From Thermococcus chitonophagus (lineage in GTDB: Archaea > Methanobacteriota_B > Thermococci > Thermococcales > Thermococcaceae): a DNA stretch of 64,000 nucleotides. Shown here piece after piece: positions 1-64,000 of the stretch (position 1 is the stretch's first letter; the number at the start of each line of letters is the position of its first letter). The position numbers and the translations under genes were made by a program. Location of the stretch: contig NZ_CP015193.1 in the NCBI RefSeq assembly GCF_002214605.1, positions 1,096,978-1,160,977 of the forward strand, in the 5' to 3' direction. The notes beneath the pieces were generated by a model, which was not told the DNA's origin, made no database searches, and saw nothing but the letters and a program-made list of their open reading frames with translations.

Positions 1-44
1 ATCCTGGCTCTTAACAGCTCAAAGTACCGCCTAACTTCCTCCAT
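1..44 (-). CDS. Start of an unidentified gene cut by the window edge
   Basis: An ATG at position 44 on the minus strand opens a frame of 14 codons (beginning MEEVRRYFELL) that runs off the window. It lies upstream of nothing else visible here and is followed, in the other direction, by a short AT-rich spacer before queE ends. Too little is present to name a product. Confidence 0.35.
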   Translation of the reverse strand, partial: MEEVRRYFELLRAR

Positions 45-88
45 AATACCACAATTTTACATTTATAAAAGGGTTTTTAAAGTTAGAG

Positions 89-853
89 TTAGAGGACATT
101 CAGGTACTTATGAACCTGAAAGCTCAAGCCAACGTTCTTCTTCCCAAGAATCTCTGCCGCAACCCTGTAGATATCCATCAACCTAGCTATAGAGATGTCG
201 ATAGGCTCTTTAGGTTGTATGGCTAGAGGAGCAAGACCTTTCAGCAGTTCAGCGTACCAGCGGACGTTTTCTAGTTTTGTTTCATTTGTTACAACAAGCT
301 TAGCGTAGACTTCGACCCCTGCCTTCTTAAGTATCCTTATGCTTTCAATTTCCCTAAGCACCAGATCCCTCCAGTTTTTTGCTGCCTTTGCGCTCTCATC
401 TTTTATATCAACACTTGCGTAGTCTGTAATGTTGGCAACTTTTCGTATTGCCTCTGGAAGACCCCCATGGGTCTCTAAAAAGTTATCAAAGCCGAGTTCT
501 TTCATCTTTGTCATTAGAGTTTTCAGAGCTTGTATCTGAAGGGTTGGCTCACCGCCTGTGTAGCTTATCGAGTGTATATCCCCAGTATCTAAGTGAAGAA
601 TCACTTTTATGACATCTTCTAAATTCGCGGGGTTCTGTCTATATTCGAATTTCCCAGTGAAGGGTTCCACCTCGTATCTCCAATGGGAAACACCCGAAGC
701 ATCTATATATTCCCTAGAATCACACCATTTACATCTTAAATCACAACCTGCGAATCTAACAAATATCTGCCTTCTGCCGAAAGTACTGCCTGGGAGACTT
801 CCTCCCTCCCCCTGCCAACTGTTAAAGATCTCCGCTAGAACAAGCTTTACCAC
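89..853 (-). CDS. queE: 7-carboxy-7-deazaguanine synthase QueE (radical SAM)
   Basis: QueE is the radical-SAM enzyme that contracts 6-carboxytetrahydropterin to 7-carboxy-7-deazaguanine, the base precursor used in Archaea for archaeosine in tRNA. The 254-residue product has the iron-sulfur motif CDLRCKWC (C37, C41, C44), which gives CX3CX2C spacing. A glycine-rich SAM-binding motif, YTGGEPTLQ, lies near residue 98, and the N-terminal NSWQGEG is typical of QueE. The ATG overlaps the stop of the upstream QueD-like gene by 7 nt, so the two are almost certainly one operon and translationally coupled. Function is assigned from family membership and the gene pair. Confidence 0.9.
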   Translation of the reverse strand: MVKLVLAEIFNSWQGEGGSLPGSTFGRRQIFVRFAGCDLRCKWCDSREYIDASGVSHWRYEVEPFTGKFEYRQNPANLEDVIKVILHLDTGDIHSISYTGGEPTLQIQALKTLMTKMKELGFDNFLETHGGLPEAIRKVANITDYASVDIKDESAKAAKNWRDLVLREIESIRILKKAGVEVYAKLVVTNETKLENVRWYAELLKGLAPLAIQPKEPIDISIARLMDIYRVAAEILGKKNVGLSFQVHKYLNVL

Positions 854-1194
854 TCTAGCTCCACCCCATAGTCACTTCCTTCCCAGAGAACTAGCCTCTT
901 TAAAATAACTTTATCGGGCAATTTGCCCTTTATTTTATCCGCAAGCCATAAAGCTATGTTCTCAGTTGTTGGGTTATCAAATATCTTATTCAGATTTCTA
1001 TGGTCAATTTCTTTAGTTACACTCTCAATTGTCTTTCTGAGCTTTACAAAATCCATTATATATCCATGCTTTATTGGTCCTTCAACAATAACCTCCAAGA
1101 AAAATGTGTGTCCATGTAATTCTTCCCAATCGTTTTCGATTTTAACTGCGTGAGCAGCGTCAAAGCTTGTTCTAACAATCAACCTTGCCTTCAT
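847..1194 (-). CDS. 6-pyruvoyl-tetrahydropterin synthase family protein (QueD or PTPS-III type)
   Basis: This 115-residue COG0720 protein carries the zinc histidines H15, H27 and H29 (FDAAHA and LHGH). Bacterial QueD proteins place a catalytic cysteine just before the HGH motif. This protein has no cysteine anywhere; the segment reads DWEELHGH, with glutamates there. Archaeal PTPS-III proteins with Glu in place of Cys have been linked to the pterin step of folate/methanopterin synthesis, so the role could be pterin side-chain cleavage instead of, or in addition to, carboxytetrahydropterin synthesis. Its overlap with queE argues for the deazaguanine route. The family is certain and the exact reaction is open. 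Confidence 0.8.
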   Translation of the reverse strand: MKARLIVRTSFDAAHAVKIENDWEELHGHTFFLEVIVEGPIKHGYIMDFVKLRKTIESVTKEIDHRNLNKIFDNPTTENIALWLADKIKGKLPDKVILKRLVLWEGSDYGVELEW

Positions 1195-1242
1195 GAAATC
1201 ACCAAGAAGAATTAGGTAGACTCCAAATAAAAGGATTAAGAA

Positions 1243-1788
1243 TCAGAGACCCTGGGAAAGTATCTTTGTTGTTACATCATTTCCTTCCTTATCGTAAATC
1301 CTGTAATAGCACTTGCATGGGAACTTCATTGCTGCCCTCCTTGCACCTTCAATAGCGAACTTAAGGTGCTGCCTGTTGACCCTAATGCTGAGTATCTTCT
1401 GATCCCTCTTGAGCCTTGCAGCTAGTCCTATGGGCTTCCCGAAGGGCCTTCTCATTCCGTTACCGTAACGATCTGCCTTCCTTCCGGTAGCCATCGGGTT
1501 CTCTCTAAGAACTTGGAATGGGTAAACCCTTATCTTGAAATGGTAGTTGCTCCTACCGACGTTCTTCTGGAGGTACCTGTTGACCTGCTGTCTCGCAGCC
1601 TCAAGTGCGTTCTGCCTTATCTGAACAGGCTCAGCGGTGTGGAGGGCAACTTCGAACTCAAAATCTCCAGCAGGGTTCCCCATGTCGAAGATGGTTATCT
1701 TTGGACCTGGAGCTCCTCTAATGTATTCCCTTCTTGTGTAAGCAGGCTTGTCAACGTACCTATCGATCTTAGCGGGCCTTAGAGCCAT
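1243..1788 (-). CDS. rpl10e: Large ribosomal subunit protein L10e (uL16 family)
   Basis: The 181-residue product is the archaeal/eukaryotic L10e, equivalent to bacterial L16, a component of the 50S subunit near the central protuberance and tRNA-binding region. It starts [17 protein letters not shown] and contains the conserved [18 protein letters not shown] loop. Length matches archaeal L10e. The ATG is preceded by a strong GGGGGTGAG site, and a TTATAAAG box at 1840-1847 (minus strand) is placed to give a short leader, so the gene probably has its own promoter inside the end of the upstream gene. Confidence 0.97.
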
Positions 1789-1839
1789 ATTCTCACCCCC
1801 CTGATTAGAGTGATTCCAATGTATGCGCCCAGGGAAAAC

Positions 1840-2175
1840 TTATAAAGCTTTCTTCTTTTTGGCTTCAAACTTCCCTATAATGTTCCCCCTGAGGTCATAA
1901 ACGTAAACGTTGTCGAACTTTACTAAGGCAAACTTCTCCATTATGTTACCCACTATCCTTGAGTAAGCCATCGCCGCACCGCCCAAAATGTTGTACTCTG
2001 CTTGACTCTCGAACTTAAGCCAAACCTTTAAAGTGTCCTCCGTAACTTCGAGGCCAGCCAAGACTCCAGATTCAAGTATGCTCTCGCCAGTTACTGGATC
2101 TGTTATCTCTCTCATTTCTTCTAAGACTTCCCTATATTGTTCGGGCCACTCTCTATTGGGATAATAAACCTTCAT
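1840..2175 (-). CDS. MIP18/DUF59-like small protein
   Basis: The 111-residue protein has a segment resembling the MIP18 (DUF59) fold: a helix, then DPVTGESILESGVLAGLEV, followed by a strand rich in alternating hydrophobics. DUF59 proteins act in iron-sulfur cluster assembly or transfer, but the cysteine usual in that fold is missing here, so no biochemical role is claimed. It has a GAGGGG ribosome binding site before the ATG and lies just upstream of the L10e gene on the same strand; the L10e promoter overlaps its 3' end. Confidence 0.55.
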   Translation of the reverse strand: MKVYYPNREWPEQYREVLEEMREITDPVTGESILESGVLAGLEVTEDTLKVWLKFESQAEYNILGGAAMAYSRIVGNIMEKFALVKFDNVYVYDLRGNIIGKFEAKKKKAL

Positions 2176-2228
2176 GTTGTTCCCCTCTTCTTAAAGCCTT
2201 ATTAACGTTCTTTTGATTATGCAAAAAG

Positions 2229-2236
2229 TTTAAATT
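2229..2236 (+). promoter_or_regulatory. TATA box for the MgtE-type transporter
   Basis: The sequence TTTAAATT follows a purine/A-rich stretch and lies about 25 bp before the expected transcript start. The transporter's Shine-Dalgarno (GGGGAGG, 2271-2277) follows. This is the divergent region between the DUF59-like gene and the transporter. Confidence 0.5.
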
Positions 2237-2284
2237 TACTTTTTTGCAGCCCAATCTGGGGTGAGAAGATGGGGAGGGATGGGA

Positions 2285-3436
2285 ATGACAACAGTACTCC
2301 TCCAAAAGCTAAAGGAATCTATAAGATTTACGTTTTCAGCGCTATTGCTGTGTCTAGTTCTTGATTTCGTGGGAGGGACTTTCTTAGGTGTTAACTATTC
2401 TGAAATAGTGAAGAACTATCCCATAATTCTCGTCATTCTCCCGGGCCTCATGGATCTCAGGGGAAATGTTTTTGGAACTTTAGCTTCCAGACTCACGACA
2501 AAACTAAACCTTGGGATTATAAAAAGGCTCAAAGATAGGGAAGTAAAGAGGGAAGTTTTAAGGGCAATTTTCTCATCTAAAATACCCCTGATAGTCCTCT
2601 GGGTTATTGGAGTGCTACACACCGATAACCTTAGGATGGCGGTTGCTGCATTACTTGTCGTTATCCTTTCGGCTCTCGCAATAGGAATAGTCTTAGGTTA
2701 CTCTGCAGCACTAATAACAATAGTCCCGTATTCAAGAGGATTTGATCCAGATAGAATAGCCGCACCCCTGATAACATCGATATCGGATATAGTGACGATA
2801 CCAACTCTCATATTCTTCTTGAACCTCTATCTCGTCAATAGGCAAATGTTTTACCTCCTGCTTTTCCTAACGTTAGGCATTCTTATTTGGCTGGGAGTTA
2901 GGAGTGGGAACATAGTAGAGCGCAGTTTTACCGAGATCGCTGGCATACTAACGTTCCTAGCATTGATAGAATCATTTGCAGGCTCCCTGCTTGAGCAGTA
3001 TTCCTCAGCGATTGGGAAGATGATACTCTTGGCGGTGCTTTACCCCTCAATACTTGACAGCCTGGGGAACATGGGAAGCGTTATAGTTGCCAGGCTCTCC
3101 ACTAAATATCACCTTGAAGGAGAAGAAGGGATAAAATCAAAAGATACTTGGCTTGAAATCATGGCTATGCTCTTGATGAGCGTTCCATTAATAATTATTG
3201 CAAACATTATAGGAATGCTAATAGTTGAAGTCACAATGCACGTGCACTCTCATCTTGTTGCCCCTCTGATCTTAGGATATCCCCTGATAACCTTGATCGT
3301 AATGATAATTGGGGTTGCATTAGTTCTCGTTGCCCCAAAGATACATCTCGACCCTGACAACCTCGGAGTTCCCCTAATAACCACAATAGCTGATGTCCTG
3401 GGGACGATTTTCGTAGTTGCTCTGGCATTGCACTAA
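2285..3436 (+). CDS. MgtE/SLC41-type divalent cation transporter (membrane domains only)
   Basis: A membrane protein of about 383 residues built of two similar halves, each with the MgtE-like helix pattern. The first half has ILPGLMDLRGNVFG and the second has LYPSILDSLGNMGS. It lacks the cytoplasmic N and CBS domains that sense Mg2+ in bacterial MgtE. This duplicated, domain-less form resembles SLC41 carriers, so Mg2+ or related cation transport is likely but not proven. The frame opens earlier at a GTG (2261), but the ATG at 2285 has GGGGAGG seven bases before it and is preferred. The 3' end overlaps pyk tail to tail by 4 nt. A paralogue lies at 27216-28373. Confidence 0.8.
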   Translation: MTTVLLQKLKESIRFTFSALLLCLVLDFVGGTFLGVNYSEIVKNYPIILVILPGLMDLRGNVFGTLASRLTTKLNLGIIKRLKDREVKREVLRAIFSSKIPLIVLWVIGVLHTDNLRMAVAALLVVILSALAIGIVLGYSAALITIVPYSRGFDPDRIAAPLITSISDIVTIPTLIFFLNLYLVNRQMFYLLLFLTLGILIWLGVRSGNIVERSFTEIAGILTFLALIESFAGSLLEQYSSAIGKMILLAVLYPSILDSLGNMGSVIVARLSTKYHLEGEEGIKSKDTWLEIMAMLLMSVPLIIIANIIGMLIVEVTMHVHSHLVAPLILGYPLITLIVMIIGVALVLVAPKIHLDPDNLGVPLITTIADVLGTIFVVALALH

Positions 3437-4863
3437 GCTATTTGGAATATCTTTATCGAGTTCGTTCCAACTGTTTTCTCTATTGGTCTGCCCTCCGTCA
3501 TGAGAACCATGTCATCGCTTTCCACTAATCCCAACCCCTTGATTAGCCTGACTATGTCCTTTTCATCAAACCCCTCTTCTAAGCAGAAGGAGTACACCCC
3601 GTAGCTGAACATCAGGTTGTTACAGACCCTCTCGTTCGTTGAAAATGCTAGTATCCACTGCTTTGGCTTGAACCTCGAGATAAGTCTAGCCGTCTTTCCA
3701 GTCCTCGTGGGGGTTAAAATGTACTTTATGTCAACTGTACAGAGGGCATCTATTATGCTCCTCGTGATTGCCTCTTTTATCGTGCCCCTATGTGTATTGC
3801 TCTCAAGCCATTCCCTTATTCTGTTAAGCCCAAAGCTCTCCCGGTATTCTTCAGTAACCTTCGCTATTTTCGCCATCATTTCCACGGCCTCAACTGGAAA
3901 CTTTCCAACTGCTGTTTCCTCCGAGAGCATTACGGCATCCGTCCCATCAAGTATTGCGTTTGCCACATCGGTGACCTCAGCCCTTGTGGGAACCTTCTCA
4001 GTTGTCATAGAAACGAGCATCTGCGTTGCAGTAATTACGGGCTTTCCTTCCTGATTCGCCTTCCTAATGAGCTTCTTCTGCAGTATTGGTAGCTTTTCAA
4101 TTGGCATTTCTACGCCCAGATCACCTCTAGCTATCATTATGCCATCTGCAGCATTCAGAATCTCATCAAAATTCCTAACCGCATCTGGCCTTTCTATCTT
4201 TGCTATAACGAATATATCTCCGGCATTCTTCTTCTCCAGAAATCCCTTAACTTTGAGAACATCGTAAACGCTACCGACGAAACTCAAGCCTATGGCATCA
4301 ACTCCATGTTCAACGGCAAACTCTATTATCTCCATGTCCCTGGGGGTGACTGCTTCAACCGGAAGGTGGGCCTTTGGAATATTGATTCCCTTCCTGGAGA
4401 ACAGCTTCCCACCCGAAACAACGACAGCCTCTACTTCATCTTCTCTAACCTCTTCCACCCTCAGCACTATGTATCCATCGCTCAGGTATATCGTATCACC
4501 TTTGGACACGAGTTTTGGAAAGTCTTTGTACTCAACTGGGATCGTTGTTTCATCCCCTTCAATATCCCTTGTAGTTAGAACAACCTTATCTCCTCTCTTG
4601 AGCTCGACATATCCTCCCTTTATCTCTCCAACTCTAATCTTTAACCCGGGTAGATCGGCAAGTATTGCAACTCTTTTGTCAAGCTTCCACGCTACTTCTC
4701 GAATCCTCTCGATTACCTTTGCATGCTCCTCAAAAGTCCCATGAGAAAAGTTTAGTCTCGCAACGTTCATTCCAGCCTTTATGAGTTTCTCTATCATCTT
4801 CTTTGAGTTCGTAGCTGGACCTATTGTTGCCACAATCTTCGTCTTGTGTCCTGGCAACTTCAC
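3433..4863 (-). CDS. pyk: Pyruvate kinase
   Basis: This enzyme converts phosphoenolpyruvate and ADP to pyruvate and ATP in the last step of glycolysis. The 476-residue product starts MKLPGHKTKIVATIGPA. It has the N-terminal barrel motif ARLNFSHG, the metal/phosphate-binding region AKIERPDA with the catalytic lysine, the ARGDLGVEMP motif, and TATQMLVSM, followed by MLSEETAVGKFP and a C-terminal regulatory-type domain. Length is normal for the family. It is transcribed towards the MgtE-type gene and is followed upstream by an MFS transporter on the same strand. Confidence 0.97.
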   Translation of the reverse strand: MKLPGHKTKIVATIGPATNSKKMIEKLIKAGMNVARLNFSHGTFEEHAKVIERIREVAWKLDKRVAILADLPGLKIRVGEIKGGYVELKRGDKVVLTTRDIEGDETTIPVEYKDFPKLVSKGDTIYLSDGYIVLRVEEVREDEVEAVVVSGGKLFSRKGINIPKAHLPVEAVTPRDMEIIEFAVEHGVDAIGLSFVGSVYDVLKVKGFLEKKNAGDIFVIAKIERPDAVRNFDEILNAADGIMIARGDLGVEMPIEKLPILQKKLIRKANQEGKPVITATQMLVSMTTEKVPTRAEVTDVANAILDGTDAVMLSEETAVGKFPVEAVEMMAKIAKVTEEYRESFGLNRIREWLESNTHRGTIKEAITRSIIDALCTVDIKYILTPTRTGKTARLISRFKPKQWILAFSTNERVCNNLMFSYGVYSFCLEEGFDEKDIVRLIKGLGLVESDDMVLMTEGRPIEKTVGTNSIKIFQIA

Positions 4864-4885
4864 CTAGCACCACCATAGATGATAC

Positions 4886-6028
4886 TCATTTCCCCAATTT
4901 ACGACTTACTATTATCAGTCCCAGGGAGGGTGGGAGATAGGGAAGAAATGCGAGGTAATAAATCCCTAGAGAGCCAAAGGTGTATGCTAACCCAAAAATT
5001 ATCCCTCCTAAAAAGGCAGATATGTTCTGAATTCCATTAATTCCACCAATTGCAAGCGAAGATCTTGAATGGGCAACCAAAATCTTTCTTGATATAGGCC
5101 TGAAAGAGTTCACCGCCAACAATGCCAGAAATATGCCCAAGAATATCGTGAACTCCGTTTTAATGCCGGCGAGAATTGGAGCAAGGAACCCAAATACGGC
5201 TATGATCTTGAGGGCCTTAGCGCTTCCCAGGGAATCAGCTATCCAAGATATGAAGTATGAAGTCAATGATGAAATGAAGCTTATCGTTCCGAGTATCATT
5301 GCAACCCTACCCTTTTCCAAGCCGAGGGTCTCAGATATGTATACATAGGTTATCTCGCCAAAGGCAAAGGCAGATATAAATGAAATGATCGCTCCAAATG
5401 TCATTACGGTTCTCGGATTTACCTCAATGTCCTCCCTCTTTTCTACCTTTTTCTCCCTCTTTATACTGCCTATGAGGAGATATGCAACTGCCATGAGAAT
5501 GCCCGTTAAGATATAGAAAAGGCCGGAGATTATCATCTGTCCTCTCATTCCCAAGCCAATCGTAAACGCGTATAGGTAGTTGCCAGCAAGTGAGGCCAAA
5601 CTCCCAAAAAAGAAGTAAAGGGCAGAGATTCTTGCTCTAGTATTTTTAGGAGAAGCATAAGCAACTGCCAATTGCGCTAAAGGCCAGCTGATCCCATTTA
5701 AAAGCCCATTCACTAACTTTATCCCAACTATGTGAATCCACGAAGATGTTAGAGAATATAAGTAGACAAGGGGCGCATTTAGTGCCATGGCTAGTGCTCC
5801 TAAAATTATTAACTTTGGTCTTTTATCAACTAAATAACCCCCAAAAACTGCGGCAAAGGCTCTAGCTAATATGAAGGAGGTCGATATTATTGAAATTGAA
5901 ACCATTGAAGCCTTCAAAACATCCCTACTGTAGTAAGCTATCGCGGGCACGGCTAACCTGAACGCTAAACTCCCAGTAAATGCCGAAACGATAAGCAATA
6001 TTACCGCGAGGCTATTCCTTTTAAACAT
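4886..6028 (-). CDS. MFS transporter
   Basis: A 380-residue integral membrane protein with about 12 hydrophobic segments in two halves separated by a charged loop (IGSIKREKKVEKREDIEV) near residues 190-210. A loop motif of the Major Facilitator type, GGYLVDKRPK, follows the second helix. The substrate cannot be read from sequence. The ATG at 6028 has no clear ribosome binding site, and a CTTTTAAAAAG box lies about 28 bp upstream, so the transcript is probably leaderless. It is divergent from the CoA-disulfide reductase gene and lies 22 bp from pyk. Confidence 0.85.
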   Translation of the reverse strand: MFKRNSLAVILLIVSAFTGSLAFRLAVPAIAYYSRDVLKASMVSISIISTSFILARAFAAVFGGYLVDKRPKLIILGALAMALNAPLVYLYSLTSSWIHIVGIKLVNGLLNGISWPLAQLAVAYASPKNTRARISALYFFFGSLASLAGNYLYAFTIGLGMRGQMIISGLFYILTGILMAVAYLLIGSIKREKKVEKREDIEVNPRTVMTFGAIISFISAFAFGEITYVYISETLGLEKGRVAMILGTISFISSLTSYFISWIADSLGSAKALKIIAVFGFLAPILAGIKTEFTIFLGIFLALLAVNSFRPISRKILVAHSRSSLAIGGINGIQNISAFLGGIIFGLAYTFGSLGIYYLAFLPYLPPSLGLIIVSRKLGK

Positions 6029-6110
6029 CGAGCTAAACTTTCAGACAACCTTTTTAAAAGCCTTGCCAAGCTTTTTAACGTAATGTTTAGAACCTTTGGT
6101 GGGTGAGAAT

Positions 6111-7433
6111 ATGAAGAGGGTCGTTATAATAGGTGGCGGAGCCGCTGGAATGAGCGCGGCATCACGTGTAAAGCGTTTAAGGCCTGAATGGGACGTCAAG
6201 GTTTTCGAGGCAACAGAATGGGTAAGTCACGCTCCTTGTGGTATCCCTTACGTTGTCGAGGGGATCTCACCAACTGAAAAGCTGATGCACTATCCTCCAG
6301 AGGTCTTCATTAAAAAGAGGGGGATTGACCTCCACCTCAACGCTGAAGTTATAGAGGTAGACCAAGGGTACGTCAGGGTCAGGGAAAAGGACGGAGAAAA
6401 AAGCTACGAGTGGGATTATCTAGTCTTTGCCAACGGTGCCTCTCCTAAGGTTCCACCAGTTGAGGGCATTGATCTCCCTGGAGTGTTTACAGCCGACCTA
6501 CCCCCAGATGCCGTTGCGATAAAGGAATACATGGAAAAGCACGAGGTAAAGGACGTTGTCATAGTGGGTGGAGGGTACATAGGAGTTGAGATGGCGGAAG
6601 CTTTCGTTGCTCAGGGCAAAAACGTAACGGTTATCGAGAGGGGCAACAGAATACTGAAGAGGTCTTTTGACAAGGAGGTTACAGATGTTTTGGAGGAGAA
6701 GATGAAACAGCACGTCAACTTAAGGTTGCAGGAGATAATCATGAGAATAGAAGGGAGAGACAGGGTTGAAAAAGTCATTACAGATGCTGGGGAGTACAAG
6801 GCAGACATAGTTATACTCGCCACGGGAATAAAGCCAAACATAGAGCTCGCAAAGCAATTGGGCGTTAGGATAGGTGAGACGGGGGCAATATGGACGAACG
6901 AGAAAATGCAGACAAGCGTTGAGAATGTTTACGCTGCAGGAGATGTTGCCGAGACAAAGCACGTGATTACGGGAAGGAAGGTATGGATTCCCCTTGCACC
7001 CGCTGGAAACAAGATGGGATACGTTGCGGGTAGCAACATAGCAGGGAAAGAAATACACTTCCCTGGGGTTCTGGGGACTAGCATTACTAAGTTCATGGAC
7101 GTTGAGATAGGAAAGACTGGATTGACAGAGCAAGAGGCAATAAAGGAAGGGTACGATGTTAGAACGGCATTCATAAAAGCATCAACAAGGCCCCACTACT
7201 ATCCTGGGGCAAGGCCAATATGGTTGAAAGGAGTAGTTGACAATGAAACGAACAGATTGCTTGGAGTGCAAGCTGTGGGAGCAGAGATACTCCCCAGGAT
7301 AGACACAGCTGCAGCGATGCTGATGGCGGGCTTCACCACGAAGGATGCATTCTTCACGGACTTAGCCTATGCACCTCCCTTCGCCCCGGTCTGGGATCCT
7401 CTGGTTGTTCTTGCGAGGGTTCTCAAGTTCTAA
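6111..7433 (+). CDS. CoA-disulfide reductase / NAD(P)H oxidase
   Basis: This FAD- and NAD(P)H-dependent enzyme of the NADH oxidase/CoA-disulfide reductase family helps keep coenzyme A reduced and removes oxygen in Pyrococcus. From the chosen ATG the product has about 440 residues. It shows an FAD Rossmann motif [14 protein letters not shown] (residues 4-17), the single redox cysteine C43 in SHAPCGIPY, a second NAD(P)H-binding motif [14 protein letters not shown], and the FAD motif YAAGDVAE. The frame extends back to a TTG (6096), but GGGTGAG sits just before the ATG at 6111. No second vicinal cysteine is present, which separates it from classic disulfide reductases. The gene stands alone. Confidence 0.93.
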
Positions 7434-7435
7434 TC

Positions 7436-8866
7436 CTAATCTATTATTCTTTTCATCCAGCTCCCCCTAAGGAACCATATCAACCCTATTATCGCAGCCA
7501 AGAAGTTGCTCATTCCCATGCCAAAGAAGACTCCTTTACTAGTAAAGCCGAAAAGTTTCGCCAATGGTATCTTAAAGTTTATGGAGTGGCCCAGGACTGT
7601 AAAGACAACCACCAAAGCTGGAACGTAGCCAAAAGCATAGCTCAGAGGAATCCTAAAGCCCCAAAGCCTTAGCATGCTCATTATCATGCTCTTCTTGGTG
7701 TGGCCCGCTGAAGTGAAAACCCTCGTAACCACGACAAAGATGCCGTTGAAGAAGGGGACTGATATTAGGAAGTACTTCAGTACTATCGCGCTCTCGGCTA
7801 TAACTTTCGGATCATTCAAGAATATCTTAAAGATAGGAACCCTAAAAATGCCAATCGTTAAAACGGCAATGCTCGCTATTATAAAGTTCACGACCATGGT
7901 TCTTTCTGCTATCGTTTTAGCCCTCTGATACTTCTCCGCACCTACGTTTTGGGCAACCATAGTACCCATGGCCATGCTGAAGCCTCTTGATATGCTTGTT
8001 ATGAAGTTCACAAGCCTGGTTGTTATCGTATAAGCCGCGTACGTTACATCTCCAAAGCCCATGATTATCCTTGTGAGAACGACGAAGCCAAAAGAGTTGG
8101 CGGATTGGCCTATACTGGAAGGAAGGCCAACCCTTATTATCTTCGAATAAAACTTCCAGTCTGGCTTCATATCACTCCACGTGATTTTTAGTCCGGCTTT
8201 TCCACTCAAAAGGAGTTTAAACCCTATAACGGTTCCAACAGCATTGGAAAGAACAGTGGCTATTGCCGCTCCTGAAACCCCCAGACCTAAGATAAAGATA
8301 AACACCGGATCAAGGATTATGTTAAGGAAAACCGTGAGCATGCTTATCTTTACGGGAGTTTTGGTATCTCCAGAGGCCCTCATCAAAGCGGTAGATGCCA
8401 TGAACGTGAACGAGGCTGGAACACCGGCAAAGACTATCAGCGAATAAGTGAACGCATAGGGATAGATAGTTTCTGTCACGTGCATAAACCTCAAAGCCAG
8501 AGGCAAGATTGCTATACTTATCACAGCGGACAGCGTGGAGAAGAATAAAATGAGCGATAATAGGGCGCCAGCTGAGCGATTGGCCTTCCTGTAATCTCCA
8601 GCCCCAATGTACTGACCCACTATTGAAAATCCTGCCATTGTAAAGCCCATGCCGAGAGCCATGAGTGTACCGATTATCGGCCAGCTTACTCCTGGTGCCG
8701 AAAGAGCAGCCCTTCCAAGCTTGCCGAGCCAGAAGGTGTCGGTTATGTTATACAGAACTTGGACTAAGTTGTTCACTATTATGGGCCAAGCTAACTTAAA
8801 CAGCGTCCTTTCAATTGGCCCCTCTAGTATCTCTTTTCGCATTGCCTTGACTTTCTCCATGCTCAT
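7436..8866 (-). CDS. MATE family efflux transporter (second of a tandem pair)
   Basis: A multidrug/organic cation antiporter of the MATE type with 12 predicted helices and two MatE halves. Conserved stretches include PIIVNNLVQVLYNITDTFW at the N terminus and a repeat of the same pattern in the second half. The open frame extends to 8905, but the ATG at 8866 overlaps the stop of the upstream MATE gene (ATGA) and has AGGAGG seven bases before it. That gives 476 residues. The two MATE genes are clear paralogues and translationally coupled. Substrate unknown; coupling to Na+ or H+ is inferred from the family. Confidence 0.9.
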   Translation of the reverse strand: MSMEKVKAMRKEILEGPIERTLFKLAWPIIVNNLVQVLYNITDTFWLGKLGRAALSAPGVSWPIIGTLMALGMGFTMAGFSIVGQYIGAGDYRKANRSAGALLSLILFFSTLSAVISIAILPLALRFMHVTETIYPYAFTYSLIVFAGVPASFTFMASTALMRASGDTKTPVKISMLTVFLNIILDPVFIFILGLGVSGAAIATVLSNAVGTVIGFKLLLSGKAGLKITWSDMKPDWKFYSKIIRVGLPSSIGQSANSFGFVVLTRIIMGFGDVTYAAYTITTRLVNFITSISRGFSMAMGTMVAQNVGAEKYQRAKTIAERTMVVNFIIASIAVLTIGIFRVPIFKIFLNDPKVIAESAIVLKYFLISVPFFNGIFVVVTRVFTSAGHTKKSMIMSMLRLWGFRIPLSYAFGYVPALVVVFTVLGHSINFKIPLAKLFGFTSKGVFFGMGMSNFLAAIIGLIWFLRGSWMKRIID

Positions 8867-10212
8867 TCTATTATCCTCCTCATCCAGCTCCCCGTCATGA
8901 ACCATGCTAGACCGATTAAAGCTGAAATGACATTACTAAGGCCCATCCCTATCCAAACCCCAGCACTGTCATGGAGCATCTTCCCGAGATAATAGCTAAG
9001 GGGTATCCTTAATCCCCAGAGCCTTATTGTACCCAGGACGAGGTTTTTCTTGGTATGGCCTGCTGAAGCAAAAACATTTGTCACCGCGGCAAATATTCCG
9101 AAGAATGGAAAAGATGCAGCGAAGTACTTTACAACTTTCTCGCTCTCCCTTAGTATCCCAGGATCCTTTATGAAGAAACTAAATATCTGTTCCCTAAAGG
9201 CTATGAATATAATAGTGCCGAGTGAAAGTATAAGGAAATTAATAAGCATTGCCTTCTCAGCTATTATCTTTGCCCTCTCATACTTCTCCGCCCCAACGTT
9301 TTGCCCAACCATGGTTCCCATTGCTTGACTTATCCCATTGGCAAAGGCGAACATGAAGTTTGTCAGTCTGTTAGTTATGGTGTAAGTTGCAAATGCAACT
9401 GTTCCATAGCCGTAAATTATCCTAGTCAGAAGAACAAAACCAAAAGAATTCGTCGAATCACCAATTGTTGCAGGTAGGCCTATCCTAAAGGTCTTCCAAT
9501 ATAAGCTTAGGTCAGGCTTCATGTCCTCCAAGGTTATCCTTATGCTAACCTTCCCCGTAAAAAGGAGATAACCTCCTATTACTGAGCCAACTCCCTCACT
9601 AACTACAGTAGCCAAGGCGGCACCTAAAACTCCCATTCCAAGAGGAAATATGAATATTGGATCGAGGATTATGTTCAGGATTATCGTGAACACGTTCACT
9701 ATTACTGGAGTCCTTGTATCACCAACAGCCCTTAGTATGAAGTTAAACGCATAGAGGGTTAGAGCGATAGGGATACCAGCGAACACTATCACCATGTACT
9801 TTAGGGCAAAGGGATAGACTTCAGGAGTTACTCTAACAAACTCCAATGCATAGGGAGCAATGAATATCCCAAAGCCAGCTAAAATGGAGGATAGAAAGAG
9901 AAGGAGAGCATAGAGAGAACCGGCAACTTTACTTGCCTTCTTGAATTCGCCCGCTCCAACATACTGGCTAACCATGGCAAAGCCTGCTGTAACAAATCCA
10001 GCACCCAAACTGGTCATAAACCAGAGCAAAGGCCAAACAGTTCCTGGGGCAGAAAGCTCAGCCTTTCCGAGCTTTGCTAACCAAAACGTGTCCGCTAAGT
10101 TGTACATAACTTGGACTAGGTTGTTTATTATTAGAGGAAACGCGAGCTTAAGTAGGGTTTTCTCTATGTTCCCGTGAAGTATCTCTTCCCTTGCTTGCTG
10201 GAGCGTAGTCAT
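8863..10212 (-). CDS. MATE family efflux transporter (first of a tandem pair)
   Basis: A MATE exporter of about 449 residues with the motif PLIINNLVQVMYNLADTFW near the N terminus and the usual two six-helix bundles. It is the upstream member of a two-gene operon with the MATE protein at 7436-8866. The two share the same layout throughout, including a common RRIIE/KRIID C-terminal end, which indicates a tandem duplication. The ATG at 10212 is chosen over the TTG one codon earlier. A TTATAA box about 20 bp upstream suggests a very short leader. Confidence 0.9.
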   Translation of the reverse strand: MTTLQQAREEILHGNIEKTLLKLAFPLIINNLVQVMYNLADTFWLAKLGKAELSAPGTVWPLLWFMTSLGAGFVTAGFAMVSQYVGAGEFKKASKVAGSLYALLLFLSSILAGFGIFIAPYALEFVRVTPEVYPFALKYMVIVFAGIPIALTLYAFNFILRAVGDTRTPVIVNVFTIILNIILDPIFIFPLGMGVLGAALATVVSEGVGSVIGGYLLFTGKVSIRITLEDMKPDLSLYWKTFRIGLPATIGDSTNSFGFVLLTRIIYGYGTVAFATYTITNRLTNFMFAFANGISQAMGTMVGQNVGAEKYERAKIIAEKAMLINFLILSLGTIIFIAFREQIFSFFIKDPGILRESEKVVKYFAASFPFFGIFAAVTNVFASAGHTKKNLVLGTIRLWGLRIPLSYYLGKMLHDSAGVWIGMGLSNVISALIGLAWFMTGSWMRRIIE

Positions 10213-10255
10213 CAAATGCCCATCTAAACGTTATAATAAAAAGTTTATCATGGAA

Positions 10256-10714
10256 TTAATCTCCAATGACGTCAAAGCTTATCTCGAGCAATTCTTTGTT
10301 TTTCCTAAACCTAACTTTCCTTACCTTGATTACTCCGATTTCCCCGGTTGTCTTCGTATGCTCCTTATTACACGCATTTACATTCCAATTCTCGATTACA
10401 ACTACCTTCAGAACTTTCACGTTGTCAGGAACGGGGAATAGGTCGTACATATCTTCTCCAAATTTTTCTTCAGCTTCCTCCCTGGGAAGTTCATAGACTT
10501 TAATTGGAGCGTTCTCCCTGATTTTTGCATTTGCAAGTTCTTCAATCTTTTTGATCTCCTCTTTGGTAGGCTTTCTGTTAAACTTAACGACGAGGACACC
10601 ATGGGCACCCTTAACATATGTTGATGCTGTCCATTTTGCTTCCTTCCCTAGAACCTTAACAATTGCTCCCTTGAGTACGTGAAGAGCTGTGTGTGTCTTA
10701 ACTTCATTACTCAT
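10256..10714 (-). CDS. alaX: Alanyl-tRNA editing protein AlaX (short type)
   Basis: AlaX hydrolyses mischarged Ser- or Gly-tRNA(Ala) in trans. The product of about 152 residues matches the editing domain of alanyl-tRNA synthetase. It carries the zinc motif HTALH near the N terminus and NACNKEH near residue 115. Its length is that of the AlaX-S group, which lacks the N-terminal extension. A GTG 12 bases upstream is possible. A TTAAATTTAT box about 25 bp before the ATG at 10714 suggests a leaderless transcript starting there. Confidence 0.9.
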
Positions 10715-10880
10715 GTCCACTACCACTCGCCAAATAAATTTAACATCTTTCCCTCTAAAATTATCATTTGAACAAAATCAAACATCGGAAATTGCACAGC
10801 ATTTCTTGAATGTTCTTCAGGCCTCTCGTGGATTTTTTGAATAATATTAGCCAAGAGCTTTCTCTTTTAAACAAAAACTG

Positions 10881-10888
10881 TTATAAAT
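10881..10888 (+). promoter_or_regulatory. TATA box of the COG2403 GTPase gene
   Basis: TTATAAAT lies 48 bp before the ATG at 10936, which leaves room for a leader of about 25 nt that contains the GAGGTGAT ribosome binding site (10924-10931). This supports the ATG start over a long upstream extension of the frame. Confidence 0.5.
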
Positions 10889-10935
10889 GCCAAATTCGAA
10901 AATGTTTCGACATAAAATATTTTGAGGTGATTAAG

Positions 10936-12291
10936 ATGGCTGAACAAAAGAAGAGGAAAAGGGTTGTCATTCTGGGTGCAGCTGGAAGAGATTTCCACAA
11001 TTTTAACGTCTTCTTTAGGGACAATCCTGAGTATGAAGTTGTTGCCTTTACAGCTACCCAGATCCCTGACATCGAGGGAAGAGTTTACCCACCTGAGCTC
11101 GCTGGTGAGCTATACCCGAATGGGATTCCAATACTCCCTGAGGATGACCTTGAGAAGATAATCAAAGAGAAGGATGTTGACATTGTGGTCTTCGCTTACT
11201 CTGACGTCTCTCACGAGCACGTTATGCACTTAGCTAGCAGAGCCCACTCAGCTGGAGCCGACTTCTGGCTTCTCGGACCGAAGTCAACCATGCTCAAGTC
11301 CAGCAAGCCAGTTGTAGCTGTTACAGCAGTTAGAACCGGTTGTGGAAAGAGCCAGACATCAAGAAAGGTTGCAAGATTACTCCAAGAGATGGGCTTCAAG
11401 GTTGTTGCAGTTAGACATCCAATGCCCTACGGTGATCTCAGGAAGCAGGTTATCCAGAGATTTGCCACATTCGAAGACCTCGACAAGCACGAGTGTACAA
11501 TTGAGGAAAGGGAAGAGTATGAGCCCTACCTCGAGAGGGGCATGGTAGTGTACGCTGGAGTTGACTATGAGAAGATACTCAGAGAGGCAGAGAAAGAAGC
11601 TGATATAATCCTCTGGGATGGCGGAAACAACGACTTCCCGTTCTTCGAGCCAGACCTCTGGATCGTAGTTACCGACCCACACAGGCCAGGCCACGAGCTA
11701 ACCCATCACCCCGGTGAGACTAACTTCAGGAGCGCCGATGTAATTATAATCAACAAGATCGACTCAGCCCCACCAGAGAACATCCAGACGATCAGGGAGA
11801 ACATAGAAAAGGTTAACCCGAACGCCATCGTTATTGAGGCAGCATCGCCGATCTTCGTCGATAAGCCAGAACTCATCAAGGGCAAGAGGGTTCTAGTGGT
11901 TGAGGATGGACCAACACTAACCCACGGTGGAATGAGCTTCGGCGCAGGTTACATTGCTGCCAAGAAGTACGGAGCAAAGGAGATCGTTGACCCAAGGCCA
12001 TACGCTGTAGGTTCGATCATCGAGACCTACAAGAAGTACCCACACCTCAGCAACATCCTGCCAGCAATGGGTTACGGCAAGAAGCAGATCAAGGAGCTTG
12101 AAGAAACAATAAACAGGGCTGATGCCGATGTAGTCATTATGGGAACTCCAGTTGACCTCAGAAGGTTCATGAACCTCAACAAGCCCGCAGTTAGGGTTAA
12201 GTATGAGCTCGAGGAAATCGGAACGCCCAAGCTCAAGGACATCCTTGAAGAGTGGGTCAAGAAGTGCGAGAAGCTCAAGAAGAAGGAGTGA
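10936..12291 (+). CDS. COG2403 P-loop GTPase, related to cyclic 2,3-diphosphoglycerate synthetase
   Basis: A 451-residue protein with an N-terminal nucleotide-binding Rossmann-like half (VVILGAAGRD, residues 10-19) and a P-loop variant AVRTGCGKS at 131-139. A switch-like IIINKIDSAPP around residue 270 is typical of GTP-binding proteins. The family includes cyclic 2,3-diphosphoglycerate synthetase of methanogens, which makes a thermoprotectant. Pyrococcus is better known for other solutes, so the actual reaction is uncertain. The frame is open from 10810, but GAGGTGAT before the ATG at 10936 fixes the start. Codon choice (many GAG, AAG, ATC) suggests high expression. Confidence 0.8.
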   Translation: MAEQKKRKRVVILGAAGRDFHNFNVFFRDNPEYEVVAFTATQIPDIEGRVYPPELAGELYPNGIPILPEDDLEKIIKEKDVDIVVFAYSDVSHEHVMHLASRAHSAGADFWLLGPKSTMLKSSKPVVAVTAVRTGCGKSQTSRKVARLLQEMGFKVVAVRHPMPYGDLRKQVIQRFATFEDLDKHECTIEEREEYEPYLERGMVVYAGVDYEKILREAEKEADIILWDGGNNDFPFFEPDLWIVVTDPHRPGHELTHHPGETNFRSADVIIINKIDSAPPENIQTIRENIEKVNPNAIVIEAASPIFVDKPELIKGKRVLVVEDGPTLTHGGMSFGAGYIAAKKYGAKEIVDPRPYAVGSIIETYKKYPHLSNILPAMGYGKKQIKELEETINRADADVVIMGTPVDLRRFMNLNKPAVRVKYELEEIGTPKLKDILEEWVKKCEKLKKKE

Positions 12292-12329
12292 TACCAAACC
12301 TTTATCTACCTTCTTTCTAATTTTACTTC

Positions 12330-12935
12330 ATGAAGCTCCTTGTAATCGCACCCTGCTTGATAACACCCTTCTACGTCTACAGGGGGCCCAAGGAAAAGGA
12401 GTACAGAGTTTCCAAAGAGATAAGAAAGATAATTTCCGAATTGGATGAGGATTGGCAGGTTCTAGCGTATCCATGTCCAGAATTCATCCTCCTTAAATGG
12501 CCAAGACCCCCAATGAGCAGAGAGGTAATGGCTCACTTGGGAATGGAAAAGATTGTAAAGGATATAGCCGACTTTATAGGAAGGGTGATAGCCGAGGAAA
12601 ATCCTGAAGAAGTTGTTTTTGTTGGGGTTAAAGGATCTCCAACATGTGGAGTTTTTGTCACAACTTCAAGTGATCCCGAAATTTACGACTATCCCTCAAT
12701 CCGGAGGTTCTTTTATCTAGGGAAAGAGGAGAGAATTAAGGGATATAGGGAGATTATTGAAAAGTTTGGGCTTAAACCTAGCCCCGGGAGCGGTCTTCTG
12801 TTTGAGGAACTTCTGAAGAGATTTGGGAATCTTAGTAATACATATTGGATTGAAATCGACAAAGATAATATGAAAGAAGGAATAGAATCGCTTAGAAAAG
12901 TTATCAGAGAAACCAGAGAAAAACCGAAAAACTAA
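12330..12935 (+). CDS. DUF523/TudS-like iron-sulfur protein
   Basis: The 201-residue protein has three well-spaced cysteines in motifs resembling the DUF523/TudS family: APCLI (C9), YPCPEF (C49) and GSPTCG (C106). In TudS, three such cysteines hold a [4Fe-4S] cluster that takes sulfur from thiouracil. The N-terminal half fits the family and the C-terminal half is less typical. Sulfur removal from a small molecule is therefore a guess from motif layout. It starts 38 bp after the COG2403 gene and may be cotranscribed with it. Confidence 0.6.
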   Translation: MKLLVIAPCLITPFYVYRGPKEKEYRVSKEIRKIISELDEDWQVLAYPCPEFILLKWPRPPMSREVMAHLGMEKIVKDIADFIGRVIAEENPEEVVFVGVKGSPTCGVFVTTSSDPEIYDYPSIRRFFYLGKEERIKGYREIIEKFGLKPSPGSGLLFEELLKRFGNLSNTYWIEIDKDNMKEGIESLRKVIRETREKPKN

Positions 12936-13008
12936 TTAAGAGCATCAGCGTAGAATTTCACAATCTAGGGCTAAACTGTGGGAGTAGTTTAAATTGTGGT
13001 GATGTAGG

Positions 13009-14307
13009 ATGGTAATAGAGGAGGCCATAGAATCGGTATCTTCGATTCCAGATCCTTATATGAGAATTGTAACCTATGGAAGGATAGGAGTATCACTTGC
13101 AAAAGCAAATGATCCAAGGTATGAAAAAGTATTCAAACTAGCCTTTGAGGAGCTGTCAAAGATAGAGGATCCCTATATTTTACTTAGGAGCTTACTCGTC
13201 ATAGGATATTCAACAAGTCTTGCGGGATTTAAGTCATCAAAAAAGGCATTCAGGGAAGTAATGATAAACTCTGAAATGCTACCACCTGAGTTGAGAGACT
13301 CAATAAGAGCTGAAGCCGTTGACTACCTAGTTTCTCTTAGAGAACTCGAAGAAGCACTGTTTTATGCTTTGGAGATAAAGGACAAGAAGATTAGAAATGA
13401 AAAGCTCCTAAAGATATTAGAAAAGGCCCTTGACGAACTTGGAGGAGAGAAAATTAACATCATATACAAAAAGAGAAAGGTAAATCTTATACTAGAAGCA
13501 ATAACCGATGAACCCTATAGATCCGAGGCGATAGTGAAAACTATTAGGCCCCTCCTTTCCGTAGGTGATTATAGGCGAGTAATAGAACTTGTTCAAGAAA
13601 TTAGTAGCAGGCCTTGGTTGAGACAGGCTCTTGCTGAAATATTATTGTATCTCAAGCAAGAGAAGGAAGAGCATGTACAAGAACTCGTAAAATTCTCCAA
13701 AGAACTTGCCATAAAGGTTAAAGAGGACATTAGAGAAGACTTAGCTTATATATTTGCAATTCATGGATTTATTGATCATTCAGTTGACATTATCGAAGAA
13801 ATTTCAAACCCTGAATTTGTCCTGAAAGAAATATTTGAAGTTCTTTTAACAAGAAATCCCAAGAAACTTCGGGATTTTCTTGAAAGGCTGTCTCCAGGCC
13901 TGTTATACTACCTTAAACAAGACATAATAAAAATGCTAAATGAGGGTGATGAAAATTTAAAAGAGATAGTGGATGTTATTGCAGGGAAAAACATCAGTGA
14001 AGACATTCTTATCGGCGCCGTTAAATACTATCTCTCGATTGATGATCTTCAGAATGCAATGAAAGTTATGTCAAACTTAAAAAGTGAGAAGGCAAGATCT
14101 ATAGCCTTGGGATTCCTAGCCCACTATTTAATTAAAGTTGGAAACATCGGAGATGCTGTTGATATAGTCCTCAGTATTAAGGATAAAAGATTAGCCTCAA
14201 GACTTGCCTCTGAGATACTCGTAAAAGTTGTGGAGGGGAGCCTAAGTGAAGTTCCCGAGAACCTTCGGGAGAAAGAAAGAGCTGGAGAACATCCAATTTC
14301 TTTATGA
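13009..14307 (+). CDS. Helical-repeat protein of unknown function
   Basis: A 432-residue, mostly helical, charged protein with repeated helix pairs of about 35-40 residues (for example around SRPWLRQALAEILLYLKQ and SEKARSIALGFLAHYLIKVG). This suggests a TPR- or HEAT-like solenoid that could act as a scaffold. No catalytic motif is visible. The ATG follows a GTGATG-containing leader, and a GTTTAAATT box lies close upstream. Its 3' end overlaps the next gene by 62 nt. It is the first gene of a three-gene run ending in YjbQ. Confidence 0.65.
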   Translation: MVIEEAIESVSSIPDPYMRIVTYGRIGVSLAKANDPRYEKVFKLAFEELSKIEDPYILLRSLLVIGYSTSLAGFKSSKKAFREVMINSEMLPPELRDSIRAEAVDYLVSLRELEEALFYALEIKDKKIRNEKLLKILEKALDELGGEKINIIYKKRKVNLILEAITDEPYRSEAIVKTIRPLLSVGDYRRVIELVQEISSRPWLRQALAEILLYLKQEKEEHVQELVKFSKELAIKVKEDIREDLAYIFAIHGFIDHSVDIIEEISNPEFVLKEIFEVLLTRNPKKLRDFLERLSPGLLYYLKQDIIKMLNEGDENLKEIVDVIAGKNISEDILIGAVKYYLSIDDLQNAMKVMSNLKSEKARSIALGFLAHYLIKVGNIGDAVDIVLSIKDKRLASRLASEILVKVVEGSLSEVPENLREKERAGEHPISL

Positions 14308-14527
14308 AGTACTAGACAAAATGGCAAAGAATGGGGTTCTAAGAGAGGATGTTATTGAAGAAGTGTATTGGACACTAAAAAAACTCCTAAAAGGAAAATA
14401 TGATGCTGAAATCCTTGAGGCATTTGAGGAAGTGGTCACACTTAGGGCTAAACTTAGCATGGAAAAGAACCCTGAAAAGCATCTAATGGTAGCGAAGGAA
14501 ATGCTTGCCAAGTATTTGGAGGGATGA
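14246..14527 (+). CDS. Small helical protein overlapping the repeat protein gene
   Basis: A 93-residue, highly charged helical protein (begins MKFPRTFGRKKELENIQF) that starts at a GTG 62 nt inside the preceding gene. A good GGAGGGGAG site lies just before the GTG, which supports a true start there. Its stop overlaps the ATG of the YjbQ gene (ATGA). The function is unknown. An alternative is that it and the C terminus of the preceding gene were once one frame. Confidence 0.6.
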   Translation: MKFPRTFGRKKELENIQFLYEVLDKMAKNGVLREDVIEEVYWTLKKLLKGKYDAEILEAFEEVVTLRAKLSMEKNPEKHLMVAKEMLAKYLEG

Positions 14528-14928
14528 TTATGGATGTAATAAAAATTACCACATCAAAAGAATTTGAGGTCGTAGATATAACTGGTAAGGTTAGGGAGAT
14601 CGTGAGGAAATCAGGAATTGAGAATGGAATAGTAGTTGTATTTACCAGGCACACCACAACTGGAATAATCATTAACGAGAATGAAAGCGGTTTAATTAGC
14701 GACCTCGAAAAGACAATAGAAAAGCTCATCCCCAAAGGTGCCGGTTACACTCATGACAGAATAGATAACAATGCTCACTCCCATCTAAGGGCAATAATCT
14801 TGGGCTCAAGCGTTGCTATCCCAGTTGAGAACGGTAGGCTTGCCCTAGGAACATGGCAGAGCATACTTTTCATTGAGCTTGATGGACCGAGGACGAGAGA
14901 AATATATGTAAAGGTCTGCAAGTGCTAG
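14524..14928 (+). CDS. YjbQ/UPF0047 family protein
   Basis: A 134-residue protein of the YjbQ (UPF0047) family. It shows the family features TRHTTTGIIINENESG, YTHDRIDNNAHSHLRA with conserved histidines, and the C-terminal signature LGTWQSILFIELDGPR. Some members have weak thiamine-phosphate synthase activity in bacteria, but the physiological role is not settled. It is translationally coupled to the small helical protein before it, and it meets the MoaD-like gene tail to tail with a 4-nt overlap. Confidence 0.9.
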   Translation: MIMDVIKITTSKEFEVVDITGKVREIVRKSGIENGIVVVFTRHTTTGIIINENESGLISDLEKTIEKLIPKGAGYTHDRIDNNAHSHLRAIILGSSVAIPVENGRLALGTWQSILFIELDGPRTREIYVKVCKC

Positions 14929-15194
14929 CCCCCGCTCACGGGCGGGAATATACCAACAACATCTCCATCATTAAGCTTCTCATCCCAGGAAACGTACCTG
15001 CCATTAACAGCTATATTGGCATCTGCATCCTCATCAAAACCTTCCCCGAAGACTTCCTCCCTGAACTTTGGGTGCCTCTTTTTGATTTCCTCTATTAGAT
15101 CTTTCACAGTTGCCCCCTCTGGAAGCTCTAAAACCTCTTCATCGATCCCGGCGAGTGTCCTGAACCTAGCTAAATATTTGACCTTAACCTTCAT
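14925..15194 (-). CDS. MoaD/ThiS-type ubiquitin-like sulfur carrier (SAMP-like)
   Basis: An 89-residue beta-grasp protein ending in PPVSGG, the di-glycine tail used for adenylation and thiocarboxylation by an E1-like enzyme. It could supply sulfur for molybdopterin, for tRNA thiolation, or act as an archaeal ubiquitin-like modifier. The neighbouring moeA on the same strand, 42 bp upstream, favours a role in molybdopterin/tungstopterin cofactor synthesis, which Pyrococcus needs for its tungsten oxidoreductases. Confidence 0.88.
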   Translation of the reverse strand: MKVKVKYLARFRTLAGIDEEVLELPEGATVKDLIEEIKKRHPKFREEVFGEGFDEDADANIAVNGRYVSWDEKLNDGDVVGIFPPVSGG

Positions 15195-15236
15195 ACCACA
15201 CCCATGGGACTACTCCCAAGGAAATATAAGGTTTAG

Positions 15237-16442
15237 CTAAAAGGAAAAGAGCGTAACCTCAACTTCTTCTCCCTCATCAAGACTCTCAACGTTCTCCGGT
15301 ATCTCTATGAAGCCATCAGCATCTATGAAGCTCGTTACGGCCCCGCTACCCTTCAGTATGGGGACAGCGATGTTACCCTCAAGCTTCACCGGCAGGAACT
15401 GTCTCCTCCCCTTTACCGAAAATACCTTGTGCTTTAACCTGGCTTTAACCTTCTTTACTTTGCCTTCCCTTCCCAAGGACTTCAAGAGGAGAGGAGCAAC
15501 CAGTAACGTGAAGTTAGTCAAGCAACTCGTCGGATACCCAGGAAGGCCGAATATTGGCTTACCCTTAACTATGCCTATTATGGTCGGCTTTCCAGGCTGA
15601 ATTGCTATTCCGTGAACCTTCACTTCCCCAAGCTCCTCTATGACTGAAGCCGTTAGATCCCTCATTCCCCCACTTGCCCCTCCGCTGAGAATTATCAAGT
15701 CGGCAACTTCAATAGCCCTTTCTATGAGCTCTTTCAGGCTATCCCTGTTGTCCTGGGCGATCCCAATGAAAATTCCCTCTCCACCCAATTCATTTACTGC
15801 ATCGGTTATTGCCCTCCCGTTTATGTCGTATATCTGGCCCGGCTTAAGCTCTTGCCCGGGGAGAACAACTTCATTGCCAGTGCTTATCACGGCCACTCTA
15901 GGCCTCTTGAAGACCCTAACCTTGTAAATGCCAACCGCAGAGAGAAGGGCCGTCTCCTTGAACGTAAGCTTCGTTCCCTTCTTAATCAGCAACTTCCCTT
16001 TCTCTATATCTGTCCCCTTCTTCATGATGCCTAGCCCAGGGTAAGCGGGTTTTTGAATTATTATCTCATCGTTAATCCTTTCAACGTCCTCAAACTGGAT
16101 TACTGCATCTGCGTTCTTAGGCAACATTGCTCCCGTGGAAATGTACACTGTCTCTCCTTTTCCGAGCTCTATCGAAGGGACTTCTCCGGCATGAACTTCC
16201 CCAATGACTTTAAGCCTAACTGGATTCGCCTCGCTCGCCATGAATGTATCTTCAGCCCTAACGGCATATCCATCCACGGTGGCCCTGTCGAAGGGAGGGA
16301 CGTCTATCGGGGAGTAGACGTCTTCAGCAACTATCCTTCCGAGGGCATTCGCGAGATCAACTTCCTCGACCTCAACCGGGAGTTTGAATGAGAGAACTAC
16401 CTTGAGGGCTTCTTCAAGTGGGATTACCTTCAAGAACGCCAT
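15237..16442 (-). CDS. moeA: Molybdopterin molybdenumtransferase MoeA
   Basis: MoeA inserts molybdate or tungstate into adenylated molybdopterin. The 401-residue product shows PIDVPPFDRATVDGYA near residue 40, the metal-insertion motif PGQIYDINGRA, the MoCF-domain motif ILSGGASGGMRD, and GLPGYPTSCLTNF near the C terminus. Length fits the family. In Pyrococcus the metal is probably tungsten, judging from the known biology of the genus. The promoter region is shared with divergent tRNA-Ser. Confidence 0.95.
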   Translation of the reverse strand: MAFLKVIPLEEALKVVLSFKLPVEVEEVDLANALGRIVAEDVYSPIDVPPFDRATVDGYAVRAEDTFMASEANPVRLKVIGEVHAGEVPSIELGKGETVYISTGAMLPKNADAVIQFEDVERINDEIIIQKPAYPGLGIMKKGTDIEKGKLLIKKGTKLTFKETALLSAVGIYKVRVFKRPRVAVISTGNEVVLPGQELKPGQIYDINGRAITDAVNELGGEGIFIGIAQDNRDSLKELIERAIEVADLIILSGGASGGMRDLTASVIEELGEVKVHGIAIQPGKPTIIGIVKGKPIFGLPGYPTSCLTNFTLLVAPLLLKSLGREGKVKKVKARLKHKVFSVKGRRQFLPVKLEGNIAVPILKGSGAVTSFIDADGFIEIPENVESLDEGEEVEVTLFSF

Positions 16443-16463
16443 TCTTGCACCCCGAGCTAAAGG

Positions 16464-16473
16464 TTTATAAAAA
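16464..16473. promoter_or_regulatory. TATA box between moeA and tRNA-Ser
   Basis: TTTATAAAAA lies 28-37 bp before the first base of tRNA-Ser and about 22 bp before the moeA ATG on the other strand. It fits best as the tRNA promoter and could serve both directions. Confidence 0.55.
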
Positions 16474-16500
16474 CCATTATTAGGTCTTTCTATTGGGTAC

Positions 16501-16587
16501 GCCGGGGTAGCCTAGCCAGGGAAGGCGCGGGACTCGAGATCCCGTGGGCGTTCGCCCACCGGGGTTCAAATCCCCGCCCCGGCGCCA
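16501..16587 (+). tRNA. tRNA-Ser(CGA)
   Basis: The acceptor strands GCCGGGG and CCCCGGC pair, with a G discriminator and an encoded CCA. The anticodon loop CTCGAGA gives anticodon CGA, reading UCG. A long variable arm (GTGGGCG-TTC-GCCCAC) and a T loop GGTTCAAATCC complete a class II serine tRNA. No intron is visible. Confidence 0.96.
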
Positions 16588-16675
16588 CCTGCCGAGCTCT
16601 AATGGATTACTAACAAAAGGCCTCGATAGCTAGTCATTCCCCTTTTATTGTGCTTTTTTATAGGGGGTTTGGGTT

Positions 16676-18071
<1,396 letters not shown>

Positions 18072-18128
18072 CTAATTTGAAGTTTGCAATGAGTATAAAA
18101 GGCTATTCTTCGAGAGCCATCAAAAGAA

Positions 18129-18932
18129 CTATTCTCTGCTAAGCCCTAAAGTGCCCAGGATTGTAAGTGCAAATCCCAAGAGATGCCACACAGTTACGGG
18201 CTCGCCCATAAGGAGTGCAATGGCAATGGCCACGGCTGGAGCCGGAGTTATTATTGCCGTTGCGAGAGACAAATCAATCCTTCTTATTGAAGCGTACCAT
18301 ATCAGCTGGCCAACCGCTATTATGAAGCCCTCCGCCACCGAATAGGGAGTAAATTCTAAGCCGGTAACTAAGGCGAGGGGAAGCAGATAGAGTGAGCCAA
18401 AAGAGTTCCTAAGGAAGGCTATTGTCTGGGGATTTGCATTAGTTTTCTTAGCGATGACGTGTCCGATCTGCCAGAATAATGGAACGAGCAGGAGAAGGAG
18501 ATCTCCAACGCGCACTTCTAAGCCCTTACCCTGGGTTATAACCATTGCAACTCCTGAAAGCACTAACAGGGAATAGAACGCTCTCCTTCTCGTAATCTTT
18601 TCCTCTAAAAATATTGAGGCAAGGATAAAGGAGAAGAGAACTTCAGCTCTAGTTATCAATGCAGCATTCACTACCGTGGAAAGCCTCGCTCCTATTGAGT
18701 ACGAGAGGTAGGCAAGAAAAGTCCCAAAGAATCCTATTAACGCCCCTCTCTTCCACGTAGCCTTTACCTCTTGTAGGTTAACGGTTGGGATAAGGATTAA
18801 GGAAGCAGCAAAAGCAGAGAAAAAGGCAAAGCTTATGGGATTGGTGGGGTTTGCCTTTATAACCACTGGCTCGAGGCCATAAAGTAGCATTCCGGTGAGT
18901 GCGAGCAGAACTCCTTCACTCTTCCTTCTCAT
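18129..18932 (-). CDS. DMT-superfamily (EamA) transporter
   Basis: A 267-residue membrane protein with about ten hydrophobic helices in two EamA repeats (the first ends near LEEKITRRRA, the second near LLMGEPVTVWHLLG). Drug/metabolite exporters of this kind move amino acids, sugars or other small molecules; the substrate is unknown here. The start overlaps the end of the Mrp/NBP35 gene by 17 nt, so the two genes are cotranscribed. The start is not certain because the nearest AAGGGAG lies very close to the ATG. Confidence 0.85.
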   Translation of the reverse strand: MRRKSEGVLLALTGMLLYGLEPVVIKANPTNPISFAFFSAFAASLILIPTVNLQEVKATWKRGALIGFFGTFLAYLSYSIGARLSTVVNAALITRAEVLFSFILASIFLEEKITRRRAFYSLLVLSGVAMVITQGKGLEVRVGDLLLLLVPLFWQIGHVIAKKTNANPQTIAFLRNSFGSLYLLPLALVTGLEFTPYSVAEGFIIAVGQLIWYASIRRIDLSLATAIITPAPAVAIAIALLMGEPVTVWHLLGFALTILGTLGLSRE

Positions 18933-19803
18933 CTCCCTTTATTTCCTTCAGCTTGTTTACAAGCTTTTCCGCTATCTCCATGAAGGCCTTTGCCGCTGGA
19001 GTATCCCCATACAGGACTATCGGAATGCCGAGGTCACTGGCTTCCCTTGCCTTGAGGTCTATTGGTATTTTGCCCAGGAAGTCAACGCCTTCCTTCTCCG
19101 CGAGCTTTTCTCCCCCTCCCTCTCCGAAGATGTCTATCTTGTTTCCACAGTGCGGGCAGATCAAATAGCTCATGTTCTCCACTACCGCTATATATGGAAC
19201 CTCCATCTTCTTCATCATGTTCACTGCTTTTCCAGTATCGAGCAGGGCGACTTCCTGGGGTGTCGTGACAATTATGGCAGCATCAAGCTGTATCGACTGG
19301 ACTACGGTTAGAATTTCATCTCCTGTCCCCGGGGGGAAGTCTATTATCATGAAGTCCAATTCACCCCACTTTACGTCCCCTAAAAGTTGCTTTATTGCCT
19401 TCGTTACGAGGGCACCCCTCCAGATTATTGGCTGATCCTCTGGAACCATCATTCCCATACTCATTACCTTTATTGGAGTAACCTGACCCATGAAGTCCGC
19501 CATTGGGGGTATCATCTCGAAGTGGCCGTCGTCAAACTTCTCTGCCAAAACTTCGGCCTTGTCAACGCCGAGCATCTTCGCAACGTTTGGGCCGTGTATG
19601 TCTGCATCGAGAATTCCGACGAAGTAGCCCATCTTAGCCAATGCCGCAGTCAAGTTAACGGCGACGGTGCTCTTTCCAACTCCTCCCTTTCCGCTTAAAA
19701 CCGCTATTTTATACTTCCACTTCTTCTCTTTCTCCTTTATCCTCTGCGTTAGGGGGTCAACGCCAAGTCCGGGCAAGTTTAGGGTTGGAGCCTTTATCGT
19801 CAT
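18916..19803 (-). CDS. Mrp/NBP35 (ApbC) family iron-sulfur carrier ATPase
   Basis: A 295-residue P-loop ATPase with the deviant Walker A motif SGKGGVGKSTVAVN near residue 35, a metal-binding motif ICPHCGNKIDIFG with two cysteines near residue 220, and the switch-like DFPPGTGDE. This family carries and delivers [4Fe-4S] clusters to apoproteins in the cytoplasm. It is the upstream member of a pair with the EamA transporter. The name Mrp here refers to the ATPase family, not to the antiporter of the same name found later in this window. Confidence 0.93.
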   Translation of the reverse strand: MTIKAPTLNLPGLGVDPLTQRIKEKEKKWKYKIAVLSGKGGVGKSTVAVNLTAALAKMGYFVGILDADIHGPNVAKMLGVDKAEVLAEKFDDGHFEMIPPMADFMGQVTPIKVMSMGMMVPEDQPIIWRGALVTKAIKQLLGDVKWGELDFMIIDFPPGTGDEILTVVQSIQLDAAIIVTTPQEVALLDTGKAVNMMKKMEVPYIAVVENMSYLICPHCGNKIDIFGEGGGEKLAEKEGVDFLGKIPIDLKAREASDLGIPIVLYGDTPAAKAFMEIAEKLVNKLKEIKGDEKEE

Positions 19804-20060
19804 TCCATTCCACCCGTCATGAGTTGTTAGGTTGGGTTAAAAACCTTTGCCCTTTTATGTAGCTTTTGGGTCAAAAATGTGTAATTGAGGTTGTTCAGTG
19901 AAACTTAATTTTTCCTCCCTATTAGCCATGAGCCGGAATATTCCACGTCCAAGGGAAGAACTTGAGAAAGCATGTGCTAATAGTAAGGAGAGAGCCACTT
20001 AAGGAGCATAGTGGGAGAATTGTTACCTCCCAGCAAGGGGTAACTATTAAACAGCAGACT
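19804..20060. other. Intergenic stretch with possible gene debris
   Basis: No intact gene. A short plus-strand frame at 19929 (begins MSRNIPRPREELEKACANS, stops after 23 codons) resembles the start of a helix-turn-helix protein. It is followed in another frame by about 30 open codons running to about 20090. This may be debris of a decayed gene. The promoter for the Mrp/NBP35 gene must lie at its left end. Confidence 0.25.
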
Positions 20061-20588
20061 CTAGATGTACTCGAAATCCCTCGTCATTAGATCCTCGAGC
20101 AACTCCTTAACCCAAGGCCTCCTCGTTCTGAGGGATAAGTGGATTATGCCCTCGACGTGAACCCCGTACTTCTCCTTGAGCTCTTCCTTGGTCACGGGCT
20201 CCTTAAAGAGGAATGGCCTCTCTATCGTGAAGGCGTAGCCGAACTCGTTTATATAACCCTTAAGCCATCTTTTCCCCTCGCTCTCGCCGTGAACGAATGT
20301 CAACCCGCTTGTATCCTTCGTGAGCTCCCAAAGGGTCTCAAAATCAGCTTTTATGACTTCACCAACCTCAAATCCTCCAGCTATAGTCCCCCTCTTCGTG
20401 AGGGTTTGCTCTTCAGTTAAGCCTAACCTTCGAAGGGTCTTCTTCAGCGTATACAAGTCTCCTCTCGCTATGTATAGAAAGACTATATCCCCCTCCTCAA
20501 AGACCCTGCTTCTCCTTATTTCGTGCCACTTTAACCCTCTAAATATTAACTCACTGTAGACTTGATGGAGAGCAATTACGTGTTGCAT
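20061..20588 (-). CDS. ASCH/PUA-like domain protein (DUF365-like)
   Basis: A 175-residue protein with an ASCH/PUA-type beta fold: LIFRGLKWHEIRRSRVFEEGDIVFLYIA near the N terminus follows the pattern of these RNA-binding folds. The conserved RRSR...GD...YIA section and total length fit archaeal DUF365 proteins of unknown function. An RNA-linked role is plausible but not shown. The gene stands alone on the minus strand. Confidence 0.6.
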   Translation of the reverse strand: MQHVIALHQVYSELIFRGLKWHEIRRSRVFEEGDIVFLYIARGDLYTLKKTLRRLGLTEEQTLTKRGTIAGGFEVGEVIKADFETLWELTKDTSGLTFVHGESEGKRWLKGYINEFGYAFTIERPFLFKEPVTKEELKEKYGVHVEGIIHLSLRTRRPWVKELLEDLMTRDFEYI

Positions 20589-20613
20589 GGTCTTCGATAG
20601 TGAGAAGGATTAA

Positions 20614-20739
20614 AAATGTTATCTGCCCAGGGACTCTGCAAGGTTACTTGGGTTCATGTACAACAGGAGATCCACAGTAGAGCACTTTGAAAAAGCTAAG
20701 AAGGTGGTGAAGTTTTGCAGGAGAAGATTGAAAGTTTAG
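20614..20739 (+). pseudogene. Possible C-terminal remnant of a HEPN gene
   Basis: The frame running through ARLLGFMYNRRSTVEHFEKA (stop at 20737-20739) looks like the last two helices of a HEPN protein. HEPN genes usually pair with MNT nucleotidyltransferases, and an MNT gene overlaps its end here. No start codon or N-terminal HEPN motif (RX4-6H) is present, so the antitoxin/toxin partner appears to be lost. The assignment rests on short sequence and context only. Confidence 0.3.
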
Positions 20740-21023
20740 TTAAAATCATAAAGAAGGCTTACCCAGATGCCACTGTTATTCTCTTCGGCTCTAGGGCTAG
20801 GGGAGATTATCTAAAGGACAGTAACTACGACTTGATAGTGATTTCCAAAGCATTTGAAGGAAAGCAGTTCACGGACAGATCCACCGAAGTCCTGAAGTTG
20901 CTGTTTGGGGAGGGCATAGTTGGAGATTTTGAAATCCTCTGCTATACCCCCAAAGAGTTTGAAAGGAAGAAGAGAATGATAGGAATAGTCAGGGAGGCCC
21001 TAAAAGAGGGAATTATTCTTTGA
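20715..21023 (+). CDS. MNT-type nucleotidyltransferase
   Basis: A 102-residue minimal nucleotidyltransferase with the motif FGSRARGDYLKDSNYDLIVIS. The two carboxylates after GSxxRGD-like residues bind metal, and a third acidic residue is likely in GDFEIL. Such proteins act as antitoxins by AMPylating a HEPN RNase. The intact HEPN partner is absent here and only a fragment lies upstream. The TTG start at 20715 has GGTGGTG six bases before it. Confidence 0.8.
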   Translation: MQEKIESLVKIIKKAYPDATVILFGSRARGDYLKDSNYDLIVISKAFEGKQFTDRSTEVLKLLFGEGIVGDFEILCYTPKEFERKKRMIGIVREALKEGIIL

Positions 21024-21204
21024 ATTGGAGAACGATCCAGTGCCTGTCGCCCTTTATCTTCATGGAAACTTTATTCTTTCCCTTGACTATTCTGCTACAG
21101 TAGGGTTTCAGCTCTTCTATGGCATCTCTGTTTTCTCCTTACAAAGGTTATCTTTAGGGGAAGCTTTACCCACCCATAACGTAATTTTGTGTATTTGCTT
21201 TTAA
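21013..21204 (-). pseudogene. Short frameshifted gene remnant
   Basis: On the minus strand, two frames join into one plausible basic protein of about 55-60 residues. The first part reads KLRYGWVKLPLKITFV. The second, after a one-base shift near 21140, reads ENRDAIEELKPYCSR and runs to a stop at 21013. No in-frame ATG or ribosome binding site is seen at the start. The family is unknown. It may be a decayed gene or chance. Confidence 0.3.
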
Positions 21205-21261
21205 AACTTTACCAAAAAACAAAGGAACAGTTTTTAAGGACTATCGCCTAAAATTCCTTCG

Positions 21262-22014
21262 ATGATAGTCGAGGTTGCAGGAGTTTTGGCTTCCTCCAAG
21301 AATGTAATAGCCTTCACGGGTGCCGGGATCAGCGCCGAGAGCGGGGTTCCAACTTTTAGAGGTAAGGATGGACTGTGGAAGAAGTACAGGCCAGAGGAGC
21401 TTGCAACGCCTGAGGCCTTTGCAAGGGATCCAAAGCTCGTGTGGGAGTTTTACAAATGGAGAATTCAGAAGATCCTCCAAGCAAAGCCAAATCCAGCCCA
21501 TTACGCCCTCGTTGAACTCGAGAGGATAGGCATATTAAAAGCCGTGATAACTCAGAACGTGGATGACCTCCACAGGGAGGCCGGAACCAAGAACTTGATA
21601 GAACTCCACGGCAACATCTTCAGGGTTAAGTGCACCTCCTGCGACTACAGAGAGTACCTCAAGGAAACCGGCAGGGTAAATGAAATCCTCAGTCAGGAGC
21701 TCCCTAGGTGCCCCAAATGCAACTCGCTGTTAAGGCCCGATGTAGTGTGGTTCGGTGAACCGTTGCCTGAGGAAGCTCTGAGGAAGGCCCTCAGGCTTGC
21801 AGAGACTGCCGATGCAGTGATAGTTGTCGGAACTAGCGGTATTGTCTATCCAGCGGCTTACATACCCTTCATCGTTAAGGAGAACGGCGGAACAGTTATA
21901 GAGGTGAACGTTCAGGAGTCAGCTATAACCCCGATAGCGGACTTCTTTTGTAGGGGCAAGGCCGGGGAAATACTTCCAAAGATCGTGGAAGAGGTCAGGA
22001 GGCTCCTTCAATGA
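21262..22014 (+). CDS. NAD-dependent protein deacylase (Sir2 family)
   Basis: A 250-residue sirtuin that removes acyl groups from lysine using NAD+. It shows [17 protein letters not shown] for NAD binding, [11 protein letters not shown], the catalytic histidine in ELHGNIF, and a zinc ribbon (CTSC, then CPKC about 38 residues later). VVWFGEPLP and [12 protein letters not shown] complete the fold. Its stop overlaps the ATG of mnhE by 4 nt, so it is the first gene of the operon that carries the Mrp antiporter. A GTTTTTAAGG box lies about 25 bp upstream. Confidence 0.95.
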
Positions 22015-22616
22015 GTAGAGTTCATTTGTACCTCAGGAAGAGGCTCGAAGAGATTAGGAACAGGTACATCTATGAAATCTACGAGAGACAAAAACTCCCT
22101 CCCTGGGAGAAGTTCCTGCTTACTTGGATAGTCCTCTTCGCTTTCTGGCTTGGCATTACCGGCGACATTACGCTTCGAGGGTTTTCCCTGGGCCTTCCCA
22201 CTACCGGGATAATAGCATTCTACATGCGAGACCTCCTCACTGATGATATAAGGCACTCGAGGCATTTGATATGGAAGATCCTGTACTTCGCTTTCCTCTA
22301 CCTGCCCCAGTACCTAATAATTATGGCCTTTAGGCTCCTCGAGAGCAACATAAAGGTTGCGAAGCACGCTATATTGATGGACATAAACCCAGGAATAGTA
22401 AGGATTAAAACAGATCTGCACTCCAACACGGGGGTAACGATACTTGCCAATTCCATTACGCTGACCCCAGGAACCCTAACACTGGACGTTGTGAAGAAGC
22501 TCGATGGAACGTACCTCTACGTTCACTGGATAGATGTTGAAACCCTGAACGTTGAGAAGGCAGGAGAGATCATCAAGGGGGACATTGAGGAATGGCTAAA
22601 GAAAGTATTCTGGTAG
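22011..22616 (+). CDS. mnhE: Mrp Na+/H+ antiporter subunit E
   Basis: A 201-residue membrane protein of the MnhE/MrpE family, part of a multi-subunit Na+/H+ antiporter in the cytoplasmic membrane. An N-terminal soluble stretch is followed by three hydrophobic segments ([17 protein letters not shown] onwards). A conserved C-terminal half follows with [20 protein letters not shown] and [14 protein letters not shown]. The ATG overlaps the sirtuin stop. Gene order E, F, G, MbhD-like, B, C, D matches the antiporter module found in Thermococcales respiratory complexes, but no hydrogenase genes are adjacent. Confidence 0.92.
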
Positions 22617-22864
22617 CGGGCATCGGGGTGCTGTTATTCACGGCACTAATGGCCATGTACAGGGTCATAGCGGGCCCCACGTTAGCCGATCGAATAGTCG
22701 GACTCAACACGGTAACCACTAAGGTAGTTGGAATTATAGCCATACTCGCCGTGCTCTGGAGGGAGTGGTACCTGATAGATGCTGCGATAGTCCTGCTGAT
22801 GGTCAACTCCGTTAGCGGCCTTATACTGGCCAAGTACATGGAGAGGAGGGGGAAGAATGCTTGA
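22592..22864 (+). CDS. mnhF: Mrp Na+/H+ antiporter subunit F
   Basis: A 90-residue protein with three hydrophobic helices and the family motif YRVIAGPTLADRIVGLNT. It overlaps mnhE by 25 nt and mnhG by 8 nt, an arrangement typical of coupled translation. It is a small structural subunit of the antiporter. Confidence 0.92.
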   Translation: MAKESILVAGIGVLLFTALMAMYRVIAGPTLADRIVGLNTVTTKVVGIIAILAVLWREWYLIDAAIVLLMVNSVSGLILAKYMERRGKNA

Positions 22865-23171
22865 AATAATTCCATTATTATTTGGTTATTCAATTATGTT
22901 CTTTGGCTCGCTTGGCGTGATAAGGTTTCCCGACGTATACACTAGGTTGCATGCCGCGACGAAGTGCGATACCGGTGGTATAATGGGGATAGTTTTCGGG
23001 TTAATGATGATCATGGACGGCCCGTTCGTAGTTAAGGTTAAGCTCCTCTTCCTCTTGATCCTTATAGCCCTGATAAACCCTATGGTAAGCCACGCGATCG
23101 CCAGGGGAGCGTACAAGATGGGTGTAAAGCCAGAGGTAAAGGTGGATATGTATGCTTGGGACAATCCTTAG
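22857..23171 (+). CDS. mnhG: Mrp Na+/H+ antiporter subunit G
   Basis: A 104-residue, three-helix protein with the MnhG signature LGVIRFPDVYTRLHAATK. It overlaps the next gene by 20 nt. It is a small membrane subunit of the antiporter. Confidence 0.92.
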   Translation: MLEIIPLLFGYSIMFFGSLGVIRFPDVYTRLHAATKCDTGGIMGIVFGLMMIMDGPFVVKVKLLFLLILIALINPMVSHAIARGAYKMGVKPEVKVDMYAWDNP

Positions 23172-23610
23172 CTTAGTCATTATAGGGCTCGCCCTCGTTG
23201 TTGTCCTACACAGGGACTTCCTAGCCTCCCTAATAACGTACGGACTTGTGAGCTTAGCCTTTATCCTCCTCCTTCTCCTTCTTAAGGCCCCAGATGTTGC
23301 TTTATCAGCTATAGTTGTTGGAGCCTTGGTTACAGGATTATTCATCTTCGCTTATGAGAGCACAGGAGAGAGCGGGAAAGTTGAACTCTGGAAGGGCATT
23401 TTCCTTCTTCCCCTCTTAGCCTTGTTCCTACGATATAAGGTTGAGCCGAGAACTTTTACCTACAATGCTTATATCTCGCACTGGTCAATGAAAAACCTCG
23501 TTACGGAGATCTTGGCGGGATGGAGGCTTTATGACAGTATAGGGGAAGCGATGATACTCTTCTCGGCGGCGTTGGGATTCAGCTTAATCCTCAGGAGGGA
23601 CAGGAAGTGA
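23152..23610 (+). CDS. Antiporter subunit of MbhD/MbhE type (MnhA C-terminal part)
   Basis: A 152-residue membrane protein. The N-terminal half (DUF4040-like, APDVALSAIVVGALVTGLF) matches MbhD, and the C-terminal half matches MbhE. The pair corresponds to the C-terminal region of bacterial MnhA, here as one short fusion. The large N-terminal ion-channel part of MnhA is absent, so MnhD is the only large antiporter-like subunit in the operon, as in other archaeal Mrp modules. Confidence 0.85.
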   Translation: MLGTILSLVIIGLALVVVLHRDFLASLITYGLVSLAFILLLLLLKAPDVALSAIVVGALVTGLFIFAYESTGESGKVELWKGIFLLPLLALFLRYKVEPRTFTYNAYISHWSMKNLVTEILAGWRLYDSIGEAMILFSAALGFSLILRRDRK

Positions 23611-23990
23611 AGATGAGCATAGTCGCGAGAACCACAACAAAGCTTGTAAGTCCCTTTCTTGTCACCTATGCCGCTTACCTCATGCTGTACTCCTCTCAGT
23701 CCCCAGGGGGAGGGTTTCAGGCGGGAGTAATCCTGGGGGTGGCAATAATACTTCTCATAACTTCTCATGGATACAAGAGGGTAAGGAAAAAGTTCAAGAA
23801 AAAACTTGTAAGCTCGATGGAGGGCGTATCAGGTATAATTCTCGTGCTCCTCTTGCTGTTGACTGCCCTACTATACCTGCCCCCGAGGGAGGGGACTGTA
23901 ATACCCTTCAACGTTTTCGTCGGGATTAAAGTCGGAGCTGCCTTTACTCTGATATTCTACACGATAACAGCCTTCATGGAGAGGGATTAA
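23607..23990 (+). CDS. mnhB: Mrp Na+/H+ antiporter subunit B
   Basis: A 127-residue, four-helix protein with the MnhB signature SQSPGGGFQAGVILG. It overlaps the gene before it by 4 nt and is followed after one base by mnhC. Confidence 0.93.
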   Translation: MKMSIVARTTTKLVSPFLVTYAAYLMLYSSQSPGGGFQAGVILGVAIILLITSHGYKRVRKKFKKKLVSSMEGVSGIILVLLLLLTALLYLPPREGTVIPFNVFVGIKVGAAFTLIFYTITAFMERD

Positions 23991-23991
23991 G

Positions 23992-24261
23992 ATGATAGGA
24001 TTGATAATCACGGTAATAGGGCTCTTTGGGATAATAGTAAATCAATCGAAGCTTAAGCAGTTGTTATCCCTAAACATCATGGCCCTTGGAGTTGTTCTGT
24101 TCCTCATCGAGGGAGGGGCAAAGGTGGGAAGTGCTCCACCGCTGAAAGGGGGCAATCCTGTAGATCCAATTCCTGCAGTTTTAATGCTCACAACGCTTGT
24201 AGTCGACGTTGCCGTGACTGGCTTGGCCTTGGCTCTAATAATGGGAGGGAAGAGAAAGTGA
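23992..24261 (+). CDS. mnhC: Mrp Na+/H+ antiporter subunit C (NuoK-like)
   Basis: An 89-residue, three-helix protein of the NuoK/MnhC family with the conserved DPIPAVLMLTTLVVDVAVTG. The buried glutamate in FLIEGG is typical of the proton path. Its stop overlaps the GTG start of mnhD by 4 nt. Confidence 0.92.
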   Translation: MIGLIITVIGLFGIIVNQSKLKQLLSLNIMALGVVLFLIEGGAKVGSAPPLKGGNPVDPIPAVLMLTTLVVDVAVTGLALALIMGGKRK

Positions 24262-25736
24262 ACGCCGTTGTAATGGTAATCGTTCCCCTAATCTCAGCGA
24301 TCTTAATATACCTCGTGGGAGCTCTCAGGATAGAGGGTACGATAAGGGCAAAGTTTAGACTACCTCTGAGCCTCGAGGTCAAGGCCCTCTATATCCTCGG
24401 TGCCTTCACTCCGATGCTCCTACTCCCCTTCGTTTCCTCGGGAGTCGTAGGAGGATACCCCAGGGTGATGGGAATAGAGATCGGAATTGACAGAGTTTCG
24501 TTGCTATTCCTCTTAGGAGAGTTTGTGGCTTTCGGATCTGCCTCACTGTACGTGCTCTCCAAGGTCACTAACTGGAAAGAGCTGTCCCTACTTTTGCTTG
24601 TTCACTCGGGGCTTATTGGGGCTTTCATCTCGAAGGACTTCTTTAACTACTACGTTTTCATGGAGCTCTCTGCAATTTCGTCATTCGCCCTGGTAGCGAG
24701 TTCTAAGGAAGAGGGAAGCAAGGAAGCCGCATTTAAGTACTTAATGCTATCCATGGCAGCTTCCTACTTGCTTATTTTAGCGCTTGGCATGATCTACTTC
24801 CAGACTGGCTACCTTAACGTTAATCTTGCCAGAAACCTAAAGGATGATCTGCCCGTTAAAATGGCCTCAGTGGCATTAATGCTTAAGGCAGGAATATTTC
24901 CCCTCCATATCTGGCTCCCGGATGCCCACTCAAAGGCAAAAACTCACGTCAGCGCAATACTCTCGGGGATAGCCGTTAAAGCACCGGTATATGGTTTAAT
25001 CCTCCTCTCGAACATTTCCGACCTTGACTTCCTGAAGCCCTTCGCTTTGGCTTCAATGATCTTTGGAGTGGTCTTAGCATTAATGCAAAAAAACGTAAAG
25101 AGATTATTAGCTTACCACACGGTCAGTCAGATGGGCTACGTCCTCTTGGGGGTCACGATAAGTCCGATGGCTGCGGCCCTCTACTCCTTTGCCCACGCCA
25201 CGTTTAAGTCGGGCCTCTTTCTCTCTTTAGGCTCTCTCGTTGATGTTAGAAGGAGAAAGGAGCTGGAGTTCTTGGGAGCTCGTGACATGCCCATTCTGCT
25301 AGCGATAGTTCTAAACTTAAGCCTCGCCATAGCCGGCTTCGGCTTGACGATCGGCGGGGTTGCCAAGTCCGCACTTACCGACGCAAAGCTGTTCGTTTAT
25401 CTGGCCTCAGTCGGCACGGCGATGTCCTTTACGAAGGTCAACTACTACCTGTGGAAGGGCCATGGAGTTGAGCCCAGCATAAAAGCCGTAATGCCAGGAG
25501 CGATTCCAGCAGTTATTGTCTTTTTGGCCGGAATAATTTTGGGAGGAAAAGTCAGTATTTACGACTCTATGATAATCCTAGGGATAATCCTATTCTTCAC
25601 GTTAAGAACCAAGATACCGAGAAGGGACTTTCTGATTAATGTGGGAATAAGCGAAGGAGTAGTCTTAATTTCCATTATCACAGCTCTTCTATCTTTTTCC
25701 TTGCTATCTTCTTTGAGCCTATTCGGAGGTTTTTGA
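24258..25736 (+). CDS. mnhD: Mrp Na+/H+ antiporter subunit D (NuoL/M/N-like)
   Basis: A 492-residue, roughly 14-helix antiporter-like subunit. Conserved features are the first-channel glutamate in [18 protein letters not shown], the lysine of [19 protein letters not shown], and [16 protein letters not shown]. This subunit carries the ion-translocating half-channels. It is the last gene of the operon; a small opposing gene overlaps its final 59 nt. Confidence 0.94.
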
Positions 25737-25869
25737 AGAAGTTTATATGCTCTTCGGGAAGGAAGCTATCGAGCTTAGTTGCCTTAAGCCTCTTCTTTTT
25801 CTTTCCATCCTTCTTAGGCTTACCTACTTTGACCCCAGGATTTATGAAATCATCAATCTTCCTGTCCAT
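25678..25869 (-). CDS. Small basic protein antisense to the end of mnhD
   Basis: A 63-residue lysine-rich protein (begins [18 protein letters not shown]) read opposite to mnhD, overlapping its last 59 nt. The ATG at 25869 has GGGAG at a suitable distance. The composition looks like a real nucleic-acid-binding or ribosome-associated protein and not like a shadow frame, since most of it lies outside mnhD. No family recognised. Confidence 0.55.
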
Positions 25870-25916
25870 GAGCAACTCCCATTCCCTATTGAAAGAAAAA
25901 TTTAAAGGAATTTCGA

Positions 25917-27179
25917 CTACTTTGGCTTAAGATAGCCCCACTTCTCCAAGGCCTTCTTCAGTTCAGGGCTCGATTTTGCCTTCTCTTCAAGGTCTATTCC
26001 ATCAACTGCAGCCTCAATAGCGTCCCTTAATGCTTTAGCTCCAGACTTTGGCCCATCTGGATGACCCATGACACCTCCTCCAGCCTGAATAACTAGATCT
26101 TTTCCGAAGAGCCTTATCAGTTCAGGCATCAAGCCGGGGTGAAGGCCACCGCTTGCCACTGGGAACACTGGCCTTATGTGCTCCCACTTACTCAGGAGAA
26201 AGTCGTTGATTCTCTTGATCTCTTCATAATCTCCTGCCATCTTTCCTACAGCTGTTCCGGTGTGGATTTGATCAACCCCTATCATCCTTGCTGCCTTGGC
26301 TAAAGCAAACATAGTTATACCGTGCTTTGGATTCCTAGTGAATGCTGCATGCATTGCCCTGTGGGCGTGGATTGCCAATCCCAAGTCTTCAGTGACTTCC
26401 CTCATGTACTGAAGCGCGCTCCATCCTGCAACGACTATATCAATCATCACATACTGCCCGCCTTCATTAGCAACTAATTCGGCCCTCCTCTCCATAACAT
26501 CCACTGGACCCGTGATGTTGATCAGGTACTCCTTTGTCTCTCCGGTCTCTGCCTCAACCCTGTCCCTTACCCTGTAGAGCTTCCTCACCCTCTCTTCGAA
26601 CCTGTTGAAGGGGAAACTCGTGAAGTTCTCGTCATCCTTAAGCAGGTCAATTCCACCACTCCAGAGCTCGTAAGCAATCTCAGCATACTCCTCAACGCTC
26701 CACCCCATCTTTGGCTTTGGAACCGTTGCGGTTAGGGGCCTGTCCTTGATCCCCATGAATTCCCTAATCCCCTTAACTCCGTACTGAGGCCCTCTGAAGT
26801 GCCTTAGGTACTCGTATGGAGGATGGAAGTCGAGCAATCTCAGGTTCTTCAGGGCTTTCATCCCGAACACGTTGCCAGCTATAGCGCTGAAGAGCTGGAC
26901 TAAGCTCCCCTCCTCAAACAGGGTCAAGGGGTAGGCTATCTTGGCAATATAACCTTCGCCACTCTTCTCCAAATAGAACACCTTTGCCATACTCCTCTTC
27001 GCCATCTCCGGAAGCTTCCAGAGGGTCGTCCACGTTCCAATAGAGCTTTCGCTCGCTATCCTTCCAGCGGCTTCTTCAGGAGAAACGCCATTCGGCTCGA
27101 AGTAGTACTCAACTATGAGCTCGTCCCTTCCTGGGGTGTAGTCTAGGTCAACAAAATCGAGGTACCACTCAACCTTCAT
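25917..27179 (-). CDS. rbcL: Ribulose-1,5-bisphosphate carboxylase, form III
   Basis: In Archaea, form III RuBisCO fixes CO2 onto ribulose bisphosphate made from AMP, yielding 3-phosphoglycerate for central metabolism. The 420-residue product has the catalytic lysine in [11 protein letters not shown], the carbamylated lysine and metal carboxylates in [14 protein letters not shown], and [10 protein letters not shown]-terminal phosphate-binding loops are VASGGLHPG and [11 protein letters not shown]. The ATG at 27179 is preferred over one four codons upstream because GGTG precedes it at the right distance. The AMP phosphorylase and ribose-bisphosphate isomerase partners are not in the window. 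Confidence 0.97.
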
Positions 27180-27215
27180 GGGGAGCACCATATAATATTG
27201 CTTTGGCCATGCTAA

Positions 27216-28373
27216 TTAGATTATCGCGACTATAAATAATGTTGAGATAACATCTGAAAGGGTAGTTATCGTGGGAACGGTAACGTTGTCGGGATCAAGG
27301 CCTATTCTCTCGAATGCCCTCGTTAGGAAATAAGCGAGTATCATTACTCCCAGCGCAACGAGCGGGTACAGGGCTATGAACTTCCAATAGATTCCAACTT
27401 TCACTCCCTTAACCATAGAGTACAGAAAAACCCCCACAGCCATCATGAAGGCCGAGAAGGGGTAGGCTATTGCAACATACAGGAGCATTTCTAGGAATGT
27501 CTTAACATCAATTAAGCCCTCAATTTCACCGAGGTGAACCCTGGTTGAAGTTTTTGAGCCTATTATCGACCCTATGTTTCCAAGGCTCGCAAGGACTACT
27601 GGATACATTATGCTAAACACGGTCTTTCCTATCTCCTCACTGTATGTTTGCAGTATTGAACCCGTAACGCTTGAAACTACAGCCAACGCCCCTATAACTC
27701 CTAAGATCTCTCTGATTAAGGCAACGTCTTCACGCTCGTATCTAATCCCTCTACCAACGAGGAGTGATATTAAAAGCCCCACAGCAAAGAGGGCAAAGAA
27801 TATCGGCATGTCATGCTCGTACACGTAGAGAAACGTTACTAGGAGAGGTATCGTTATTAGATCCGCAGTGGCCGTGACTATGGGGACAGCTATGGCATCT
27901 GGATCAATCCCCTTTTTGAAGGGAATTATCGTTGCTAGAGCTGTAGTGTAGGCTAGGATGAGTGTGGCAAATATCGTTGAGGCAACAACTATTCCCAGGG
28001 ACGAGAAAACGTTCACCCTAACCTTTAGTGCCCCTATCAGCCACAGCACGAACAGCGGTATCATGGATAAGATTATCGAGATGACGACGTTCTTCCTAAC
28101 GTTCCTATCTTTTATGCTTGGTTCCATTTCACCAAGGTGAAGCATCGTCGTGAACCTTGAGGCTAAAGCACCGAATATGTTTCCCCTAAGCCCCATCAGC
28201 CCAGGAAGTATAACCAATAGAACCCCATACCTCATGAGGTCGTGAAAGTATCTCCCCATGAAAATGCCCGCAAAGAAGTCTATGAACATGGCAAAGACTA
28301 ACCCAGGAAGTGAAACTAAGGTAACTTCCTTGATTATCTCCTTGATCTCGTACTTGCTCACATCACGCAACAT
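27216..28373 (-). CDS. MgtE/SLC41-type divalent cation transporter (paralogue)
   Basis: A 385-residue membrane protein with two MgtE-like halves (ILPGLMGLRGNIFGALASRF and MYPVVLASLGNIGS) and no regulatory N or CBS domains. It is a paralogue of the gene at 2285-3436. It is the last gene of a five-gene minus-strand operon and overlaps the upstream radical SAM gene by 16 nt. The true start could be the GTG four codons in. Confidence 0.8.
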   Translation of the reverse strand: MLRDVSKYEIKEIIKEVTLVSLPGLVFAMFIDFFAGIFMGRYFHDLMRYGVLLVILPGLMGLRGNIFGALASRFTTMLHLGEMEPSIKDRNVRKNVVISIILSMIPLFVLWLIGALKVRVNVFSSLGIVVASTIFATLILAYTTALATIIPFKKGIDPDAIAVPIVTATADLITIPLLVTFLYVYEHDMPIFFALFAVGLLISLLVGRGIRYEREDVALIREILGVIGALAVVSSVTGSILQTYSEEIGKTVFSIMYPVVLASLGNIGSIIGSKTSTRVHLGEIEGLIDVKTFLEMLLYVAIAYPFSAFMMAVGVFLYSMVKGVKVGIYWKFIALYPLVALGVMILAYFLTRAFERIGLDPDNVTVPTITTLSDVISTLFIVAII

Positions 28374-29185
28374 TCGTAGTGCACCTCTACATCCCTAATT
28401 GTTCTGGCCCACTCTATTATCTTCCTTGGGGGGTTCGTTATCCTATCAACGCCAGCAAGGATTGCCTTTTTGTCGAATTCCTCTCTCCACCTTCCAAAGG
28501 GTCTCATGCACCCAATACTCAGCTCACCTTCAAACTTCTCCCTCGCGTACTTAACCACTTCCACTGCAACATCAACGGGAACCTTCTTCACGTTGGCCAT
28601 CTCAGTCCCCGGGGTTGGAATCAGGACATCGAGGACGAGAACCTTGATTGGGTAGTTTATAAGCGTATCTATGGCCTTAAATTCCCAATGAACTTTTCCA
28701 AAGTCCAGCCCTATGGTGATGTGAGGGGCAACTTCTATCCCATTAGATGTTAAAAGGTCGAGAACCCCAAGGTAGTCTTTGACAGTTTTGTTGATTTTGT
28801 AAACCCTCCTAATTACAGCATCATCCCCGACAAAGTCTAGTGAGACAACGTCAACGTACTTAAGCCACTCTAAGTCGGACTCATCAACAAAGCCAACATG
28901 AGCGTTTATTTTAAGCTTTGTTTTTTCCTTTATCTTCCTTATTTCATCTTTAAACTTGTCTAGGGGAACCTTTAGCCTTTCATCCATCCCTCCGCTGAGG
29001 AGACAGCCTACATATCCTTCCCTTTCCATTTCGAGGCATCTCTCGACCAAGCTCTTCCTCGTAACCTTCATCATTCCCTCAAGGTAGTGCCTTCCACAAT
29101 GGGCACAGTTGAGGTAGCAGTAGTTGCCGGTTACCGAGATAGAGGGAAACCTTACCCCTGGGATGTAGACCTTCAGCTTCCTCAT
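28358..29185 (-). CDS. Radical SAM protein of unknown reaction
   Basis: A 275-residue radical SAM enzyme with the cluster motif GNYCYLNCAHC (CX3CX2C) near residue 24, the SAM-binding stretch LLSGGMDER, and a strand pattern typical of the partial TIM barrel. The C terminus ends HYECCVM with adjacent cysteines. It resembles the biotin/lipoate synthase branch (COG2516-like) but not closely enough to name a substrate. Its ATG overlaps the mfnA stop by 4 nt. Confidence 0.75.
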   Translation of the reverse strand: MRKLKVYIPGVRFPSISVTGNYCYLNCAHCGRHYLEGMMKVTRKSLVERCLEMEREGYVGCLLSGGMDERLKVPLDKFKDEIRKIKEKTKLKINAHVGFVDESDLEWLKYVDVVSLDFVGDDAVIRRVYKINKTVKDYLGVLDLLTSNGIEVAPHITIGLDFGKVHWEFKAIDTLINYPIKVLVLDVLIPTPGTEMANVKKVPVDVAVEVVKYAREKFEGELSIGCMRPFGRWREEFDKKAILAGVDRITNPPRKIIEWARTIRDVEVHYECCVM

Positions 29186-30330
29186 AGGACTTCCCTCAGG
29201 TCCTTGATAAACTCCTCAATCATCTCCTTAGTTACGTGGGGCATGAAAACTATCCGTATGTATCCTCTGTGAGCGCTTATTCCCCAGCCCTTCTCTTTAA
29301 GCTTTCTCTCAACGCCATGGAGGTTCTTCGTTTTGAAGGAGACTATGTTGAGAACGGGCTCCCTTACGAGCCATGCATTCGGCGTTTTCTTTATCTCCTC
29401 AGCGAACCATCTTGAAAGCTTCATCGCTCTGTCAACTATCTCCATATACCCCTCAAACCCGAGGTGTTTTATTAGCGCCCACACGGCAAGAACGCTTGCT
29501 CCAGGCCTTGTTCCCGTAATTGTTGCTTGCCAAACTTTTCCCCCAGCTAAGTAAGGGGCTAAAACGCTTATCGCTTTAAGGTACTTCTTTCTCCTGAATA
29601 TTATACCTCCGGCGGGAATCGGGGCCATTCCCATCTTGTGGGGGTCTATGGTGATGCTCTTTACCCCCCTAAGCTTGAAGTCGAAGTCGGGTATTTCGTA
29701 ACCTAAAGCCTTAGCGAAGGGTATTACAAAGCCCCCAAATGCAGCATCAACGTGAAGTGGTATTCCGTAATCCTGGGCTAAATCACTCAGGCTAGGTATG
29801 TCATCCACGACTCCAAGTCCCGTTGTCCCCGCGATGCCGACTATGCCAATTGTGTTATCATTTATCTTCGCCTCCACATCCTTAACGTCCACCGTGTAAT
29901 CCGGTTTCAGCTCAGCCCAAACCAGCTTAACCCCGAGCATCTCCCCCGCTTTTATAAAGGAAAAGTGAGCTGACTTTGGAAGTATTAACTCGGGCCTTTC
30001 ACTGTCCGAGAGATTGCGGAATGCCCTTACGGCGAGTATATTGGCCTCAGTTCCTCCGGAAACTATGTGCCCATAACCCCTTTCTAGATGCAGTAAATCT
30101 GAAAGCATCCCTATTACTTCTTCCTCTATCTTCCTAGTCCCAGGGTGTAGCCCAGGATCTCCCAGGTTTCTATCAATGTATCTACAGAAAACCTCAATTG
30201 CAAGTTCATGGGGCATCGTGCACATCGAGCCAAGTATTCTTCCCGAGGAGAATGAGAGATCCTGGGAAGTCACTTTTTCCAATTCTTTAAGGATCGTTTC
30301 CTGAGGCAAACCTTTCTTAGGAAACTTCAA
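29182..30330 (-). CDS. mfnA: L-aspartate / L-tyrosine decarboxylase MfnA
   Basis: A PLP-dependent group II decarboxylase of 382 residues. The PLP lysine lies in SITIDPHKMGMAP, the cofactor-stacking region is HVDAAFGGFV, and the substrate-side sequence is SGGTEANILAVRAF. In Thermococcales, MfnA acts mainly on aspartate, giving beta-alanine for coenzyme A. In methanogens it makes tyramine for methanofuran. Both neighbours overlap it by 4 nt, so it is translated as part of a tight operon. Confidence 0.93.
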   Translation of the reverse strand: MKFPKKGLPQETILKELEKVTSQDLSFSSGRILGSMCTMPHELAIEVFCRYIDRNLGDPGLHPGTRKIEEEVIGMLSDLLHLERGYGHIVSGGTEANILAVRAFRNLSDSERPELILPKSAHFSFIKAGEMLGVKLVWAELKPDYTVDVKDVEAKINDNTIGIVGIAGTTGLGVVDDIPSLSDLAQDYGIPLHVDAAFGGFVIPFAKALGYEIPDFDFKLRGVKSITIDPHKMGMAPIPAGGIIFRRKKYLKAISVLAPYLAGGKVWQATITGTRPGASVLAVWALIKHLGFEGYMEIVDRAMKLSRWFAEEIKKTPNAWLVREPVLNIVSFKTKNLHGVERKLKEKGWGISAHRGYIRIVFMPHVTKEMIEEFIKDLREVL

Positions 30331-30938
30331 ACTCTCACCCCCGCTATATAGAGGGCAAGGGCTATTGCAAGCTGGTTTGAGAAGTTGTCATCGGGAGGCA
30401 ACTCGTAAAGCTCAGCTAGGGTTCCAACGAGGGCTCCTAAAAAAGCCATCTCAAAACCTACCAACGGGGTTAAAATCAGCAAACCCGTGAGGAAGTAAGC
30501 TAAGCTCCCCTCAATGCTCTTCCCATTCTTAAACCTGTGCCTCCCAAAGGGCTTTCCAATTATAGCCGCCATCGCATCCCCAAGGGTCGCGACAGCTATG
30601 CTCCCTATCGCGACCTCCCTCGGGAAGAAGTACACTATTATCAGCGCGGCTACCGTGAAGTATATATGCGCCCCAATCCCTCTCTTTTCATGCTCCCTCG
30701 CTATGCTATCAATCTCTCTTTCTATTATTTCAACGACACCATTTGGCAAACCAAGCTTTCTCTTTATTCTCTCTCTGAGATCCTCAATCACCCTGAATGG
30801 CTCTAACGCTAGGAATATTACGAGGAATAGTGCGACAAAACCCAAGGCAACCTCACGCCCGAAAAGATAGTAGATTAGAGGAACCGAAAGACCAGTCATG
30901 TGGAGGGCCTTTCTCTTTATCTCAGCCTTTAAGCTCAT
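30327..30938 (-). CDS. Polyprenol/phytol kinase-like membrane protein
   Basis: A 203-residue protein with about six membrane segments and the DGK1/SEC59/VTE5-type motif ATLGDAMAAIIGKPFGRHRF and NGKSIEGSLAYF. Members use CTP to phosphorylate dolichol, phytol or diacylglycerol in the membrane. A role in polyprenol phosphate or lipid recycling is likely. It overlaps the HAD gene by 17 nt and mfnA by 4 nt. Confidence 0.8.
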   Translation of the reverse strand: MSLKAEIKRKALHMTGLSVPLIYYLFGREVALGFVALFLVIFLALEPFRVIEDLRERIKRKLGLPNGVVEIIEREIDSIAREHEKRGIGAHIYFTVAALIIVYFFPREVAIGSIAVATLGDAMAAIIGKPFGRHRFKNGKSIEGSLAYFLTGLLILTPLVGFEMAFLGALVGTLAELYELPPDDNFSNQLAIALALYIAGVRV

Positions 30939-31608
30939 TCTTTATCACCTCTAGTGCCTCATACAGGTTGTTCACGATGTAATCGGCGTGCTTAGCTCTC
31001 CTTCCCTTGAAGTATCCTCTCCTCACTAGAATCGTCGTTGCGTGAATTGCCTTTCCTCCCTTCATGTCTGTATCGTCCCTATCCCCTATAACGAAAACTG
31101 GTTCCTCCTTTAGGAAAGCCTTCCTCGCGAGCACGAAGTTATAGGGCTCGTGCTTGCTGTGGCCAGTCTCACCGCTTATAATAACCTTGTCAAAGTAGTC
31201 CATTATCCCAAGAACCTCAAGCTTCCTCCTCTGCCAAGTTGATGAGGAGTCGGTGACCAAAACTATCTTCGCGTTCATCTTTTTTAGCTCGTTTAAGAAA
31301 GGGATGACGTCATCATACAGCCTCAAATTTGCGAAAAAAGTTCTGTCAAACAGTTCCATCATCTCCTTAACTTCCTCCTTATCCACCTTCTCATAGATTT
31401 TATCCATTATTCTATCGAATATTTCTTCAAAATCAAGCACGTGCAACTCCTTTAACTCTTCAAGCTCCCTATATCTCTGCGTGATAATGTAAGCGAACAT
31501 TCTAAACTTTCTTAACCTAAGCATGGTAGGGATAAGCCTAACTATCGCTATCCTTGCCGCATCCCAGGTGTTGCATAAGGTATCGTCGAGATCGAGGATT
31601 ACCAGCAT
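30922..31608 (-). CDS. HAD-superfamily hydrolase
   Basis: A 228-residue HAD phosphatase. The nucleophile motif is LVILDLDDTLCN, motif II is LVTDSSST, the lysine follows in EPYNF-containing sequence, and motif IV is FVIGDRDDTDMKGG. The helical cap (residues 15-90) fits phosphoglycolate-phosphatase-like members. Substrate unknown. It is the first gene of the five-gene minus operon; a TATA-like ATTATAAAG lies between it and the divergent DUF131 gene. Confidence 0.9.
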   Translation of the reverse strand: MLVILDLDDTLCNTWDAARIAIVRLIPTMLRLRKFRMFAYIITQRYRELEELKELHVLDFEEIFDRIMDKIYEKVDKEEVKEMMELFDRTFFANLRLYDDVIPFLNELKKMNAKIVLVTDSSSTWQRRKLEVLGIMDYFDKVIISGETGHSKHEPYNFVLARKAFLKEEPVFVIGDRDDTDMKGGKAIHATTILVRRGYFKGRRAKHADYIVNNLYEALEVIKNELKG

Positions 31609-31658
31609 CGATAGTTGGAGGAGGTAAAGTATTATAAAGCCTCCCCCAACTTCCTACC

Positions 31659-31907
31659 ATGAAGGGAGAGCTTCTCATCGTTGCCGGAATCTTCCTCATA
31701 ATGATCGGTTTCATGCTCGTGTTCCTAGGCACAATAATCTCGGCATTTTCTCAGCCCCAGGAGGGAAATGTAGAGGCTGGAGGAGTAATAATGATTGGGC
31801 CAATTCCAATAGTGTTTGGAACAAAGAAAGGAGCTACAATAGCAATGATACTCGCCGTTGTTTTAATGGCCCTGTGGATAATCCTCGCACTATTGAGGAG
31901 GGCATGA
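31659..31907 (+). CDS. DUF131 small membrane protein
   Basis: An 82-residue protein with hydrophobic segments at residues 3-27 and 58-80, separated by a polar loop with IMIGPIPIVFGTKKG. This matches the archaeal DUF131/TIGR00304 pattern. The function is unknown. It is followed after one base by the antiporter gene, so the two are probably cotranscribed. Confidence 0.75.
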   Translation: MKGELLIVAGIFLIMIGFMLVFLGTIISAFSQPQEGNVEAGGVIMIGPIPIVFGTKKGATIAMILAVVLMALWIILALLRRA

Positions 31908-31908
31908 G

Positions 31909-33081
31909 ATGAGCTATGTTCTCCACCTTTCGATTCTCCTTGTAGTGGCCAAGCTACTCGAATGGGTATTCGAAAAGAAGGATATACATCCAATAATAGC
32001 CCATATACTCACGGGAATACTCCTCGGCCCCTTCGTCCTCGGGATAGTAGAGCCCACGGAAGACCTCAGGGTCCTTGCAGAGTTCGGACTTATAATGATG
32101 ATGCTCTACATGGGGTTAACAAGCAACTTCTCGGCGATAGCTCAAAACAAGCTTAAGGCGACGATAGTTGCATCCCTTGGAGTTGCTTTCTCCTTTATCC
32201 TGGGGTTTTCGACAGTTTACCTGTTTGGAAAAGGCATTACTGCAGCTTTGTTCGTAGGAATAACCCTTGGAAATACGGCAATAGAGGTTACGAGCGGTGT
32301 CTTGGTTAGGGAGAGGGTGAAGAGGGAAATATCCTCAGTGTTGATGGGCGCTGCGTTTGCCGATGACATAATAGCTGTTTACCTAATAGGCCTCCTGACG
32401 GGATTAACTAGGGGAGAGTTCTCCTTAGTTCCATTCACCGTGCTCACGGTTAAAATCGTCATATTTATCCTCTCCGTCCTGTTGCTTTCCGAGTTAGTAT
32501 TCAAGAGATCCAAGAGGTTCTACCAACTGATAAAGGATCTTCATGTGTTCTTCACGTTTACAATAGTGCTGACCTTTGCACTGGCCGTCATAGCCGAAAA
32601 CATAGGGCTAAACCAGATAATTGGGGCATATTTGGCAGGACTGACAATAAGCAGGCTCAGAGAAAGGAAGGATCCCTTGATAATAAGCAGGATAAAGCTT
32701 AATGAGCTGATAAACGACCTTGAAATTGTTCTTACGGAGTTCTTTATTCCCCTGTTCTTCATATTCGTTGGACTGATGTTTAACCCGAACATATCAGAGA
32801 TCAGCATTCCCATGATTATCCTGCTATATATCTCCGCAGTTCTCGGAAAGTTGATAGGTTGTGGCTTGGGTATGAAGGTATTTGGAGCATCATGGAGAGA
32901 TTCGATACTGGTCGGAATTGGAATGGGTGGAAGGGGTAGCCTGGAGCTTGCCATACTCAAGTTTGGCCTTGAAAGCGGTCTAATCGATGAGGGACTGTTC
33001 GCCATGATAGTCATAGTCTCAATGCTTACTGCCCTTACCACTCCAATCTTCTTCAGGCATGCCGTGAGGAAACTTTCTTAA
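31909..33081 (+). CDS. CPA2-family Na+/H+ antiporter
   Basis: A 390-residue membrane protein with 12-13 helices of the monovalent cation:proton antiporter-2 family. Recognisable features are HILTGILLGPFVLG near the N terminus, the two-aspartate ion site GAAFADDIIAVYL near residue 147, and GMGGRGSLELAIL near the C terminus. No nucleotide-binding RCK domain is attached. Na+ or K+ exchange for protons is likely. The single stop codon and ATG are separated by one base from the DUF131 gene. Confidence 0.92.
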   Translation: MSYVLHLSILLVVAKLLEWVFEKKDIHPIIAHILTGILLGPFVLGIVEPTEDLRVLAEFGLIMMMLYMGLTSNFSAIAQNKLKATIVASLGVAFSFILGFSTVYLFGKGITAALFVGITLGNTAIEVTSGVLVRERVKREISSVLMGAAFADDIIAVYLIGLLTGLTRGEFSLVPFTVLTVKIVIFILSVLLLSELVFKRSKRFYQLIKDLHVFFTFTIVLTFALAVIAENIGLNQIIGAYLAGLTISRLRERKDPLIISRIKLNELINDLEIVLTEFFIPLFFIFVGLMFNPNISEISIPMIILLYISAVLGKLIGCGLGMKVFGASWRDSILVGIGMGGRGSLELAILKFGLESGLIDEGLFAMIVIVSMLTALTTPIFFRHAVRKLS

Positions 33082-33115
33082 GATCTCAGATGGTAAGGGA
33101 TAGAGGGGTTCCAAT

Positions 33116-34765
33116 ATGATAAGCGAGGGAGACAGAATAGGGATCGTTAAGGGAGAAGCGAGCTTTACAACGTACGAGTTTTCCGTCGATCCTAAGGCTG
33201 ATATATCATTTGGTGAGTTCGTGGTTACAAAGAACAGGGCTGGAGAGTTGGTTCTTGGCACGGTCAGGAACATAAAAAACGTTAATTGGCTTCTTTCAAG
33301 TGCGAAAAGCAATTTCAACTCCCTCTTGTTGGATGTAGAGGATTATGGGGAGAGCATCCATGAAAATGAAGAAGTTGTTGCCACGGTGAGGATCTTAGGT
33401 AAGGTCAACGGAGGGGAGCTCGCCCCAAACAGGGTTCCAGTTAAAAACGGCGAGAGCGTTTACAAGGCCTCAGATGATATACTCAAACAACTTTACGAGC
33501 CCAATGGAGCTAGCATTGAAGTGGGTACACTTCTCTTAAGGGAAAACGTCCCTATAAAGCTTGATGTTAACGAGCTCGTTTCAAGGCACTTTGCAGTTCT
33601 TGCAGTAACGGGTGCAGGTAAAAGTAACGCTGTAGCAGTTATGGTAAAAGGACTAGTAGAGGACATAGGAGGGACAGTGGTTGTTCTCGATCCTCACGGC
33701 GATTACGTGAACTTGAAGCTGCCCGAGACCGGAAGTTCCCTAGTAAACATCATAGAGGGAAAGATAAAGGTTGACGAGCTTGACTCGGAGGAGCTAGCGG
33801 ACTTACTAGAGGTAAGATCAACGGCCTCAATTCAGAGGGAATTCTTGGCGAGAGCCTGGGAGACAATCCAGCACGAGAACAAGGAGCTTGGTGGAGCAGT
33901 TCTTCTTGAAGAGCTCGAGAAAACTCTGAGAGAGTGGATAACTAAAAGGATGATCAAATACTGGGATGAGAAGAAGCAGAGATACGTTACGGAGGAACTA
34001 AAGAGCGACAGGATAGAGACGATAAGAGGAATAATCTTCAGGATTAGAAGGTTCCTGAGGAACTATGGAGCTTTCGTGACGAGCGAGAATTTAGTTGCAG
34101 CAATAAGGCCCGGGATGGTAAATGTAATTGACCTTGGGCCCTTGGACGAGCTACAGATGAAGGTTATAGTCGGAAAATTCCTTCAGGAAGTTTTCGAAGC
34201 TAGAGTTGAATATGAAAAAGCAAGGAAGAACTACATGAGGACAGGAGAGAGGGAGTACGAGAAGATAATGGATGAGATAAGGCAGAAGTATCCGGCCTTG
34301 GCTTACCCAATACTGATAATAGTTGAGGAGGCTCACATATTCGCGCCTCAGGGAGAAGAAAATGATGCCGCAAGAATCATGGGAAGGATAGCGAGGGAAG
34401 GAAGGAAATTTGGAGTCGGCCTTGGGGTTGTTTCCCAGAGACCAAGCAAGCTGAATGAAGATATACTCAGCCAGATGAATACAAAGATAATCCTCAGAAT
34501 CGTTAATCCGAGGGATCAGGAGTACGTACTAAGGGCCAGTGAGCAACTAAGCAAGGACTTAATGGATGATATAGCGGGACTAGGGAAAGGAGAGGCTGTT
34601 ATTGTTGGACAGGCAATTAAGGTTCCCGCGCTCGTTAGGATATACAACTTTAAGGAACTTAAAGGGAAAGCCGGAAGGGGAGAGTACGGTGGGGAGGACA
34701 TTGGAGTTGTTGACAGATGGGCTGAAATGAAGAGCGAAGGAATAGACTACACAGTTGACTTTTGA
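33116..34765 (+). CDS. herA: HerA DNA helicase/translocase
   Basis: HerA is a hexameric, bipolar DNA translocase that works with NurA, Mre11 and Rad50 to resect double-strand breaks. The 549-residue product has an N-terminal HAS-barrel, the Walker A motif [13 protein letters not shown] near residue 170, [10 protein letters not shown], and Walker [13 protein letters not shown] near residue 400. An arginine finger follows in the SQRPSKL region. It is the first gene of the operon herA-mre11-rad50-nurA. Confidence 0.97.
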
Positions 34766-34775
34766 GGGTGAAAGC

Positions 34776-36011
34776 ATGAAGTTCGCCCACATCGCCGATG
34801 TTCACCTCGGATATGAGCAGTTCAACAGGCCCCAGAGAGCGGAAGAATTCGCGAATGCATTTAGGAAGGCCCTAGAGATCTGTATTGAAGAGGATGTTGA
34901 CTTCATACTCATCGCCGGAGATCTCTTTCACTCCAGCAGACCCTCCCCAGGAACGATAAGAAAGGCCATAGAAATCCTGCAGATTCTAAGGCAGAATGAT
35001 ATCCCAGTATTCGCAATAGAGGGGAACCACGACAGAACCCAGAGAGGCCCCTCAATTCTCCACCTCCTCGAGGATCTCGGCCTGCTAAATGTAGTTGGGA
35101 TAAGAGGGGAGAAAGCAAACAATGGTTATTTGAAGAGCGAGAGGCTTGGAGAGCAGTGGCTCGTTAAGGGAGAGTGCTGTGGCGTTGAAATCCATGGGAT
35201 GAAGTACATGAGTCCAGCATGGTTTGAAGCAAATCTAAGCACGTTTAAGAGGATCTTCCAGGGATCGAAGAACGCGATACTAATGCTCCATCAGGGGATA
35301 AAGGAGATAGCAGAGAGCACATTCTACGGACAGGGCGGGGAGATAATCCTCTCAGATTTACCTAAAGGATACTCTTACTATGCCCTAGGTCACATCCACA
35401 GGAGGTATGAAACTACCTACGAGGGCTCCCCCGTTGTTTACCCCGGATCCCTTGAGAGGTGGGACTTTGGAGACTTCGAAAAGAGATACACATGGGACGG
35501 GATCAAGTTCAAGGAAATTGTGGGATGGGAGAAAGGTTTTTACATAGTTGAGAACTTTAGGCCAAGATTCGTTAGAATAGAGGCGAGGCCGTTCATAGAC
35601 GTTCAAATTAAGGGGAGCGACAGTGAAATTAAGAAGGCCATAAAACTCGCAGTCCCCCTCATACCCAGGAACGCGTACGTTAGGTTTCACATAAGGTGGA
35701 GGAGGCCCTTTGACGTTGAGTGGATAAAAGACATCGTGAGAGCTGAGTATGTAAAGATACACACCATCCTAGAAGGAAGGGAAGTTATCGATCAGGTAAA
35801 AGGGAAGAGCATAAGCGAGTTCTTTAGCGAGGAGGAATGGAGGATAATAGAGGCTCTCAGCGAGAAGGACTTTGACGAAGATGAGATCATTAAACTTCTC
35901 TCGGGTATCTCAACGGAAAAAGGGAAACGAGAAGAAAAAGAAAAGAAGGAAGTTAAGAAAATTAGCAAACCAAAGAATCCTGGGGACCTGCTCTCTTGGA
36001 TTAAAGGGTGA
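34776..36011 (+). CDS. mre11: DNA double-strand break repair nuclease Mre11
   Basis: A Mn2+-dependent nuclease with all five phosphoesterase motifs: [38 protein letters not shown] and ALGHIHRR. The C-terminal region after residue 330 binds Rad50. The frame opens at 34755, but the ATG at 34776 follows GGGTGA and gives 411 residues. It ends inside the ribosome binding site of rad50. Confidence 0.97.
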
Positions 36012-36016
36012 GAGTT

Positions 36017-38653
36017 ATGAAGATAGAGAGGGTTAAAGTTCAAAACTTCCGCTCACACAGAGAAACTGAGGTTGTCTTCAAAGATGGAATAAACCTGATA
36101 ATAGGCCAAAACGGTTCTGGAAAAAGCTCCCTCCTCGATGCAATTCTCGTTGGGTTGTACTGGCCAAAGGCCAGCAAGAAAGGCCTCCAGAAGAAGGACT
36201 TCACGAGGGTAGGGACAAGGGGGGCGAAGATAGAGATATTCTTCGAGCACGATGGAGTAAAGTACTGGCTACTAAGGGACATGGCAAGAAACGTTGCCTA
36301 CCTCAAGAGGCTTGAAAACGGAGAGTGGAGGCATGTTACAGAGCCCAGCATGGAAAGTGTTGCCAACTTCATGGAGAGGCTAATTCCCCTCGAGATATTC
36401 AGGAACGCTATTTACGTTAGGCAGGGTGAGATAGAGGCTATTCTCGAGAGCGACGAAACTAGGGACAAGGTCGTCAAGAGGATCCTAAATTTAGACAAGA
36501 TAGAAATGGCGTATGAAAACATCAGAGGGCTGATAAAGTACATCAAAAGAAAAATACAGGATAGAGAGGCATTCATAGAGAGGACTAAAACGATAGATTC
36601 TTCCATTGATTCACTCGAAAAGAGCCTCATTGAAGTCTTGAAAGATATAAAGGAGATAGAATCTAAACTGCCGGAGCTGGAGAAGGAAGCCCGCGGGCTT
36701 GGAGAGAGGGAGAAAGAGCTTGACGCACTAAAAGAGGAGATCGTAAGGAGTGAGCTGAAGCTAGAAAAGCTCAACTCAAAGAGAAGGGGGCTTGAGGAGA
36801 AGATAAAAGCACTAGAGAAGAAAATTGAAGAAAGGAACAAGAGAATTAAGGAGCTTGAAGAGGCAACGAAAGCACTGAAAGAGCTTGAAGAGAAGGAGAG
36901 GAGGTTTCAAGAGCTCAAGGAGTTTAGGGAGAGGTACATAAGGGAGAAGTCTCAGGGAGAGAAGGAGCTCGAGAGAATTAGGGGACAGGTAGAGAACATT
37001 GAGGGAAGGCTAAAGGAGATCAGTGAGAAAGAAAAGGAAACCAAAAAGTTAAGGGAAGAACTAAAGAGGCTTGAACAGGCTAAAGATGGGCTTGAAAAGG
37101 CCGTTAAGGAGTACGAAGAGGCAAGATCAAAGCTACTTCAGCTGAAGCGGCTTAAAGTTAAGCTGAAGGGCATAGACCCAAGGGGGATACCAGCCAAAAT
37201 AGAGGAGCTCGAAAAGAAGAGGGAAAGAATAACTGAAGAGATCAGCGAGCTTAAGTCGAAAAAAGGAGAGCTCCTCCAGAGGAGAAAGGACAGGGAAAAA
37301 GCCATTGAAGAACTAAAAAAGGCAAAAGGAAAGTGTCCAGTCTGCGGGAGAGAGCTTACGGAAGAGCACAGAAGGGAGTTACTCCAGCAGTACTCTCTTG
37401 AAATAAAGGAGATTAGGGAGGATTTCTTGAACATTTCCAAGAAGGAGGAAGAGCTGAGCAGGGAACTTGAGCGTATTGAAAAAGAGCTAAAGGAGCTCAG
37501 AGGATTGAAGAGTATTGCCGAAGATCTGATAGCCCTCGAAGAGAGCCTCAAGGAAGTAAATTTAGAGGAACTTGAGGAGAAGAGAAAGGAGTACGAGGAG
37601 ATAAAGCAGAGGATAAGTAGCATAAGAGGCAAACTCTCAGAGCTCGAGAGAGAGCTCAGACTTAAGGAGGCTTTTGAGAGAAAGCTAGAGAGGTTGAATA
37701 GTATCAAAGACGAAATAACTTCAAGATTGGAGGCTCTAGAGGAGAACCTAAAATCCCTAGGGTTCTCAACCTTGGAAGACCTTGAAAGAGAGATTAAGGA
37801 GCTCGAGAAGTTCCATGCAGAGTACATCAGGGCAAGGAAAGCTGAAGAGGACCTTAGGAGAGAATTGGGCCTACTAGGGAGGGATAAGGAAGAACTCGAT
37901 ATTGCATTCGAAGAGCTTGCGGAAGTTGAAGAGGAGATGGAGGAGCTCGAGGAGAAGATAAAAGCCCTCAAAGACAAATACGACCAAGAGGGACACAGAA
38001 AAGTTAAGGAAGAGCTCCAGAGAAAGAGAGAAGCTATTAGCGCAATGAAGGCAGAGCTTGAACAGCTGAGGAAGAGAGAGGAGGAAATAAAGAGATCCCT
38101 TGAGGAGCTGAAGAAGCAGAGGGAAGAGAGGGAGAAAGCTGAAGAGGAAGTTAAGATGTTAAGGAGCGCCTTAAAGCGTGCAGAGTCCTTAAGGGACAAG
38201 ATAAAGATGTATAAGACAGTCGTTAGAGAGGAGGCCCTAAGGAGGATAGGGGAGATTGCGAGCGAGATATTCGCCGAATTCACAGAAGGAAAATACTCAC
38301 AGGTAGTTGTTAAGGCCGAGGAAAATAAGGTTAAGCTCTTCATTGTCTACGATGGAAAGGAGATGCCCCTAACGTTTCTCAGCGGTGGGGAGAGGATAGC
38401 CCTGGGCCTAGCCTTCAGGCTCGCCATGTCTATGTACCTAATTGGAAAGATGAACCTCTTAATCCTCGACGAGCCAACCCCCTATCTTGATGAGGAGAGG
38501 AGAAGGAGGCTCGTAGAGATAATGGAGAGGCACCTCAGGAAGATATCCCAGGTCATAATAGTATCGCACGACGAAGAACTCAGGGATGCGGCCGACTACG
38601 TCATAAAGCTCAGCTTAGAGAACGGTGTTTCCGTCCTCACCATCATGGGGTGA
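36017..38653 (+). CDS. rad50: DNA double-strand break repair ATPase Rad50
   Basis: An 878-residue SMC-like ATPase that partners Mre11. Walker A is IIGQNGSGKSSLLDAI near residue 30. Long antiparallel coiled coils flank a zinc hook KCPVCGREL near residue 440. The C-terminal lobe has the signature FLSGGERIALGLAFR, Walker B LLILDEPTPYLDEE, and an H-loop IIVSHDEEL. The ATG at 36017 follows GGGTGAG; an in-frame GTG three codons earlier lies in that site. Confidence 0.98.
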   Translation: MKIERVKVQNFRSHRETEVVFKDGINLIIGQNGSGKSSLLDAILVGLYWPKASKKGLQKKDFTRVGTRGAKIEIFFEHDGVKYWLLRDMARNVAYLKRLENGEWRHVTEPSMESVANFMERLIPLEIFRNAIYVRQGEIEAILESDETRDKVVKRILNLDKIEMAYENIRGLIKYIKRKIQDREAFIERTKTIDSSIDSLEKSLIEVLKDIKEIESKLPELEKEARGLGEREKELDALKEEIVRSELKLEKLNSKRRGLEEKIKALEKKIEERNKRIKELEEATKALKELEEKERRFQELKEFRERYIREKSQGEKELERIRGQVENIEGRLKEISEKEKETKKLREELKRLEQAKDGLEKAVKEYEEARSKLLQLKRLKVKLKGIDPRGIPAKIEELEKKRERITEEISELKSKKGELLQRRKDREKAIEELKKAKGKCPVCGRELTEEHRRELLQQYSLEIKEIREDFLNISKKEEELSRELERIEKELKELRGLKSIAEDLIALEESLKEVNLEELEEKRKEYEEIKQRISSIRGKLSELERELRLKEAFERKLERLNSIKDEITSRLEALEENLKSLGFSTLEDLEREIKELEKFHAEYIRARKAEEDLRRELGLLGRDKEELDIAFEELAEVEEEMEELEEKIKALKDKYDQEGHRKVKEELQRKREAISAMKAELEQLRKREEEIKRSLEELKKQREEREKAEEEVKMLRSALKRAESLRDKIKMYKTVVREEALRRIGEIASEIFAEFTEGKYSQVVVKAEENKVKLFIVYDGKEMPLTFLSGGERIALGLAFRLAMSMYLIGKMNLLILDEPTPYLDEERRRRLVEIMERHLRKISQVIIVSHDEELRDAADYVIKLSLENGVSVLTIMG

Positions 38654-38658
38654 TGCTA

Positions 38659-40002
38659 ATGCTCCTCACAAACGGCAGGATTGATAGGATCGCCGATACG
38701 CTCCTTGAGCAACTAGAAAGTACTTTGAAGTCGATAAATAAGGATGAGCTACTCAAGTCTTGGAAAGAGTTGCCTTCTCCTATTAGGTCTAAGGTGTACG
38801 CTATAGACGGGAGCAGGAGCATTTCAAGGCTAAGTGGAACCGTTATATATTTCCTCTCATCTTTCGCAGTTGGAACTGGAAAGCAGTACCGGCTTGTTTA
38901 TGCCAACGCCATGAGGTACAACTACGGGGTTTCTGAGCAAATAATAAGGATGCAGATGGAAACCCTCGAAAACATGCTCGGCTATCTGGCTGGTAAAAAG
39001 CTCGGTAGGGAAGGGTTAGTTCTCATGGACGGGACGCTTACGGGCTCCATAATAAGGCCTCCTGTGTATCCAAAGGATATAGAGAGTATGAGCATATTGA
39101 GATCAATCCTCGAGGAGGACAGATTTGATGAACTCGTGACCCAGTTCATTAGAGAACTAACTAACCACTACTCCAAGGTTGAGGAAGAGCTGGAATCCAG
39201 CGGTCACAGCGATTCACCCCTTAAGGCCGATGAATCTGTGAAGAGGTTTGAGAAGGAGTACCTCCAGAAAACGATATTTGGCTATCTAAGGGGGAAGGTT
39301 AGGGTAAAGGTTAGGATAGAAGATTTTAGGAGGAAGAGCGTTCCCGTGACGGTTTTAGAGAAGGCTGTAGAAAACGGAAAATCCCTAGAGAAGCTCGTTG
39401 ATGAGATAAGGAAAGGGGAAATTGAAATATACGTAAGCAAGGAAGATCTGCTTGATGCCCTACACGTCCTACTTACCTATCTTGAGTACCTGTACTCACT
39501 TGACAAGCTACTCGGCCTCCCTAAAGTGGCTTACGTTGCCAAGAGTTTTTACACGAGGAACTTAGCTGAGAGGCTTGGGCTTGAGGTCGTTGATACTGCA
39601 CTTCTCGACATAATCATGAGGAGCATCTTGGGGAGCGAGAGAGAAGGTTACTTAGACCTCGACCCAATAAGGCCAAAGCATGAAATTCCAGACTACCTCC
39701 TTAAGCACTTCAAGAACATCGAGAAGATACTCTCCAATGGAATAAACATAGCCTATGTGAGGTTCGAGAGGGGGGATGTTATATACATGGTTCAGTCAAA
39801 CAGAAAAATCGAGGAGATTCTGCCAGAGATGCTCTATCACAAGGCTGGAGGCTACTTAAGGCCCCTTCAACTTGCCCATCACGGCGTTAAGATCTCGTAC
39901 AAGGAGGCTAAAGCAAACCTTGCAATACTGATAAACATGCTGAGGGCCAAGAATCCCAATTTGAAAATATTCGTGAAGTACGGAAGGGCCCCGCTTGAGT
40001 AG
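38659..40002 (+). CDS. nurA: 5'-3' nuclease NurA
   Basis: NurA digests the 5' strand at DNA ends inside the HerA hexamer. The product of about 447 residues has the NurA metal motifs VYAIDGSRSISR near residue 50, LVLMDGTLTGS, and later conserved FERGDVIYMVQ. Its length matches Pyrococcus NurA. The ATG at 38659 has GGGGTGA, shared with the rad50 stop, five bases before it. It is the last chromosomal gene before tRNA-Gly and the integrated element. Confidence 0.95.
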   Translation: MLLTNGRIDRIADTLLEQLESTLKSINKDELLKSWKELPSPIRSKVYAIDGSRSISRLSGTVIYFLSSFAVGTGKQYRLVYANAMRYNYGVSEQIIRMQMETLENMLGYLAGKKLGREGLVLMDGTLTGSIIRPPVYPKDIESMSILRSILEEDRFDELVTQFIRELTNHYSKVEEELESSGHSDSPLKADESVKRFEKEYLQKTIFGYLRGKVRVKVRIEDFRRKSVPVTVLEKAVENGKSLEKLVDEIRKGEIEIYVSKEDLLDALHVLLTYLEYLYSLDKLLGLPKVAYVAKSFYTRNLAERLGLEVVDTALLDIIMRSILGSEREGYLDLDPIRPKHEIPDYLLKHFKNIEKILSNGINIAYVRFERGDVIYMVQSNRKIEEILPEMLYHKAGGYLRPLQLAHHGVKISYKEAKANLAILINMLRAKNPNLKIFVKYGRAPLE

Positions 40003-40123
40003 CCTGCTGGTGAACATTCGACTGGATTTAAGCCCGGTAACTGCTACAACTAACATTTTCCAGTGCCATAATTAAGGAAGTGTTATTTTAAGGATGCAGA
40101 GGGGTTCGCACTCTCCGCAAAGC

Positions 40124-40130
40124 TTATATA
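40124..40130 (+). promoter_or_regulatory. TATA box of tRNA-Gly
   Basis: TTATATA lies 30 bp before the first base of tRNA-Gly, so the intact tRNA copy keeps its own promoter after the insertion. Confidence 0.6.
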
Positions 40131-40159
40131 CCCTCTAGAAAATAGGTGGTTCTGGACGT

Positions 40160-40237
40160 GCGGTGGTAGTCTAGCCTGGTCTAGGACGCCGGCCTCCCAA
40201 GCCGGCGACCCGGGTTCAAATCCCGGCCACCGCACCA
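40160..40237 (+). tRNA. tRNA-Gly(CCC), target of the integrated element
   Basis: Acceptor strands GCGGTGG and CCACCGC pair, with an A discriminator and an encoded CCA. The anticodon loop CTCCCAA gives anticodon CCC, and the T loop is GGTTCAAATCC. The gene is whole because the element carries a copy of its 3' part. The last 46 bp form the left attachment repeat. Confidence 0.96.
40192..40237 (+). repeat. attL: 46-bp attachment repeat inside tRNA-Gly
   Basis: The segment from the anticodon loop (GCCTCCCAAG) to the encoded CCA is identical to 62062-62107. Outside it the sequences diverge (T against C on the right, G against T on the left). Confidence 0.95.
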
Positions 40238-40445
40238 TAATTATTTCTTGAAGCCTTGTAATGGCATCCCCTTGCGAAACAATAGCTGCAAGAATCATAT
40301 TCACCACCCGCGACAAGTTGTAGCCCCTTTTACGAACTTCCTCGACCAAACCCTCACATAGGTAAAGATGAACCCGTTTCTTCTGCCAATAATGGGTTGA
40401 ATCTCGGTTGAGAGCCCCGCTTTTTCCGTGGGCCTTTTGTCCCAA
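40192..40445 (-). CDS. Integrase, N-terminal part (int-N), split by integration
   Basis: A fragment of about 85 codons reading into the tRNA-Gly antisense strand. Residues 25-60 (RVHLYLCEGLVEEVRKRGYN onwards) look like a ribbon-helix-helix-type DNA-binding or dimerisation segment. The fragment ends in the att-encoded VRWPGFEPGSPAWEA. The same att peptide starts the C-terminal fragment at the other end, so joining attL to attR restores one frame of about 365 residues. In the integrated state, the frame runs on past the att site into the tRNA 5' flank and stops at 40083. The TTG start at 40445 is preceded by GGTGGG; the exact start is uncertain. Confidence 0.85.
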
Positions 40446-40512
40446 AATGACCCACCAAATATTGAACAGAGGTTGGGGGTTATATTAATGTCCATGAGAG
40501 CCACCTCTAGAT

Positions 40513-40830
40513 CTATGCCTTTAGCCATTCCGAATACTCTCTTCCGAGTTTGATCATCCTGCTTGAGAAGCGCTTTGAGAGTATTATGTAATCCTTACCG
40601 TTAATTATGACTTCTTCAAGAATGCCAAGTTCTTTAAGGCGCCTAATCACATAGTAAACTGTATTTGTGTGAACGCCTGAGGCTTTAGCTACTTCTTGGA
40701 CGAAGGATTTGAGGTTGCCTCTAAAGAGCTTGCCGTCATGTTCATACTTCAGTTTGTCGAGAATGTTCTCAACTACGAGCTTTTCACTCCTTAGCATACC
40801 ATACCTTATGACCTTGTCAAGCCAGTCCAT
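40513..40830 (-). CDS. Winged-helix transcription regulator
   Basis: A protein of about 105 residues with a winged-helix domain: a recognition-type segment ASGVHTNTVYYVIRRLKELG follows the first helices, and a beta wing IINGKDYIILS follows it. It probably represses its own gene and the element's left arm. Repeated GCACAAA/TTTGTGC inverted repeats lie across its ribosome binding site and promoter. The ATG at 40830 has GGTGGTGAG just before it; a GTG three codons upstream is also possible. Confidence 0.75.
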   Translation of the reverse strand: MDWLDKVIRYGMLRSEKLVVENILDKLKYEHDGKLFRGNLKSFVQEVAKASGVHTNTVYYVIRRLKELGILEEVIINGKDYIILSKRFSSRMIKLGREYSEWLKA

Positions 40831-40840
40831 ACTCACCACC

Positions 40841-40867
40841 TTTGTGCCCGCACAAATCCTTTTGTGC
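40841..40867. promoter_or_regulatory. Operator-like triple half-site over the regulator's leader
   Basis: Three half-sites in alternating orientation: TTTGTGC (40841-40847), GCACAAA (40850-40856) and TTTGTGC (40861-40867). Pairs make inverted repeats of 7 bp with spacers of 2 and 4 bp. The array starts 11 bp upstream of the regulator's ATG and would cover its 5' leader. A matching site lies at 40937-40954. Confidence 0.7.
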
Positions 40868-40936
40868 GAGAGTTAAGCCTTTCGGGAAAAGAAGGTTTCT
40901 GAGGATGTTTTTCTCCCGTGGACCGTGGACAGTATA

Positions 40937-40954
40937 GCACAAATGTTTTTGTGC
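40937..40954. promoter_or_regulatory. Second operator-like inverted repeat
   Basis: GCACAAA-N4-TTTGTGC, identical in half-sites and spacing to 40850-40867. It abuts TTTTAAATAC (from about 40955), which reads as a TATA box for minus-strand transcription of the winged-helix gene. Binding here would be expected to block that promoter. A 12-bp palindrome GGCTTGCAAGCC (40982-40993) lies further upstream. Confidence 0.65.
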
Positions 40955-41058
40955 TTTTAAATACTCCCTCTCATATAGGGGGGCTTGCAAGCCAAAGAAA
41001 TATCTAGAAAAATTAAGGCACAACTGTGACCCTAGCATGTTAGCATACCCACTTAATG

Positions 41059-41730
41059 TCATGCCCTAACACCCCCTAGCCACACCTCTAAATTGAGATC
41101 CTTCTTCCTGGGGAAGAGCTTTGAAAACTCCTCCTCAACCTTGATCCTAACCGCCCTCTCGATCATGTACTCCAGAGAACTTGCTGGAGAGTGATACTTG
41201 GCTGAGACAATCATCTTAGCAAAGCCTTCCTCCCAAACCACCCATCCAATCCCATAGTAACCCATGACAAAAAGATCTTCAAAGTCAAGCGTAACCCAGG
41301 ATCTAGTGGCGATGTACATGTAATCAACATAAGGCTGCCTTGCAATGGCTTGGGCAAGGACCTTCTTAACATCACCCTCCTTAAACTCAACCCCAATCCT
41401 CCTAACATGCCCCTTCCTATTTCTCAAAATAATTAGGAGATCAAACTCAAGCTTTTCATTATTTCCATTAAGCCACACATGAGGATGAACCTCCTTAAGC
41501 TCCAAATTAGTGCCAGCAGTATGATACCTAACTATAACATCAAGCACGCCAAGAGCATATGCCTCTGAGCCTACTGGAATCTCCTTCTTGCACTTCTCAC
41601 AAACATGAGACTTCCTAGTTCTTATCCTTCTAGACTTGTAAAAGCTACGATAATTTACAAACCCTAGGAGATATGCAATTGGTACCCTAAGAAAATCAAG
41701 AACATATAGAGAAACATTAACCTCACTCAT
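41059..41730 (-). CDS. Zinc-ribbon protein with PD-(D/E)XK nuclease-like core
   Basis: A 223-residue protein. Near residue 44 is a zinc-binding pair CEKCKKE, with further potential ligands not obvious. From about residue 95 follows a restriction-endonuclease-like pattern: EFDLLIILRN (aspartate) then GVEFKEGD (E-x-K) followed by a helix with VLAQAIAR. This suggests a metal-dependent DNA nuclease. A role at replication or packaging of the element is possible. The gene overlaps the one before it by 4 nt and is the last of a run of six coupled minus-strand genes starting at 43680. Confidence 0.55.
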   Translation of the reverse strand: MSEVNVSLYVLDFLRVPIAYLLGFVNYRSFYKSRRIRTRKSHVCEKCKKEIPVGSEAYALGVLDVIVRYHTAGTNLELKEVHPHVWLNGNNEKLEFDLLIILRNRKGHVRRIGVEFKEGDVKKVLAQAIARQPYVDYMYIATRSWVTLDFEDLFVMGYYGIGWVVWEEGFAKMIVSAKYHSPASSLEYMIERAVRIKVEEEFSKLFPRKKDLNLEVWLGGVRA

Positions 41731-42077
41731 GCCTCAACCTCCCTCAGGCTTTTTACTTCCATGAGATTTGTTTTGATCTCGGAAAGCTTTCTCCTAACCA
41801 ATCCGCTTTCTTGAATTTCAAAAATATCGAGAAGGTTTTTCTGAGATTTTGAGAGTGTGATTAGGACATTTAAGTCCCTGATAATCTTCTCAATGTCGTA
41901 AGTTGCTGGAATCTCAAATGCCACAACTTCCCCACCCCTGAGTAAAAGCTTGATATCAAAGTGCAGGCCTCCCTTGTATGTTGAGGCACTAACATCAACT
42001 GCTTGAACCTCACTGAGGTCAACAAGCCTCATCAAAACCTCTTCAGAAAAATTGAAGAACACAGCAAGCCAAGCCAT
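41727..42077 (-). CDS. Hypothetical protein of the element's replication block
   Basis: A 116-residue protein with a beta-rich N-terminal half (SASTYKGGLHFDIKLLLRGG) and a helical, charged C-terminal half. No family recognised. It begins directly at the end of the 77-residue gene upstream and overlaps the nuclease-like gene by 4 nt. A second ATG 15 codons in is a possible start. Confidence 0.6.
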   Translation of the reverse strand: MAWLAVFFNFSEEVLMRLVDLSEVQAVDVSASTYKGGLHFDIKLLLRGGEVVAFEIPATYDIEKIIRDLNVLITLSKSQKNLLDIFEIQESGLVRRKLSEIKTNLMEVKSLREVEA

Positions 42078-42311
42078 TCACACCACCCCGAATTTCTTTA
42101 GAAGCCCTTTTACGGTTAGTAAAGCCCCAACGTACCCCTCCCAATAATAGAACTCCTCCATGTCCCCCTTGCGGAGGAAGTACTCCTTCCTCTTCCTGGC
42201 TTCCTCAAGTTCCCTCTCAATTAACTCCACAATACTAACCCTAGACTGCTCCGCCTCCCTAGCCTTCCTTACTTCAGAGGCAACCCACTCCCAAAACTCA
42301 GCCTCACTCAT
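42078..42311 (-). CDS. Small helical hypothetical protein
   Basis: From the ATG at 42311 this gives 77 residues (MSEAEFWEWVASEVRKAREA onwards), mostly helical and acidic/basic, with an YYWEGYVGALLTVKGLL segment at the end. The frame opens 13 codons earlier, but this ATG overlaps the GINS-like gene's stop and fits the coupled layout of the operon. No family recognised. Confidence 0.6.
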   Translation of the reverse strand: MSEAEFWEWVASEVRKAREAEQSRVSIVELIERELEEARKRKEYFLRKGDMEEFYYWEGYVGALLTVKGLLKKFGVV

Positions 42312-42774
42312 CCACAACACCCCCATCGAGAAATCCGCGTAACTCCTCACTCCAACGCCTGTAAAACTCCCTCTCCTCTTTTGTTAGCTTATTCTCGATT
42401 TCGAGAGAGTTGGGGCGAATTAAAGCAGCATAGAAGATCTTCTCAAGCCTAGTCATCTTGAGCTTCCTCACGTGATCTTGGAAGCGCCTGAGAGTGTCCA
42501 AAGCATAAGCATCAGCCCTCCTAGCCCTTGTCAACAAAACTTCTTCCACAAGCTTCACTTTCTCATAGAAGTCTTCATCGAGCTTCTGCAATTCCGTATT
42601 CTTAGCCTCCAAATACCTTAATGCCGCAACCTCCTTCACAAAATCATGAAGACCAGCAAGATCCACAATACCCTTCTTGAACAGTTCTCTAAACGTACCT
42701 ATATCAACCGAAATATAGTCTCCTTTTCTCCAGCTCCCAATATCAGTTAATACAACCGCCAGAACCTCAGTCAT
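42304..42774 (-). CDS. GINS-like replication protein
   Basis: A 156-residue protein whose two halves resemble the GINS fold. The N-terminal part (VLTDIGSWRKGDYISVDIGT then ELFKKGIVD) is like the small GINS B domain. The rest is like the helical A domain: KLDEDFYEKVKLVEEV, then TRLEKIFYAALIRP, then LTKEEREFYRRWSEEL. The B-A order is that of Gins23/Psf2/Psf3. Chromosomal GINS links MCM helicase and RecJ/Cdc45 in the archaeal replisome. An element-borne copy could recruit or redirect the host helicase. The match is by eye from motif pattern only. It is coupled to neighbours by 4- and 8-nt overlaps. Confidence 0.5.
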   Translation of the reverse strand: MTEVLAVVLTDIGSWRKGDYISVDIGTFRELFKKGIVDLAGLHDFVKEVAALRYLEAKNTELQKLDEDFYEKVKLVEEVLLTRARRADAYALDTLRRFQDHVRKLKMTRLEKIFYAALIRPNSLEIENKLTKEEREFYRRWSEELRGFLDGGVVDE

Positions 42775-43439
42775 GCAATCACCCCCTCAACTATTCCTGA
42801 TGAGCGAAATTTCCCATCATCCCGTTTTGCAATCCTAACAATCCAACCGAGCTCCCTAAACCTCAAATCCTTCTCAACAACCAACCCAAGCTCCTCAGAA
42901 ACCAGAATCTTGCCCTCATCAACAAACCAGCGCTCCAGGAATTCTTTCGCGTGCCTCAAGTAATCACCAGAATATCCAAGCCTCTTGAGAAGATCTAACA
43001 TCTTTATACTGCCATCTCTACCATACTTGTCGAGGATTTCGTAGATTTCGAGCTTGAGATCCTCAGCCTGGCGCTCTCTTGCACTCATCTTTAGCTGTCT
43101 CTTGAGTTCGGCCAGCTCAGCCTTCAGAGCCTTCACTTCCTCACGAAGAGCATCACGCTCTTTCAAAACCCTCTCATAATCATCCTGAAGCTTCAGAAAC
43201 TTAGCCTCAAGCTCAGCATAGTCCTTCTCGAGCTTTGAAGTAAGCCTTTTATACTCCTCAAGCTCACGCATAACTTCTGCAACATTTGCATCCGATGCAT
43301 CGAGCAACATTTCTATAAATTCACGTCTCGAAAGGGAACCTCTACGTTCATCTAGTTTCCTAACGTATGAGATCTGAAGTTGTAAATGAATATTTTCAAC
43401 AGGTTCTTTCAATCTCTTTGGAGCTCCTCTTCTTGCCAT
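42771..43439 (-). CDS. DNA-binding coiled-coil protein with RHH and winged-helix parts
   Basis: A protein of about 222 residues in three parts. The first 50 residues look like a ribbon-helix-helix domain (IHLQLQISYVRKLDERRGSL, SRREFIEMLL). Residues 60-125 form a long heptad coiled coil. The C-terminal 85 residues resemble a winged helix (MLDLLKRLGYSGDYLRHAKE). This layout suits a plasmid partition or replication-initiation protein. The ATG at 43439 follows CGGTGAT and comes just after the stop of the small RHH gene. Confidence 0.65.
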   Translation of the reverse strand: MARRGAPKRLKEPVENIHLQLQISYVRKLDERRGSLSRREFIEMLLDASDANVAEVMRELEEYKRLTSKLEKDYAELEAKFLKLQDDYERVLKERDALREEVKALKAELAELKRQLKMSARERQAEDLKLEIYEILDKYGRDGSIKMLDLLKRLGYSGDYLRHAKEFLERWFVDEGKILVSEELGLVVEKDLRFRELGWIVRIAKRDDGKFRSSGIVEGVIA

Positions 43440-43443
43440 AATA

Positions 43444-43680
43444 TCACCGCTTAGCCCTGTATCTTTCAAGTTCAGCTTTAAGAGCGCTTAGTTCCTCTTT
43501 TAGAATAGCAAGTTCCTCTTGTAGTTTCCGATTTTCCTCGATTAGTTTCCATTTCTCAGAATCAAGTGTTTTAATTAGATCTTCTAGCAGTTCTGCCCTT
43601 GTTCTGCCATTTTTCATTGATTCAAGCTTATGCCAAAGTTCTATTGGTACATCAGCAATCCATCTTTTCTTCAGGGGCAT
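43444..43680 (-). CDS. Ribbon-helix-helix coiled-coil protein
   Basis: A 78-residue protein with an N-terminal RHH-like segment (RWIADVPIELWHKLESMKNG, RTRAELLEDLI) and a C-terminal coiled coil (WKLIEENRKLQEELAILKEE). It is the first gene of the six-gene operon running to 41059. Its promoter region contains the 30-bp palindrome at 43713-43742, so it is the natural candidate for binding it. Confidence 0.7.
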   Translation of the reverse strand: MPLKKRWIADVPIELWHKLESMKNGRTRAELLEDLIKTLDSEKWKLIEENRKLQEELAILKEELSALKAELERYRAKR

Positions 43681-43712
43681 GTCTTATCCCTCCATACGTT
43701 ATTAGCTCTATA

Positions 43713-43742
43713 TACGTCAGTAACGTATACGTGATTGACGTA
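43713..43742. promoter_or_regulatory. 30-bp palindrome in the replication-block promoter
   Basis: TACGTCA (43713-43719), three bases, the perfect palindrome ACGTATACGT (43723-43732), three bases, then TGACGTA (43736-43742). The two arms are exact complements. Next to it, CTTAAATA (minus strand, 43742-43749) is a likely TATA box for the gene at 43680, so the palindrome covers the transcript start. It may be an operator for the RHH protein or part of an origin. Confidence 0.65.
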
Positions 43743-43749
43743 TTTAAGA

Positions 43750-44031
43750 GTTATGTTCTATAAACCATACATAATGTTCCAAAAATTTGACACAGGTCTG
43801 AGAGAAAATAGTCTATTTCAGTGCCAGCTACTATACTATTTTTTGTACGCTGAATTGTTTATACATACAATTTAACATAACATAAAGAAGGAAGAATAGA
43901 GAAGAAAAGTATGATTTTCTCCTCCCTGTGGAGAGATTTCATGAAAGTTGAATATAGTGTACAATTAAATGGCCCTAATTTTTACATCCTCGTAGTAATT
44001 CACCAAATTTTTATGTACATATAAACAAACA
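43750..44031. other. AT-rich non-coding stretch, origin candidate
   Basis: A gene-poor stretch with high A+T. It holds an inverted repeat AATTGT/ACAATT (43853-43858, 43867-43872), a TCTCC/GGAGA hairpin near 43918-43936, and a palindrome ATGTACAT near 44012. A 28-codon frame from 43940 has a GGAGAG site but no recognised product. It lies next to the replication-block operon and could contain the element's origin; no iterons are obvious. Confidence 0.3.
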
Positions 44032-44520
44032 TTAGGCTCTGCTTAGTATTCTTATCTCCTGATCTCTAGTTATTATTTCATATTTGCCTCTGAGGATATT
44101 GCGAAGAAATTTGGCCTTATCTCCCAATAGCTCTTCTGGCTTAATTATATCTACAATTAATACTTCAACGAAGTCTCCTGGCTTTATCCCGATTTCGTCT
44201 CTTAGGCCTTTTGGAATTGTCATATAGCCTTTGTCATATACTCGGGCTAGAAAATGTCCTCTATGTACTTTTTCGTTGTCTTTTTTCCTTATTATCACCT
44301 CTATGAAATCCCCAAGTTCTATGTTATAATACTCCCTAATGGGAGTTAGTAAGGTTATTCTCCCCTGAACCATTACCTTTGTTGGATACTTAGCTAGTGG
44401 CTCTGGTGTTTCTTGCATTCTTTGTGCCTCCTTGAGCTTTCTTATTATGCTTATATGTTTAGACGTTTTTGAACCTATAATGTTTTTTATCCTATTTACC
44501 ATGTTTGCACTCTTATGCAT
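44032..44520 (-). CDS. Tandem AbrB/SpoVT-type DNA-binding protein
   Basis: A 162-residue protein with two swapped-hairpin AbrB-like units. The first is VMVQGRITLLTPIREYYNIE followed by LGDFIEVII. The second is ARVYDKGYMTIPKGLRDEIG followed by IKPGDFVEVLI. Two units in one chain could form the usual double-hairpin fold without dimerising, or bind two sites. A TAAATTTTGA-like box about 25-30 bp before the ATG, and the absence of a ribosome binding site, suggest a leaderless transcript. Confidence 0.75.
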   Translation of the reverse strand: MHKSANMVNRIKNIIGSKTSKHISIIRKLKEAQRMQETPEPLAKYPTKVMVQGRITLLTPIREYYNIELGDFIEVIIRKKDNEKVHRGHFLARVYDKGYMTIPKGLRDEIGIKPGDFVEVLIVDIIKPEELLGDKAKFLRNILRGKYEIITRDQEIRILSRA

Positions 44521-44641
44521 TTTTATTACTTACAACAATAGTCAAAATTTAGGATTGTCATGGGCTTGATAATTTGGAGAGTAAGAGTTTTTATTATGCA
44601 TTTCCAGAGATTTTAAAGCTAAAAGAGAGGGGGTGAAGGGG

Positions 44642-45190
44642 GTGAGCTTGGGAAAGGCGATAATGGTAGTGGGGATTATTTTGATTGTAATAGGAATGTT
44701 TGGTCTTGGTTTTTACTATGCGGCTTCTCCAAGGTTAATACAGGAGTATAACTTAAATAAAAATCTTTATGTTGGGGCTGGATATCCTATTAAGTTTATT
44801 GCAGAGCGGGGGAATATCATTGTTGTTAAAGGTGAGGGTAGAGGCCCAAATGGCGAATTAGTGCCGGTTAATATCATGATTGATGGTGTTTCAAATATAA
44901 AAATTAGCAGGAATCCTGGGACTTCTGACTTCTTCTATAGCGTTGATAGGACTCCCTTGATGTCTCCATTTGGGTATAGTTTTAGAGCTCCTTTCACGGG
45001 AGAGTTTGAAATCACTCTTGAATATTTGCCTAAAGACCTTGACAAATGGCCAGGTGAGGCAACTGTTGTGGCAACGATTTCGGTTTATGATGACTCATTT
45101 AAACGGAGAAACCTTCTGATATTTGGGGCTATTACTGTGATAGGTCTTTTCTTAACTGTGATAGGTAAACTCCTACAGCGAACTTCATGA
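44642..45190 (+). CDS. Membrane protein with an extracellular domain
   Basis: About 182 residues: a hydrophobic helix near the N terminus (IMVVGIILIVIGMFGLGF), a beta-rich external domain of about 120 residues, and a second helix near the C terminus (LLIFGAITVIGLFLTVIG). The GTG at 44642 follows GGGGGTGA and is preferred over the GTG at 44633. It overlaps the frame of the next gene, so the pair is coupled. No family recognised. Confidence 0.65.
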   Translation: MSLGKAIMVVGIILIVIGMFGLGFYYAASPRLIQEYNLNKNLYVGAGYPIKFIAERGNIIVVKGEGRGPNGELVPVNIMIDGVSNIKISRNPGTSDFFYSVDRTPLMSPFGYSFRAPFTGEFEITLEYLPKDLDKWPGEATVVATISVYDDSFKRRNLLIFGAITVIGLFLTVIGKLLQRTS

Positions 45191-45207
45191 TGGAAGGAGG
45201 TGATACT

Positions 45208-46107
45208 ATGGGAAGTATTGCTGCTAAGGAATATATGGTTAAAGCTAAGCCTTATGATCACTTTGAAATTGTTGTAAGTATTCGTCCCCAGGGTGGTGGT
45301 CTAAATATTAGTGTCGGGTTCTATAATCATCCTCTGAAACCTGGCCCTACTCCAAACATTGAAATATGGTATCCCATAGTAGGATACGTTGGGTATAGGG
45401 ATAGAAGCAACTTATTTACTATAGGTCATCTTTATCATTTTTCAAGAGATATTAGTCTGCATTCTGTTGGGCGGGTTTTCCAAGGACTTTTACGCCCCGG
45501 TGATCCTCCTATAGAGATTGAATTCTTTGTAAAGGTTCCACTAGAGCATGCAGAAAAAATGAAAGAAATTGCTGATAAAAGAGGTGTGTTATCTTTAATT
45601 GTTGCTTTACAGTTCTCAGCTTTATACGATCAGGGAAAGATAGGTCAAAGAACAATGAATTATGAGATCAATCTTCCATTTGAGATACCTAGGGAAAGTA
45701 TTGAAGAGTGGGTAGCTTATTGGACAGGTATCTATGCATACTATGTTGAATTGCCAAAAACGACACCAGAGGAAGTTTTTCATGACTATGTTGAGGCTAT
45801 AAAGGCATATAATGTGGGAGCATATAGGGCTAGTGTTGCAATGGCGAGAAGGGCACTTCAGCAGGCCTTGATTGATAAGGGTGCTTCTAAAAAGAAGACA
45901 TTGCATCAGCAAATAGAAGAGCTCTTTGAAAGGGGCCTTCTGGATAAGGCTACAAAGAGCTTGGCTGATAGTGTCAGGTATTTTGGGAATTATGGAGCCC
46001 ATCCTCAGGATGACATGCTTGCGCAAGTGACTAAAGAGGATGCAAAATTGGTTCTCGATGTTCTTAGAAAGATTCTGTGTATCCTTTACCAGGCCAAGGA
46101 TAAATGA
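45208..46107 (+). CDS. DUF4145/HEPN-like protein
   Basis: A 299-residue protein. The N-terminal 180 residues are beta-rich and unfamiliar. The C-terminal 110 resemble DUF4145, a HEPN-related helical domain: AIKAYNVGAYRASVAMARRA, LHQQIEELFERGLLD, and YFGNYGAHPQDD near the end. DUF4145 occurs in restriction and other defence proteins. The ATG at 45208 has a strong GGAGGTGAT. It is coupled with the membrane protein before it; both lie in AT-rich, Ile/Phe-codon-biased DNA unlike the chromosome. A defence or surface-sensing role is a guess. Confidence 0.65.
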   Translation: MGSIAAKEYMVKAKPYDHFEIVVSIRPQGGGLNISVGFYNHPLKPGPTPNIEIWYPIVGYVGYRDRSNLFTIGHLYHFSRDISLHSVGRVFQGLLRPGDPPIEIEFFVKVPLEHAEKMKEIADKRGVLSLIVALQFSALYDQGKIGQRTMNYEINLPFEIPRESIEEWVAYWTGIYAYYVELPKTTPEEVFHDYVEAIKAYNVGAYRASVAMARRALQQALIDKGASKKKTLHQQIEELFERGLLDKATKSLADSVRYFGNYGAHPQDDMLAQVTKEDAKLVLDVLRKILCILYQAKDK

Positions 46108-46116
46108 TATCTAGAA

Positions 46117-47289
46117 TTAAAGACGTTTCTGCCCCAAGAATATCTTTTTAAGGGCTTCCTTTTCTTTGATGTAATCAATTGAGTCTGTTTGGTTAATATA
46201 CTTTTGGGATCTCTTAAATTCGTCTCTACTTTCTCTAAACTCGTGAACTTTTGAAATTGCTTTTATTATGCTTAGCTTTTCTGGATTTCTCTGAGCTTCG
46301 GGGTAATTTTGAAGGGCATCAATTACGGTTTTTTCGTAGTTTAAGGAAGATGCAATAGTATCAATCCAATCGTCATAATTCCATTTGAAGTCCCTTAGGT
46401 TTTCTATTGTTAGTTTACTCCTATCAAAGAATTTTATTACAGTATCGACGGGTCTTTTAGGTAATTTTTGAGCTCCTCCACCAAAGGGTACCCACTCTGC
46501 TGTAATATCACCCATAATAAACTCAGCATAGTGAGGAGACGCCACCTTTGGAACAATATCTGATGCTCCTTCTCTCTGAACATCTATTAACAACACGGCA
46601 ATGTCTTTATCATATAGACGCTCCCACAGGACATCATAACTTGCTTTATGGGTTGCTATTTTCTTATAGATGACTCCAATAAATTGGATCTGGTCGAGAT
46701 ATGGATTTAAGGCCTCGAGATACCTTTCTAAACTTTCAGCTTCAGAAATGTCGAGGATAGGAATTACTTCAATGTCATCTGGAAGGTTGTTCCGATAAAT
46801 CCTGTAAATGTTTGCAAGTTCTTTAGGCGTTAGCTCTATCCATGGGATAGTTACCACATTAAGGCCAAGATCTCTTATCTGGAGATCAACAACCATCCGA
46901 AGGAATTTTTCTTTTAGATGTTTTGTTTTAAGAAGGGAAATGGCTGGCTGAGTTGGCTGGACTAGAACAACGTTCAGGGGAAAATATTGCATTCTTAATA
47001 AATGATAATATATGGAATCCCGAATTCTGTTATATACTGAATTTTTCTTAAGGAATGCCTTTATATTCCTCCTTTGGCCGGAACTAAGCTTAATATTTAC
47101 AAATCCTATGTCTGCTTCAATTGGGATCTCTGCTGGTATTGTAGCTTTTGCATTCATTTCAGTATTTGTAATGGCTCTGATGGGAGCTCTTATTGTTTTA
47201 GAAGTACTTATTCGAATCTTTAGTGTTCTCGCCCGATAGAGGTACTTGTCAGATTCATCAATGTTCTCAAGTTTAACTTCTAAAGCCAT
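46117..47289 (-). CDS. Protein of unknown function with barrel-like alpha/beta repeats
   Basis: A protein of about 390 residues in AT-rich DNA. The first 90 residues are beta-rich. From about 95 to 290, alternating strands and helices (NVVLVQPTQPAISLL, NVVTIPWIELTPKE, IEVIPILDISEAES, IQFIGVIYKK, IAVLLIDVQREG) look like a TIM barrel, distantly reminiscent of tRNA-guanine transglycosylase-type folds. No cysteine cluster or clear active site is visible. The ATG overlaps the stop of the winged-helix gene upstream (TAATG), so it is the last gene of a three-gene cassette. The fold is inferred only from pattern. Confidence 0.55.
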   Translation of the reverse strand: MALEVKLENIDESDKYLYRARTLKIRISTSKTIRAPIRAITNTEMNAKATIPAEIPIEADIGFVNIKLSSGQRRNIKAFLKKNSVYNRIRDSIYYHLLRMQYFPLNVVLVQPTQPAISLLKTKHLKEKFLRMVVDLQIRDLGLNVVTIPWIELTPKELANIYRIYRNNLPDDIEVIPILDISEAESLERYLEALNPYLDQIQFIGVIYKKIATHKASYDVLWERLYDKDIAVLLIDVQREGASDIVPKVASPHYAEFIMGDITAEWVPFGGGAQKLPKRPVDTVIKFFDRSKLTIENLRDFKWNYDDWIDTIASSLNYEKTVIDALQNYPEAQRNPEKLSIIKAISKVHEFRESRDEFKRSQKYINQTDSIDYIKEKEALKKIFLGQKRL

Positions 47290-47861
47290 TATCCACGTCC
47301 TCCCCATAACACTTCCTTATATTTGTCCTTTATTTCAGACTGTTTAGTGTAATCAGGGTAATTCCTATATACATATCTTAGTATTCCATCAATTCCTAGC
47401 TGATCCCATCCAATTCTCATCTTTTTAATGTCCTCCTGGAGTTCTTTGGGAAGTGAACTAAATATCTTATGGGCTTCTTCTTCTCCTTTTGGAGTTAATT
47501 TGAACGTTTCTTTTCTAGTATTCCTTCTCCCATAAATATCTATAAGGCCATTCCAGTAAAGTTGTTTTATAATTTCTGCAAGTTCAAAACTATAGGGACC
47601 GTATTTGTATCCAAAGAACTTGGGATCTTGAAGGATGAAGACGTTAGTATACTTGCTAAGTATTTCTTTATACAGGAGGAATATCTCTTTAAAAAGCATT
47701 ATACGGCTGTGAATTGGCTTATCCTTTTGAGCATAAAGGAGGATAAGCACCATATCTCGTAAGGTTATGATTTGCTTGTTCTCTCTTTTAATTTTGTCTA
47801 CTATCTTAGAAATACGGGCTATTTTTTCGTTGAAGTTTGTGTTTCCATTTATAGCTTCCAT
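47289..47861 (-). CDS. YwgA-like winged-helix protein
   Basis: A 190-residue protein with a helix-rich N terminus and the motif FFGYKYGPYSFELAEIIKQL followed by a short wing. YGPYS followed by a second helix and G-L-I is typical of the YwgA/Panacea-like winged-helix proteins, which act as regulators or antitoxin-type chaperones. The rest (FKLTPKGEEEAHKIFSSLP) also fits a winged helix. It lies 18 bp after the zinc-ribbon gene with GAGGGG before the ATG, and one base overlaps the downstream gene. Confidence 0.55.
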   Translation of the reverse strand: MEAINGNTNFNEKIARISKIVDKIKRENKQIITLRDMVLILLYAQKDKPIHSRIMLFKEIFLLYKEILSKYTNVFILQDPKFFGYKYGPYSFELAEIIKQLYWNGLIDIYGRRNTRKETFKLTPKGEEEAHKIFSSLPKELQEDIKKMRIGWDQLGIDGILRYVYRNYPDYTKQSEIKDKYKEVLWGGRG

Positions 47862-47879
47862 GACTGTTACCCCTCTATG

Positions 47880-48386
47880 TTATCTTATTATTTCTATATG
47901 CTTCCCAATGATCTCGCCTGTTTTATTATTGCGGTAAGCACTCAGATAAAAGTTTTGTCCATTGGATTTGAAAAGTATGTGTAACTCATAAGCTACCTTT
48001 TTTGTCTTTGAAGAAAGCCATCTACGAGTGTTATTAGCTATACCCTCCGGAATAACAATCGCATAAGCGTTGTAGAATATATCCCTGGGATCTATCCCCC
48101 AACTTATAATTTCTTGTGCAATTGCTTCCTCATTTTCAAATTGGAGTTTATCTAGTACGAAATTAAGAAACTCAGGGTTATTATCATGATCAGCAATTAT
48201 TATGTATCTTTTGCCACAATACTCACACACAATCTTAAAGGGGCTAGTAACGATTTCATACTCAGTGATTTGGCCACTACTTACAATCTGGGCTAATGTC
48301 TGGAGAGAGAAAATTATCTTTGACGCCTTCATTACTGTTATATTCTGATTGCCGCAGTAAAGGCATTTCCTAGGAACATTATTCAC
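47880..48386 (-). CDS. Zinc-ribbon protein, first gene of the three-gene cassette
   Basis: A 168-residue protein with two paired cysteine motifs, CLYCGNQN near residue 8 and CEYCGKRY near residue 54, which could hold one zinc ion. The rest is mixed alpha/beta with a beta-rich C terminus (YELHILFKSNGQNFYLSAYR). The start is a GTG with GGGGGGCAG before it. An AT-rich box near 48455 (minus strand) may be its promoter. It appears to be the promoter-proximal gene of the cassette 46117-48386. Confidence 0.6.
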   Translation of the reverse strand: MNNVPRKCLYCGNQNITVMKASKIIFSLQTLAQIVSSGQITEYEIVTSPFKIVCEYCGKRYIIIADHDNNPEFLNFVLDKLQFENEEAIAQEIISWGIDPRDIFYNAYAIVIPEGIANNTRRWLSSKTKKVAYELHILFKSNGQNFYLSAYRNNKTGEIIGKHIEIIR

Positions 48387-48656
48387 TATCTGCCCCCCTG
48401 TAGGCTTATGGGTTTGTCTCTTCTCCCCTTAACAGGTTTAAGCTTAAAGGGAATAAATTTTTACCTTGCCCTTTTATTACTTGTCATATGTTCTATAGTA
48501 CGACAATAAAATTGGATTAAATATTGAATACTTTGATTAAAGATAACTATTCGACAGTGGCTATCCGATCATCCAGTGTTCATTCTGGCCTTGATCCTTT
48601 GATGTGTCTAGAAGAAAGAGAAAGAAGAAATTAATAAAACTCAAGTCCAACATCCT

Positions 48657-49766
48657 TTATTTCCCAACCCATCCACTATATATTGCTGTGTAGTTTGCTG
48701 GTGGGTTGTTGAGGTCTATGCTGGCGTCCTGGGCTAATAGCAGGACTTTACACTCCGTAAGCTCTTTTACCAGTGTCTTGTTTGATAGCATTACTGTGTA
48801 TAGGATCTCAGTATATCTTTCCCTGAAGGGATAGCTGAAGAGGAGTAGGCCGTATGGAACTTCAACTTTTATCGCCTTTGCATTTTCTGTTAGTGCCCCC
48901 AGGTTTAATGTGAACTTGCATCCTGGGAAGTCCCTCTCTAAGAGCTCGTTCATGACTTCCACTTCTGGGGTCCCAAACAGCATCCATTCTGTTGCTTGGA
49001 ACTGAAATTCACTAGCTGGTATTGTCCCCAGCTTTTCAACCTCGTAGCGGCCATCCTCATATTTCACATCCCACACGGTAATGTTCTTTGGAGGATCCCC
49101 TACAATTTCCAAGAGTTTTAATGCGGCTGATAACCTCATCGGGATTCTGAATGGCCAGAAGATTACTAATGGCTCCCTGGGAACCCAAGGGTGATCCACG
49201 ATTATCTTAAATCCTGGAAGTACTCCAAAGCCCTTCTCAGTTCTTATGTAAAATAGATAGGTTTCAAATCCGTCCCTTGCTAGAGCATATGCTGCAAATA
49301 ATGCCATATCCGCGTAGGTTCCTCTTCTCGTTTGGAATACCTCATACGGGGTCTTGATGTTGTAATAATATCCCTTGGCCATGCTTTGATTTTCTAGATA
49401 TGTGTCCAGGTAGACGTAATTTACAAGAAAGTCTGTAATTGTTAAGGCATCTTTTGTCTTGTTCCCTGTTAAGCTTAGAGAAAATACGGGATCAAAATTC
49501 CTATTTCGCTGAAGATCAAAAACACAGGCCAAGGCTTTTTCAAAATCATCTCTCCAAGAGTCGTTGAGACAGGGATCCTTTTTAGGGGAAGTTGTTGGGG
49601 AGACTGATGTTATCTCTCTGCTTGTAGAAATGACTTCTGGGGTTGTGGCCTCCGTCTTTGTTATTGTCCTCGTTACTGTAATTGTTTTTGTTTGAGTCTG
49701 GGTTATACATCCACTAATTGTTGCAGTAAATAATATTATTGCCAGTAAGAGAGGAAGTGATTTCAT
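48657..49766 (-). CDS. Lipoprotein with a transglutaminase-like segment
   Basis: About 369 residues. A signal peptide ends in the lipobox TISGC, followed by a Thr-rich linker and a folded domain. The stretch RRGTYADMALFAAYALARDG has the pattern of the transglutaminase-like core helix, but threonine stands where the catalytic cysteine would be. It would be attached to the outer face of the membrane. The ATG at 49766 follows GGGAGGTG. It is divergent from the membrane-protein gene at 49895. Confidence 0.65.
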   Translation of the reverse strand: MKSLPLLLAIILFTATISGCITQTQTKTITVTRTITKTEATTPEVISTSREITSVSPTTSPKKDPCLNDSWRDDFEKALACVFDLQRNRNFDPVFSLSLTGNKTKDALTITDFLVNYVYLDTYLENQSMAKGYYYNIKTPYEVFQTRRGTYADMALFAAYALARDGFETYLFYIRTEKGFGVLPGFKIIVDHPWVPREPLVIFWPFRIPMRLSAALKLLEIVGDPPKNITVWDVKYEDGRYEVEKLGTIPASEFQFQATEWMLFGTPEVEVMNELLERDFPGCKFTLNLGALTENAKAIKVEVPYGLLLFSYPFRERYTEILYTVMLSNKTLVKELTECKVLLLAQDASIDLNNPPANYTAIYSGWVGK

Positions 49767-49894
49767 TCGTGCACCTCCCATTTTATGCTTTCAAGTTGCC
49801 AGATAAAGTTTTATTTTGTAATTGTTAATTACTTTCAAAAAGCAATCGTGTATATTAAATACAGAAAAATTGAGATCGGGGGTTGATATCAAGG

Positions 49895-50575
49895 ATGTAT
49901 AGACCTAGTAGGAAGTTTTTCCTTTTCATAACCTTTGCTTACTTAGTATTCGCGACGGTAGCAGTTAATTTTTCAGATGAGAGAACTCTCTCAAAGATTG
50001 GGATTGTAATAAATATGGGAGTGTTAATTTTTATTGGAATTCAGGCCTATTTCCAAGAGAGACTCCTAGAAGAAACTCTTAAACAGAGATCGCGGATTGA
50101 TAAGTTGAGGAGATTAGTTGTTGGATATCTTCTTAATTTGAGTTCTTTTCTTAACTCAAGTGTAATTGATAAAGTAAAGTCTATGCAGCAAATTCCTGCC
50201 CTGGGATCCGGCAATCCCTTCCAGATATACTACAATGTGCTATTTGATTATCAAAAAGAAAAAGGTGCTCGTGAAATTTCGCTTTATGAATTGGGTGAAA
50301 TATTCCTTCGATACCAGTATTTGAAGAATGTCCTTGAGAATTATGGAGGCATAAAAAGTGATGAGTTTAGTGAGTTGATTAAAATTATAGGCAAGTACAA
50401 CCAGGCAGTTCAGAAAGGGGATATGAATCGGGCTAAGGAACTTGGTTCTGAAATAGAATCCAAAGCTAACCAAATGCTTGAAAAAGTAAACAACCTGTTA
50501 AATATGCTGACTTCACAGGAAGAACTAGAAATTGAAGAGAAATTATTGGAATTAATACTCCAAAATAAGAAATAG
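49895..50575 (+). CDS. Two-helix membrane protein with cytoplasmic coiled coil
   Basis: About 226 residues with two adjacent hydrophobic helices (FFLFITFAYLVFATVAV and IGIVINMGVLIFIGIQAY), followed by a long charged helical region. No family recognised. It is the only plus-strand gene between the lipoprotein and the ATPase operon, which it meets tail to tail. Confidence 0.6.
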   Translation: MYRPSRKFFLFITFAYLVFATVAVNFSDERTLSKIGIVINMGVLIFIGIQAYFQERLLEETLKQRSRIDKLRRLVVGYLLNLSSFLNSSVIDKVKSMQQIPALGSGNPFQIYYNVLFDYQKEKGAREISLYELGEIFLRYQYLKNVLENYGGIKSDEFSELIKIIGKYNQAVQKGDMNRAKELGSEIESKANQMLEKVNNLLNMLTSQEELEIEEKLLELILQNKK

Positions 50576-50579
50576 AGCG

Positions 50580-50876
50580 TTAATCCTTCTTCATTTTCAG
50601 TTTTGAGAATTCTGGGTCTGTTTCTATTATTATTCTGAGGTATTTCGCGGCATCTATTGCGGCTTCCCTTATTTCTGGCTGGAATGTATTCTGAGCAATA
50701 TATTTTAGTTTCAGCATTGCCAACCTCATTAGCTCGACCTTTATGTCGCTTGGAACCTTCACGTCCTCCACTTTCTCTACCGGCTCTTCCTGGGTTACCT
50801 CACTTGGAGCACTATCCTGGGGATAGTTTTCCATTATTGCCTTGAACAGGTCTTTTGCATTCACGGCTTCGCTCAT
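50580..50876 (-). CDS. Small hypothetical protein of the ATPase operon
   Basis: 98 residues with an acidic, Pro/Glu-rich middle (VTQEEPVEKVEDVKVPSD) and a helical C-terminal half. No family recognised. It overlaps the upstream gene by 4 nt and is the last gene of the ATPase operon. Confidence 0.6.
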   Translation of the reverse strand: MSEAVNAKDLFKAIMENYPQDSAPSEVTQEEPVEKVEDVKVPSDIKVELMRLAMLKLKYIAQNTFQPEIREAAIDAAKYLRIIIETDPEFSKLKMKKD

Positions 50877-51604
50877 AGGTTGAGGCCCTCCCAGGGATCT
50901 TTGATCATTATCTCAGCTCCTGAGGCTCTCTTGGTTTTCTCTATCCCCTTTCTCTCATCCTTATTTCTCTCGATCAATGTGTACGTCTTAACGAATGGGT
51001 TTATGTTTAGGCTTGTGTCAACTATCCTGCTCACTTGGGAGAATATCTTGTCAACGAGCTCTTCTAGGGTTCTTGCCTTCTGGTAGATTGCCCTGAAGGC
51101 GGCAACTTCCTCTTCAGTGAGCATTGGTGGTAGGGCGAACTCTCCCCATGCCGTCTTTACAATCTTGGATGTTTCAACTATTATCGCATAATCCAAGGCT
51201 GGTAGTGGGGCAAACTGCGGTAGGACCCACAATAGGTGGGCGGGTGGTTGCTTGCCAAATATTCTTGCTATTGACATTAGTGCTTCGTCTATCCACCCTG
51301 GGGCCCTGGGTGTGTATGAGATCACCAATAGGCCATCGGGGCTTATTGCTATTCCTTGAACGTACCCTAGGGTGACTACCTCTTTGAATACTCCATTCCC
51401 TACCGGGATTTTATATAGGGCCTTGAGGACCGTGTGATGGGTCTTAACGAACCTGAGCTTTGGCGGTCTTATTGGCTTTACGTCCTGTATTTGCACTAGT
51501 TCGGTAATTCTTTCTTCGGCCTTACTCCCCAACTTCTCAAATACTCCATCATCTTCTCTTTTTGGTAATCCTCCTTCACGCTTCTTTTTTCTCCTAAAAA
51601 GCAT
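50873..51604 (-). CDS. Hypothetical protein downstream of the ATPase
   Basis: A 243-residue protein with a basic N terminus (MLFRRKKKREGG) and an alpha/beta core. No membrane segment or known motif was seen. It lies 9 bp after the ATPase gene with GAGGTGAT before the ATG and probably works with the ATPase, as neighbours in a shared operon. Confidence 0.65.
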   Translation of the reverse strand: MLFRRKKKREGGLPKREDDGVFEKLGSKAEERITELVQIQDVKPIRPPKLRFVKTHHTVLKALYKIPVGNGVFKEVVTLGYVQGIAISPDGLLVISYTPRAPGWIDEALMSIARIFGKQPPAHLLWVLPQFAPLPALDYAIIVETSKIVKTAWGEFALPPMLTEEEVAAFRAIYQKARTLEELVDKIFSQVSRIVDTSLNINPFVKTYTLIERNKDERKGIEKTKRASGAEIMIKDPWEGLNL

Positions 51605-51613
51605 ATTATCACC

Positions 51614-53026
51614 TCACAAGGTTTGTGAGGGCCTAAAAAGGATTCTTTCAGTAAACAGTTTGTTTATGATAATGTATCCTCTCCCTTTGTGCTCTCTTCT
51701 CAGCTTTTCAACTTCTCCTGGGGTTCTAGCAAGAGGTTGGTGGTATTTAAGCTCGAAGTCTGGGATTAGTTTCCTTAATAATCTGGTGTCATCTGCGCTT
51801 GTAAGAAACCCTAGAATTGCTATATGTGATGCTCCATAGATTAGCTCACTCGGTAGGCTGTGTAAATATTGGGTTGCAGCGAAGAGGTTTATTTGGTTGC
51901 TTCTTCCTTCCCTAAACAGACTGCTTATGATTTTTCTTCCTGTATGGTCATCTAGGTATTTTTGTATTTCATCGCCAACTATGAAGATTGCTGTTTCTTT
52001 TATTTGGGCGTACTCGTTCATCAGGTACTCGATTATTTTCCTGAAAATGAGCTTCTTTTCTTCAAGGGTTAAGCGTGAATTCTGTGAGAAGTCAATGACG
52101 TTTATCTTATCATTGTCTATAATATCAATGAGGTCTTTTCCGTCTTTTTCAAAAAGTGGATTGCTTTTTAGCCTTTCCATTGTGGCTTTTACTCCCCACA
52201 AGCTCATGTTAGGCTTTGCTGATTCTATTTCAAGGAATTCGAGCATTTCTTGGTAGATTTCCTTTGCTCTATGCAGGACCTCATCTGGATCCCTGATCTT
52301 TAGGTGGTCCCATGCTTCCTTTATTACTCCTGAGTATATGGTATAGTTGTTGAGGTTGAGCAACTTTGCGAGGTCCTCAAAGTTTAGCCTTGAGTACTTG
52401 ATTTTCGTTGCTATTATCTCGGCCTCTGGTCCTGAATCATAGGCTATGTGATGCAATTCTCTTGTTGGGTTGAAGACTATTCTCCGCATTGGGAATGGCT
52501 CTGGTCTTAGGCCAAAGTTTGAGAGTTCTGTGTTTCTTGAGTCTATTTTTTGTAGCCCTAAGATGTTGCCCCAGGCTAGTGCAAAGTCTCCCATGAGTCC
52601 TATTGAGCCTGCCATTCCTGGGTTCATGAGGAGGGTTATGTAAAATTTCATCTCCTTGTAGTGTTCTTCTCCAAATCTGTCCTTCAACCACTTTTCTCCT
52701 TTTTCTTTTAGGAGTGTTATGAATGTGTTTTTGACTGCTTGTGCTTTTGCCCTGTCATATTTTGCTTCAAAGACTACGATTAGTGGCTTCTCTCTGTCTC
52801 TACCCCAGGAAGTTTTTGTCCATATCTCCTGTATTAGGGCTTTCATTGCGGTGGTTTTCCTAAATCCTGATGGTCCCAGGAATACCATATGGTTGGCATC
52901 TTCCTCGGTAAGTTCTAGGTACCTGTAGGTGCTTCCAGTTTCATCAACTTGATTTGCCTTTCCAACAAGGATTATATTTCTTTGTCTCGGAAATGTTGTT
53001 GCTGCGTTTATTACTGCTTCTACCAC
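51614..53026 (-). CDS. HerA/FtsK-like ATPase (packaging or DNA-transfer motor)
   Basis: A 470-residue P-loop ATPase. Walker A is GPSGFRKTTAM (residues 51-61), Walker B is AIFIVGDEIQKYL near residue 345, and the sensor region is NLFAATQYLHSLP. The HerA/FtsK-type fold and the short glycine loop suggest a DNA translocase, either a packaging motor for virions or a transfer/secretion motor. It differs from the host HerA, which is longer and has a HAS-barrel. It is the first gene of an operon with two hypothetical proteins; a TATA-like AATAAAAATAAA lies upstream. Confidence 0.85.
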   Translation of the reverse strand: MVEAVINAATTFPRQRNIILVGKANQVDETGSTYRYLELTEEDANHMVFLGPSGFRKTTAMKALIQEIWTKTSWGRDREKPLIVVFEAKYDRAKAQAVKNTFITLLKEKGEKWLKDRFGEEHYKEMKFYITLLMNPGMAGSIGLMGDFALAWGNILGLQKIDSRNTELSNFGLRPEPFPMRRIVFNPTRELHHIAYDSGPEAEIIATKIKYSRLNFEDLAKLLNLNNYTIYSGVIKEAWDHLKIRDPDEVLHRAKEIYQEMLEFLEIESAKPNMSLWGVKATMERLKSNPLFEKDGKDLIDIIDNDKINVIDFSQNSRLTLEEKKLIFRKIIEYLMNEYAQIKETAIFIVGDEIQKYLDDHTGRKIISSLFREGRSNQINLFAATQYLHSLPSELIYGASHIAILGFLTSADDTRLLRKLIPDFELKYHQPLARTPGEVEKLRREHKGRGYIIINKLFTERILFRPSQTL

Positions 53027-53146
53027 CTGCTAACCCCTCCATTTTCCTAATAAAAATAAATGTGCCCTTCTAACGGAATTATTACTTATCAACGTCGTAA
53101 TCGTTTTCGTTGCTTATTTCACCTGTCTCGAGGTTCTCCACCTCCG

Positions 53147-53527
53147 TTACACGTAGTGCTTGTATTTCCTCTCTGTAGATTTGAGAAAGCCGAGTATGGC
53201 TAGGGAGAATATGCCTGAGACTATGAGGGCTCCAAAGATTATCTTGCCAATCTTTTCTTTTTTGGCCGCGGCCTGTATGTAGCTTTCCTTTGCTCTCCTA
53301 CTTTCTTCCTCCATTATCTTTGCTAATAGTTGCCTATATTCGTTGATCTGCTCTCTTAAGAATTCATTTTCAGCTTTCAGCTCGTTAATTAGCTTTGTTT
53401 GGTTTGCGAGCTTTGCTTTGAGCTCTCTATTCTCCTCGATTAGCTTTGTGGTGTTATCCTGGGCTAGGACGGGGGTGATTATTACCATTATAATAAGGAG
53501 GGTAATAGGAAAAAGGATCCTTTTCAT
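53147..53527 (-). CDS. Secreted or anchored coiled-coil membrane protein
   Basis: 126 residues: a signal peptide ending PVLAQ, a coiled coil of about 60 residues (ENRELKAKLANQTKLINE), then a transmembrane helix (IIFGALIVSGIFSLAILGF) and a short basic tail. It is the last gene of the large membrane-protein operon (53147-60838) and overlaps the lipoprotein gene by 4 nt. Confidence 0.75.
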   Translation of the reverse strand: MKRILFPITLLIIMVIITPVLAQDNTTKLIEENRELKAKLANQTKLINELKAENEFLREQINEYRQLLAKIMEEESRRAKESYIQAAAKKEKIGKIIFGALIVSGIFSLAILGFLKSTERKYKHYV

Positions 53528-53931
53528 TTCACTGTCACCTCGAATTTTTCCTGGGATCTAATCTCGATCTTGGCAAGGTACGCTGTTGTGCCTGCGAAGT
53601 AGCCTTTGCCTTTGACCTCCAGAGGGCCAGGGGTTATTTCTAGGGGCTCGTAATATAGTTCGGTTTCATTGTTTGGAGATGTGATAAAGAAGGCAAATTT
53701 CTGCTTCCTTACCTCGTACTCAACTTTAATTGTCCATGTCTCGTTGCCCACTTTTATTATCAGGGACTTTCCGGCTGCTATGGTGTTCTCCCATGTGTAT
53801 CCTGGAGATGTTGTAGTTGCATTTGTTTGATTAGTTGTGATATTGAGGTTTAGGGGGAGAGGGATGCCATCCTCTATGCATCCTGCAACTAGAACCATGA
53901 GGGGAATTATTATTCCTAATATGTATTTCAT
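53524..53931 (-). CDS. Small lipoprotein
   Basis: About 135 residues with the lipobox LVAGC after a hydrophobic signal, several N-glycosylation-type NxT sites, and a beta-rich domain. The ATG at 53931 is chosen; the upstream GTG lies in its GGGGTGAT ribosome binding site. Membrane-anchored at the outer face. No family recognised. Confidence 0.75.
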   Translation of the reverse strand: MKYILGIIIPLMVLVAGCIEDGIPLPLNLNITTNQTNATTTSPGYTWENTIAAGKSLIIKVGNETWTIKVEYEVRKQKFAFFITSPNNETELYYEPLEITPGPLEVKGKGYFAGTTAYLAKIEIRSQEKFEVTVK

Positions 53932-53936
53932 AGAAA

Positions 53937-54425
53937 TCACCCCAGGATGCCTTTTACGGCTACAAGCCCAGTTTTCCTGTCAATCCAAATTGAGCCAACA
54001 TACCAACTAGAATGGCCCTTTTTCAGCTTCATATCAAATACCCAGTATAAGGTGCCGTCTTTTTCCTCTTCTCTTAATGTCTTTTCGTCAACTACTAATT
54101 CATAGTTATACTCTCTTAGCTTTGAGTTATAATCAGCGAGATATTGGTTCGCTAACTTCAAGGCGTCTTCTGCGGTAATTTTGTAAGACTCAATGTATGT
54201 GCCTTGAATTTTCACCACAATGCCATTTGCGAATTTTATTGTGCCGTTTTCTATGATGTAGCCTTCTGTTGGGTAGCCTAGCTTAAACAACCTTTCCGTT
54301 AGTGGATCCTTTGTATGAAATGTTGAGTAGGTGAGGTAAGCTGAGGCAAAGGCAAAGGTTATGAGGAAAACCTTAAGGGTTACTACAAATGGAGAGGGAG
54401 TGGGTGAGGGGCTAAAGCGTTCCAT
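53937..54425 (-). CDS. Membrane-anchored PepSY-like protein
   Basis: 162 residues: a Pro/Ser-rich N terminus, one transmembrane helix (VFLITFAFASAYLTYS), and an external domain with a PepSY-like pattern (ITAEDALKLANQYLADYN to SIWIDRKTGLVAVKG). The family is inferred from that pattern. GAGGGG precedes the ATG. Confidence 0.65.
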   Translation of the reverse strand: MERFSPSPTPSPFVVTLKVFLITFAFASAYLTYSTFHTKDPLTERLFKLGYPTEGYIIENGTIKFANGIVVKIQGTYIESYKITAEDALKLANQYLADYNSKLREYNYELVVDEKTLREEEKDGTLYWVFDMKLKKGHSSWYVGSIWIDRKTGLVAVKGILG

Positions 54426-54431
54426 TGCCCC

Positions 54432-55217
54432 TCACCCGCTAATCGTTGTAGTTTCGTTGGCATAGAAGTGGATAGTTCCATTGGCCGGGTATCTTACCTC
54501 ATTGCCACTGAGGTCTTGGGCTATGACGTAGAGGTCGAGGTAATAGTAAGTGGTATCTGTAATGTTAGCATCAACTTTAATAGTGGCCACCCAAGGTGCA
54601 GCCGTTAGGGTCGCATTGGCCCAAGTGGCATTAGTCAAGTTGCCATCCTGGGTAATGGCATAGTAGATAATCACGTTCTTTATGGCGTCATTGTCGGTTG
54701 CATTGACGGTTATCGTCGCGTTTCCTGTAGTAGCGTTATAGGTGATCGTTACTCCATTAACTTTGGGAGGAACGGTGTCCTTGACTTGGATGGTGTATAC
54801 CTTGGTTTCAAAGGTCTTATTCTGATTATATTCGACTTTCACCTTGTAATAGACTGTATCTCCGAATGTTGAAGGAATTTCCGTTGCATAAGTTCCGTTT
54901 CCAAGGGTCGAGGCATTTATGGAGACGTAGGTTGCATTTTCAGGATCTGCAACGTTTAGTGCATATAGGACCTGCACGCTACTAAGGTTGAAGTGCTCAT
55001 AGTTCGTTATGTTGAAAATCAGCTTAACATGCCCGTTTTCTAAGACTTCTGCTTTTATGTCTTTGATATCGAGCTGATAGGTCTCATTGTCTTTGTTTAT
55101 CTTATCCAAAACTGGTATTGGTGCTCCGTCGAACCAGCCCGCGTAGGCTGCATATGCTATTATTCCAAATAGGAAGACTAATCCTATAGTAACTAACTGT
55201 CTTTCTCTTTTTCTCAT
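54432..55217 (-). CDS. Membrane-anchored protein with two Ig-like domains
   Basis: 261 residues: an N-terminal anchor helix (LVTIGLVFLFGIIAYAAYAG), then two Ig/fibronectin-like beta domains rich in Asn-X-Thr sites (the second begins VKDTVPPKVNGVTITYN). Such modules act as surface or virion spike components. ATGA overlap with the gene upstream. Confidence 0.7.
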   Translation of the reverse strand: MRKRERQLVTIGLVFLFGIIAYAAYAGWFDGAPIPVLDKINKDNETYQLDIKDIKAEVLENGHVKLIFNITNYEHFNLSSVQVLYALNVADPENATYVSINASTLGNGTYATEIPSTFGDTVYYKVKVEYNQNKTFETKVYTIQVKDTVPPKVNGVTITYNATTGNATITVNATDNDAIKNVIIYYAITQDGNLTNATWANATLTAAPWVATIKVDANITDTTYYYLDLYVIAQDLSGNEVRYPANGTIHFYANETTTISG

Positions 55218-55468
55218 CCTAAAACACCTCCTATCTTTTCAAGAATGCTCGGGAGAGAGTGAAGTATGGTCTTCACAAGGTCAACAAATGGATCAACAAG
55301 CCCAAATTGGTAAAGAAAGCTTGTAAGCCCAAGTAAGGCGATAACGGCTCTCATTTTTCCTCTGATGAAGAGTGCAACAAAAAGCAGCACTATACCCAAG
55401 GCAAGGTAAGGGTAATCTTTTGCAAGGTTTTGCATTGTGGTTATTGCGGTTGTTACCTCCATCTTCAT
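55214..55468 (-). CDS. Small membrane protein
   Basis: 84 residues with two hydrophobic segments (LALGIVLLFVALFIRG and AVIALLGLTSFLYQFGLV) and an amphipathic end. It is of the size of small hydrophobic coat proteins, but no relation can be shown. It overlaps both neighbours by 4 nt. Confidence 0.65.
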   Translation of the reverse strand: MKMEVTTAITTMQNLAKDYPYLALGIVLLFVALFIRGKMRAVIALLGLTSFLYQFGLVDPFVDLVKTILHSLPSILEKIGGVLG

Positions 55469-55803
55469 CCCCTCCTTGCAGCTGAAGTTGCAGCTATTGC
55501 CCCGAGAATTGTTCCAATTGCAAAGCCAACTGCACTCTTGACTACCTCATATGCAACTTGCTCTATGTTGCCTGTCATGCTTGTTAGGGCGAAAATGCCA
55601 AGCCATCCAAGTGCTAATGCATCGAGAACTCCCCAATTTTCTCTGTCGAGTAATCTAAGTATTGAGAGGGCTGAAATTGTGGAGGGAATGTAGAGTGCCC
55701 AAAATCCACTAAGCCCGATAAGCTTCCCGAATTCTACTGTGTATTCCTTGAAGTACGTGATTAGGAGAATAAATGAAAGGAAGGAAGCTAAGAATCTCAG
55801 CAT
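55465..55803 (-). CDS. Multi-pass membrane protein
   Basis: 112 residues with three or four hydrophobic helices, ending in Ala/Gly-rich AIGTILGAIAATSAARRG. It overlaps the next gene by 4 nt. No family recognised. Confidence 0.65.
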   Translation of the reverse strand: MLRFLASFLSFILLITYFKEYTVEFGKLIGLSGFWALYIPSTISALSILRLLDRENWGVLDALALGWLGIFALTSMTGNIEQVAYEVVKSAVGFAIGTILGAIAATSAARRG

Positions 55804-55807
55804 GGCA

Positions 55808-56320
55808 TCACCCCAGGAAGTTTAGTCCTAATCCTGGTGGGAGAATTGTTAGGTACTGGAACTTCGTTGCAATAGTTGCTCCGAGCCATAGCCACAACAA
55901 TAACTCGTCATCCCCTGTTTCTGGTGCAAAGATGTACAGTGCTATTAAACCGGCAACGAAGATGTTTGCAGGGCTTATTGTTCCTATGTTCATTGTTATC
56001 GTCCCTGTTAGGGCCCACACCACTACAAAGAACCCTAATCCTGCAAACAATAAGCTGACAATCACTGCAGAGATTCTGCTCTTTCCAGCTGGTGAGTTCG
56101 TTGCGTAGGCGTAAAGCTTATTGTAGAAGTCATTCTTGTCTGCAAATCTATCAAATAACTCAATGAGGGCAACGAAGGCTAATGGAATGCTTGCTAAGGC
56201 AACGTTAGTCTCTGCTATCGTTACGCTGTGGTCTGCTGCATAGGCAAGTAAAAATCCCAAAAGACCAGAGGCAAGGGCAGTTTTCAATAGCCATTGGCCT
56301 ATCTTCAATTTCCTATCCAT
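55808..56320 (-). CDS. Four-helix membrane protein
   Basis: 170 residues with about four or five membrane segments and a conserved-looking acidic loop (FAPETGDDELLLWLWLG). It shares one base with the end of the large surface protein gene upstream. No family recognised. Confidence 0.65.
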   Translation of the reverse strand: MDRKLKIGQWLLKTALASGLLGFLLAYAADHSVTIAETNVALASIPLAFVALIELFDRFADKNDFYNKLYAYATNSPAGKSRISAVIVSLLFAGLGFFVVVWALTGTITMNIGTISPANIFVAGLIALYIFAPETGDDELLLWLWLGATIATKFQYLTILPPGLGLNFLG

Positions 56321-58464
56321 TACCTAATCACCTCCAGAAGGAAGTCAAGAACTCCGGCATACTTGCCCAGGAACCAACCCAGGATTATGAGCAGTCCGAG
56401 TAATCCCCAGGAATTGCCAAGTACCCTACTCAGAACTAGGGCTAAGAGAAGCCCAACTGCAAGAACTATTATGTCATCTGTATCAAGCGGTATATTCAGG
56501 CCTGCTAAGGTTAAGGCTATGCTGGGCTCATACTGCTTTGCTAGCTTGCTTGTCTCTTCTGCTTTCTTCGCGTCGAGCTCGGCCTGTTCGTGCTCATTGT
56601 GTAATGCCTTATATGCTGCATTCTTATAATAATCACCTGATATCTCATGCTTTTTGGCCGCATTCAGATAATTCAGGAGAGTTTGGACACTCTTAGTTGA
56701 CTTTACCTTTTCAAGGTCTTTTATTGCTGCCTTGTACTCCTTGATTGCTTTTTCTGCATAATCAATGGCTTTTTGGTTGTTCTGAGCTTGTGCCTTCTCT
56801 TTTAGCTCCTCTACCTCAGTTATCTTATCCTGCAGTCCAGTGATCCACTCATTAGCCTGAGCTACTATGTGCTCTCTATCTGCCTCAGAGATCTCATTGT
56901 CTTCAACCAACTTTGTAAGCTGCTCTACCTGTGTATCGTCGAGTTTTAATCTCTCATTTTGGAGCACTGAAATTAGAGGTTCTACAGCAAGCCATGTCTT
57001 GATGGTTGTGTTGTCATCACGTTTTATCTTGAACAGGGCAAATCCGTAGACCTTATACGTTACTGCAGCGGGATCATCCGTATACCTTGCCGAGAGTTGC
57101 TTTTCTATTGAAGAGGTTAAGGCTCCTAGGTTCCCCCTTATGCTATCTGCAACTTCATAATCTCCACTCTTCGTGACTTTAACAACTACAAGCCTGAAAT
57201 CATCCGTTATCTCTGGATTTAGAGGATCAAAGTATCCTGGGTTTCTTGCAAAGGTAAACATGAAGTCTGCAGTGCTCCCAATCACATGGACTGGAGTTGC
57301 TGCGGTAATAACGAAGACGTTGCTAACTGCACCACCAAACTTCTCCTTGTATATTGACCATTTACTTGCATACTCAGTTGAGAGGAACTTAGTTGGAATA
57401 CTGGCGTACATCCCCTTATCTATGAGGACAATATCGGATGCTCTGGTTACATGGCGCCAAGCTGAAATTGTATGAACGCTGTAGTCAATATCAACGATCT
57501 TTACAAACTCATAGCATGTGTTTGTAGAAGGATCCCATTTCTTATTTCCAGTACAAGTTTCTTGAGTATCATTGGTACTTTGCCAGACTTCCCTATAGGC
57601 GTCTATGTTCACATAAATCTCAAAACTCTTTGTTGTAGCGTTAAACAGCTTTTCAACATCCTCTCTGCTTAAAACTCCAGTCTCTATTATTCTCTCAACA
57701 ATGCTAACGTAATCGTCTGGAACTTTCATTATAGTTGTGTAGACAGCCTGACCTCCGTTCAGGCCTTCACTTCCTTGCCCATAGTCCCAAGTTCTTGCCC
57801 AGTATACTCTCCCATCCTCGTCCTTGAGATAAACAGTGACTTTTCTCAGGTGTATATAGTTAAATGGGATAGGGCTTTTCCTAAACTCTAGTTTTATTTG
57901 AATTGGGAATGCACTAAAGCCGTAAATCTTCTCGGGTCCCCAAACTGTTGCAATGATATCACCAGTTGCTCCACTCTCTGCAGTATCGTATTTCACCAAA
58001 TCGCTTCTCAGCTTAGCTGAAACTTCCGCTATGGCTTTATACGCTTCCTTGTTTGCGTTCTCAGTTATGTGTTTCAAATCACTAAGATCTGAATCCGTGC
58101 TTACGGTAGTAGTATTTGCGTACCTCTCCGAGTTCATGGGAATGCTCTTCTTGTCCTCATCTCCTCCAAGGACGTAGTTCTTGATTGCTCCATATATACC
58201 GCCAATTACAGCTCCTGCAATTGCTCCAACCTTAGCACCACCTGCAGCACATACCGCTGACAGGGTTCCCCCTGAAAATATACCACAGACTACTGCACCT
58301 GCAATTGCCCCAACAACAGCACCTGCACCTGCAGTCTTTACAGTGTCCCAGAACTTTGATACCTTCTCCTTCAATCCTGAGAAGCTAAATGCAGCTACTT
58401 GGGCGTCATTTACAGTCGCTAAGATTAATGTAAAAGCAAGGAAGAAGGCAAAAGCTGTTCTCAT
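56320..58464 (-). CDS. Large exported membrane protein
   Basis: 714 residues. A signal peptide (FAFFLAFTLILATVNDAQVA) is followed by a Gly/Ala-rich hydrophobic hairpin (residues 45-90, AGAGAVVGAIAGAVVCG). A long beta-rich external domain comes next, then a coiled coil (about 520-640) and two C-terminal membrane helices (IIVLAVGLLLALVLSRVLG, LLGLLIILGWFLGKYAG). The Gly-rich hairpin recalls fusion- or glycine-zipper-like segments. A cell-envelope or virion surface role is likely. Coupled by 4-nt overlap to the lectin-like gene. Confidence 0.75.
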   Translation of the reverse strand: MRTAFAFFLAFTLILATVNDAQVAAFSFSGLKEKVSKFWDTVKTAGAGAVVGAIAGAVVCGIFSGGTLSAVCAAGGAKVGAIAGAVIGGIYGAIKNYVLGGDEDKKSIPMNSERYANTTTVSTDSDLSDLKHITENANKEAYKAIAEVSAKLRSDLVKYDTAESGATGDIIATVWGPEKIYGFSAFPIQIKLEFRKSPIPFNYIHLRKVTVYLKDEDGRVYWARTWDYGQGSEGLNGGQAVYTTIMKVPDDYVSIVERIIETGVLSREDVEKLFNATTKSFEIYVNIDAYREVWQSTNDTQETCTGNKKWDPSTNTCYEFVKIVDIDYSVHTISAWRHVTRASDIVLIDKGMYASIPTKFLSTEYASKWSIYKEKFGGAVSNVFVITAATPVHVIGSTADFMFTFARNPGYFDPLNPEITDDFRLVVVKVTKSGDYEVADSIRGNLGALTSSIEKQLSARYTDDPAAVTYKVYGFALFKIKRDDNTTIKTWLAVEPLISVLQNERLKLDDTQVEQLTKLVEDNEISEADREHIVAQANEWITGLQDKITEVEELKEKAQAQNNQKAIDYAEKAIKEYKAAIKDLEKVKSTKSVQTLLNYLNAAKKHEISGDYYKNAAYKALHNEHEQAELDAKKAEETSKLAKQYEPSIALTLAGLNIPLDTDDIIVLAVGLLLALVLSRVLGNSWGLLGLLIILGWFLGKYAGVLDFLLEVIR

Positions 58465-60674
58465 CTCCTCACCTCCCTAACGATAAGCAGAAGGGCTACT
58501 ACTCCTAGAACACCCCACATCCACAACGGCAGCCCGAGAGGTCCTTCTCCTCCAAGTGGTAGTGAGAACCCTGTATCCTCTATTATCACGTGAACAAGGC
58601 CTTGGTATGTGGTAGCATTTCCTTGCAGAACCCTTAGCGTAAGATCATATGCATCGAACTGGACATCCTTTGGAACTGAAAAGGCGATATCAATAGTCTT
58701 CTCACTAAGTGGAGCAACTGCTATCTGCTTGGTTACATTTCCCTCTATGAAGCCTCCCTCAAGAACAACTGTGTAGTATTGGGTTCTGCTTGTTGGGTTC
58801 CTTATCTTGACTTTAATTGTTCCAATGTCTCCTTTGCCAACGTTTACAGTATCGGTTAAGATAGAAACTGCAGGATTCACTTTAATGCTCCAAACTGCAG
58901 TATAACCGTTCCAAGAAACCTTAAGAGTATAATCTCCCTCGGCTGGTATATTTACTGTGAATGCATGTCCCTCATAAGGACCAAAGGTGTAGCTGTCGCT
59001 CCATATCTCGGTTCCATTCGGATCAAGTAGACTTAGAGTAATCAGGACTTGTTGGCCGCTTGCTTCGTTGATTCTTACTTCATTTTCACCAACACTCCAA
59101 GTACTTGGCAACTGCACCTGGAACGGAAGTTGTTTAACTGTATATACAATCTGCTTTGTTGCCTCGTATGTTTTAGTCCCCAGGGCATCTTGGCTTGTTA
59201 TTGTTACTGAGAAAGTCTTGGTTCCAGGAGTGCCTGCCTTGAATTTTATCGTGATCTCTGTTAGAGAGGAAATGTCACCGAGATAATATTTGCCATTTTC
59301 ACTTGAAATAATGGAAGCACCTTTGCGAACCTCGAGAGGGGTAATTCCAGAAACTGATAAGTAGGCATTCTTTGTTGCTTCCTGAGCTATGGGCTCAATC
59401 TGAAGTTTGACTTCTGTTAGAGTGTTCTCAAATGTTGTTATGTTCGATGGAGCTTCTATCATTACTGCAGCACTTGATGGGTACATTTCTACTTCTACTG
59501 TCATGTCTGATTGGACGTCTATCGTTTTAGTGACGCTCCAGTAGCCGCTTTTCTCGAAAGTGAGCGTGTGAGTGCCCTTGGGGAGTTCAATGCTGTCTCC
59601 TGAATTTATCGTGCCGAGAACTTGATCTCCTTCTTTGACTACTACATTATCTAAGGGCTGGTTAGTGAGGGCATCTTTTATGTTGATTGTTATTGGTGCT
59701 GTGTTGTATCTTACTTTTATTGAGTAGATGTAGAGGCTTGTTACTGCCCACGCCCAATCGCCAGCCAATAAATGCTGTCCTATCGTCAGTGATTTTATTT
59801 TACCAGTAACAACAGTTGGGAGGGTATAATTTGAGTAAGTTACGTTGTTAAGAATATCTTTCACAATAACGTGATTTCCGCTGAATTCTACTGTTAGCAT
59901 GACTTCTTTATTTGTCGTATTCCAGTCCTTCGACTCTAACAATGACTTGGAGCCATCAATATTAATCAGATAGAGGTGGTACCTCCATGGGGATCTTCCG
60001 TCATTATCACCGTGAAAACTAATTCCAATTCCCGCCCCACTCTCATCAATGAACTTGAAACCAAATGACATCCTACCATAACCATTCGGATCACCAAACG
60101 AGTAATGGATTTCAAAATACGTTGCTGGAATAGTAAAGTTTATCACTGCATAAGCATTATTCGGAGGCAAACTCAACCCACCATTTACGTACTCAGCACC
60201 ATTATACAACACCGCCTCTGACAAATCAACAACCTCAAGAGCACTTACCTCTCCTATCTGAACGCTAACCGCCGCTAAAACAACCAATAGAGCTATAATA
60301 ATGCTAACTTTCCTCATCCCTCCCCCCTCCACTCCATAATCCAGCCCTATTGCTCCAACAAGACTTAATGTTAGAACAACATTCTGAACGTTGTTCTTGA
60401 ACGCTTCAAGAAGAGCGAAGTTGCTTTGCTTCAACAGAGCGAACAGAAAACTCAACAAGAGCATGTCATAGAGTAAAACACGCCAGCCCGCGCTAAAGGG
60501 TCTTATGTTGATGATATTCCTGTTACCCTTGTTCGTAAGAGCCCAATGAAGCAGTATCCCGCCCAAGGCACCTACCGCGATAGAGACCTTATCTTGTAAG
60601 GGCCAAGCGATTTTGTACCACAACCCCAAGATCACTAAGAATATCAAGAGCTGGAGAAGGCTCTTGGCGTTCAT
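58461..60674 (-). CDS. LamG-like surface protein fused to a membrane domain
   Basis: 737 residues. Residues 1-115 form a membrane domain with about four helices. A second start-like signal peptide begins at residue 120 (MRKVSIIIALLVVLAAVSVQ) directly after a GGAGGGGGGAGGG site. Residues 145-320 resemble a LamG/concanavalin-type jelly roll (AYAVINFTIPATYFEIHYSF, GIGISFHGDNDG). A PEGA-like repeat (LTFEKSGYWSVTKTIDVQ) and two or three Ig-like domains follow, then a C-terminal anchor ending RREV-type basic residues. LamG-type domains are known in glycoproteins of the Pyrococcus virus PAV1. A shorter protein from the internal ATG (60317) may be the mature surface product. Confidence 0.8.
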   Translation of the reverse strand: MNAKSLLQLLIFLVILGLWYKIAWPLQDKVSIAVGALGGILLHWALTNKGNRNIINIRPFSAGWRVLLYDMLLLSFLFALLKQSNFALLEAFKNNVQNVVLTLSLVGAIGLDYGVEGGGMRKVSIIIALLVVLAAVSVQIGEVSALEVVDLSEAVLYNGAEYVNGGLSLPPNNAYAVINFTIPATYFEIHYSFGDPNGYGRMSFGFKFIDESGAGIGISFHGDNDGRSPWRYHLYLINIDGSKSLLESKDWNTTNKEVMLTVEFSGNHVIVKDILNNVTYSNYTLPTVVTGKIKSLTIGQHLLAGDWAWAVTSLYIYSIKVRYNTAPITINIKDALTNQPLDNVVVKEGDQVLGTINSGDSIELPKGTHTLTFEKSGYWSVTKTIDVQSDMTVEVEMYPSSAAVMIEAPSNITTFENTLTEVKLQIEPIAQEATKNAYLSVSGITPLEVRKGASIISSENGKYYLGDISSLTEITIKFKAGTPGTKTFSVTITSQDALGTKTYEATKQIVYTVKQLPFQVQLPSTWSVGENEVRINEASGQQVLITLSLLDPNGTEIWSDSYTFGPYEGHAFTVNIPAEGDYTLKVSWNGYTAVWSIKVNPAVSILTDTVNVGKGDIGTIKVKIRNPTSRTQYYTVVLEGGFIEGNVTKQIAVAPLSEKTIDIAFSVPKDVQFDAYDLTLRVLQGNATTYQGLVHVIIEDTGFSLPLGGEGPLGLPLWMWGVLGVVALLLIVREVRR
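60317..60329 (-). promoter_or_regulatory. Internal ribosome binding site and alternative start in the surface-protein gene
   Basis: On the minus strand, GGAGGGGGGAGGG is followed directly by an in-frame ATG (60317-60315) and a full signal peptide. It would give a 618-residue secreted protein without the N-terminal membrane domain. Confidence 0.55.
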
Positions 60675-60838
60675 ACTGACATCACCTTTCTTGCTTTTGA
60701 TAATTCGGCAATTGTTTGCTGTAATTCGCGTTCTACTCTGATTTTCTCTTCGAGAATGCGATGATACTCCTGCTCAAGCCTTGCCTTCCTCTTCTTCAAC
60801 TTCCTCAACTTTTTCTCAAGTCTTTCAATAGAATCCAC
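60671..60838 (-). CDS. Short coiled-coil protein, first gene of the surface operon
   Basis: A GTG at 60838 starts 55 codons (VDSIERLEKKLRKLKKRKAR onwards), an almost continuous basic/acidic coiled coil. Its TGA overlaps the ATG of the LamG-like gene (ATGA), which supports real translation. GGGTGG precedes the GTG. No family recognised; it is too short for many gene finders. Confidence 0.6.
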   Translation of the reverse strand: MDSIERLEKKLRKLKKRKARLEQEYHRILEEKIRVERELQQTIAELSKARKVMSV

Positions 60839-60881
60839 ACTAGGCCACCCAAATAATGAGAATTCGCCATTAAAAGAAAAG

Positions 60882-60917
60882 AATATTTAAAATTGGATAC
60901 AAATTGGCTTAAAATTG
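60882..60917. promoter_or_regulatory. TATA box and 11-bp-spaced AAATTG repeats of the surface operon
   Basis: On the minus strand TTTAAATATT (about 60882-60890) is a TATA box, placed to start transcription about 20 bp before the GTG at 60838. Immediately upstream, AAATTG occurs three times exactly 11 bp apart (60890, 60901 and 60912), all on the same DNA face. This is a likely operator, perhaps for the RHH protein encoded next door. Confidence 0.6.
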
Positions 60918-60932
60918 AATTAAAAGCCGATT

Positions 60933-61103
60933 TTAAGATTGCTTTTTAACCTCCTCATATAACCTCCTGATGGCCATCCTAACAACTGCCGAATTGTTGT
61001 TTATACCCAACGCCTTGGAGATCTCCTTGATCATCCTATGCGTCTCGCTATCGATAGTGAAAGTCCAAGCATACATTCCAGTGGAAGCCTTACCCCTACC
61101 CAA
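60933..61103 (-). CDS. Ribbon-helix-helix regulator
   Basis: About 56 residues with an RHH domain: MYAWTFTIDSETHRMIKEIS, a turn GINNNSA, then VVRMAIRRLYEEVKKQS. The TTG at 61103 is preferred: GGGAGGTGG lies before it, and the stop of the 37-residue ORF is 4 nt upstream. It is the third gene of a run starting with the integrase C-terminal part and ends next to the three AAATTG repeats of the surface-operon promoter, so it may control that operon. Confidence 0.7.
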   Translation of the reverse strand: MGRGKASTGMYAWTFTIDSETHRMIKEISKALGINNNSAVVRMAIRRLYEEVKKQS

Positions 61104-61107
61104 CTCC

Positions 61108-61221
61108 CTACCACCTCCCTCTAATTTTCCAGTACTCAACTCCAGAGGCAAACAGGACTATGAGAGTAAACAGCATGACGAAAACAATGAAGACAAAAAG
61201 CATCCTAACAATAAAGATCAT
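61108..61221 (-). CDS. Tiny single-helix membrane protein
   Basis: An ATG at 61221 overlaps the integrase stop (ATGA) and opens a 37-codon frame. It begins MIFIVRMLFVFIVFVMLFTL, one strong transmembrane helix, and ends in a basic tail. The tight overlap upstream and the closely placed RHH start downstream support it. No family recognised. Confidence 0.5.
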   Translation of the reverse strand: MIFIVRMLFVFIVFVMLFTLIVLFASGVEYWKIRGRW

Positions 61222-62062
61222 TCCAAACCCTCCAGAACCTTCTTCAAATCATCAACAACTTTTGAATAGGCCTCATCCGCCTCCAATTCTAAGTCGAGAT
61301 AGTGTTTCTCTAAAACTGTTCTTGGAACCCTGCTCTGTATGTAGTCTATTATGTGATCCTTCACACCATGCATTGAGAGAAATGTTGCATGCCATTTCCT
61401 TATCGTTGAGGCGTTCACTCTTCCATAGCGAAGCCTCTTCCCTATCGTGTCCTCTTTTATCTCAACTGACCTAAGTTCCTTGATAATGTCTGCAGGCATG
61501 TAAATGAAGAGGGTTGCCTTAGTCCCCCTCCTTTCTATTATTGCATATTTAGCTATGTTTGGATATTTTGGAGGAAATATGACCTTGCTAGGATCAAAGT
61601 TAGTGAGCATCTTATGGACTGCCCTAAGCCTTGCCCCACTGAACACTAGAATCTTAAAGAAAAGCTGAGTCACCTCGTCAGAATGCTTCTTGTGATACTC
61701 CCAAGCTTCGAGCAGTTCCTCAGTTGAAATCCTTATTTTGCTTTCCTTTGTTGCCTTGATTGGTATTGCATCTTTGAGCTCTTCAGCAAGTACTGGACTG
61801 ATAATCTTCTTGCTTCTCAGGAACTGCACAAATTTCCTGAGTGCCTTACACAGATGGCGCTTATAGTTCTCCTTGGCGAGGGCCTTCTCAAGTTCACCAA
61901 CTGAGTGTGGGCTGTATTTATCAAAGAACTTCCTCAATGCCCTAGCGTATTCGGAAGCTGTTTCTTCCGATAATGCTCCTGCTTTCACTTGAGCGGAGAG
62001 CCATTCCAAAAATAACCCTTCATATCTGACCCATAAAGTATTTAAACCCCTAAAATCTACTG
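61218..62062 (-). CDS. Integrase, catalytic C-terminal part (int-C)
   Basis: The larger part of a tyrosine recombinase of the SSV type. About 280 residues follow the att-encoded peptide (frame open from 62108). Catalytic features are ILVFSGARLRAVHKML with the first arginine, IRKWHATFLSMHGV with a histidine, and the nucleophile tyrosine in TVLEKHYLDLE. The N-terminal half is at 40192-40445. After integration neither half alone is complete, so excision would need another source of enzyme or activity of the fragments. Related integrases of Thermococcales elements (pTN3) are known to act on chromosomal sequences too. Confidence 0.9.
62039..62046 (+). promoter_or_regulatory. Element-borne TATA box for the methyltransferase gene
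   Basis: TATTTAAA is followed after about 25 bp by the att repeat and after 82 bp by the methyltransferase ATG. It lies inside the integrase frame (opposite strand). It would replace the tRNA-Gly promoter that originally lay upstream. Confidence 0.4.
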
Positions 62063-62107
62063 CCTCCCAAGCCGGCGACCCGGGTTCAAATCCCGGCCAC
62101 CGCACCA
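62062..62107 (+). repeat. attR: 46-bp attachment repeat
   Basis: Exact copy of the 3' part of tRNA-Gly(CCC), identical to 40192-40237. Without the 5' half it is not a functional tRNA. Confidence 0.95.
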
Positions 62108-62127
62108 CACTTTTTTGAGGGAGGAAA

Positions 62128-63354
62128 ATGCCAATAGTGAGGAAGCTTAATGAAGAGGGTTTTGGGATAGCTAAAGGAGTTTTAGTTCCCTATTCTGCCC
62201 CAGGAGATGAGATAGAAATAGAGGAAGTTAAGAGGATTAAGAAAAACAGGGTTGCTACAAAATGGAAGCTATTAAGATCATCCCCCCTTCGAGTGGGAGC
62301 TAGGTGCAAGGCCTTCGGGAGATGCGGAGGTTGCATAATCCAGCACATTGAGTATAGCTATCAGCTCGAATTCAAGAAAGAAAAGTTGAAGAAAATCCTG
62401 GGTCTTGAGGTTGAGATAATTCCCTCTCCAAGGATATTCGGGCACAGGAATAGAATAGATCTTGCAGTAACCGTTGAGGGAATAGGGTTCAGGGAGAGGG
62501 GAAAGTGGTGGAGCATAGTGAACATTGAAGAGTGCCCCGTGTTTGGCCCCACATCAAAAAAAGCAATCAAGAGGCTGAGAGAGTTCATTGAAGAAGAGAA
62601 AATAGAGACTTGGAGGATCAGGGAAGATAAAGGATTCTTAAGATACATGGTTCTTAGGGAGGGAAAGTTTACGGGAGAGGTAATGGTTAACTTCGTTACC
62701 AAGGAAGGTGAACTCCCAGATCCTTCTCCTTACTTCGACTTTGCAACCTCGATATACTGGAGCATAAACAGAACGAAGAGCGACGTATCTTACGGGGACG
62801 TTGAGAGGTTCTGGGGAAAGAAGTTCATTACGGAAGAGCTTGACGGCGTTAAATATCTGATCCATCCAAACTCCTTCTTCCAGACTAACAGTTATCAGGC
62901 TGTTAATCTGGTTAAAATTGTGGCTAAGCTCGTTAATGGTGAAAAAGTATTGGACATGTACTCGGGGGTTGGAACGTTTGGAATATACTTGGCAAAGAAG
63001 GGCTTTAAGGTCAAGGGGTTTGATTCTAACGAATTCGCCATAGAAATGGCCAGAGAGAATGCAAACATCAACGGTGTTGAGGCCGAATTCTTCGTCGCAA
63101 CCGACAGGGAAGTTGAGGTCAAGGGCTTTGACACGGTGATAGTAGATCCCCCTAGGGCCGGACTGCACCCAAAGCTAATAAAAAGGCTGGAGAGGGAAGG
63201 CCCTGAAACTCTCATTTACGTCTCATGCAACCCGAAAACATTCCATCAGAACGTCAAACAATTAAAGAATTACAGGATTGAGGAAATAATTGGACTCGAC
63301 ATGTTTCCGCACACGCCCCACATAGAGATCATTTCAAAGCTCTCAAAGGTCTAA
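62128..63354 (+). CDS. TrmA/RumA-type RNA m5U methyltransferase
   Basis: A SAM-dependent enzyme that methylates uridine C5 in tRNA (U54) or 23S rRNA. The 408-residue product has an iron-sulfur binding section ARCKAFGRCGGC with a fourth cysteine in EECPVFG. It also has the SAM motif DMYSGVGTFGIYLA, the motif VDPPRAGLHP, and the catalytic cysteine in YVSCNPKTF. Pyrococcus has two such paralogues, one for tRNA and one for rRNA; which this is cannot be told by eye. GGAGGAA precedes the ATG, which lies 20 bp after attR. Confidence 0.9.
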   Translation: MPIVRKLNEEGFGIAKGVLVPYSAPGDEIEIEEVKRIKKNRVATKWKLLRSSPLRVGARCKAFGRCGGCIIQHIEYSYQLEFKKEKLKKILGLEVEIIPSPRIFGHRNRIDLAVTVEGIGFRERGKWWSIVNIEECPVFGPTSKKAIKRLREFIEEEKIETWRIREDKGFLRYMVLREGKFTGEVMVNFVTKEGELPDPSPYFDFATSIYWSINRTKSDVSYGDVERFWGKKFITEELDGVKYLIHPNSFFQTNSYQAVNLVKIVAKLVNGEKVLDMYSGVGTFGIYLAKKGFKVKGFDSNEFAIEMARENANINGVEAEFFVATDREVEVKGFDTVIVDPPRAGLHPKLIKRLEREGPETLIYVSCNPKTFHQNVKQLKNYRIEEIIGLDMFPHTPHIEIISKLSKV

Positions 63355-63729
63355 CACGTGCTTCTCCAAGACGTAGCAGTGGAACTTACCTTCCAATACT
63401 ACATCCTCTCCCCTGTAAACCTTCACCTCAACTATCTTCTTCCTTCCATGGTCCTCAACGACCTTCGCCTTTGCGAGAAGTCTATCGCCAACTTTAACCG
63501 GCTTCGTGAATCTAACCTCGGCCTTCCCCAGGACTACTGTAGGCTCATTTACAGCCAACATCGCAGCGTAGTCAGCTAGGCCAAAGGTAAAGCCTCCGTG
63601 CACGAGACCCTTCTCGTCAACTTTCATCTCGTCTATAGTTACAAGCTCAACCTCCGCGTAGCCTTTCTCAAGCTTGATAGGCTTACCAACTAGCCTTTCC
63701 GACGTGAGTTTATGAGTCCTTTGCTCCAT
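63343..63729 (-). CDS. Hotdog-fold thioesterase
   Basis: About 128 residues with the hotdog motif GLVHGGFTFGLADYAAML and the later beta-sheet segment EVRFTKPVKVGDRL. Members of this PaaI/YbgC-like group hydrolyse acyl-CoA thioesters. The substrate is unknown. The ATG at 63729 follows GGTGAGG. It overlaps the methyltransferase gene tail to tail by 12 nt. Confidence 0.85.
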   Translation of the reverse strand: MEQRTHKLTSERLVGKPIKLEKGYAEVELVTIDEMKVDEKGLVHGGFTFGLADYAAMLAVNEPTVVLGKAEVRFTKPVKVGDRLLAKAKVVEDHGRKKIVEVKVYRGEDVVLEGKFHCYVLEKHVLDL

Positions 63730-63783
63730 AGGCCTCACCGATAGAGAAAGCTTTTTTGCCTTAAAAGAGATTTATCCTTGGGG

Positions 63784-64000
63784 ATGAGATTGGGTAAGTA
63801 TAGGCCACTCTTAGAGGCCGTGAAGCTTAAGGGGGATGAGGTATTCCAAAGCAAGAGCGAGCTTATTGGTATATTGACGTTTAAACTCGGAATCATGGCG
63901 GTTAGCGAAGCTAAGCAACTCATAAGTGAGGCCATAGAAGGAGGTATTGTAGAAGAGACCCCGGAAGGACTTATCGTTCACACAGACTTAATTGAGGAGG
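63784..64000 (+). CDS. DUF2240-like protein, cut by the window end
   Basis: Starts MRLGKYRPLLEAVKLKGDEV after a TTGGGG site and continues open to the window end (72 codons). The sequence fits the archaeal DUF2240 family, whose function is unknown. Mostly helical, with a segment GIMAVSEAKQLISEAIEGG. Confidence 0.65.
   Translation, partial: MRLGKYRPLLEAVKLKGDEVFQSKSELIGILTFKLGIMAVSEAKQLISEAIEGGIVEETPEGLIVHTDLIEE

Follow-up and report, generated by a model that had tools for sequence, protein, structure and literature searches.

A divergent Gins23-type GINS subunit is encoded on an integrated plasmid of the pT26-2 family in the window analysed here (the whole stretch of 64,000 nucleotides, positions 1096978-1160977 of a 1.96-Mb archaeal chromosome). 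The gene lies at 42304-42774 on the minus strand, and the most likely role of its product, which is inferred, is that of the plasmid's replisome-recruitment factor. The combined explanation, in which a divergent plasmid Gins23 recruits the host replisome, is the one we favour, with moderate confidence in the whole.

The integrated element spans 40192-62107 (21.9 kb) and is bounded by att repeats, the left one in a tRNA-Gly(CCC) gene that ARAGORN places at 40160-40237. Apart from the replication region, which is listed further on, its annotated features are the following.

40192-40237, plus strand: attL, the left element end, formed by the 3' part of tRNA-Gly(CCC) and an exact 46-bp repeat of 62062-62107
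40238-40445, minus strand: N-terminal part of a split type I (SSV-type) integrase, an ORF running into the tRNA att site, with a layout like the start of pT26-2 t26-1
40513-40839, minus strand: small winged-helix/HTH protein, weakly matched by HTH families of Pfam (TrmB, for instance, with E=2.8e-4)
41059-41730, minus strand: protein of 223 aa that, judged by eye, may be a PD-(D/E)XK-like nuclease carrying a zinc-binding motif
44032-44520, minus strand: AbrB-like protein, t26-20 homologue (TIGR01439, E=9e-11)
51614-53026, minus strand: HerA-like ATPase, t26-14p homologue and family core gene (PF01935, E=2.4e-10)
56320-58464, minus strand: t26-6p homologue and family core gene (three Pfam domains of the T26-6p type, best E=2.4e-45)
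61218-62108, minus strand: C-terminal part of the split integrase, reading from attR (PF16795, archaeal phage integrase, E=7e-45)
62062-62107, plus strand: attR, the right element end, the 46-bp exact repeat

The 46-bp att repeats and the split type I integrase bear out the location on a mobile element that had been proposed in the preliminary description. The HerA-like ATPase is 36.6% identical to pT26-2 t26-14p (E=1e-76, and 1e-89 in a second comparison), and homologues of t26-1, -4, -5, -6, -15 and -20 are present as well, with E values against the pT26-2 proteins of 2e-140 for t26-5, 7e-149 for t26-6 and 4e-14 for t26-15. On the basis of the ATPase, the T26-6p domains and these other homologues, the element is therefore assigned to the pT26-2 plasmid family (Badel et al. 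2019, PMC6972569). The family criterion of a type I integrase in a tRNA gene is also met (tRNA-Gly, 46-bp att repeats). The product of 41059-41730 has no significant Pfam match, and its sole homologue among the pT26-2-family loci is in the G040 element.

The same description had stated that the element has no recognisable polymerase, primase, helicase or Cdc6. No polymerase, primase, MCM or Cdc6/Orc1 could be recognised in the element, and that part stands; the statement on helicases needs the qualification that a HerA-like ATPase is present, which belongs to the family's core gene set and is not a replicative helicase. The Rep proteins known from the family (MCM, MCM-like and t26-22p) were not found in the element either. 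This is still compatible with membership of the pT26-2 family, because a Rep was found in only 15 of its 29 members (PMC6972569). Between the AbrB gene and the core block, 44633-48386 holds cargo that may be defence cargo of the plasmid: a DUF4145 protein (45187-46107) also matches the PD-T7-4 defence model (E=1e-8), and in a three-gene set at 46117-48386 the gene at 47289-47861 matches the candidate defence model PDC-M19A (E=1.4e-10).

The product of 42304-42774 had been described as a GINS-like protein with a B-like domain followed by an A-like domain, the order of Gins23, Psf2 and Psf3, and both points were substantiated. In a phmmer search of the PDB, residues 7-143 match the T. kodakarensis Gins23 (3ANW_B, E=5.7e-13), and the second-ranked match is unrelated (E=0.13). 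The NCBIfam Gins23 model (NF053565) matches residues 16-143 with E=1.1e-14 and 54.7 bits, which falls below, and so does not meet, the curated cut-off of 120 bits; this cut-off is non-discriminating here, because it is passed in none of the 94 Thermococcaceae genomes. Alignment by hhalign to a profile of six host Gins23 sequences gives a probability of 98.6% (E=8.5e-16, residues 8-144), and a profile built from the four element copies described below finds 3ANW_B with E=3.5e-31 and the S. solfataricus GINS with E=2.9e-4. The BA order is confirmed, because the alignment spans the B domain and then the A domain. The host's chromosomal Gins23 (1778542-1779054, ORF limits) is 31% identical to the element copy, and its gene overlaps mcm by 4 nt (region G000:C1:1774000-1781000).

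The two checks that the preliminary description had proposed, profile comparison with GINS and superposition on the Thermococcus complex, were thus both positive. An AlphaFold model made with an alignment of 22 host Gins23 sequences has a pLDDT of 92.5 and superposes on 3ANW_B with a TM score of 0.83, on the S. solfataricus GINS chains with 0.67-0.68 and on the human GINS chain 2E9X_B with 0.68. The best structural matches in the PDB are 3ANW_B, 9MOJ and 2E9X_B, the last of which we take to be human Psf2 from the usual chain order. The fold match is supportive without being independent proof, because the alignment consisted of Gins23 sequences. It could be argued that the protein is not GINS at all and shows only chance helical similarity, given that the Pfam Sld5 match is sub-threshold (E=0.0012) and that a model from the single sequence is of low confidence (pLDDT 44). 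However, four sequence or profile methods concur over 130-150 residues, an RPNSLE motif is common to the element protein and host Gins23, and the fold of the alignment-based model agrees with GINS, which leaves this objection with almost no credibility.

The occurrence of such genes was surveyed in 94 Thermococcaceae genomes, each searched whole. A clearly divergent second Gins23 was detected in four of them, the genome of the window (G000), G006, G005 and G092, and the last three copies are 87%, 56% and 36% identical to that of the window. Judged by the family ATPase, there are 28 pT26-2-family loci, spread over 26 genomes, and each of the four additional Gins23 genes is located inside such an element. 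A GINS profile search revealed no hidden GINS in the other 24 loci; several of these are cut by contig ends, and whole-genome searches there found no second divergent Gins23. MAG G057 contains two host-like Gins23 copies, one of them at the end of a short contig, and the second is probably a matter of assembly. Third matches to the NCBIfam Gins23 model in 12 Thermococcaceae genomes were discarded as weak matches to other proteins.

No relatives of the element GINS were found in PLSDB plasmids, INPHARED phages or IMG/VR contigs, nor with the GINS alignment in genome_contigs, where entries close to the window's genome may be missing. The BFVD viral structures gave no full-length match, only B-domain-like matches of about 40 residues, and a scan with Pfam Sld5 for other GINS genes on mobile elements lacked the sensitivity in Pyrococcus to be informative. 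A PHROG family of unknown function (phrog_35510, 179 positions) matches the GINS protein with E=3e-6; it has not been traced to a virus and could represent an archaeal viral protein whose likeness to GINS has gone unrecognised.

We take G005 to be, probably, P. horikoshii OT3 with its element PHV1, G006 probably P. kukulkanii and G000 P. chitonophagus, identifications that are inferred, also from the tRNA target. Table 3 of Badel et al. 2019 (PMC6972569) gives PHV1, PchCG74_IP1 and PkuNCB100_IP1 as lacking a replication protein, with one predicted origin each. By inference, three of the four GINS elements are probably those which that study (PMC6972569) listed without a replication protein. 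The comparison of slots described next is supported by G023, where two elements with one t26-22p fit TKV3 and TKV2 of the same table, if the genome is that of T. kodakarensis.

The GINS gene belongs to an operon in the replication region of the element, which comprises the following features.

41727-42077, minus strand: 116-aa protein of the replication-slot operon (ORF list), without a convincing match in Pfam and NCBIfam searches
42078-42311, minus strand: conserved small product of the replication slot; the ORF as listed is 42078-42350, with a probable ATG start codon at 42311
42304-42774, minus strand: element-borne GINS, Gins23-like and of BA type, 156 aa (sequence, profile and predicted-structure matches)
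42771-43469, minus strand: putative initiator or DNA-binding protein whose N-terminus is RHH-like, followed by a long coiled coil and a wHTH-like region at the C-terminus (domains by eye, coiled-coil matches)
43444-43680, minus strand: short RHH-like protein with a coiled coil, the operon's first gene (ORF, coiled-coil matches)
43709-43746, no strand: 38-nt inverted repeat upstream of the operon, with 19-nt arms, 84% complementary, and no spacer

The GINS start codon overlaps the stop codon of the putative initiator gene by 4 nt (ATGA). Homologues of this initiator occur in other element loci, including G006, G092, G020 and G007; a match of the protein to an MCM4 winged helix was weak (E=0.046) and was not used. 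Homologues of the small protein at 42078-42311 are found in most of the 28 pT26-2-family loci (18, counting the window), and RHH-type short proteins stand at the equivalent place of the first gene in related elements. The AbrB-like t26-20 homologue flanks the family's replication region and is kept in nearly all loci. The inverted repeat is a candidate operator or origin element. A GC-skew feature near 43.8 kb was rejected as evidence of an origin, since it coincides with a switch in gene direction.

The window, G005 and G006 share the order RHH/coiled-coil protein, GINS, small protein; the module recurs in G092, where GINS is shifted by one gene and comes directly after the small protein. In G007, the same two neighbours enclose a full MCM of 672 aa, whose gene overlaps that of the RHH/coiled-coil protein and is directly followed by the homologue of the small protein. 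MCM is also found in this region in G093, where a 921-aa protein is encoded at 33582-36347 in contig coordinates (L210, G093:C19:28000-36693), beside several AbrB-like genes. In pT26-2 itself, G015 and G023a, the t26-22p Rep lies between AbrB and the downstream genes. The slot comparison therefore indicates a variable replication region that holds GINS, MCM, t26-22p or small proteins of unknown type. Neither MCM nor t26-22p occurs in the four GINS-bearing elements. In most of the 28 loci, the stretch examined shows none of the three (GINS, MCM, t26-22p); elements without a known Rep are therefore common, and GINS does not always make up for it. A close relative of the initiator (E=4e-69) is encoded in G020 (L081, G020:C1, genome positions 174413-175541), in an element whose GINS slot is occupied by a 155-aa protein of unknown family, possibly a further type of replication factor.

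A comparison of the elements of G000 and G006 reveals a block of about 1.17 kb with 83% DNA identity, consisting of the initiator end, GINS and the small protein; almost nothing outside it aligns. Because the identity is confined to this block, GINS appears to move with its neighbours as a cassette of about 1.2 kb. The two GINS copies, which are the closest pair, have a dN/dS of 0.112/0.783, or about 0.14, and the element GINS is under purifying selection. When distant outgroups are omitted, the tree places the element copies outside the clade of 29 host copies, with support of 82/91. This best tree speaks against a recent duplication from the present Pyrococcus hosts, which was set aside as an explanation, but an AU test does not reject a grouping of the three Pyrococcus-genus element copies with their hosts (p=0.144; long branches), and origin and date are undecided. 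With class-level outgroups, the element copies and the Thermococcaceae hosts join at 99/98, and monophyly of the four element copies is weak (23/0). A search of other families of the phylum with the element profile gave nothing at E<0.001. Given this absence and the 99/98 join, the source is most likely a Thermococcaceae Gins23. The overlapping host gins23-mcm pair is a plausible source for either element gene; a single capture could have provided an element with both, one of which was later lost.

The four element copies differ from their host counterparts at a contact of the GINS tetramer. Oyama et al. 2011 (PMC3114041) described one Trp common to archaeal Gins23, human Psf2 and human Psf3 at the contact with the upper-layer subunits. 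The corresponding T. kodakarensis position, W30 in the Gins51-Gins23 contact, is occupied by G, E, D and V across the four element copies, and Trp is kept in all 29 host copies and in the three class-level outgroup copies that are complete in that region. W160 and E28-D29-K31, which are conserved in hosts, are changed as well. The element copies thus lack the Gins51-contact Trp that marks a canonical lower-layer Gins23, and with these changes the protein may not enter the host tetramer in the normal way; the loss in all four copies means that an altered partner or an interfering role remains possible. The best-kept stretch is the RPNSLE loop, with a mean identity of 0.62-0.68, against 0.15-0.50 elsewhere. 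Part of this loop is disordered in the TkoGINS crystal (residues 132-133 are missing), which would suit a partner-binding loop, although this is an inference. The element GINS may use a different partner on one face and keep another contact.

If the protein is the plasmid's recruitment factor, the co-translated RHH/coiled-coil protein would bind the plasmid origin, an assignment that rests on gene order only. Together with it, GINS, in the probable form of a Gins23-like dimer and perhaps joined by host Gins51, would be brought to the origin, where it would capture or activate host MCM, with GAN/RecJ and PolD behind. The plasmid could in this way begin to replicate with no helicase, primase or polymerase of its own, and its MCM-bearing relatives would supply the helicase itself, so that the two variants would represent two entries to the same CMG replisome. 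Origin binding, the protein contacts and the order of events are all inferred. The earlier proposal that the element supplies GINS for the host replisome has gained strong positional support from the MCM in the same slot of a sister element and from the absence of another replication protein in the four elements, but it is not proven, and the loss of the interface Trp in all four copies calls for caution over a simple substitution into the host tetramer. A more specialised version, which we regard as tentative and rather doubtful, is that the plasmid builds an element-specific CMG-like complex, in which a Gins23 variant without the standard Gins51 contact is tethered to its own origin-binding protein and redirects host MCM independently of Orc1/Cdc6.

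The chief rival to replisome recruitment is interference, with the element GINS as a decoy or inhibitor that pairs with host Gins23 or takes its place, or sequesters MCM/GAN. The outcome would be slower host replication or a limited plasmid copy number, rather than a working subunit. It is favoured by the loss of the interface Trp and other host-invariant residues in all four copies, and by a strong divergence (31% identity to the host protein) with sequence kept mainly in the RPNSLE loop. Co-translation with a putative initiator and interchangeability with MCM in the slot point instead to a replication role, as does the confinement of GINS to elements without another known Rep gene, and interference is considered unlikely, if still to be reckoned with. 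A role in another DNA transaction (recombination, repair or DNA transfer by the HerA-like ATPase) rather than in origin firing is less likely again; the core does encode a HerA-like ATPase and membrane proteins proposed as a DNA or protein transfer system (PMC6972569), but GINS lies in the variable replication slot, outside the conserved core block, and is missing from 24 of the 28 loci. That a host gins23 was captured by chance and has no role in the element, as a hitch-hiker or decaying copy, is very improbable. The host gins23-mcm pair could be captured, and pT26-2 elements are rich in unique cargo genes (PMC6972569); such a by-product is nevertheless hard to reconcile with four intact copies at a conserved position in four elements, the low dN/dS and the placement of the element copies outside the host clade in the best tree.

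Relative to the Gins23 of Thermococcaceae (3ANW chain B; arCOG00552; NF053565), the element protein is alike in BA order, fold, length and the RPNSLE...EER segment, but is only about 26-31% identical and lacks W30 and other host-invariant residues. Its gene adjoins that of a putative DNA-binding protein on a plasmid, whereas host gins23 adjoins mcm. With other members of its family (pT26-2, TKV2, TKV3, PHV1, TGV1; PMC6972569), the element has in common its size of 21.9 kb, a split type I integrase in a tRNA gene, the t26-14p ATPase, t26-6p, t26-15p, AbrB and other core genes, but its slot carries GINS rather than MCM or t26-22p, a type that is undescribed for the family. It resembles the MCM-bearing mobile elements of Thermococcales and Methanococcales (Krupovic 2010, as far as cited in PMC6972569; PMC12934983) in having a captured host CMG component in a variable replication module; those elements supply the helicase, and the one described here supplies the helicase's activator subunit, in the same slot as in G007. 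Capture of MCM is known in archaeal mobile elements, including several Thermococcales virus families (PMC12934983). The view that no mobile-element GINS had been described holds for the open-access literature, in which none was found (a report in a subscription journal is not excluded). The word GINS is absent from Badel et al. 2019 (PMC6972569), and Makarova et al. 2012, in a reply to a referee, stated that no viral genome had yet been found to encode GINS (PMC3307487). The protein family and the capture strategy are therefore known, and GINS as the captured part is new relative to the sources searched.

The finding offers an answer to why several Pyrococcus elements of the pT26-2 family seem to lack a replication protein. 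Because GINS and MCM replace each other in one slot, the family also provides a natural experiment on the recruitment and activation of archaeal MCM; in the archaeal CMG, the contacts between MCM and GINS have not yet been solved (PMC12035558). Because it lacks the Trp, the element copy offers a naturally occurring variant with which to dissect the GINS tetramer and the archaeal CMG; if an element-specific CMG-like complex is indeed formed, this copy would represent a replisome specificity subunit on a mobile element, evolutionarily interchangeable with a captured MCM.
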